DNA of 34,078 nucleotides from Verrucomicrobium sp. (GTDB lineage: Bacteria > Verrucomicrobiota > Verrucomicrobiia > Limisphaerales > UBA9464): the NCBI GenBank assembly GCA_021298285.1, contig JAJTFN010000039.1, positions 3,257 through 37,334 on the forward strand. Reading direction: 5' to 3'. Positions within the stretch are counted from its first letter, which is position 1; each line of letters opens with the position of its first letter. Below are positions 1 to 34,078 of this stretch, piece by piece. Made by a program: the position numbers and the translations under genes. The notes below the pieces were generated by a model. The model did no database searches. It saw only the letters and a list, made by a program, of their open reading frames with translations, and was not told the origin of the DNA.

Positions 1-1286
1 TAGCCGAAGTCGTCGGTGCGGCCATGGCTGACGCCGCCGCGGATGCCGCCGCCAGCCATCCAGACCGAGAAGCAGCGCGGGTGATGGTCGCGGCCGTAGT
101 CGGTCGCCGTCAGCTTGCCCTGCGAGTAGTTGGTGCGCCCGAATTCACCGCCCCAGATCACCAGCGTGTCGTCGAGCATGCCGCGCTGCCTGAGGTCGGT
201 GATGAGGGCGTAGGAGGCGCGGTCGACGTCGGCACACTGGCGACGGATACCCCCGGGCAACCCGCCGTGCTGGTCCCATCCCGGGTGGTAGAGCTGGATG
301 AAGCGGACGTCGCGCTCGGCCAACCGCCGCGCCAACAGGCAGTTCGCCGCGAAGGTCCCGGGGTTCCTGGCCTCCGGGCCATACAGGTCGAGCACGCTCT
401 CCGGCTCGCCCGACAGGTTCATCACGTCGGGCACGCTGGTCTGCATGCGGAAGGCCATCTCGTACTGGGCCACGCGGGCGTTGATCTCGGGATCCCCCAG
501 GTCGCGGTGCTGCAGGTGCTCCATCTCGGCCCAACGGTCGAGCAGCTTGCGCCGACTCTCTCCAGACACACCGTCGGGATTCTGCAGGTACAGCACCGGC
601 TCGCGCCCGGACCGGAACAGCACGCCCTGGTGCTGGCTGGGCAGGAAGCCATTGCCCCAGAGACGGGAGTAGAGCGGCTGGTCGATGCGGTCCTTGGAGA
701 TGAGGACCACGAAGGCCGGCAGGTTCTGGTTGGCCGAGCCGAGCCCGTAGCTGAGCCACGACCCGAAACTCGGCCGGCCGGCGATCTGCGAACCGGTCTG
801 GAAGAAGGTGATGGCCGGATCGTGGTTGATGGCCTCGGTGTGCAGCGACCGGATGACGCACAGGTCGTCGGCGACCTTGGCGGTCCACGGCAACAACTCG
901 CTGATCCAGGTGCCCGACTGGCCTGCCTGCCGGAACTTGAAGATCGAGCCGGCCATCGGCAGCGATGCCTGCTGGGCCGACATCCCGGTCAGGCGCTGTC
1001 CCATCCGGACGCTGGCGGGCAGGTCTTCGCCGGTCCGTTTCACCAGCTCGGGCTTGTAGTCGAAGGTCTCGAGCTGCGACGGGCCGCCGCTCATGAACAG
1101 GTAGATCACCCGCTTGGCCCGCGGCGCCAGGTGGCCGGCCGGCAGGACGCCGGAGAAGGGACCCGTCGCGGCGGCCCGGGCGTCCTGGGCCATCAGGCCG
1201 GAGAGGGCGACGCCGCCGAGACCCAGGCCGAAGCGGCCGAAGAAATCCCGGCGGTTCATGCGGAAGTCGACTTGGGAGCAGTTCAT
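1..1286 (-). CDS. DUF1501 domain-containing exported protein (3' end outside window)
   Basis: The reverse strand is open from 1286 to the window edge, giving about 428 codons with the C-terminus missing. The N-terminus carries a twin-arginine-like export signal, with RRDFFGRFGLGLGG followed by a hydrophobic stretch. Sequences typical of DUF1501 (sulfatase-like fold) follow: VIYLFMSGGPSQLETFDYKP near residue 60, a mid-protein LYGPEARNPGTFAANCLLAR, WGGEFGRTNYSQG, and HGRTDDFG at the truncated end. The start at 1286 was chosen because family members often have a short leader before the RR motif; ATG 1259 is an in-frame alternative. Neither has a good ribosome binding site. The gene begins 28 bases after the stop of the DUF1549/DUF1553 gene, a pairing seen very often in Planctomycetota and Verrucomicrobiota. 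The molecular function of DUF1501 proteins is not established. Family assignment is confident. Confidence 0.9.
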   Translation of the reverse strand, partial: MNCSQVDFRMNRRDFFGRFGLGLGGVALSGLMAQDARAAATGPFSGVLPAGHLAPRAKRVIYLFMSGGPSQLETFDYKPELVKRTGEDLPASVRMGQRLTGMSAQQASLPMAGSIFKFRQAGQSGTWISELLPWTAKVADDLCVIRSLHTEAINHDPAITFFQTGSQIAGRPSFGSWLSYGLGSANQNLPAFVVLISKDRIDQPLYSRLWGNGFLPSQHQGVLFRSGREPVLYLQNPDGVSGESRRKLLDRWAEMEHLQHRDLGDPEINARVAQYEMAFRMQTSVPDVMNLSGEPESVLDLYGPEARNPGTFAANCLLARRLAERDVRFIQLYHPGWDQHGGLPGGIRRQCADVDRASYALITDLRQRGMLDDTLVIWGGEFGRTNYSQGKLTATDYGRDHHPRCFSVWMAGGGIRGGVSHGRTDDFG

Positions 1287-1314
1287 GGGGCGGCGGGGTC
1301 TGGAGGGCTGGGCT

Positions 1315-4300
1315 TCAGCGGCGCATGACCGCTTCGTCGTGGTTGAGGAGCAGTTGGGCCAGCACGGTCGCCGCCGCGAGGCGGGCGGGCGGATGCTCGC
1401 CCGGCACCGGTTTGTCTCCCACCTTGAGCAGGCGCTCGGCCGCGGGAAGATCCCTCTGGAACTGGGCCTCCTGCTCGTCCATCAGGCGCGCCATCACCGC
1501 CACCTCGTCCCTGGATGGGCGGCGACCGGTGACCAGGGCGAAGGCGAAGCGCACCTGGCGCTCGGTCCCGACGCCGGCCTCGCGGAGCATGCGGCCGGCG
1601 ACATGGCGAGAGGCCTCGACCATCTGCGGGTCGTTGAGCAGCACCAGCGCCTGCAGCGGGGTGCTGGTGGACTGGCGACGGACCACGCAGTAGCTGCGGT
1701 CGGCCGCGTCGAGCGTCATCATGGAGGGCGGCGGCACGGTGCGCTTCCAGTAGGTGTAGAGGCTGCGCCGATAGAGGTCGTCGCCTTTGCCGACCTGGTA
1801 CTGCCCGCCGCCCATGGTCATCTGCCAGAGACCATCCGGGTGGTACGGCTTCACGCTCGGCCCACCCACCTTGTCCACCAGGAGGCCGCTCACGAAGAGG
1901 GCCTGGTCGCGCAGCATCTCGGCCGAGAGCCGACGGGCCGGTCCCCGGGCCAGCGTGCGGTTGTCGGGATCGGCCTCCCAATCCCGGGGCCTGACGTGGG
2001 AGGCCTGCTGGTAGGTGTCGGAGGTGACGATCAGGCGCTGGAGGTCCTGGAGGTTCCACGGGCGGAGGCCGACCGACTCGTTGCCCCGCACGAAGGACAC
2101 CGCCAGCCAGTCGAGCAGTTCTCGGTGGGTTGGTGCCGCCCCCTGCAGGCCGAAGTTGTCGGAAGTCTCCACCAATCCCCGGCCGAAGAACTGCTGCCAG
2201 ACCCGGTTGACCGTGACGCGCCCCATCAGCGGGTTCGACGGATCCAGCAGCCATTGGGACAGCCCGAGCCGGTTGCGGGGGGCGCCCGCCGGGAGACGGC
2301 CCATGACGGCCGGCGTCTCCATGGTGACCGACTCGCCCGGCTGGTCGTAGGCCCCACGCCGCAGGACATGGGCCGGCTTGGGCCGGTCCATCTCGTCCAT
2401 GACCATGATGTCGGGAATGGAGGTGACCAGGGCGTTCTGCTCCCGCCGCACCTTCAGGAGGGCGTCGAAGGCCTCCCGGTGCGGCGCATGCCGGGTGAGC
2501 AGGAAATGCTCGAGGACGGCCGCCTCGCCAGGAGTCGCGTCACCCTGACCGGCCAGCACGGCCACCTCGACCGGCGACAGGGTCCGGTCGAAGACGTGCA
2601 ATTCGTCGACCTGCCCCTGCTTGAAGCCGAAGTCGCGCATGCGCTGGCCGATGGTCAGGTTGGGCTGCCCGTAGGTGATGTCCTTCCAGAGGTTGTCCCG
2701 CACGACCTCGACCTCGGCAGGGCGGCCATCGAGGTACACCTTGAGGCCGGCGGCACGGCTGGAGCCGTCATAGGCGAAGGCCACGTGGGTCCACGCGCCG
2801 ACCGGGGCCGCCTGGCGGGTGCGCACCTTGAGGGCGTTGCCCGGCCACATGTGGTGCAGGCCGACCGCGACCCGCCCATCCTCCATCAGGATCTCGTAGC
2901 CTCGGCTGCCGGCATCCATCCAGGCCGAGCTGTGATGGATGACCGTCTGCCGGGGCACGTGCATGGCGGGACGGATCCACAGGGCCAGCGAGAACGGATC
3001 GACCCGGGAGAAATGCCCGATGCCCGGCATGGAGACGCCGTTCTCGCCGCTGAGCATCAGCGCCTTGCCGAAGCGCCCATCCACAGCCTGGGGGGATTCG
3101 AAAGGCTGCGCCCGATGGCCGCCCACGGCGCTCGGGTAGGCGTTGGACACCATCGCGTCGAAGGAGAACCTGGCCACCGCGCCAGAGACCTCCGGGGGCT
3201 TCCCCGCCGACTCGGCGCGCCATGCGTCGAAGGCCGGGCGGGCCGCCTGGGCCACCTCACGCAACCGGGCCTCCCCGGCCCGGATCCGGGAGTTGAGGTC
3301 CTTGAGCCGGGCGTCCTGCTCCGGGGTGCTCAGGAGCAGGGTCGGCACGGGCATGATGTCGCCGAAGTACACGCTCTGCCCGGACTCGTCGATGTTCTGG
3401 AAGAAGGCGAAGAGCTGGTAGAACTCCTTCTGTGAAATGGGATCGAACTTGTGGTCGTGGCACCGGGCACACTCGAAGGTCATGCCCAGGAAGGCCGTGC
3501 CGAAAGTGTTCACGCGGTCGACGTTGTAGGCCACGCGGTACTCCTCCTCGACGATGCCGCCCTCCTCATTCTGCAGGTGGAGGCGGTTGAAGGTGGTGGC
3601 CAGGCGCTGCTCCTGGGTGGCCTCGGGCAGCAGGTCGCCCGCCAACTGCCATTGCACGAACCGGTCGAAGGGCAGGTGACGGTTGAAGGCCCCGATGACC
3701 CAGTCGCGCCAGGGCCAGACCGGCCGGTAGCGGTCGGCCTGGAACCCGTGCGTGTCGGCGAAGCGGGCCAGGTCGAGCCAGTCGGTGGCCATGCGCTCGC
3801 CGTAGCGGGTCGAACCCATGAGGCGTTGGACCTCGGACAGGTAGTGCTCCCGGGTGGGCCGCCCCTCGAAGGCCACGATTTCCTGCGGCGTCGGCGGCAG
3901 GCCGGTGAGGTCCAGGGAAAGGCGGCGCAGCAGGCGCCCCGGCTCGGCCGGCGGGGACAACCGTTTCCCGGGGCCCAGCCGTGCCAGCACGAAGGCATCG
4001 ATGGGGTTGCCACTTTTCCAGCTCCGATGCTTCGGAACCGGGGGCAGGACCGGGGGCACGAAGGACCAATGCTGCCCCCAGCGTCCCCCCTCCTGGATCC
4101 ATCGGCGGAGGAGGCGCACCTGGTCGGCGCTCGGGCGCTTGCCGGTCTCCGGCGGGGGCATGACCTCGTCAGGATCGGTGCTCCCCAGGCGTCGGATCAT
4201 CTCGCTCTGGTCGGCCTTGCCCGGGACGACGGCGGTCTTGCCGCTCTTGCCGGTCCCGAGCGCGCCTTCCTGCACGTCGAGGCGCAGGCCGCCTTTGCGG

Positions 4301-4452
4301 CCGGTCGTCGAGGGCCCGTGGCACTGGTAGCAGTGCTCCGAGAGGATGGGCTGGATGTCGCGGGCGAAGTCGACCCCGGCCGCGCGGAGCCGAGCGCCGG
4401 CCAGCAGGAGCCCCAGCATCATCCAACCCCTCAATGGCAACATCGAGACCAT
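1315..4452 (-). CDS. PSCyt1/DUF1549/LamG/DUF1553 cytochrome-type exported protein
   Basis: This protein of about 1045 residues has a short hydrophobic signal segment (residues 11-25). A PSCyt1-type haem site, C40-YQ-C43-H44, follows inside DIQPILSEHCYQCHG. DUF1549 comes next (about 110-350), with WLDLARFADTHGFQADRYRP and a second CxxCH in CARCHDHKFDPI. A LamG/concanavalin-like lectin domain (about 420-620) is recognisable from WTHVAFAYDG, LKVYLDGRPAE and VDELHVFDRTLSPVEV. DUF1553 (about 700-1040) contains RVTVNRVWQQFFGRGLVET and STPLQALVLLNDP. This domain order is standard for the large planctomycete/verrucomicrobial cytochrome family, whose substrate is unknown. The lectin-like domain suggests carbohydrate or surface binding, which is inference. 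GTG 4461 and ATG 4443 are alternative starts; no ribosome binding site separates them. Cotranscription with the downstream DUF1501 gene is likely. Confidence 0.93.
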   Translation of the reverse strand: MVSMLPLRGWMMLGLLLAGARLRAAGVDFARDIQPILSEHCYQCHGPSTTGRKGGLRLDVQEGALGTGKSGKTAVVPGKADQSEMIRRLGSTDPDEVMPPPETGKRPSADQVRLLRRWIQEGGRWGQHWSFVPPVLPPVPKHRSWKSGNPIDAFVLARLGPGKRLSPPAEPGRLLRRLSLDLTGLPPTPQEIVAFEGRPTREHYLSEVQRLMGSTRYGERMATDWLDLARFADTHGFQADRYRPVWPWRDWVIGAFNRHLPFDRFVQWQLAGDLLPEATQEQRLATTFNRLHLQNEEGGIVEEEYRVAYNVDRVNTFGTAFLGMTFECARCHDHKFDPISQKEFYQLFAFFQNIDESGQSVYFGDIMPVPTLLLSTPEQDARLKDLNSRIRAGEARLREVAQAARPAFDAWRAESAGKPPEVSGAVARFSFDAMVSNAYPSAVGGHRAQPFESPQAVDGRFGKALMLSGENGVSMPGIGHFSRVDPFSLALWIRPAMHVPRQTVIHHSSAWMDAGSRGYEILMEDGRVAVGLHHMWPGNALKVRTRQAAPVGAWTHVAFAYDGSSRAAGLKVYLDGRPAEVEVVRDNLWKDITYGQPNLTIGQRMRDFGFKQGQVDELHVFDRTLSPVEVAVLAGQGDATPGEAAVLEHFLLTRHAPHREAFDALLKVRREQNALVTSIPDIMVMDEMDRPKPAHVLRRGAYDQPGESVTMETPAVMGRLPAGAPRNRLGLSQWLLDPSNPLMGRVTVNRVWQQFFGRGLVETSDNFGLQGAAPTHRELLDWLAVSFVRGNESVGLRPWNLQDLQRLIVTSDTYQQASHVRPRDWEADPDNRTLARGPARRLSAEMLRDQALFVSGLLVDKVGGPSVKPYHPDGLWQMTMGGGQYQVGKGDDLYRRSLYTYWKRTVPPPSMMTLDAADRSYCVVRRQSTSTPLQALVLLNDPQMVEASRHVAGRMLREAGVGTERQVRFAFALVTGRRPSRDEVAVMARLMDEQEAQFQRDLPAAERLLKVGDKPVPGEHPPARLAAATVLAQLLLNHDEAVMRR

Positions 4453-4545
4453 GGGAATCACGACGCCGAGTGTGGAGGAGTCTTCAATCGAGGCGATGGC
4501 AAACTGTCACGGCGGCTTGCCGGAAGAAGCGATTCCCGGGAACGG

Positions 4546-4583
4546 CACCGGGGGCGACAGCGTCAGCGCCATCGCCCCCGGTG
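4546..4583 (-). terminator. Strong hairpin after the PVC haem-protein gene, possible terminator
   Basis: The arms 4546-4557 and 4572-4583 are exact reverse complements (12 bp, GC-rich) around a 14-base loop. The hairpin lies about 39 bases past the stop of the minus-strand gene ending at 4622 and upstream of the next minus-strand gene. No run of U follows, so it may act as a weak or Rho-assisted terminator or an mRNA 3'-end stabiliser. Confidence 0.4.
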
Positions 4584-4621
4584 GAGTGCTTCCGGGTGCT
4601 CCCCGGGTCATCGCGGTTCGG

Positions 4622-7600
4622 TCACTTGGCGAAGGCCTTGTGCTGCGGGTTGCCGCCGGACTGCAGGTAGGCGACGAGGTCGAGCAACTCGTCCCGGTTG
4701 AGGGGGTTGATCATGCCGGCCGGCATCAGCGACACCGGGTAGGGCTTGCGGCCCTTGACCTGGTCCAGCGCCACCGCCGTGAACTCCTCGGGGTTCCGCG
4801 GGTCGGCCGTCACCACCAGCTTTCCGTTCTCGGTGTAGGCCCGTCCCACCAGCGTGGAACCGTCGGCCAACTGGATCTCCTCCGAACCATACTGGTCGGA
4901 GATGACCTTGGAGGGCTCGATGATGTTCTCCATCAGGTCGCGCACGGTGTAGCGCGAGGCGACGCCGGAGAGATCCGGACCCACGCCGCCGCCCGCCCCG
5001 TCGAAGCGGTGGCAGGCCGCGCAACCGACCGAGTTGTACATGGCCTTGCCGTTCTCGAAGCTGCGTCCCCTGATGGCACCCGAGGCCAGGGCCACGGCCT
5101 CGTCGACCGAGTAGGCCTTGCCGGGACCCTTGGGCGCCGCGTAGGTCGGGTCGCCACCGGTGGCCCGGCGGGTGGAGATCTCCTCGTAGGTCTTCCGCTC
5201 GGCCGTGTCGGCGACGGTCGCCAGGGCGTCCTTGCGGATGTTCTCGAGGAAGCCGCGGAAGCTGTTGCCGCCCTGCCAGGGGGCCGTGCGCGGGAACCAG
5301 CTGAAGAACGATTTCCGCAGCGCCGGGGTCCAGCCCACCTTGGCTTCGCGCAGCAGGTAGGCGTAGGCGATCTGCTCCTGGTTCGGGCGGCTGGCCGTGG
5401 CCTGGGCGAAGGCCCCGGCGTAGCCCCGGTTGCGCTCGAGCAGGGCGTCGCTGGCGTAGCGCACGTCGGAATCGTTGGCCGTGAGCATCAGGGGCACGCT
5501 CTTGGCGACCACCGTCGGCGAACCGAGACGGATGAGCGCCCCGACGAGTTCGCGGTTCAGCTGGCGGCTGCCCGACGGATACAGGGCGTCCAGCCGGCGA
5601 AGGGTCGCCTGGAGGGTCTCGCCCTGCGGGTTGCCCTGGCGGATGAGCGCCAACTGGTAGGCACGCACCACGGCCAGCTTGGCCGGCTCGTCCAGCTTCC
5701 GCAGGTCCAAGCCGTTCAGGAAGCCCAGCAGGCGGTCGCGATGCTCGGGCTTGCCGACGCGGGCCAGCGCGACGGCCCCCTCGATGGCCGCCCACGGCCG
5801 GGTCTCGGCGAACAACCGGTCGGCCCAGGCCGTCACCGGCTGGCGCTCGATGGCGACACGGGCTGCATACCGGACGAAACGGTCCTCGTGGCCGAGGCTC
5901 TTCCAGGCCTTGGCGACCGCCTCGGGCCCGGTCCCCTCCAGGTGCAGGCGCTCGAGGTCACGCCGCAGCTTGGCCGCTGCCGTCAACTTCGGTGCGGGGG
6001 CCGGGGAGGTGCTCTCCTTGCCGACGTAGGTGACGCGGTACACCGCCGACTCGGTGCCACGGCCACCGATGGCGAAATACATCGCCCCGTCGCGGGGATG
6101 GATCAGCAGGTCGGTGAGGGGCAGCGGACGACCGCTGACGAACTCCTCCTTCTCGGCCTTGTAACCCGCCCCGTCCGGGGTCAGGTGGATGGCGTACATC
6201 GTGCCGTAGGTCCAGTCGTTGGCGAAGATGGCGTTCTGGTAGCGCGCCGGGAACTTGGCTCCCAGCCCCGAGGAGACACCGGTGGGTGACCCGGGCCCGA
6301 TGTCGACCAGCGCGGGAAGGCTGTCCGGATAGTAGGTGGGCCACTTGCCCGCACCCGACCGCCACCCCATGTCGCTGCCGCTGGTGGCCATGGACACGCG
6401 CGTGGGACGGTACCAGGGCGCTCCGGCATCCCACTCCATGTCGGAATCGTAGGTGAACAGGTCACCCAGCGCGTTGAAGGCGATGTCGTACTCGTTGCGG
6501 TACCCGTAGCTGATGAGCTCGAAGGTCTTGCCGTCGGGGTCGGTTTTGCAGATGTAGCCGCCCGGGGCCAGGATGCCGCGGGCGTGGCCATTGGCGTCCC
6601 AGAGGCGGGTGACCACCTGGTCCTCGTCCCACGACCGGGCGGCGCGGGAGAGTTCCATGTGGTCGGGCAGCTTGGTGTGGTTGCCGCAGGCGACGTAGAG
6701 GCTCTTGCCGTCCGGGGACAGCACGATGCCGTGCGGGCCGTGCTCGCCGCCTCCCTCGATGCGGCGGAGCATCTTCTCCTCGTCGTACTGGTCGTCGCCG
6801 TCGGTGTCGCGCAGGCGCCAGAGGCCCTGGCGGCCACCCTGTTCATTGACCATCACATACAGGCTGCCGAAGGCGTGCAGCAGGCCGTGGGCGCCCCCGA
6901 CGGCGTTCTTGAGCTTCTCGATGGTCGCCGGCGCGGAAGATCCCGGCGCGGCGAGGGTCAGGCGGTACAGGCCGCCGCCCTGGTCGCAGGCCACCAGGCG
7001 GCCCTTCGGATCCACGGTCATGCTGACCCACGAGCCCTGCTGGGACTTGGGCACCGCGTAGATGAGCTCGGCCCGGAACCCGGGCAGGAGCTTGATGTCG
7101 GAGGGGGCGATGACCGGGGCCGCGGCGGGTTTGCCGGGGGCGGCCGCACCGGCCAGCGCATTGCCCCAGGGCTGGTCGCCGTACTTGGCGAGCACCTTGG
7201 CGGGCTTCCAGTCGGACTTGCCGGGCAGCGCGGCCTCCCAGGAGCCGTCGCTCTCGATGACCGTCTGCTTGCCGTCGTTGTCCTTCAGGGTGAGCCGCGC
7301 CACAAAGCCGGCGATGTCGCCCTCGTTCTTGCACTCGGCGCGCAGCTCATGGCGGCCGGCCTTGAGCTTGCGGGTGAGGTTGACCTTCGAGGGTTCGCTC
7401 CAGTCGGGGTTGGTGACCACCAGTTCGCCATCCAGGAAGACCTTCGCGCCGTTGTCGCAGGTGACGACGAGCACGGCCTCCTTGAGCGGGCCGGCGACCT
7501 CGAACGATTTGCGGAGGTTCGCCGCCGGTTTGCTGCCGGGGCCGTCGGCCCAGATCCAGGAAGTTTCGGCCTGCAGGGAAACGGAGCCGAGGGCCAGTGC

Positions 7601-7642
7601 GGCCACCAGGGAACGCCACGGGAACGGACGGGTGAAGTGCAT
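4622..7642 (-). CDS. PVC-type haem-binding CxxCH protein with sorbosone-dehydrogenase-like propeller
   Basis: This is an exported protein of about 1006 residues. A signal peptide (HFTRPFPWRSLVAALALGSV) ends near LQAE. The next 120 residues (TSWIWADGP, KVFLDGELVVTNPDW, LKAGRHELRAEC) look like a jelly-roll, galactose-binding-like domain. A membrane-bound dehydrogenase/sorbosone-type beta-propeller follows (LLPGFRAELIYAVPKSQQG, HGPHGIVLSPDGKSLYVACG, YGYRNEYDIAFNALGDLFTY). A helical, HEAT-like segment leads to a C-terminal class I cytochrome c domain with CAACHRFDGAGGGVGPDLSG and the family's GRAYTENGKLVV. The role is probably periplasmic electron transfer linked to oxidation of a sugar-like substrate, by family analogy only. 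ATG 7642 was chosen over GTG 7666 because it places the signal peptide at the N-terminus. The two cytochrome genes downstream on the same strand are probably functionally linked. Confidence 0.92.
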   Translation of the reverse strand: MHFTRPFPWRSLVAALALGSVSLQAETSWIWADGPGSKPAANLRKSFEVAGPLKEAVLVVTCDNGAKVFLDGELVVTNPDWSEPSKVNLTRKLKAGRHELRAECKNEGDIAGFVARLTLKDNDGKQTVIESDGSWEAALPGKSDWKPAKVLAKYGDQPWGNALAGAAAPGKPAAAPVIAPSDIKLLPGFRAELIYAVPKSQQGSWVSMTVDPKGRLVACDQGGGLYRLTLAAPGSSAPATIEKLKNAVGGAHGLLHAFGSLYVMVNEQGGRQGLWRLRDTDGDDQYDEEKMLRRIEGGGEHGPHGIVLSPDGKSLYVACGNHTKLPDHMELSRAARSWDEDQVVTRLWDANGHARGILAPGGYICKTDPDGKTFELISYGYRNEYDIAFNALGDLFTYDSDMEWDAGAPWYRPTRVSMATSGSDMGWRSGAGKWPTYYPDSLPALVDIGPGSPTGVSSGLGAKFPARYQNAIFANDWTYGTMYAIHLTPDGAGYKAEKEEFVSGRPLPLTDLLIHPRDGAMYFAIGGRGTESAVYRVTYVGKESTSPAPAPKLTAAAKLRRDLERLHLEGTGPEAVAKAWKSLGHEDRFVRYAARVAIERQPVTAWADRLFAETRPWAAIEGAVALARVGKPEHRDRLLGFLNGLDLRKLDEPAKLAVVRAYQLALIRQGNPQGETLQATLRRLDALYPSGSRQLNRELVGALIRLGSPTVVAKSVPLMLTANDSDVRYASDALLERNRGYAGAFAQATASRPNQEQIAYAYLLREAKVGWTPALRKSFFSWFPRTAPWQGGNSFRGFLENIRKDALATVADTAERKTYEEISTRRATGGDPTYAAPKGPGKAYSVDEAVALASGAIRGRSFENGKAMYNSVGCAACHRFDGAGGGVGPDLSGVASRYTVRDLMENIIEPSKVISDQYGSEEIQLADGSTLVGRAYTENGKLVVTADPRNPEEFTAVALDQVKGRKPYPVSLMPAGMINPLNRDELLDLVAYLQSGGNPQHKAFAK

Positions 7643-7815
7643 GCCCCAATCAACCCCAACCCGCACGACCGTTCAAGCCCCGGAACCGCTGCGAGGGCCA
7701 AAAAACGTGCCTGCGCCGGCGGTGGGTGGCCGGGAAGGCTCCGGGGCGACCAAGGCCCCGACCCGGGACCGGGCCGACGACCGGCACCTCCGCCGGGGCC
7801 GATCCCTTGGGGACC

Positions 7816-8577
7816 TCAGGGAATCGTCGGGTGATACCGGGCGAGCTGGAGCCCGGAAACCCATCCACCCCGTCCCTCGGCGTCCACCACGCGCACCCAT
7901 TCGTTGCGGCGCTGCACGATCCGCACTTCGGCAGCGTCGGCATAGGTGACGGCGATTTCGGATTCCTCCAGCGGCCCGAAACGTGCCGGCACCTCGCGGC
8001 CCGCGATGGCGGCATTGGGTCCGCGAACGACCGACACCCAGGCCGTCAGCCAGGCGGCGACCACCAGCCCAGTCGCGCCGCCGAGGACCGCACGCACGCC
8101 GGAACCCGCCCGGGCATGCTCCGGCTTCAGGCGCACCCACGCCGTCCACGCGGCCCACAACCAGACCAGTCCCACCGCGCCGAGGGCCCATTCGTCCAGG
8201 GTGAGCATGCCAACCCAGCGCCGCCAGATCGGGGCCGGAGGCTGGCCGAGGCGACGGCGGATCAGGTCGAGGTTGTGGCGCAGGGCCGGGTCGCGCGGGG
8301 TGATCCCCTCGGCCTGCCGCCAGGCCGCCAGGGCCCGCCCCATCTCGCCCTGCCGGAAACGCGCATTCCCGAGGTTGTAGAGCACGCCGACCCCGCCAGG
8401 AGCCCCTTGCAGAGCCCTCTCGAATCCGGCGACGGCCGCCGGAAAGTCGCCCTGGTCATAGGCCTTGCGGGCCTGGTCGAAGTCGGAGGCCGCCCGGAGC
8501 CCGGGGCCGGCTGCACACCCCAGCCAAACGACCAGACCAACCACCACGGCCAGGGAGAGCGATCGCCTTCGGATCAC
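7816..8577 (-). CDS. batE: BatE-like protein: TPR plus SH3-type domain
   Basis: This 253-residue protein starts at GTG 8577, whose GTGA overlaps the batD stop. A strong ribosome binding site immediately upstream decides the start. An N-terminal hydrophobic export or anchor segment (residues 7-29) is followed by TPR units (FDQARKAYDQGDFPAAVAGF, VLYNLGNARFRQGEMGRALA). Two transmembrane helices follow (about 128-145 and 162-180). The C-terminal bacterial SH3-like region contains IAVTYADAAEVRIVQR and GGWVSGLQLARY. The layout matches BatE of Bat (Bacteroides aerotolerance) operons: TPR for protein contacts and SH3 for a wall or protein ligand. It is the last gene of the operon starting at 15223. 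A longer reading frame into batD exists but is an overlapping-frame artefact. Confidence 0.85.
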   Translation of the reverse strand: MIRRRSLSLAVVVGLVVWLGCAAGPGLRAASDFDQARKAYDQGDFPAAVAGFERALQGAPGGVGVLYNLGNARFRQGEMGRALAAWRQAEGITPRDPALRHNLDLIRRRLGQPPAPIWRRWVGMLTLDEWALGAVGLVWLWAAWTAWVRLKPEHARAGSGVRAVLGGATGLVVAAWLTAWVSVVRGPNAAIAGREVPARFGPLEESEIAVTYADAAEVRIVQRRNEWVRVVDAEGRGGWVSGLQLARYHPTIP

Positions 8578-10352
8578 GGGTGCCCTCCTTCCAGCCGTTG
8601 CAGGACCGCCACGGCCGACTCGGCGTGTTCCCGCAGGCCCGCCAACGACGCCGGGCCACCGCCCGGGGCGTACTTGGCCGCATCCACGGCCGCGAAGAGC
8701 TGCCGGAGATCCTCGGCCTCGGCCTCGTCGAGACCCCGGGGAACGAGGTCGGTGTCCACCACCCCGACCGTGATCGCTTCGCCCGAGGACGCCCCAAGGG
8801 CGAGGGCGCACTGGAGCCTCAGCATCGCGTCGAGAGCGGCGAAGAACCCGGAAGAATCGCCGGTTTCGGCGGCGGCGACCAAGGCGGCCCGGTGGGCGGC
8901 GACGGTGTCCCGCATCCGAGAGGCCTGCGTCGGCCGAAGTCGGCGGCGGCGCAATTCCTGCCACCGCTGCCAGCCCACGAGGCATCCCAGGATCCCCAAC
9001 GGGGCTCCCCCGACCGCCAGCCAGAGGGGTTGGCGCGCCCAGGGCGGATCGGCCGGCACCCGACGCCCCCCGCGGAGGGACAAGGACATCAGGTCCTCAC
9101 GGTGGTTGGGCACCCGGGCGGCCGGGACGGACGGCGCCGTCGCCTGGGCCGCCGTGCCCGCCGGAGACGCGGTCGTCCCCGCCTCGGGCCGCACGGTCAC
9201 GGCGATCGGCCGCGGCCTCAGCGTGGTGTATCGGCCGGTGTCGGGGTCGAAGTACGAGAAGGGCTCGAAGGTGAGCGCCCGGATGTCCGGAGACTCGAGC
9301 ACCACCATCGATTCGAAGGTCTTGGTGCCCGAGAGGCCCAGGGGATCGTCGGCCTTGAACCCGTTCGTGCCCGGGTAGCTCTTGAGACCATCGACCGGCG
9401 TCACCTGCGGCGACGGCACCGAGGGGAAGCTGCCCTGGCCCGACACCAGCCACTTCACCGTGATGGCCTCGCCGACGGCGACGTTGGTCCGGGAGGCGAA
9501 CGGCCGGACGGTGAAGCGCCCGATCGCTCCGGAGAATCCGGGCGGACGCCCCTCCGCGGGCAGCGCCTTGACACGGATGCTCCGGGCGGGGGCCTCGGCC
9601 GTGCCACGCTCCAACTCGGCCCCGCCGCCGAAGAAGTCGTCCAGCAGGCTGCGCGGCCGCCGTCCCCGGTCGACCTCCAGCACATACTCCTGGGTGGCCG
9701 GCCCGAGCGAGAGCACCCCCTCCTTGGTCGGGGTGGCCGTGTGGCGATAGCTCAGCACGATGAATGCCTTGCCGTCGCGGATGGTCTGGGTGTTCGACGG
9801 CGGCATCTCCTGGCCGGTGACAAAGCCGTCGAAGCTCATCTTGGGCGGGGCGATCTGGTTCAGGTTGACCGACGAATACAGCTGCAGGTCGTAGGGCAGG
9901 GTCTGGCCCACGTAGCACTCGTCGCGCGGGGTCACGATCTTGAGGGACACCCGGTCGTTCTTGGGTTCGCGCGGCGTGATCCGGCAACTGACCGGCTCGG
10001 TCTGGAGCGGACCGGCCCGGGTGGCGACCGTGAGGGTGGGGATCGTCAACTCACCCTCCCCGCGGGTCTGGACCTGGAACTGGAAGACCACCTGGAAGGA
10101 TGAGACCCCGTTGACGATCTGGGTCATCTGGCGCGGGCCCAGGTATTGCACGGACTGGACCATCGGCAGGTTCGGGATGCGGGGAACCGCCGTCGGTTGC
10201 TCGCCCTCGAGGGTGATGTTCAACCGGAGGGTCTCGCCCGACTCGGCGATGGCACGGTCGAGCGATGCCGACACCGTGGCGCCGAGGCATCGGGTGGCCA
10301 ACAGGCCGGCCAAAAGGCAGGCGCCGAGGAGGCGACGGAGAACGCTCACCAT
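8574..10352 (-). CDS. batD: BatD-like (oxygen tolerance) membrane-anchored protein
   Basis: This 592-residue protein has a signal peptide (VLRRLLGACLLAGLLATRCLG). A large beta-rich periplasmic region follows, with BatD-type sequences ASLDRAIAESGETLRLNITL, PNLPMVQSVQYLGPRQMTQI, GELTIPTLTVATRAGPLQTEP and later FSYFDPDTGRYTTLRPRPI. A transmembrane helix (PLWLAVGGAPLGILGCLVGW) lies near residue 430, and a cytoplasmic helical tail follows. Family knowledge: BatD accompanies BatA and BatB in aerotolerance or stress operons, and its biochemical role is unclear. The start overlaps the stop of the batB-batC gene by 7 bases, and the stop overlaps the batE start, indicating translational coupling. Family assignment is confident; physiological function is not. 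Confidence 0.9.
   Translation of the reverse strand: MVSVLRRLLGACLLAGLLATRCLGATVSASLDRAIAESGETLRLNITLEGEQPTAVPRIPNLPMVQSVQYLGPRQMTQIVNGVSSFQVVFQFQVQTRGEGELTIPTLTVATRAGPLQTEPVSCRITPREPKNDRVSLKIVTPRDECYVGQTLPYDLQLYSSVNLNQIAPPKMSFDGFVTGQEMPPSNTQTIRDGKAFIVLSYRHTATPTKEGVLSLGPATQEYVLEVDRGRRPRSLLDDFFGGGAELERGTAEAPARSIRVKALPAEGRPPGFSGAIGRFTVRPFASRTNVAVGEAITVKWLVSGQGSFPSVPSPQVTPVDGLKSYPGTNGFKADDPLGLSGTKTFESMVVLESPDIRALTFEPFSYFDPDTGRYTTLRPRPIAVTVRPEAGTTASPAGTAAQATAPSVPAARVPNHREDLMSLSLRGGRRVPADPPWARQPLWLAVGGAPLGILGCLVGWQRWQELRRRRLRPTQASRMRDTVAAHRAALVAAAETGDSSGFFAALDAMLRLQCALALGASSGEAITVGVVDTDLVPRGLDEAEAEDLRQLFAAVDAAKYAPGGGPASLAGLREHAESAVAVLQRLEGGHP
8582..8592 (-). promoter_or_regulatory. Shine-Dalgarno site deciding the batE start
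   Basis: On the minus strand the bases before GTG 8577 read GGAAGGAGGGCACCC. This holds a full AAGGAGG-type core with a spacer of about 5 to 8 bases depending on the core chosen. It is the clearest ribosome binding site in the window and lies inside the batD coding end, supporting translation of batE from GTG. Confidence 0.75.
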
Positions 10353-12457
10353 GCCTTCCTCCGTCCTGCCGGGCCCGTGCCCTCGCCGAGATCGCCGATC
10401 ACCCCGCGCCGCCGACGCAGGATGAGGGCCTTCTCCGATCCCTTCTGGCCATCGAGGACCTTCTCGGCCTCGCGGATGGTCATGAGTTCGCCCTGGCGGG
10501 CATCCTTGTCGGGTTCACCGGCGGAGCCCTCGCCGCCCGCCTGCGCCTCGGCTCCCCGGCGATCCCCGGAGGCTCCGGACGGCTTGGCCCCCGCGGCCGA
10601 GGGCTTGCCCGACCGCCCGTCGCCGGGTTGCCGCGCCGGCGACTCCCCCTGCTGGGCCTGGGACGGATCGCCATGCTTCGAATCGGTCGACTGGTCGTCC
10701 TTGCCACCCTTGCCCGGGTTCGGGTCCTGTTGGCGCTCACCGGGCCCCTGGGAGCCCTGCTTGCCGGACGGCGACGGATCCGCCTGGGACGGGTCGCCCT
10801 CCTTCGCCCCCTGCCGGCCGTCCTTGGACGGGCTGTTGTCCTTGGATTGCCCGGATTCCTGCCGCGAGTCCTTCGATCCCTGCGAGGGCTGGCGGGAATC
10901 CTTCTGGGAGTTGTCCTTGGACGGGTTCTTGGAGTCGTCCTTGCCCTTGCCTCCCTGCTGCGAGGGCGGGGGCTGCGGGATGGCCTCGATCGCGCGTCGG
11001 GTGGCCTGGTAGTTAGCCTGGGCGGCCGTGTCGCCGGGGTTGAGCTTGAGCGCCCCGGTGAAGCTGGAGAGGGCCTGCTGCCACTGCTCACGCTTCTTGT
11101 CGGGATCCTGCTCCGACTCGCCGGCCCGGAACCTCGCGTTGCCGAGGTTGTACCAGGCCTTCTGCTGCAAATCGAGGTCCGGCGAACGCAGGACCTGCTC
11201 GAAGAGGCCGGCGGCCCCCTCGAAGTCGTCCATCTTGTAGGCGGCCGCCCCGGCGTTGAATCGCAGGCGGAAATCGTCGGGACTGCCCTGCGCGAGGCGC
11301 TCGTACTCCTTCCGGGAGGTGGCGTACTCCCCCTGGCGGTACCGCTCCAGGGCCTCGTCGGACGCGGCACGGACCGGCGTGCTGGCCAGCCAAGTGACCA
11401 GCAGCACCGACGCGCCCACGGCCCGGCCCAACGCCCCCTGCGGGAGGACACGTCCGGCCGCCTTCGAGGCGCCTGGCAGCAGCAACTCCAGCAGCAGCAG
11501 GAGAATCCCCACGCCCAGGGGCCATTGGAACCGCTCGATCCGGGACCGCACGGTCGCCGAGGAGAACCGCACGGCCTCCATCGGGGCGATGCCCCGCTCG
11601 TAGAGGGTGGCCATGGTCTTCGAGGACTGCAGGGGCAGGTAGAACCCGCGGGCCACCTCGGCCAACCGCTGCAGGAGGGGTTCATTGAGCTGCGACTTGA
11701 CCGGGTTGCCGTCCTCGTCCTTCACGAAGATCGCGTTGCCGTAGGGATCGCTGCCCTTGAGCAGGTCGCCCTTCGGGGTGCCCACCCCCACGGTGAAGAG
11801 GCTGATGCCGGCCGCCGCCAACCGACGCGCCGCCGGTTCGGCCAACTCCTCGTGGTCCTCGCCGTCGGTGATCAGGATGACCGCCTTGCGGGTGCCCGAG
11901 TCGGCGCTGAAGGCCTCGGCCGCCTCGTCCAGCGCCGCGGCGAGGGCGGTGCCCTGCTCCGGGATGATGTCGGTGTCGAGGGCGGCGACGTTCTGCCGGA
12001 ACGCCTCGCCGTCGAGGGCCAGCGGGCACTGGAGGAAGGCTGATCCGGCGAAGGCCACCAGGCCGATCCGGTCGGACCTGGCGACCGAGAGCAGGTCGTA
12101 ACAGGCCAGCTTGGCCCTGGCCAACCGGCTCGGGGCGGTGTCGGTCGCCATCATGGAGCGAGAGACGTCCACACAGACCACGAGGTCGCGCCCGGTGGCC
12201 TGGGCGACCGCCTCACCGTAGCCCCACAACGGGCGGCCCAGCGACACCAGCACGGAGGCCAACCCGGCCGCCCAGAGCACGGACTTGATCCGCTGGCGGG
12301 CCATCGACACCCCCACGGTCAGCTCGTCCATCCAGCGGGCGCGGATGAACTGGCCCAGCGCGGCCCGACGCCGCCGCCCGGCCCAAGCCAGGAAAACGAC
12401 CATCAGCGGCGTGAGCACCGCCGCCAACTGCATCCACTGGGGTTCCGCGAAATCCAT
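10346..12457 (-). CDS. BatB-BatC fusion: vWA domain plus TPR and charged tail
   Basis: This 703-residue protein combines two Bat activities. Residues 1-80 hold two membrane helices. A von Willebrand factor A domain (about 88-290) has a MIDAS metal site, D97-x-S99-x-S101 in VCVDVSRSMM, with QGTALAAALDEA and ILITDGEDHEE supplying the other expected positions. A third helix (WPLGVGILLLLLELLLPG) near 315 and a further hydrophobic segment near 345 precede TPR units (ALERYRQGEYATSRKEYERL, FRLRFNAGAAAYKMDDFEGA, KAWYNLGNARFRAGESEQD). About 170 residues of low-complexity, charged Q/S/K/D/P/G sequence follow. The end has a conserved BatC-like MTIREAEKVLDGQKGSEKAL. BatB and BatC are separate proteins in many species. 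The gene sits 26 bases after batA and overlaps batD. Confidence 0.88.
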   Translation of the reverse strand: MDFAEPQWMQLAAVLTPLMVVFLAWAGRRRRAALGQFIRARWMDELTVGVSMARQRIKSVLWAAGLASVLVSLGRPLWGYGEAVAQATGRDLVVCVDVSRSMMATDTAPSRLARAKLACYDLLSVARSDRIGLVAFAGSAFLQCPLALDGEAFRQNVAALDTDIIPEQGTALAAALDEAAEAFSADSGTRKAVILITDGEDHEELAEPAARRLAAAGISLFTVGVGTPKGDLLKGSDPYGNAIFVKDEDGNPVKSQLNEPLLQRLAEVARGFYLPLQSSKTMATLYERGIAPMEAVRFSSATVRSRIERFQWPLGVGILLLLLELLLPGASKAAGRVLPQGALGRAVGASVLLVTWLASTPVRAASDEALERYRQGEYATSRKEYERLAQGSPDDFRLRFNAGAAAYKMDDFEGAAGLFEQVLRSPDLDLQQKAWYNLGNARFRAGESEQDPDKKREQWQQALSSFTGALKLNPGDTAAQANYQATRRAIEAIPQPPPSQQGGKGKDDSKNPSKDNSQKDSRQPSQGSKDSRQESGQSKDNSPSKDGRQGAKEGDPSQADPSPSGKQGSQGPGERQQDPNPGKGGKDDQSTDSKHGDPSQAQQGESPARQPGDGRSGKPSAAGAKPSGASGDRRGAEAQAGGEGSAGEPDKDARQGELMTIREAEKVLDGQKGSEKALILRRRRGVIGDLGEGTGPAGRRKAW

Positions 12458-12483
12458 GCGTTGCGTCTCGGGTATCCCGGCCT

Positions 12484-13494
12484 TCAGGGCAACCGGCGCC
12501 AGACCGTGTTGCCGACGATCAGCTCAAGCAGCAGCAGCGCCGCGCCCGGGGCGACGCACCACGCCATCCATTCGGCGTAGAGCACGTTCTGCCGGGTCTC
12601 CACCTCGGTCTTCTCGAGCCGGTCGATCTCGTCGTAGATCGAGCGCAGCGTCTGGGTGCTGTCCGCCCGAAAGTATTTGCCCCCGGTGCGCTCGGCAATC
12701 CGGGTCAGCGTGTCCTCGTCGATGTCGACCGGCACCTCCCGGTAGACCTTGCGGCCGAAGGCGTCGCGTCCGACCGGCATCGGGGCCTTGCCCCGGATGC
12801 CCACGCCGATGGTGTAGACCTTGACCCCGAGCGACTGCGCGGCCTCGGCGGCCGTCAGGGGCGGCACGTTGCCGGCGTTGTTCTGGCCGTCGGTCATGAG
12901 GATCACGATGCGACTCTTGGACTTGAGCTCCCGCAGGCGGTTGACCGCCGCGCTCAGGCCCGAGCCGATGGCCGTGCCCTGCTCGCCCAGCACCTCCATG
13001 CGGTCGATGTGCCGCCGGAGGAACTCATGGTCGAGGGTGGGCGGGGCGGCGATGTAGGCCTGGGAGGAGAACACGGCCAGGCCGATGCGGTCGTTGGGGC
13101 GGTTCTCGATGAAGGCCTTGAGCGTGTCCTTGGCCACCGTGACGCGGTCGACCCGCTCGCCCTGCAGCTCGAAGTCCTCGCTCAGCATGGACATCGACAG
13201 GTCGAGGGCGACGGCGATGTCGATGCCGCTGGCCTTCCGGGGGGCCTTGCCCATCGCCCACTGGGGGCGGGCCATGCCGACGATGAGCAGGGCCAACCCC
13301 AGCCACCGGGCCGCCAGGAGCAGGCGGCTGGCGAGGGTCCGGTTCATCTGCAGGATGCCCTTCACCAGGCTCAGGCTGGAATAGATGAAGACCGCCTCGC
13401 GCGCCGTGCGCCGTCGCCACCATTCCAGGAGCGGAAGCGCCAGGAGGGCCAGCAGCCAGGCCGGGGATTCGAAGCGGAAATCCCCGAGGTTCAT
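12484..13494 (-). CDS. batA: BatA-like vWA domain protein
   Basis: This 336-residue protein has the standard BatA layout. An N-terminal membrane helix (SPAWLLALLALPLLEWW) and a second helix near 55-75 precede a vWA domain with MIDAS residues D98, S100 and S102 in VALDLSMSML. Further metal-site segments are GEQGTAIGSGLSAAVNRL and IVILMTDGQNNAGN. A C-terminal helix (MAWCVAPGAALLLLELIVG) follows. The insert KVYREVPVDIDEDTLTRIAE is characteristic of BatA-type proteins. The ATG at 13494 overlaps the stop of the preceding DUF4381-like gene as ATGA, which fixes the start; the frame is open further upstream but that part lacks family character. It probably forms a periplasm-facing complex with the BatB-BatC fusion protein. 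Confidence 0.92.
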   Translation of the reverse strand: MNLGDFRFESPAWLLALLALPLLEWWRRRTAREAVFIYSSLSLVKGILQMNRTLASRLLLAARWLGLALLIVGMARPQWAMGKAPRKASGIDIAVALDLSMSMLSEDFELQGERVDRVTVAKDTLKAFIENRPNDRIGLAVFSSQAYIAAPPTLDHEFLRRHIDRMEVLGEQGTAIGSGLSAAVNRLRELKSKSRIVILMTDGQNNAGNVPPLTAAEAAQSLGVKVYTIGVGIRGKAPMPVGRDAFGRKVYREVPVDIDEDTLTRIAERTGGKYFRADSTQTLRSIYDEIDRLEKTEVETRQNVLYAEWMAWCVAPGAALLLLELIVGNTVWRRLP

Positions 13495-14150
13495 GGCGCG
13501 CCCTCCCGATCGGATCGCCCGGCCGGCGCGGAGGCGACCGGGCCCCGCGCCCCGGTCCGGTCGATCAGGCCCGAGGCCATCTGGTGCAGGCGCTCGCATT
13601 CGGTGCGGCCCGGGTCGCCCTGGGCGAACTTGACCCAGTCGCATTGGGTCAGGAACTCGCCGAGCAGGCCCTGCAGGTCGGCATCGAGGTCGGGGCTCGA
13701 GGGCATCGCCGCCAGGAACTCCTCGGTGGTCTGTTCCGGGGCCCGAAGGCCGAAGCGTTCCTCCAGGTAGGTCCGGACCACCTCGGACAGGCGCGTGCAG
13801 AACCGCTCGGGCTGGTCCACCCAGGCCCAGGCCTCGGCGAGGCGGGCACGCGCCCGGGCCGCGGCCGACTGCCGGAACTCCTCCCGCCGGCGGGCCTGGC
13901 GCCGGAGGGCCCACCAGATGAGCCCGAGGATCGCCAGCACCGCCAGCGTCAGCAGCAGCCGGTGGATCCACGGCGTGACCGTGGGGATGTCGACCGGTCC
14001 GCGGATGTCCTGGAGGGCGATGGGCTGGTCGCCGCCCGGAGCCGCCTGACGGGCCGGGGTCATGCGCGAGGCCCGGTTCGTGGCGGCCTCAAGGACCCGG
14101 AGCCCTCCCCAGAACCACACCATCGGGATGAGCCAGCGACCCATCCTCAT
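13491..14150 (-). CDS. DUF4381-like membrane protein of the Bat operon
   Basis: This 219-residue protein has an N-terminal signal-like segment (RWLIPMVWFWGGLRVLEA). A short periplasmic stretch containing LQDIRGPVDIP leads to one transmembrane helix (LLLTLAVLAILGLIWWAL, about 65-82). An arginine-rich helix and a cytoplasmic helical domain follow (FCTRLSEVVRTYLEERFG, TTEEFLAAM, FLTQCDWVKFAQ). The layout and the final motif match DUF4381 proteins encoded between DUF58 and BatA genes; a DUF4129-like fold is possible. Both ends overlap neighbours as ATGA, so the protein is probably made with them in fixed ratio. Its biochemical role is unknown. Confidence 0.78.
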   Translation of the reverse strand: MRMGRWLIPMVWFWGGLRVLEAATNRASRMTPARQAAPGGDQPIALQDIRGPVDIPTVTPWIHRLLLTLAVLAILGLIWWALRRQARRREEFRQSAAARARARLAEAWAWVDQPERFCTRLSEVVRTYLEERFGLRAPEQTTEEFLAAMPSSPDLDADLQGLLGEFLTQCDWVKFAQGDPGRTECERLHQMASGLIDRTGARGPVASAPAGRSDREGAP

Positions 14151-15223
14151 CGCCGCCTCCGTTTCTGCCGACCCTCGAAGAAGGCCACCAACTCGGCCAT
14201 GTAGGCGTCCTCGGGCATGCCGGCCGACGGGGTCAGGATCTTCAGGTGGTCGACCCGGGCGCCCCGGAACAGGCGGTCGAGCTCCTTCTGGGACTTTCGG
14301 GCGCGGGTCTCGAAGGCCTCGCGACGCCGGACGTCGGAGGTGTTGATCTCCACCACCTCGCCCGTCTCGGCATCCTGCAGCAGCAGGCGCCCGACGTCCG
14401 GAAGGGACTGCTCGCGCGGGTCGCCCACCTGGAGCGCGATGACATCATGCCGGCGGCCGACCTGATTGAGGGTGTTCTGAGACAGGCGGCCGAGGGTCTC
14501 CGAGTGGAGCACCTTGCGCTTGAGGTGGGCGCGGACCGCCGCCCGGCCGGGGTTGGTCTCGCCCAGGAAGTCCGAGATCAGGATCACCACCGCCCGGTGC
14601 GGCAGCACCTTGTTGAGGAAGTCGAGGGCCCCGTTGGTGTTGGTGCCCGGGAACTCGGGCCGGAAGAACAGCACGTCACGGACAACCCGCAGCACATGGC
14701 GGCGACCCTTGGCCGGCGGCACGAACTTCTCGACCGTCTCGGTGAAGAGCAGCAGGCCCACCTTGTCCTGGTTGCGGATCGCCGAGAAGGCCAGCACCGC
14801 CGCCAACTCGGCCATGAGGGCCCGCTTGGACTGCTGGCCCGAGCCGAAACGCCCGGACCCGCTCAGGTCCACCACCAGCATCACGGTCAGTTCCCGCTCC
14901 TCACGGAACTTCTTCACGAAGGGATGGTTCATCCGCGCCGTGACGTTCCAGTCGATGGTGCGCACCTCGTCGCCGGGCTGGTATTCCCGGACCTCGTCGA
15001 AGTCCATCCCCTGCCCCTTGAAGGCCGAGTGGTACTGCCCGGCCAGCGTCTCGGCGACCAGCCGGCGGGTGCGGATCTCGATCTGGCGCACCTTCCGTAG
15101 CAGCTCGGGCGGGACGCCGCCGTCGGGGCCGCCCTTCGAGGATGGCCCGGGCGGTTCCGGCGCGGCGGGCCCGGAGACCCAGCGTCTCAACCCCCGCAAC
15201 GGTCTGGACCACCAGGAACTCAT
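14147..15223 (-). CDS. DUF58 domain-containing protein, first gene of the Bat operon
   Basis: This 358-residue protein has no signal peptide or membrane helix. The DUF58 signature REYQPGDEVRTIDWNVTARM lies at 79-98. A degenerate vWA fold follows, with D119-x-S121-x-S123 in VVDLSGSGRFG, then VILISDFLGETN. DUF58 proteins usually work with a MoxR AAA+ ATPase and Bat vWA proteins; the biochemical step is not known. ATG 15223 opens the operon, and the stop overlaps the next start by 4 bases. Upstream is a 362-base gene-free divergent region, so the operon promoter should lie there. No moxR gene is adjacent in this window, which is unusual for this arrangement. Confidence 0.92.
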   Translation of the reverse strand: MSSWWSRPLRGLRRWVSGPAAPEPPGPSSKGGPDGGVPPELLRKVRQIEIRTRRLVAETLAGQYHSAFKGQGMDFDEVREYQPGDEVRTIDWNVTARMNHPFVKKFREERELTVMLVVDLSGSGRFGSGQQSKRALMAELAAVLAFSAIRNQDKVGLLLFTETVEKFVPPAKGRRHVLRVVRDVLFFRPEFPGTNTNGALDFLNKVLPHRAVVILISDFLGETNPGRAAVRAHLKRKVLHSETLGRLSQNTLNQVGRRHDVIALQVGDPREQSLPDVGRLLLQDAETGEVVEINTSDVRRREAFETRARKSQKELDRLFRGARVDHLKILTPSAGMPEDAYMAELVAFFEGRQKRRRR

Positions 15224-15585
15224 GGCACCATGGCGGAAGACCCCTCGGCGGAGGGCTCGGGGATGGTGGCTTCGCGGTGACAGGCGCCCATGGCGTGTCC
15301 GACACCGTAGTCCGCGGCCGGTTCAATCGGCAAGGCGGCCGATGGGGCGACCCCGGCCCCCCTCGGAAAGCCCCCCCATCGAGCCCGGCGGACGACCGCC
15401 CCGCCCCGGGGAGCCGTCCGCGGGGCGAGTGCTGGATCGTCCACGGGGATCGCCCACGGGATTGCCCCCGGCCCCCGGGCCCCGCGACCCTCGCAACGTC
15501 GTGGCGGACTGCGGCCCCATCCCGGGGACGCCCTCCCGGGACCCTCCGGGATCCGCACCGCGACGACCCGACCCCCTCCGATTCC
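15224..15585. other. Gene-free divergent region between the Bat operon and the ABC-F gene
   Basis: These 362 bases separate divergent start codons. Reading frames run through parts of it on both strands, but none carries recognisable protein sequence, and the ABC-F family N-terminus begins exactly at 15586. The stretch is extremely C/G-rich. It contains a short hairpin, CGCCCCG at 15402-15408 paired with CGGGGCG at 15421-15427. Promoters for both directions presumably lie here, but no convincing -35/-10 pair could be identified by eye. Confidence 0.5.
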
Positions 15586-17196
15586 ATGCTGTCCATCGGT
15601 CAATTGAAGATGTCCGTCGCCGGACGGATCCTGTTCGAGAACGCCTCCCTCCAGGTCAACTACGGGGACCGGGTGGCCCTCGTCGGCCCCAATGGCGCCG
15701 GCAAATCCACGCTCTTCTCCATCATCCTGGGCCGGCGCACACCCGACGAAGGCTCCGTCGAGAGGGACCCCTGGACGATGATCGGCTACCTGCCCCAGGA
15801 GGGAGAGGCCGTGGGCGACGAGACCGTGCTGGAGGTCGCCACCGGACGGGCGGGAGAGCTGCCACGCCTGGAAAAACGCCTCAAGGAACTCGAGGCCGCC
15901 GGCTCCGTCGACAGCCCCGAGTACCTGGAGACCCACGCGAAGTTCGACGCCCTCAACGACCCCCAGGTCGAGGCCAAGGCCAAGAAGATGCTCAAGGGCC
16001 TGGGCTACCAGGAGACGGACTTCGAGCGCCTGGCCAAGGAGATGAGCGGCGGCTGGGTGATGCGGGCGCACCTGGCCCGGCTGCTGGTGATGGAGCCCGA
16101 CCTGCTGCTGCTGGACGAACCGACCAACCACCTCGACCTGCTCTCCCTGCTCTGGCTCCAGGACTACCTGGCGCACTATCCCGGGGCGATCCTGCTCATC
16201 TCGCACGACCGCCAGTTCATGGACGAGATCATCACCGAGGTGCATGAGATCGCCGACCGCAAGCTCATCGCCTACACGGGCAACTATTCCGACTACCTCC
16301 GGCAGCGGGAGGAGCGCTACGAGCAGCAGCTCTCGGCCTACAAGAACCAGCAGAAGGAGATCCAGGCCCTGCAGGAGTTCGCCGACCGGTTCCGCTCGGT
16401 GGCCTCGAAGGCCTCGCAGGCCATGTCCAAGCTCAAGCAGATCGAGCGGATGGAGCTCATCGAGAAGCCCACCCCGCCCCGCAAGCCCTTCCGCATCCAG
16501 ATCCCAACGCCCCCGCGCGGCGGCCAGCGGGCCATCTCGCTGGAGGGCATCCACTTCGCCTACGGATCCCACCCGGTCTACTCCGGCCTCGACCTGACGG
16601 TCGAGCGCGGCGAACGCACGGTGTTGGTGGGCCCCAATGGCGCGGGCAAGTCCACGCTGCTCAAGATCATCGCCGGCGTCCTCGAGCCGCAGCAGGGCCA
16701 CCGCGACCTGGGCCACAACGCCAAGCTGGGCTACTTCAGCCAGCACCGGGCCGACAGCCTCGACCCCAACAAGAACGTGATCGAGGAGGTGCTGGCCAGC
16801 GCGCCCGCCCTGCGCGAGGACGAGGCCCGGGCGGTGCTGGGCTCGTTCATGTTCCGCAAGGAGGAGATCTACAAGCCCACCACGGTGCTGAGCGGTGGCG
16901 AGAAGAGCCGGCTGAACCTCATCAAGTTCCTGGTCGACCCGCCCAACCTGCTGTTGATGGACGAGCCGACCACCCACCTCGACATCACCACGGTCGAGTC
17001 CCTCACGATGGCGCTGGAGCGCTACGAGGGCACGCTGCTCTTCATCTCGCACGACGTGCACTTCATCCGCCGACTGGCGACCAAGGTGCTGCACGTCAAC
17101 CACGGCCGGGTGCTGCCCTACGCCGGGGGCTACGACTACTTCCTCGAGAAGATCGGCGCCGGCAACGATCCCCGGGCCGCCCTCACCAGCGCCTGA
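15586..17196 (+). CDS. ABC-F family ATPase (translation factor type)
   Basis: This 536-residue protein has two ABC nucleotide-binding domains and no membrane segment. The first has Walker A GPNGAGKST (34-42), signature MSGGWVMRAHLAR and Walker B LLLLDEPTNHLDL. The linker (ERYEQQLSAYKNQQKEIQAL through SKASQAMSKLKQIERM) is the charged helical hairpin that in ABC-F proteins reaches towards ribosome-bound tRNA. The second domain has GPNGAGKSTLLKIIAG, LSGGEKSRLNLIKFL and LLLMDEPTTHLDI, where Thr replaces the usual Asn of NHLD. Length and order fit YbiT/EttA-like housekeeping members rather than a dedicated antibiotic-resistance ABC-F, but the subfamily is uncertain. The start was chosen because family sequence begins at MLSIGQLKMSVAGR. 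It probably acts on stalled or non-rotated ribosomes. Confidence 0.93.
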   Translation: MLSIGQLKMSVAGRILFENASLQVNYGDRVALVGPNGAGKSTLFSIILGRRTPDEGSVERDPWTMIGYLPQEGEAVGDETVLEVATGRAGELPRLEKRLKELEAAGSVDSPEYLETHAKFDALNDPQVEAKAKKMLKGLGYQETDFERLAKEMSGGWVMRAHLARLLVMEPDLLLLDEPTNHLDLLSLLWLQDYLAHYPGAILLISHDRQFMDEIITEVHEIADRKLIAYTGNYSDYLRQREERYEQQLSAYKNQQKEIQALQEFADRFRSVASKASQAMSKLKQIERMELIEKPTPPRKPFRIQIPTPPRGGQRAISLEGIHFAYGSHPVYSGLDLTVERGERTVLVGPNGAGKSTLLKIIAGVLEPQQGHRDLGHNAKLGYFSQHRADSLDPNKNVIEEVLASAPALREDEARAVLGSFMFRKEEIYKPTTVLSGGEKSRLNLIKFLVDPPNLLLMDEPTTHLDITTVESLTMALERYEGTLLFISHDVHFIRRLATKVLHVNHGRVLPYAGGYDYFLEKIGAGNDPRAALTSA

Positions 17197-17201
17197 GACC
17201 A

Positions 17202-17215
17202 TCCCGGCGCCGGGA
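17202..17215. repeat. 14-base perfect palindrome downstream of the ABC-F gene
   Basis: The sequence TCCCGGCGCCGGGA is its own reverse complement and lies 6 bases after the ABC-F stop and 27 bases before the next start. It could fold into a short GC hairpin, but no U-run follows. A terminator or pausing role is only a guess. Confidence 0.3.
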
Positions 17216-17242
17216 CGCCCCGGCACCGACGGCGTCCGATCC

Positions 17243-18262
17243 ATGACCGACTTCCTCGCTCGCCATTGGTTCGCGCTGAGCCTTCCGTGCGCGGTGGGGA
17301 TGGCGTGGGTGTTGCCGGACCTGGGTTCGGCGGACGGGCCCCTCAGGACCGCCACCAGCACCCGGATGGGCGTGGCGCTGATCTTCCTGGCCCAGGGGCT
17401 GACCCTGCCCTCGAACGCCCTGCGCGAGGGGCTCTCCCGATGGAGGCTCCATCTGCTCATCCAGGCCTTCACCTTCCTGGTGTTTCCCGCCCTCGGCATC
17501 GCGCTCGACCGGCTCGCCGGGGCGGGGCTGCCACCGGATCTGCGCCTGGGGTTCCTCTACCTGGCCGTGTTGCCGTCCACCATCACCTCCTCGGTGATCC
17601 TCACGAGCATCGCCGGTGGCAACACCGTCGGCGCGCTCTTCAATGCGGTCCTCTCGAGCCTGCTGGGAATCTTCGCCACACCGCTCTGGGTGGCGTGGCT
17701 GATGAAGACCGGCGGCCATCGGCAACCCCTCGGCCCTGTGATCGCCGAGATCGTCACCCTGCTGCTGGTGCCGCTGGTGGTGGGACAACTGCTCCGGCCG
17801 CGTTGCGCGGGCTGGGCTGACCGCCACAAGAAACACCTGGGCCACCTCTCCAGCGGCATCGTGCTCTTCATCGTCTATGCGGCGTTCTGCAATTCGGTGA
17901 AGCAACGCCTCTGGACGCAACACGGACCCGAGGTGCTGCTGCCCGCAGCCGCCGGGATCGTGGTGCTCTTCGGTCTGGCCATGCTGCTGACCGAGGGGCT
18001 GGCCCGGGCCCTGGGGTTGCAGAGGCCGGACCTCATCGCCGCCCGTTGCTGCGCACCCCAGAAGACCCTCGCCTCGGGCGTGCCGATGGCGAAGATCATC
18101 TTCGGAGCGCACCCGGGCATGGGCCTCATCCTCCTGCCCATGCTGCTGTACCATCCGCTGCAACTCCTGGTCTGCGGGGCCCTGGCCAGCCGCTGGGGCA
18201 GGCAGGCCGGGGCGGAGGGCTCCCCGGCGCCCCGCGGACGCCCGCCCGGCGGTGCTCAGTAG
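17243..18262 (+). CDS. Bile acid:sodium symporter-like membrane protein (SBF-like family)
   Basis: This 339-residue integral membrane protein has about nine or ten hydrophobic helices, for example MGVALIFLAQGLTLP, LGFLYLAVLPSTITSSVIL, IVTLLLVPLVVGQLL and LPAAAGIVVLFGLAMLL. The PSTITSSVILTSIAGGN segment and the later CAPQKTLASGVPMAKIIFG match the two conserved crossover regions of the SBF-like (PF13593) branch of the bile acid:sodium symporter/arsenite permease superfamily. Substrate is unknown; organic anion uptake with sodium is a family-level inference. It starts 46 bases after the ABC-F stop. Its last 7 bases overlap the end of the convergent apt gene. The C-terminal tail is Pro/Gly/Ala-rich and probably unstructured. 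Confidence 0.88.
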   Translation: MTDFLARHWFALSLPCAVGMAWVLPDLGSADGPLRTATSTRMGVALIFLAQGLTLPSNALREGLSRWRLHLLIQAFTFLVFPALGIALDRLAGAGLPPDLRLGFLYLAVLPSTITSSVILTSIAGGNTVGALFNAVLSSLLGIFATPLWVAWLMKTGGHRQPLGPVIAEIVTLLLVPLVVGQLLRPRCAGWADRHKKHLGHLSSGIVLFIVYAAFCNSVKQRLWTQHGPEVLLPAAAGIVVLFGLAMLLTEGLARALGLQRPDLIAARCCAPQKTLASGVPMAKIIFGAHPGMGLILLPMLLYHPLQLLVCGALASRWGRQAGAEGSPAPRGRPPGGAQ

Positions 18263-18861
18263 GTGATCAGCGACTTGACCTCGTAGTCGCCGAGCCTCCG
18301 GCGGCCGTCGAGGAAGGCCAACTCGATGACGAAGCGCACGCCCACGACCCTGGCCCCCAGGCGGCTCAGCAGTTGGAGCGCCGCCGCCGCCGTGCCGCCG
18401 GTGGCCAGGAGGTCGTCGACCAGGAGGATGCGTTCGCCGGAGGCCACCGCATCGGTGTGCACGGCCACCGTGCTGGATCCGTACTCCAGCTCGTAGCTCT
18501 GCTCGTGGGTCTGCCAGGGCAGCTTGCCCTTCTTGCGCACCGGCACGAAACCCGCCCCCAGCCGGTGGGCCACCGCCGCCCCGAAGATGAACCCGCGCGC
18601 ATCGATGCCCACGATCTTGTCCACGGACCCGGCCGGGATGCCCTCGAGCAGGTGCCGGATGGTCGAGTCGAACAGACGCCCGTCGGCGAGAACCGGGGTG
18701 ATGTCCTTGAACTGGATGCCGGGCTTGGGGAAGTCCGGCACGTTGCGGATCGACTGCTCCAGTTCGCTGAGCGAGGCAATGTTGGTCACGGGGCGGTTTG
18801 TGGACCAAGGAGTCGACGGCGTCAAAGCTCCATCGACGCTCCCGATGGACTCCGGCGGCAT
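18256..18861 (-). CDS. apt: Adenine phosphoribosyltransferase
   Basis: This enzyme converts adenine and PRPP to AMP and pyrophosphate in purine salvage. Recognisable sequence begins at LEQSIRNVPDFPKPGIQFKD, continues through DKIVGIDARGFIFGAAVAHR and FVPVRKKGKLPW, and includes the PRPP-binding loop ILLVDDLLATGGTAAAA; all are standard for type I Apt. From ATG 18861 the protein has 201 residues. The first 24 look unlike Apt, and a GTG at 18789 would give 177 residues, close to the usual length, so the shorter start is plausible. Neither has a ribosome binding site. A weak promoter-like TTGACG/CACAAA pair with 17-base spacing lies just upstream of the GTG. The stop overlaps the symporter gene tail-to-tail. 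Confidence 0.95.
   Translation of the reverse strand: MPPESIGSVDGALTPSTPWSTNRPVTNIASLSELEQSIRNVPDFPKPGIQFKDITPVLADGRLFDSTIRHLLEGIPAGSVDKIVGIDARGFIFGAAVAHRLGAGFVPVRKKGKLPWQTHEQSYELEYGSSTVAVHTDAVASGERILLVDDLLATGGTAAAALQLLSRLGARVVGVRFVIELAFLDGRRRLGDYEVKSLITY
18797..18825 (-). promoter_or_regulatory. Weak promoter-like element upstream of the short apt start
   Basis: On the minus strand TTGACG (18825-18820) and CACAAA (18802-18797) are separated by 17 bases, about 7 bases before GTG 18789. The patch is noticeably less GC-rich than its surroundings. The -10 match is poor. If real, the message would be nearly leaderless and the GTG would be the true start. Confidence 0.2.
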
Positions 18862-18944
18862 CGCCCCACCGGCTGCTTGCCCGGCTCCGGGCCTCCGCCC
18901 ACGCTGGTCACCCGCCGGTTGGCCACCGTCGGACCTTGCCCGTC

Positions 18945-19970
18945 ATGAATCCCCGACTGATCGCCTCGATCGTCCTCATCGCGACCTGCGCGCTGTGGGC
19001 CTTCAGCTTCCCGCTGCTCAAGTCCATCGAGCAATTGGGGCGCCGGAACGCCCCGGGCAGTTCCAGCCTCTTCGTCTCCACCCTGCTGGTGGCGCTGCGT
19101 TTCTCCTTCGCGGCCGGGTTGTTCGCGGCGGGGCTGTGGTTGCGGCGGGCCTGGCCGGGGCGCCGCCGCCCCTCCTCGGAGACCGACTGCCGCCGCCCCT
19201 CCGCCCGCCCCACCGCCCTGGAGTGGAAACAGGGCCTGGGGATCGGGGTCTTCGGCTCGCTGGGGCTCATCCTCCAGATGGACGGGTTGGCCTACACCGC
19301 CGGATCCGTCTCGGCGTTCCTGACCCAGGGCTATGCGGTGTTGATCCCGATCTGGGTGGCGGTGTCGTGCCGTCGGGCCCCCGGGTGGCCGGTGATCGGA
19401 GCCTGCCTCCTGGTCGCCCTCGGTGCGGCGCTGCTCGCCGGGGTGCGGCCCGACAACCTGCGCCTCGGGCGTGGGGAACTCGAGACCCTCGCCGGTTCGG
19501 TGCTCTTTGCCGGGCAGATCCTCTGGCTGGAGCGGGCGGAATTCTCCGGCAACGACTCGGTCCGGGCCACCACCGTGATGTTCGGGGCGATGGCGGCGAC
19601 AGCCTGGCCCCTCGCCCTGGCCCTGGCCCCCCACCCGCAGGATGTCCTCCGGGCGTCCGCGTCTGCGGACATCGCCGGGCTCTTCGCGCTGCTGCTCGCC
19701 GGCTGCACCCTGCTGACCTTCCCGCTGGCCAACCACTGGCAGCCGAAGGTGACAGCCACCCAGGCTGGACTGCTCTACTGCACCGAACCGGTCTTCACGA
19801 GCGTGGTCTGCCTCTTCGTGCCGGGCTGGATCTCGAGGGCGACCGGATTGTCGTACCCGGACGAGTCCCTCGACGCACGGCTGGTGCTCGGCGGAGCCTG
19901 CATCCTCGCGGCCAACGTGTGGATCCTGTTCCGGCCGCCCGCGATGGAGACCCGGAGCAACCCCACCTGA
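18945..19970 (+). CDS. EamA/DMT family permease (intact copy)
   Basis: This 341-residue permease has about ten transmembrane helices in two EamA repeats. The first opens with LIASIVLIATCALWAFSFPL and includes LQMDGLAYTAGSVSAFLTQG. The second includes AGSVLFAGQILWLERAEFSG, VMFGAMAATAWPLALAL, TATQAGLLYCTEPVFTSVV and a final LVLGGACILAANVWILF. The family exports or imports small metabolites; the substrate cannot be told here. An Arg/Pro-rich linker near residues 70-90 separates early helices. Bases 19547-19611 are repeated in perfect inverted orientation in the facing EamA gene. Within this protein the segment fits the EamA fold well, so this gene looks like the donor. Start ATG 18945 is the first codon giving an EamA N-terminus. 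Confidence 0.88.
   Translation: MNPRLIASIVLIATCALWAFSFPLLKSIEQLGRRNAPGSSSLFVSTLLVALRFSFAAGLFAAGLWLRRAWPGRRRPSSETDCRRPSARPTALEWKQGLGIGVFGSLGLILQMDGLAYTAGSVSAFLTQGYAVLIPIWVAVSCRRAPGWPVIGACLLVALGAALLAGVRPDNLRLGRGELETLAGSVLFAGQILWLERAEFSGNDSVRATTVMFGAMAATAWPLALALAPHPQDVLRASASADIAGLFALLLAGCTLLTFPLANHWQPKVTATQAGLLYCTEPVFTSVVCLFVPGWISRATGLSYPDESLDARLVLGGACILAANVWILFRPPAMETRSNPT
19547..19611 (+). repeat. 65-bp perfect inverted repeat, copy 1 (in intact EamA gene)
   Basis: Compared base by base, these 65 bases are the exact reverse complement of 20198-20262. The match ends on both sides at single mismatched bases (C versus T before it, T versus G after it, read in the gene direction). In frame the repeat encodes GNDSVRATTVMFGAMAATAW and a Pro. 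The copies are 586 bases apart and face each other. Confidence 0.95.
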
Positions 19971-20019
19971 GCCCCGGGACGCGGCCTGATCCGCCCCCAT
20001 GGAGAGCCGGCGGGGCCCA

Positions 20020-20894
20020 TCAAGGATGGAGTTCCTCCGGAGGAGGCCCGGAGGCGCCCCGCGACGACCAGGCGACCCCGGCGATCACCATCGAGGCCCC
20101 CAGGAGACCGACCGGGGTGAACCGCTCACCCCAGACGGCATATGCCGCCGCCAGAGCCACGACCGGTTCGAGCGTCGCGATGGTGGCGGCGCGCGCCGGG
20201 GCCAGGCTGTCGCCGCCATCGCCCCGAACATCACGGTGGTGGCCCGGACCGAGTCGTTGCCGACCGGGACCGCGGCGAAGGAGGCGAAGGGGGCGAGCGC
20301 GAGGGCTCCCACGCCCAGCGCCCAGGCCAGCACGCGCGACGGCGCGTTGTGGGCGAAAAGACCGCGCCCCATCAGGTAGTAGAGCGCATAGGTCACGCCC
20401 GACAGCAACCCCCAGCCCAGCGCCCGGGCGTCGAGCCGCAGCGGGGTGCCCGGGACGTTCGAGGCGACGGCCACCAGGACCACCCCCAACAGGGTCAGCG
20501 ACAGCGGGAGCGCCTCGCGCCACCCGGGACGATCACCCCATCCCAGCCAGCCGCCGACCGCCACCCAGAGCGGTGCCGAGTAAAGCAGGATGGACGCGAG
20601 GGCGACGCCGCCGGACTCCACCGCGCTCAGGTAGGCCAGGTACATCACGGCGACACCGCCGATGCCCAACCCGCAGGCACGACCCCGGTCACCGGCCCGC
20701 AACGGCGCGGCGCGCGTGAGGCTGGCATGCAGCGCGAAGGCCAGCGCCCCGAGGGTGGCCCGCCAGAAGGCGACGGTCGTGGGCGCCACCGACTCGACCA
20801 TGGCGACGCGGCCGGCGATGCCGATCATCCCCCACTGCACGGCGGCAAGCACCATGAGCCAGGCTCCGGCCCGATGGGAGCGCGCCGCGGTCAC
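20020..20894 (-). pseudogene. EamA/DMT family permease broken by an inverted copy of its neighbour
   Basis: Reading from GTG 20894, the first frame gives a normal EamA permease for about 210 residues: WLMVLAAVQWGMIGIAGRVA, VAFWRATLGALAFAL, LASILLYSAPLWVAVGGWLG, GVTYALYYLMGRGLF, LALAPFASFAAVPV. It then enters the 65-bp repeat, leaves it as a nonsense Arg/Pro/Ser-rich tail and stops at 20085. The true EamA C-terminus (ARAATIATLEPVVALAAAYA, VWGERFTPVGLLGASMVIAG) lies in a different frame and ends at 20020. About 35 to 40 residues normally found between these parts are absent. GTG 20894 overlaps the stop of the upstream small gene as GTGA, which fixes the start. The gene is non-functional as read, unless the lesion is an assembly or amplification artefact. 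Confidence 0.85.
20198..20262 (-). repeat. 65-bp perfect inverted repeat, copy 2 (in broken EamA gene)
   Basis: This is the exact reverse complement of 19547-19611. It is read in the same frame from the N-terminal part of the minus-strand EamA gene, and the native C-terminal part continues in another frame beyond it. Native family sequence expected between FASFAAVPV and LAPARAATIATLEP is missing, so the segment looks like a replacement rather than a simple insertion. Confidence 0.95.
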
Positions 20895-21112
20895 GGCGTC
20901 CAATCCCGGACCGTCTCCCAGGAGATCTGGCGCAGGAAGATCGCGTCCTCGGGCGAAATCCCCGCCGGCACGTGGCGGAGGGGCACCGGGCTGTTCCGCG
21001 TGACGGCGGCAACCACCACGCAGGTCTGCAGGTAGGTGCCCGCCAGCCTCGGGTGCTCGCCGTCGGGGGCGAAGAGGTTGAGGGCGGGCAACGGGTTGGA
21101 TTCGGAACGCAT
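20891..21112 (-). pseudogene. C-terminal fragment resembling an SGNH/GDSL-type hydrolase
   Basis: This 73-codon frame starts at ATG 21112 (in-frame GTG at 21172 is an alternative) and ends overlapping the EamA GTG. Its sequence LNLFAPDGEHPRLAGTYLQT and PAGISPEDAIFLRQISWETV resembles the last 60 or so residues of SGNH/DUF4886-like hydrolases. In those, a D-x-x-H-P segment supplies the catalytic Asp and His, and the following G-x-YL-x-A/T-x-V helix closes the domain. The N-terminal block with the nucleophile Ser is not present upstream. It is therefore read as a remnant; a genuine small gene translated and coupled to the permease cannot be excluded. Assignment rests on motif memory and is moderate. 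Confidence 0.5.
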
Positions 21113-21186
21113 TCGGTCGGGTGTCTCGGGCGATGGAACACTCCGCGCACCCCGGGACGCAACGGTTGCCACCGCTCTCCCTCGGC

Positions 21187-21210
21187 GGGCGGTCCGGCGG
21201 GCGGTCCGGC
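21187..21210. repeat. Two tandem copies of a 12-base unit
   Basis: GGGCGGTCCGGC occurs at 21187-21198 and again at 21199-21210, between the SGNH-like fragment and the end of the hydrolase gene. No function is evident. Confidence 0.8.
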
Positions 21211-21226
21211 ACGGACTCCGGGGCGG

Positions 21227-22102
21227 CTACTTCCACCGCATCCGGGCCAGCACGGGATAATGGTCGCTGGGCTGACGGCCTCCCGGGGTCTGGTCCACCA
21301 CCTCGGCGTGGGACACCTCCGCCTCGCCCCGGAAGAGGATCCAGTCGATGCGGGCGCTGTTGAAGGTCGGTTTCCCGAACCCGTTGAAGGAGTTGAGCGT
21401 CTCGTTGCGCCGCCGGGCCGCCGCGAACCAGGAGTCGGTGAATCCGATTTCCTTCGTCAGGGCGTCGTAGACGACGTTCCGGGTGGCCACGGCGTTGAAA
21501 TCACCCATGAGGATCACCCGGTCGGAGGGAGGCAGCTTGGCCAGTCGGGTGCGGATCAGCGCGGCCCCCTTCTCGCGGGCCGGCTGGAGCGCATGGTCGA
21601 GGTGGGTGTTCCAGAGGTGGAACTCCAGCCGGGTCCGCCGGTCCCGGAAGTGCACCGAGGTGACCATCCGCCGATTCGGATTGCCCCACGTCGAAGAGCC
21701 GATGACCTCGGGCGTGTCGCTCAGCCAGAAGTGGTCGTAGGCCAGCGGCTCGAAGCGGTCGCGACGGTAGAAGATGGCCATGAACTCACCCCGGCTTCCA
21801 CCGTCCCGACCGGTGCCGATCCAGTCGTGGCCGGGAAGGTCCGAGGCCAGGTCTTTCAATTGCGGATACACCCCTTCCTGGGTGCCCATCAGGTCCGGTG
21901 GAAACTCCTCGAGCAGCGCCTTCATGGCAGGCCGACGCAGGGGCCAGGCCTCGGGCCCGTTGGGACTGGCGTAGCGCAGGTTGTAGGTCATCACCCGCAG
22001 CTCCGGACCTTCGGTCTCGCCGGCGGGCCGTGCCGCCGCCGCGAGGCCCGGGGCGACAGCGGCGAGGGGAAGGCTTGAGAGGAATTGTCGACGGGAATTC
22101 AC
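21227..22102 (-). CDS. Endonuclease/exonuclease/phosphatase family hydrolase, exported
   Basis: From GTG 22102 the protein has 291 residues. The N-terminus NSRRQFLSSLPLAAVAPGLA is a twin-arginine-type signal. The EEP fold follows with its metal and catalytic residues: N41 in VMTYNLRYASPNG, E76 in MGTQEGVYPQ, HLWNTHLDH, GDFNAVATRNVVY with its Asp/Asn pair, and the final PSDHYPVLARM. The protein is probably a periplasmic Mg-dependent phosphodiesterase or phosphatase; the family acts on nucleic acids, inositol phosphates and lipids, so the substrate is open. GTG 22102 was chosen because it begins just before the RR motif; the frame stays open to a non-ATG codon at 22141. The gene ends with TAG at 21227 and follows a terminator, so it probably has its own promoter. 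Confidence 0.9.
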   Translation of the reverse strand: MNSRRQFLSSLPLAAVAPGLAAAARPAGETEGPELRVMTYNLRYASPNGPEAWPLRRPAMKALLEEFPPDLMGTQEGVYPQLKDLASDLPGHDWIGTGRDGGSRGEFMAIFYRRDRFEPLAYDHFWLSDTPEVIGSSTWGNPNRRMVTSVHFRDRRTRLEFHLWNTHLDHALQPAREKGAALIRTRLAKLPPSDRVILMGDFNAVATRNVVYDALTKEIGFTDSWFAAARRRNETLNSFNGFGKPTFNSARIDWILFRGEAEVSHAEVVDQTPGGRQPSDHYPVLARMRWK

Positions 22103-22135
22103 GCACCCCAGAGACACCGGACCGGGCGAAAGCTC

Positions 22136-22164
22136 AAGCAAAACACCGCCCGTCAGCCGGGCGG
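22136..22164 (-). terminator. Intrinsic terminator of the TPR protein gene
   Basis: On the minus strand, five bases after the stop at 22169, CCGCCCG (22164-22158) pairs with CGGGCGG (22152-22146) around a 5-base loop. TGTTTTGCTT follows directly. A 7-bp GC stem with a U-rich tail is a normal Rho-independent terminator. It overlaps the leader of the next minus-strand gene. Confidence 0.65.
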
Positions 22165-22168
22165 AGGG

Positions 22169-24856
22169 TCACCGAGGCTTCTCGAGCAGGCTCTGACGGA
22201 TCCTGCGGGCCCGCTGGTCCCAGGCGGCGGCAACGGAGGGAAGTTCGCGGGCAACATGCTCGTAGAGTCCGGCCGCCTCACCGACACGGCCCAGGCGTTC
22301 CAAGGTTTCGCCGGTCACCCGCGCCGCCTCGGCCACCACCTCGGGCGGCACCTTCTCGCCGGGAAGCAGGACCCTTCCCAGGGCCACATCGAGCCCCGAG
22401 CGGATCGAGAGGTCATAGAACTCGGCCGCCTCCGACCCGGACCGAAGCTCGGCCATCCTCCGGTTGACCGCCGCATGGCCCAGCCAGGCCCGGCAGCGTG
22501 TCTCGACACCGGCACCGGGTTGCGCGGCCGCCCGGCGGTACAGCTCGGCGGCCTTGGCATAGTCGGCCGGATTCAGGGTGCTGAGCTGGAAATGGCAGTT
22601 GGCCATCATCCCGAGGGCGGGTGCCAGATGGGGGCTGTTGGTGAATTCCAGCACCCGGCCGAAGGCCTCCAGCGCCAGGCGGTATCGCGACAACGGGTCG
22701 GCGCCCGGCTCGACCGGCCGTGCCTGCAGCAGCTCCCCGTAGTGGAACAGCGCCGCCGAATGCACCTCGGCGGGGGCGGCCTTGTCGTTGATGAGCTCGC
22801 GGAAGTGTTCCGCCGCGGACTCGAAGTTCTGGAGCTTGCGGCCGGCCTCGGCCGCCCAGAGCTTGGCGCGGTACCAGGTCTGCCCCCGGGCCACGCGCAC
22901 CGCGGTGTTGGTGAGGAGGGCGGCGCTGGCCTGTCCTGCCTGGAGATAGTCCTGCTGCTCGAAGAACCGCCCCGCCAACCAGAGCTGGGCTGAGATGGTG
23001 CCGGGATCGGCGGGGTTCTTGGCGGCCAGCTCCGAGAAGAGCCGCATGGCCGCCGAAGGGTCGCCCGACCGGGCGAGGGCGTAGGCCAGGTGGAATCCGG
23101 CACGGACGGCACCGGGGTGCTGCGGATGGGAGGCCAGCCAGCGGCGCAGGGCGGCGACGGATTGGGACCAATCGCCGTCGAGGATCCCGATCATGGCCAA
23201 CTCGAGCTCCACGTCGGCCTTGAGCCCGCTTTCCGGGAACCGCGCCAGATACTCCTGCAACAGCCCGCGCCCGAGTTCACCGGCTCCCTGCCGAGCCAAG
23301 GCAGATCCCAGCCAGAGGGCCCCACGCCCGGCACGGTCTCCCGACTGGGGGAGTTCGAGCAGACGCCGGAGGACCGACTCGCCGACCGGGCCGTTGGTGC
23401 TGGCGATGGCGGCCACCAGGGCCTGCTCGAGCGCCGGCGGCACCCAGGCCTCTCGGTCGGCGGGACGGTTGGCCGCGGCATCGGCCACCGCGAGGTATCC
23501 CTTCAGGGCCGTCGCGGCGTCACCCAGCCAGGCGGACACGTCGGCCGCCTTGTATCGGGCCACGAGGCCCTCGGTCGAAGACGCCGGAAGCAGTTCCACG
23601 GCGGCACGGAACCCCGACAGCGCCTGGGTCATGACCGAGCGGGAATCGCCGGCGAGGGCCTCCTCCCAGCGGCACCAGGCAAGGCCAAGGGCGAGCGGGC
23701 CCCGCAGCTCGGCCGGAGGGTTCAGGGCCGAGGCCCGCTCCAGCTCGGCGAGGGCGCGGGTGAGCCCGACATGGGCCGGGGCCGGGGAATCGGCCACGCG
23801 GTTGGTGCCCCGGAAGGCGAGGTGTTCGCGGAGGTGGATCTGCCCGAGCCGCAACCGCAGGGCCGCGGCCGAGGCATCGTCACCCAGCCCGGCCACCACC
23901 GACTCGAGCCGCTCGCGCGCCGGGCCCAGGCGTCCCTGCGACACCCACCAGTCGGCCAGGCGGCCGGCGGCATCGGCCCGGAACAGGGGCGGGACGGCCG
24001 GTGCCAGGTTCTCCTCGAGGGGCGGCAAGGCGCGATCCCCCTGTCCCGCGGCGATCAGCAACCGCCCGAGGAGCGCGGCCGATTCGGGCCGGCGTGGGGC
24101 CAGCTCGTCGGCACGGGCGACGACCCGGAGGCGCTCGGCCGCCTCGATCGCGGCGGTCGACGACCGGGGGTTCCCGAGCGCCTCGAGGATGCGGATCTCG
24201 AGCCGGATGCGGTCCCACTGGGCGGCGGGAGCCGTGGCGAACGGGGCGGCGGCCTCGACCGCCGAGCGCGCGCGGGTGGTGTCGCCCGCGGCCAGGTGGG
24301 CCTCGGCGGCGAGCATCGAGCCCACCCGCAGCAGGTCGGCGGGGCGTCCCTGGGCCCGTGCCCGGAGGAACGGGCCATCGGGCTGGTCCAACAGCGCGGC
24401 GGCCGCGGCGGGTTGTCCCGCGCGGAACAGGCACTCGGCCCGACGGACGGAGGCCCGGAGGACCAGATCGGAGTCCGGGAACCGGACCAGATACTCGCCG
24501 AAGGCCTTCTCCGCCGAGGGAAACAGACCCCGGGCCGCCTCGGCCTCGGCGCGGGCGTACACCCCCCTGCGGACGGCCTCGGCCCTCAGCGCGGACTCGG
24601 GAAAACCCGCCTCGAAGGCCGAGAATTCCTCGGCCGCCCTGGGGTAGGCACCGATGAGGAAGGATCGAAGCGCCGCATCGAAGGCGACCCGATCGGGCCC
24701 CTGGGACCCGGCGGGACCGTCCACCGCCAGGACCCGGAACGGCACGCGTCCCGGCGCGTGGGCAAGCGGAGACCCACCGGGGCCGGAGGAAGCCGGGACC
24801 GCCAGCCAGAGTCCATGGAAGACGCCCCTTCCCGATTCCGGGCGCCGCACTATCAT
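22169..24856 (-). CDS. Large TPR-repeat protein
   Basis: This protein of about 895 residues consists almost entirely of TPR-like helical repeats. Examples are AALRSFLIGAYPRAAEEFSA, AEKAFGEYLVRFPDSDLVLR, GLLQEYLARFPESGLKADVE, AAMRLFSELAAKNPADPGTI and FESAAEHFRELINDKAAP. The spacing and the recurring Y-x-x-R/Y-F-P-x-S pattern resemble YbgF/BamD-type outer-membrane scaffolds, so a role in envelope protein complexes is a reasonable guess. No enzymatic domain is visible. The N-terminus is uncertain: ATG 24856 gives a weakly hydrophobic leader, and ATG 24865 and a codon at 24886 are alternatives that overlap the divergent FIST gene. The gene ends just before a good terminator. Confidence 0.8.
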   Translation of the reverse strand: MIVRRPESGRGVFHGLWLAVPASSGPGGSPLAHAPGRVPFRVLAVDGPAGSQGPDRVAFDAALRSFLIGAYPRAAEEFSAFEAGFPESALRAEAVRRGVYARAEAEAARGLFPSAEKAFGEYLVRFPDSDLVLRASVRRAECLFRAGQPAAAAALLDQPDGPFLRARAQGRPADLLRVGSMLAAEAHLAAGDTTRARSAVEAAAPFATAPAAQWDRIRLEIRILEALGNPRSSTAAIEAAERLRVVARADELAPRRPESAALLGRLLIAAGQGDRALPPLEENLAPAVPPLFRADAAGRLADWWVSQGRLGPARERLESVVAGLGDDASAAALRLRLGQIHLREHLAFRGTNRVADSPAPAHVGLTRALAELERASALNPPAELRGPLALGLAWCRWEEALAGDSRSVMTQALSGFRAAVELLPASSTEGLVARYKAADVSAWLGDAATALKGYLAVADAAANRPADREAWVPPALEQALVAAIASTNGPVGESVLRRLLELPQSGDRAGRGALWLGSALARQGAGELGRGLLQEYLARFPESGLKADVELELAMIGILDGDWSQSVAALRRWLASHPQHPGAVRAGFHLAYALARSGDPSAAMRLFSELAAKNPADPGTISAQLWLAGRFFEQQDYLQAGQASAALLTNTAVRVARGQTWYRAKLWAAEAGRKLQNFESAAEHFRELINDKAAPAEVHSAALFHYGELLQARPVEPGADPLSRYRLALEAFGRVLEFTNSPHLAPALGMMANCHFQLSTLNPADYAKAAELYRRAAAQPGAGVETRCRAWLGHAAVNRRMAELRSGSEAAEFYDLSIRSGLDVALGRVLLPGEKVPPEVVAEAARVTGETLERLGRVGEAAGLYEHVARELPSVAAAWDQRARRIRQSLLEKPR

Positions 24857-24863
24857 CCGACCC

Positions 24864-26069
24864 ATGCAGGGCAGGCATGGGGTCACCGGGGTCTGGAAAG
24901 GCGGATGGAACGAGGACGGGCTGGCACGCTGGGCCGCCTCCCTGCGCCGTCAGCTCGACGCGCCGGGCGTGACCCTCGGCCTGGCCTTCGTCGGGCCATC
25001 GCTCTTCGCCCGCGCCGAGGAGGTCCTCGAGATCCTCCGGGTGCACGGACGCATCCCCTGCCTGGCCGGCTGCTCCGGCATCGGACTGGTCTGTGGTGGC
25101 GACGAATTCGAACAGGGGGCAGACCTCGTGCTCGGCCTCCATCACCTGCCCGGGGCCACCGTCGAAGGCTTCCATTTCGACCGCGAGGAGATCGAGGCCG
25201 CCGGGGACGCGGGTGCGTGGGTCCGCCGGACAGGCCTGAAACCGGGCCAGGTCAACGGGTGGTTGGTCTTCGCCAGCCCGTTCGAGCTGAATGGCGAAGC
25301 TTGGCTGCGGCAATGGAACGACGCCTATCCCGGCATCCCGGCCATCGGCGGCCTGGCCAGCGGCGACTTCGCCGCGGAGCAGTGCCAGATCTACCTCGAC
25401 GGCCAGGTCCACGAGCACGGTGTGGTGGCGGTCGCGATCCGCGGGGCGGTGACCCTCGAGACCGTGGTCTCGCAGGGATGCACCCCGATCGGCCAGAGCT
25501 GGACCATCACCCGGGCCGAGCGGAACTACATCCTCGGGATCGGAAACCGGCCGGCGTACTCGGTGCTCATGGAGACCTTCGAGGGTCTCAGCCAGGAGGA
25601 GCGCAGGAAGAGCCAGAACAACCTCTTCGTCGGGCTGGCCATCGACGAGTACCGCGAGGAACTGCTCTGCGGCGACTTCCTCGTGCGCAACCTGCTGGGC
25701 GGCGACCCCAAGAACGGGGCGCTGGCGGTGGGCGCCTTCCCGCGCACCGGGCAGACCCTGCAGTTCCAGCGACGTGATTCCGAGACCGCCGACGCGGAGA
25801 TGGCGATGCTGCTGGCCCGCGCCCGGACCCGCCTCCGGGGCCGGCCGGTCTATGGCGGGTGCCTGGCCGTGTGCAATGGACGGGGATCGAGGCTCTTCGG
25901 GGCCCCCAACCACGACGCCGGCCTCGTGCAGGAGCAACTGGGCCCCCTGGCGGTCACCGGATTCTTCGGTCATGGCGAGCTGGGGCCGGTGGCCCGACGG
26001 AACTTCCTCCACGGCTACACGGCCGCGCTGGGGTTGTTCGTCCCCAAGGAGATGGAAGACCCGGCCTGA
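24864..26069 (+). CDS. FIST domain (FIST_N/FIST_C) sensor protein
   Basis: This 401-residue protein has no signal peptide or membrane segment. The FIST_N part (about 20-200) includes VTLGLAFVGPSLFARAEEVL, CLAGCSGIGLVCGG and FDREEIEAAGDAG. The FIST_C part (about 220-390) includes YILGIGNRPAYSVLMETFEG and ends with GCLAVCNGRGSRLFG, VTGFFGHGELGPV and RNFLHGYTAALGLF. FIST domains are proposed sensory modules for small ligands, often amino-acid-like, usually joined to kinases, methyl-accepting proteins or cyclases. Here the protein consists of the FIST module alone, and no signalling gene lies nearby. ATG 24864 is only 7 bases from the divergent TPR gene start and lacks a ribosome binding site. 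Confidence 0.88.
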   Translation: MQGRHGVTGVWKGGWNEDGLARWAASLRRQLDAPGVTLGLAFVGPSLFARAEEVLEILRVHGRIPCLAGCSGIGLVCGGDEFEQGADLVLGLHHLPGATVEGFHFDREEIEAAGDAGAWVRRTGLKPGQVNGWLVFASPFELNGEAWLRQWNDAYPGIPAIGGLASGDFAAEQCQIYLDGQVHEHGVVAVAIRGAVTLETVVSQGCTPIGQSWTITRAERNYILGIGNRPAYSVLMETFEGLSQEERRKSQNNLFVGLAIDEYREELLCGDFLVRNLLGGDPKNGALAVGAFPRTGQTLQFQRRDSETADAEMAMLLARARTRLRGRPVYGGCLAVCNGRGSRLFGAPNHDAGLVQEQLGPLAVTGFFGHGELGPVARRNFLHGYTAALGLFVPKEMEDPA

Positions 26070-26097
26070 GCCGAACCCCGGAAGGCCGCGGCCGGAT

Positions 26098-26121
26098 GGG
26101 CCAAAGGGACGGGCCAAAGGG
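26098..26121. repeat. Direct 11-base repeat upstream of thrS
   Basis: GGGCCAAAGGG occurs at 26098-26108 and 26111-26121 with two bases between copies. It lies about 65 bases before the thrS start in the 115-base gap after the FIST gene. It could be a regulator site or chance; no T-box features were seen. Confidence 0.6.
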
Positions 26122-26184
26122 TTGCCACACCCACCCCCTTCTGCCTTCATCTGCGTCCGTCCGAAGCCAACCGGTCACCCCCGA

Positions 26185-28182
26185 ATGAACGAAGAACAAC
26201 AACCCCCGTTCGAGTCCGCCAAGTCCGAGGTGCAGCGCAAGACGCTGGACCAGCGGGAGCAGATGAGCGAGCTGATGCGCCTGCGCCACTCCTGCGCGCA
26301 CATCCTGGCGACGGCGGTCCTGCGGCTCTGGCCCGATGCCCTGCTCGACATCGGCCCGCCCACCGAGGAGGGCTTCTACTACGACTTCGACCTGAAGCAC
26401 CGCTTCACCCCCGACGACTTCCCGAAGATCGAGGAGGAGATGCGCAAGATCACCAAGGAGAACCAGGTCTTCGAGAAGTCGATCAAGACCCGCGCCGAGG
26501 CGCTGGCGTACTTCGAGGGCAAGGGGCAGACCTTCAAGGTGCAGCGCCTGGGCGACATCCCCGAGGGCGAGCCCATCAGCTTCTTCCAGAACGGCGAGTT
26601 CGTGGACCTCTGCGCCGGTCCGCACGTGATGCGCACGGGCAACGTCAAGCCCGGCGGCATCAAGCTGCTCAAGGTCGCCAGCGCGTATTTCCGGGGCAAC
26701 GAGAAGAACCCCCAGCTCCAGCGCCTCTATGGCACGGCCTTCAAGAACAAGGAGGAGCTGGACACCTGGCTGAAGATGCAGGAGGAGGCCCGCAAGCGCG
26801 ACCACCGCAAGATCGGCGCCGAGATGGGCCTCTTCGCGATGGACGCCGAGTACGTCGGGCCCGGCCTGCCGCTCTGGCTGCCCAAGGGCACGGTGCTGGT
26901 CGAGGAGTTGGAGCGCCTGGCCAAGGAGACCGAGTTCCAGGCCGGCTATGTGCGCGTGAAGACGCCACACCTGGCCAAGGAGAAGATGTACAAGACCTCC
27001 GGCCACCTCCCGTATTACGCGGAGTCGATGTTCCCCCCGATGGAGATGCTCGAGGAGGACGAGCGCGCCAAGCGCGACGCGCTGATGGAACGGCGCGCCG
27101 ACCTCATCCAACTCGCCGAAGGCATGGGCAAGGCCATCGCGCCGAACCCCAGCGGCTACACCGAGGAACAGGTCCGCCACGACATCCAGAAACTGGAGAC
27201 CGAGATCACCCTCCTGGGCGGGCGGTACTACCTCAAGGCGATGAACTGCCCGCACCACCACCGCATCTTCGCGGCGGAGCCGCGCAGCTACCGTGACCTG
27301 CCGCTGCGGCTGGCCGAGTACGGCACCTGCTACCGCTACGAGCAGTCGGGCGAGCTGTTCGGTCTGATGCGCGTGCGCAGCATGAACATGAACGACGCGC
27401 ACCTCTACTGCACGGCCGAGCAGTTCGCCGACGAGTTCCGGGCGGTCAACGAGATGTACCTGAAGTATTTCAAGATCTTCGGGCTCGACCGCTACCAGAT
27501 GCGCTTCAGCACCCACGACCCGTCCCGCCTGGGCCAGAAGTTCGTCAACGAGCCCGAGCTGTGGAAGAAGACCGAGGACATGGTGCGCCAGGTGCTCATC
27601 GAGTCGGGCATCCACTACGTGGAGGTGCCCAACGAGGCGGCCTTCTATGGGCCGAAGATCGACGTGCAGGTCTGGAGCGCCATCGGCCGCGAGTTCACCA
27701 TCGCCACCAACCAGGTCGACTTCGCCGTTCCCGCCCGCTTCGGACTCACCTACCGCGACCGCGACAACACCGAGAAGACCCCGCTGTGCATCCACCGGGC
27801 CCCGCTGGGCACGCACGAGCGGTTCATCGGCTTCCTCATCGAGCACTATGCCGGCAACTTCCCGCTCTGGCTGGCGCCGGAACAGGTCCGGGTGCTCACC
27901 CTGAACGACGAGGCGCCGCTGGTGGAGTACGCCAAGTCCATCACCGCCGAGCTCCGCTCGCAGTTCGTCCGCGTGGAGGGCGACTGGAGCGCCAACCCGG
28001 TGAAGGCCAAGATCGCCGACGCCGAGACCGCCAAGGTCCACACCATGCTGGTGGTGGGTCAGCGCGACCTCGAGGCCGGCGCCATCAGCGTGCGGTTGCA
28101 CGGCAAGGGCAACGTGGGCGCCAAGCCCCGTGGCGAGGTGATCGCCGACCTGCTGGCCTCCATCCGCGAGCGCCGTCCCTGA
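26185..28182 (+). CDS. thrS: Threonyl-tRNA synthetase lacking the TGS domain
   Basis: This 665-residue enzyme charges tRNA-Thr with threonine. The editing domain (about 30-230) starts almost at the N-terminus with H35-SCA-H39 and includes the CAGPH pair, so the editing residues are kept. The class II core follows with FPPMEM, YYLKAMNCPHHHRIF, RYEQSGELFGLMRVRS, NDAHLYCT and CIHRAPLGTHERF. The three zinc-site residues (Cys in MNCPHH, His in NDAH, His in CIHR) are present. The anticodon-binding domain begins near LWLAPEQVRVLTL. The usual 60-residue TGS domain is absent. An extra charged segment of about 60 residues (EEDERAKRDALMERRADLI through IQKLETEITLLGG) splits the catalytic core. The start was chosen at the ATG before NEEQQPPFESAKSE; longer frames upstream run into the FIST gene. 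Confidence 0.95.
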   Translation: MNEEQQPPFESAKSEVQRKTLDQREQMSELMRLRHSCAHILATAVLRLWPDALLDIGPPTEEGFYYDFDLKHRFTPDDFPKIEEEMRKITKENQVFEKSIKTRAEALAYFEGKGQTFKVQRLGDIPEGEPISFFQNGEFVDLCAGPHVMRTGNVKPGGIKLLKVASAYFRGNEKNPQLQRLYGTAFKNKEELDTWLKMQEEARKRDHRKIGAEMGLFAMDAEYVGPGLPLWLPKGTVLVEELERLAKETEFQAGYVRVKTPHLAKEKMYKTSGHLPYYAESMFPPMEMLEEDERAKRDALMERRADLIQLAEGMGKAIAPNPSGYTEEQVRHDIQKLETEITLLGGRYYLKAMNCPHHHRIFAAEPRSYRDLPLRLAEYGTCYRYEQSGELFGLMRVRSMNMNDAHLYCTAEQFADEFRAVNEMYLKYFKIFGLDRYQMRFSTHDPSRLGQKFVNEPELWKKTEDMVRQVLIESGIHYVEVPNEAAFYGPKIDVQVWSAIGREFTIATNQVDFAVPARFGLTYRDRDNTEKTPLCIHRAPLGTHERFIGFLIEHYAGNFPLWLAPEQVRVLTLNDEAPLVEYAKSITAELRSQFVRVEGDWSANPVKAKIADAETAKVHTMLVVGQRDLEAGAISVRLHGKGNVGAKPRGEVIADLLASIRERRP

Positions 28183-28185
28183 GAG

Positions 28186-28206
28186 CCGGCCCGGACAGGG
28201 GGCCGG
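28186..28206 (+). terminator. Hairpin just after thrS, possible terminator
   Basis: CCGGCCC (28186-28192) pairs with GGGCCGG (28200-28206) around a 7-base loop, starting 4 bases after the thrS stop and followed by TTTCCC. The U-run is short, so termination may be partial. Confidence 0.45.
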
Positions 28207-28260
28207 TTTCCCGGGACCGCCCCTTGACCCCGCCGGGCCGCGCCCCATCCTCCCGCCCCC

Positions 28261-30456
<2,196 letters not shown>

Positions 30457-30489
30457 GGCCGGGCTCCGTGGCAGGTTCGGCGGCACGTC

Positions 30490-31404
30490 GTGTTCTCCCG
30501 AGTCGTTGAATGGCTGTTGTCCTGCCTGCTGGGACTGATCCGCCTCCTGCCGCTGGTCACCGTGGCCCGGTTGGGCCGGGCGCTGGGCGCGATGGCCCAC
30601 CGCCTCGACCGCCGTCACCGCCGGGTGGCCGAGGAGAACATCGCGCTGGCGTTCCCAAACCTCCCGCCGACCCAGGTGAGGGACCTCGCGCGGGAAAATT
30701 TCAGGCGCATCGGAGAGGCCTACGCCTCCGCGATCAAGACCCCGGGCATGGACCCGGCCGAACTTCTCGCGCGCATCGAGATCGTCGGACTCGAGGAGGT
30801 GCTCCGGGCCGGACGGGACCGCGTGGTCGTGGCGACCGGGCATTTCGGCAGCTTCGACCTGCTGGCGCAGGGCCAGCACCGGTGGCCCGACTGGCACCTG
30901 GCCACCACCTACCGCGGCCAGCGCTTTGCCCCGCTCGAGCGGGCACTCCAGCGGCTCCGTGACCTCACGGGGGTCCAGTTCATCGAGCGCCACGAGGCGG
31001 CCGAGGCCATCACGGGGCTGTTCCAGCGCGGCCGGGCCATCCTCGCGCTGTTCTCCGACCAGCACGGCGGAGGCAAGGGACTGTGGCTGCCGTTCCTGGG
31101 CCGGCCGTGCTCCTGCAGCAACGCGCCGGCGGTCCTCGCGCTCCGCTACAAGGCCACGCTGGCCATGGCCGTCTGCTACCGGACGGACCTCGCGCGGTGG
31201 AGGATCGAGGTCGGTCCGGTGATCGCCACCCAGGAGGCCGACGGCAGGGACCGACCGGTGGATGACATCGCCCGGGAGGTCCACGGACACTACGAGACGG
31301 CCATCCGGCGGGACCCGGCCAACTGGTTCTGGGTGCACCGGCGATGGAAGGCACCCTCCACGCGACAGGCCGACTCAGCCGTGGCCGGGCCCCGAGGCGC
31401 ATGA
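30490..31404 (+). CDS. Lysophospholipid/lipid A acyltransferase of the LpxL (HtrB) family
   Basis: This 304-residue protein starts at GTG 30490. An N-terminal membrane helix (VEWLLSCLLGLIRLLPLVTV) anchors it to the inner membrane. The catalytic H-x4-D motif is H118 to D123 in VVATGHFGSFDLLAQ. Downstream family segments are TTYRGQRFAPLERALQRL, AILALFSDQHGGGKGLWLPF and the closing PANWFWVHRRWK. LpxL-type enzymes add secondary acyl chains to Kdo-lipid A or its precursor; which chain is added here cannot be told. Its stop overlaps the start of the heptosyltransferase gene as ATGA, giving an LPS operon. No strong ribosome binding site precedes the GTG, but no in-frame ATG gives the N-terminal helix. 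Confidence 0.9.
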   Translation: MFSRVVEWLLSCLLGLIRLLPLVTVARLGRALGAMAHRLDRRHRRVAEENIALAFPNLPPTQVRDLARENFRRIGEAYASAIKTPGMDPAELLARIEIVGLEEVLRAGRDRVVVATGHFGSFDLLAQGQHRWPDWHLATTYRGQRFAPLERALQRLRDLTGVQFIERHEAAEAITGLFQRGRAILALFSDQHGGGKGLWLPFLGRPCSCSNAPAVLALRYKATLAMAVCYRTDLARWRIEVGPVIATQEADGRDRPVDDIAREVHGHYETAIRRDPANWFWVHRRWKAPSTRQADSAVAGPRGA

Positions 31405-32555
31405 AGCCAGCCCCCATGGAACGCGGCGAGGTCCGGCACCTGCTGATCCGGGGTGTGAACTGGCTCGGGGATGCGGTCATGACCACCCCGGCGATCCTGC
31501 GCCTGCGGGAACGCTTCCCCAAGGCCCGGATCACCCTGCTCTGCCCGGAGAAGCTCCGGGACCTCTGGACCTCCCACCCGGCGGTGGATGCGGCGCTGTC
31601 GTTCGCGCCCGGCGAGGGCGTCCTCGCGGTGGCCCGACGCCTCCGGGAAACCGGGGCCGACGCCGCCGTGGTGTTCCCCAACTCGTTCCGTTCGGCCCTG
31701 GAGGTCTGGGCCGCGGGCATTCCACGACGGGTGGGTTCGGGACGTTTCCCGAGAACCTGCCTCCTGACCGACCGGGTGGCCGAGGACCCGGGCATCGTCC
31801 GCATGCGCAAGCGGACCGAACCTGAGGTGCGACGCCTGGTGGCGGCACCATCCGCCGGCGAAGGGTCCGGGAGCCGCACCGCCTATCCGGCCACCTCCCA
31901 CCAACTGCACCACTACCTCCGCCTGGCCGCGCACCTCGGGGCCGATCGCGGCCCGCTGCCGCCGAGGTTGCAGGCGGCGCCCGACGCGATCCGGGCCATG
32001 GCTGCGCGCCTGGCGGAGCCGGGCGCCATCGGCGGGCCCCTGATCGGGCTCAACGCCGGCGCCGAATATGGACCGGCCAAGCGCTGGCCGGTCGAACGCT
32101 TCGCCGACGCCGCCCGGTCGCTGGCGGCCCGGACCGGCGCGCGGTTCGTCATCTTCGGCGGGAAAGCCGACATCCCGCTGGCTCACGACCTGGCGGGCAG
32201 GCTCGGCGGGGGGATCCCCCGGACGATCCTCGCCGGCCAGACCACCCTCGCCGAGCTCATGGCCGGCCTGTCCCGATGCCGGGCGCTGATCACCAACGAC
32301 ACCGGGCCGATGCACCTCGCCGCGGCGCTGGGGGTGCCGTTGGTGGTCCCCTTCGGGAGCACCTCCCCGGAACTCACCGGACCCGGCCTGCCCGGCGACC
32401 CGCGGCATCGTCTGCTCCTGGGGCAGGCCCCCTGCGCCCCGTGTTTCCTGCGGACCTGCCCGGTGGACTTCCGGTGCCTCCGGTCGATCTCCCCGGAGGC
32501 TGTCGTCGCGGCCACCCTCGAGGTGATGTCCACCGACACCGGGGTGGCGCCGTGA
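31401..32555 (+). CDS. waaF: ADP-heptose:LPS heptosyltransferase, WaaF-like
   Basis: This 384-residue GT9-family enzyme transfers L,D-heptose from ADP-heptose to the LPS inner core on the cytoplasmic face. The N-terminal domain opens with HLLIRGVNWLGDAVMTTPAI and RFPKARITLLCPEKLRDLW. The C-terminal nucleotide-sugar domain has LIGLNAGAEYGPAKRWPVER, the family signature ITNDTGPMHLAAALGVPLVV and FGSTSPELTGPG. The Cys-rich end APCFLRTCPVDFRCLRSISP is typical of the WaaF branch. ATG 31401 overlaps the acyltransferase stop by 4 bases, which fixes the start. An unusually long, variable loop (about residues 140-175) lies between the two domains. Confidence 0.9.
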   Translation: MKPAPMERGEVRHLLIRGVNWLGDAVMTTPAILRLRERFPKARITLLCPEKLRDLWTSHPAVDAALSFAPGEGVLAVARRLRETGADAAVVFPNSFRSALEVWAAGIPRRVGSGRFPRTCLLTDRVAEDPGIVRMRKRTEPEVRRLVAAPSAGEGSGSRTAYPATSHQLHHYLRLAAHLGADRGPLPPRLQAAPDAIRAMAARLAEPGAIGGPLIGLNAGAEYGPAKRWPVERFADAARSLAARTGARFVIFGGKADIPLAHDLAGRLGGGIPRTILAGQTTLAELMAGLSRCRALITNDTGPMHLAAALGVPLVVPFGSTSPELTGPGLPGDPRHRLLLGQAPCAPCFLRTCPVDFRCLRSISPEAVVAATLEVMSTDTGVAP

Positions 32556-32566
32556 GGGGCGAAGAG

Positions 32567-32587
32567 CCCCCGGGGATCGCCCGGGGG
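32567..32587 (+). terminator. Perfect GC hairpin between waaF and the kdsC-like gene
   Basis: CCCCCGGG (32567-32574) and CCCGGGGG (32580-32587) form an 8-bp stem with a 5-base loop, 11 bases after the waaF stop. ATTCCTGTTT follows, which is only moderately U-rich. The hairpin could lower expression of the downstream LPS genes or separate two transcripts. Confidence 0.45.
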
Positions 32588-32632
32588 ATTCCTGTTTGCC
32601 CGGCCGGTCGCAATGCGGAATCCTCGCCCCCG

Positions 32633-33166
32633 ATGTCATTCTCCGAGGAACTGGTCGCACGGGCCCGCAGGATCCGGCTCTTCGTCTGCGACGTCGACGG
32701 CGTGCTGACCGACGCCACGGTCAGCATGGGAGGCGGCAGCGAGACCAAGGTCTTCAACATCCGGGACGGCCTCGGGCTTCGCCTGCTCCAGACCGAGGCG
32801 TCGATCCGCGTCGGCTGGGTCTCCGCCAGGCCGAGCGAGGCCACCATCCAGCGGGCCCAGGACCTCAAGATCGATTTCCTGCACCAGTCGTCCGGGCCGA
32901 AGGTCGCCGCCATCGAGTCCTGGTTGGCCGAGACCCAGGTCATGTGGGACGAGGTGCTGTACATGGGGGACGACTGGGTCGACCTGGCCGCGCTGAAACG
33001 GGCCGGCCTGGCGATCGCCCCGGCCGACGCCATCGACGAGGCCCGCCGCATCGCCCACTGGGTCACCCGCCAACCGGGCGGCCATGGCGCCGTCCGCGAG
33101 GCCGTCGACCTGCTGCTCCAGGCCCAGGGCCACTGGGATCGGCTCGTGCGCAAATTCGCTTCCTAA
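32633..33166 (+). CDS. kdsC: KdsC-type HAD phosphatase (Kdo-8-phosphate phosphatase)
   Basis: This 177-residue HAD-superfamily enzyme is of the small, capless KdsC type. It has the catalytic D-x-D motif in FVCDVDGVLTDATVSMGGG, then ETKVFNIRDGLGLRLLQ, the motif II region VGWVSARPSEATIQRA and the metal-binding MGDDWVDLAALKRAGLAIAP. KdsC removes phosphate from Kdo-8-phosphate, a step of Kdo synthesis for LPS. The C-terminal GGHGAVREAVDLLLQAQGHW is also family-typical. The position between waaF and lpt genes supports this assignment over other KdsC-like phosphatases. The start at ATG 32633 follows a 77-base gap containing a strong hairpin. No kdsA, kdsB or kdsD gene is in the window. Confidence 0.9.
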   Translation: MSFSEELVARARRIRLFVCDVDGVLTDATVSMGGGSETKVFNIRDGLGLRLLQTEASIRVGWVSARPSEATIQRAQDLKIDFLHQSSGPKVAAIESWLAETQVMWDEVLYMGDDWVDLAALKRAGLAIAPADAIDEARRIAHWVTRQPGGHGAVREAVDLLLQAQGHWDRLVRKFAS

Positions 33167-33197
33167 GCCGGCGTCCCGGTTCCAAGACTCCTCCGTC

Positions 33198-33758
33198 ATG
33201 TTCCCGCCGAACCGACCCAGCCCACATGCGCGGGCCCGACAGGCTCCGTGGATCGGGCAGATCCTGGTGGCCATCGGCATCCTGGCCTCGGGCGGTTCCC
33301 CGGCGGCCCGCGCCCAGTCGGCACCGCCGGCGGGCCGGGCCACCAACGCCCCGGCCGGCGCGACGGCGGCGTCGATCCGCAACTGGGGCATCACCCTCCG
33401 TGACACCGCCACCGGGCGGGTGCAGCTGAGGTTCTCGTCGGCCGAGGCGACTCCTGCGGCCTCCGGCAACGGGGCGCTGGTCCCGGCCCTCTGGGACGTG
33501 ACCGGACTGCGGCTCGAGTCCTTCCGGGTCGACGAGAGCTCCGACTTCGTCATCGAATCCCCCTCATGCCGCGTCGACGTCACCACGCGCGACGCCACCT
33601 CTCCCGGCCTGTTCACCGCGCGACGCGACGCCGACGGCATGTCCATCCGGGGTCACGGCTTCCGCTTCGACGGCACTGTGCGTCGGCTGACCGTGACCAA
33701 CTCGGTGGCCATCGAGCTGCGGACCCGCCTCTTCCAGCCAAAACCCGCCTCCCCATGA
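33198..33758 (+). CDS. LptC-like LPS export protein
   Basis: This 186-residue protein has a positively charged N-terminus and a hydrophobic segment (IGQILVAIGILASGGSPAA). It acts either as a membrane anchor, as in LptC, or as a cleaved signal. A Pro/Ala/Gly linker follows, then a beta-rich domain: IRNWGITLRDTATGRVQLRF, FVIESPSCRVDVTTRDATSP, GFRFDGTVRRLTVTNSVAIE. Repeating strands of this kind are those of the OstA/LptC beta-jelly-roll. The family bridges LptBFG and LptA in LPS transport. Similarity is weak by eye, but the gene sits 31 bases after kdsC and overlaps the start of an LptA-like gene as ATGA, which supports the assignment. Confidence 0.7.
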   Translation: MFPPNRPSPHARARQAPWIGQILVAIGILASGGSPAARAQSAPPAGRATNAPAGATAASIRNWGITLRDTATGRVQLRFSSAEATPAASGNGALVPALWDVTGLRLESFRVDESSDFVIESPSCRVDVTTRDATSPGLFTARRDADGMSIRGHGFRFDGTVRRLTVTNSVAIELRTRLFQPKPASP

Positions 33759-34078
33759 CCCGCAGCGCCCCCGCCCTCCGCTTCGTCCCCCTCCTGGCCC
33801 TCCTGCTCGGGCTCCTGTCCGGCACCGTCCATGCCCAGCAGGACCGCATCCTCCTCTCGGCCACCAACTGCGTGCTCGAACTGGAGAAGGGCGTCTACCA
33901 CCTGTGGGATCATGTCCGGGTCGAGTCCCCCGGCGTGCTGCAGATCACCTGCGACGACCTGCGCGCGGCCCTGCCCCAGGACAAGGCGGCCGGTGGACCG
34001 GGACCGGTGCCTACCGGCGGCAATCTGCAGTCCCTCGTCGCGTCGGGCAACGTGGTCATCGAGCTCTACCAGGCCGGG
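33755..34078 (+). CDS. LptA/OstA-like periplasmic LPS transport protein (3' end outside window)
   Basis: ATG 33755 overlaps the preceding stop and opens a frame that runs to the window end (108 codons). A clear signal peptide (RFVPLLALLLGLLSGTVHAQ) is followed by beta-rich sequence: ILLSATNCVLELEKGVYHLW, VRVESPGVLQITCDDLRAAL, and LVASGNVVIELYQAG. The alternation of a pre-strand, a V-x-V-x-S/D-x-x-L-x-I-x-C-D-D-L pattern and a later A-x-G-N-V-V is characteristic of OstA/LptA repeats. The protein would carry LPS across the periplasm from LptC to LptD. The family assignment is probable, but the C-terminal half is not visible. Confidence 0.78.
   Translation, partial: MTRSAPALRFVPLLALLLGLLSGTVHAQQDRILLSATNCVLELEKGVYHLWDHVRVESPGVLQITCDDLRAALPQDKAAGGPGPVPTGGNLQSLVASGNVVIELYQAG

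Follow-up and report, generated by a model that had tools for sequence, protein, structure and literature searches.

Inverted copies of nearby sequence are described both among artefacts and among real mutations. In a study of strand-displacement amplification (PMC1855051), inverted chimeras with an intervening deletion made up 406 of the 475 chimeras from single-cell amplification, and in most of the inverted ones priming had used at least two complementary bases; hairpin self-priming was argued against as a major route there, and nearby displaced strands were favoured. The locus described here, a 65-nt inverted patch in contig C69 of a draft genome, resembles these chimeras, which often join at a few shared bases, in that nearby sequence is inverted and other sequence deleted. 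Such chimeras consist of two segments with one junction, however, whereas the patch has a second junction leading back into the gene that it interrupts. Ordinary library preparation also yields inverted-repeat chimeras, and PMC10908179 describes artefact reads that likewise carry inverted repeats. Those reads come from human DNA and give low-frequency false variants that arise from pre-existing genomic inverted repeats, while the patch in C69 stands in assembled sequence and has no known earlier repeat. Short-range template-switch mutations (PMC7954356, PMC8604942) also exchange a short stretch for a nearby inverted copy; they are held to be real, whereas the patch in C69 occurs in a single draft in which a counterpart is contradicted. 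A narrow literature search for inverted, chimeric or palindromic misassemblies in metagenome-assembled genomes surfaced a single paper, on viral assembly, which does not prove that other reports are absent.

An exact inverted repeat in two permease genes

We analysed a stretch of 34,078 bp (the window) within C69, a 37-kb contig of a 3.37-Mb draft that comprises 244 contigs at 88.9% completeness. The initial annotation had pointed out a perfect 65-base inverted repeat shared by two permease genes, here called A and B. Recomputation of both arms confirmed the exact identity over 65 nt, with a spacer of 586 nt between the arms (Table 1). No other exact inverted repeat in the window reaches 18 bp, and by base composition alone about 9e-27 pairs of 65 bp would be expected. 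In a search of the same genome, with 40 of 46 candidates scored, the A-derived 65-mer was found in two copies, both at this locus, and no further copy was detected. A repeat family or mobile-element end was rejected on this count.

Table 1. Features of the locus in window coordinates
Feature	Position	Strand	Basis
Gene A, intact EamA-like permease of 341 aa	18945..19970	+	translation; Pfam EamA; full-length congener matches
Native arm of the inverted repeat, within A	19547..19611	+	exact repeat; six relatives aligned without gaps
B-bearing segment, about 1.25 kb, missing after A in the relatives whose junction of A with the next gene is visible	19971..21218		comparison of A loci
C-terminal part of gene B, 58 aa, frame different from that of the N-terminal part	20020..20197	-	Pfam EamA on ORF 20020-20523
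Patch within B, an exact reverse complement of the native arm	20198..20262	-	frameshift, with about 90 nt of native B replaced; five B homologues with native B at this site
N-terminal part of gene B, open over 210 aa	20263..20894	-	partial TIGR00950 match; third-position excess
Hydrolase-like gene, 3' end, 66 codons	20891..21091	-	65% identical to the G011 protein at residues 162-227

Gene A reached 25.7 bits against Pfam EamA, slightly below the cutoff of 28.2, and has full-length matches among congeners, for example at 86% identity in G016. The N-terminal part of B gave a partial match to TIGR00950 (54.7 bits, cutoff 230.2), and the ORF that holds its C-terminal reading scored 29.8 bits against Pfam EamA. 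The earlier description of two EamA permease genes stands as far as the family is concerned, both looking EamA-like, but only A is whole: B is broken as assembled, with the change between its N- and C-terminal frames falling inside the second arm.

Six relatives of A could be aligned across the native arm without gaps, with 49–58 of the 65 positions identical, and A shows no sequence loss at the arm. On this alignment the first arm is native to A. Judged by eye from the translations, the copied stretch lies after a membrane segment of the protein's second half. The identity between the arms had been held to exceed what common descent of the two genes could leave, and this is borne out by the 7–16 bases out of 65 that differ in the six relatives of A, together with B homologues that read otherwise at the patch site. 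An invertible or regulatory element was rejected as well, the native arm being conserved coding sequence.

Origin of gene B and of the patch

Among eight A loci compared, six (G016, G011, G015, G007, G010 and G003) match the window again from about position 21219, roughly 17–115 nt after the end of A, and the remaining two (G004 and G008) show no match to the 21219 side. The hydrolase-like gene, which we take by name to be an SGNH hydrolase, adjoins B in G011, G004 and G013 also, and in these three genomes B and A are located on separate contigs. The position of B beside A is unusual and was found in this genome only. From these comparisons B appears to be an accessory gene brought to this place together with its truncated neighbour. 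At the purQ locus, the site of B in G011, blastn detected no remnant of B in this genome. A wrong scaffolding of the entire B segment was considered in view of the unusual placement, but nothing in these comparisons shows the placement to be wrong.

Of 18 congeneric genomes searched besides this one, three (G011, G004 and G013) carry homologues of B. A scan of named genomes added homologues in MAGs of Verrucomicrobia or Verrucomicrobiales, giving five distinct genomes overall, of which G004 and G013 share about 97% identity at B. In all five, B is open at the patch site, with native coding sequence and no A-like stretch. Because every homologue has native coding sequence there, the patch is, by this comparison, foreign to B and a derived state, and we rejected the idea that it is an inherited feature of B. 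In a codon alignment with G011 the native stretch measures about 90 nt and the patch 65 nt, a net change of about -25 nt. The initial annotation had proposed that a relative with an intact gene would reveal an assembly artefact or a strain-specific error. All five genomes found to carry B are such relatives; these belong to other species, however, so the intact copies mark the patch as derived but do not identify it as an artefact. The searches yielded no second genome of this species.

The patch is the sole lesion seen in the parts of B that were read. Between the N-terminal part of B and three homologues, the changes at codon positions 1, 2 and 3 numbered 48/30/96, 45/24/92 and 47/33/99. This excess at third positions is as expected of a gene that was under selection until recently. 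At the inner edge of the patch, which ends in CCTGGCCCC, the homologue L196 reads CCTGCCCCC; in this one homologue, then, a few bases may be common to B and the patch.

False joins and a second inverted patch in the same draft

We surveyed 82 + 21 stretches of the draft for inverted repeats. Sampling was non-random and covered about 1.0 Mb, namely C1–C60, C100–C119 and C180–C199, each read from its start for up to 20 kb, and parts of C69, C120 and C203. The sampled stretches contain thirteen runs of N, 4–74 nt in length, which indicates that contigs were scaffolded. A run of 65 N (C69 3192–3256) lies immediately before window position 1, which is base 3257 of C69.

Only one other isolated long inverted repeat was present in the roughly 1.0 Mb, a perfect one of 91 bp in C7 (2043–2133 and 2701–2791) with a spacer of 567 nt. 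The other exact inverted repeats longer than 30 bp in the sampled draft measure 34 and 31 bp and both belong to a repeat family in C28 (L133 995–2705), which comprises direct copies of 79 and 53 bp at a spacing of 1569 and inverted copies of 28–34 bp. In 775 kb of other genomes, the loci partly overlapping, no inverted repeat reached 30 bp; two cases in about 1.04 Mb of the draft against none in 0.78 Mb elsewhere are not significant alone. Exact direct repeats that begin at a contig's first base were seen in L103 (1–114 and 1942–2055) and L150 (1–74 and 1136–1209) and are possibly contig-end artefacts.

For the C7 patch the draft itself offers a comparison, since it includes a sister contig, C120, whose shared blocks are 99.4–100% identical to C7. 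The inverted patch is missing from C120, and an ORF of 503 aa, presumably CcoG by name, is intact there, where the same gene is broken in C7. At the patch site all seven genomes that match both sides have 36 nt more than C7, and beyond the native arm (position 2791) all eleven genomes that match both sides have 119 nt more; C120 shows the same difference at both places. The native arm of C7 ends at a deletion, unlike the native arm in A. At the outer edge of the C7 patch 10 bases are common to both pieces (2043–2052).

Seven redundant contig pairs were compared in the sample, out of eight found all against all; the omitted pair, L151 and L158, shares a 165-nt match at 97.6%. In five of the seven the smaller contig carries abrupt joints. 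Eleven joints without N lack 28–221 bp and overlap by 0–4 bp, and two further joints hold N runs shorter than the sequence of the larger contig; the comparison skipped the end of L067, for which the partner stretch ended at 20,000 bases. The small contigs C7, C2, C4, C8 and C10 (L072, L067, L069, L073 and L075) are redundant and 98.9–100% identical to larger contigs, and their abrupt joints are apparent false joins that mimic deletions or pseudogenes. The remaining two pairs show no joints. One of them consists of C11 (L076) and window positions 1982–6913, which are 99.7% identical with unchanged structure. On account of this identity the bin, as read from its contigs, holds redundant sequence, perhaps that of a second strain. 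A rare real variant of a second strain is an unlikely origin of C7, since three sequence losses and the patch would have to fall within 4.3 kb. By these comparisons the draft contains false joins at which sequence was lost, as well as an inverted patch that is contradicted from within.

Explanations for the inverted patch

Most likely the inverted repeat in C69 is a sequencing or assembly error and is absent from the organism's real genome, because a similar inverted copy in the same draft, that of C7, is contradicted by one of the draft's own contigs. The native stretch of about 90 nt in B would then have had poor or no read coverage. A chimeric library molecule would have contained A, part of B and, at its end, 65 nt of A in inverted copy, which a free 3' end would have produced by priming on a short complement in a nearby strand, either by folding back on the same strand or by pairing with another one. 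The assembler would subsequently have fused this chimeric end straight to B's other half; a misjoin by the assembler alone would look much alike. The 10-base overlap at the C7 patch seems to speak for priming on another strand more than for a simple hairpin. Of the two origins that the initial annotation had left side by side, a copying event and a sequencing or assembly chimera, the chimera is thus favoured, by way of the second case, and copying less so.

Several observations speak against a chimera. The 65-mer, A and B, searched in the draft, were found on C69 only, and no contig contradicts C69 at B as C120 contradicts C7. C69 is among the larger contigs, while losses always occurred in the smaller contig of a pair; C11 agrees with window positions 1982–6913 without any joint; and A keeps its full sequence at the arm where C7 has lost it. 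Perfect inverted patches and small losses in draft genomes can mimic template-switch mutations or pseudogenes, and redundant contigs within one draft offer a simple check on them.

The same observations lend some weight to a real and very recent mutation, which we nevertheless regard as unlikely. In its course a strand end would have switched template during replication or repair, copied 65 nt from A's opposite strand and switched back, skipping about 90 nt of B and leaving a pseudogene. The anatomy matches a short-range inverted switch, the replaced stretch being an exact inverted copy of nearby sequence, and short switches of this kind are described as real mutations (PMC7954356, PMC8604942). 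B is otherwise free of lesions in the parts read, with its changes in excess at third positions, and a short sequence that CCTGCCCCC in L196 may share with the patch end CCTGGCCCC could have permitted a switch. Against this, two switches are required, and the similar patch in the same assembly is contradicted internally, in the company of false joins of like scale. It is because no sister contig covers B, C69 is large and A is intact at the arm that a real double switch keeps its small share of the probability. The same small share covers the fuller history, set in a Verrucomicrobia relative, in which B, an accessory gene that arrived with a truncated neighbour, would have been destroyed by a very recent double template switch from the neighbouring A. 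Were the patch real, it would represent a clean natural short-range inverted template switch in an uncultured bacterium.

A functional inverted repeat, such as an invertible switch, the ends of a mobile element or a terminator, is very improbable. Perfect arms do flank a spacer, as such elements would have it, but one arm is ordinary coding sequence of A, conserved in the six aligned relatives, and the other disrupts B; between the arms lie merely the two gene ends and a short intergenic stretch, and among the 40 of 46 candidates scored no further genomic copy appeared. Least probable of all is gene conversion between the two permeases as paralogues, which as EamA-like neighbours they might have undergone: it was rejected because the patch is out of register, B still having, by eye in the A and B translations, a counterpart of its own to the copied stretch immediately upstream, with the length shifting by about -25 nt.
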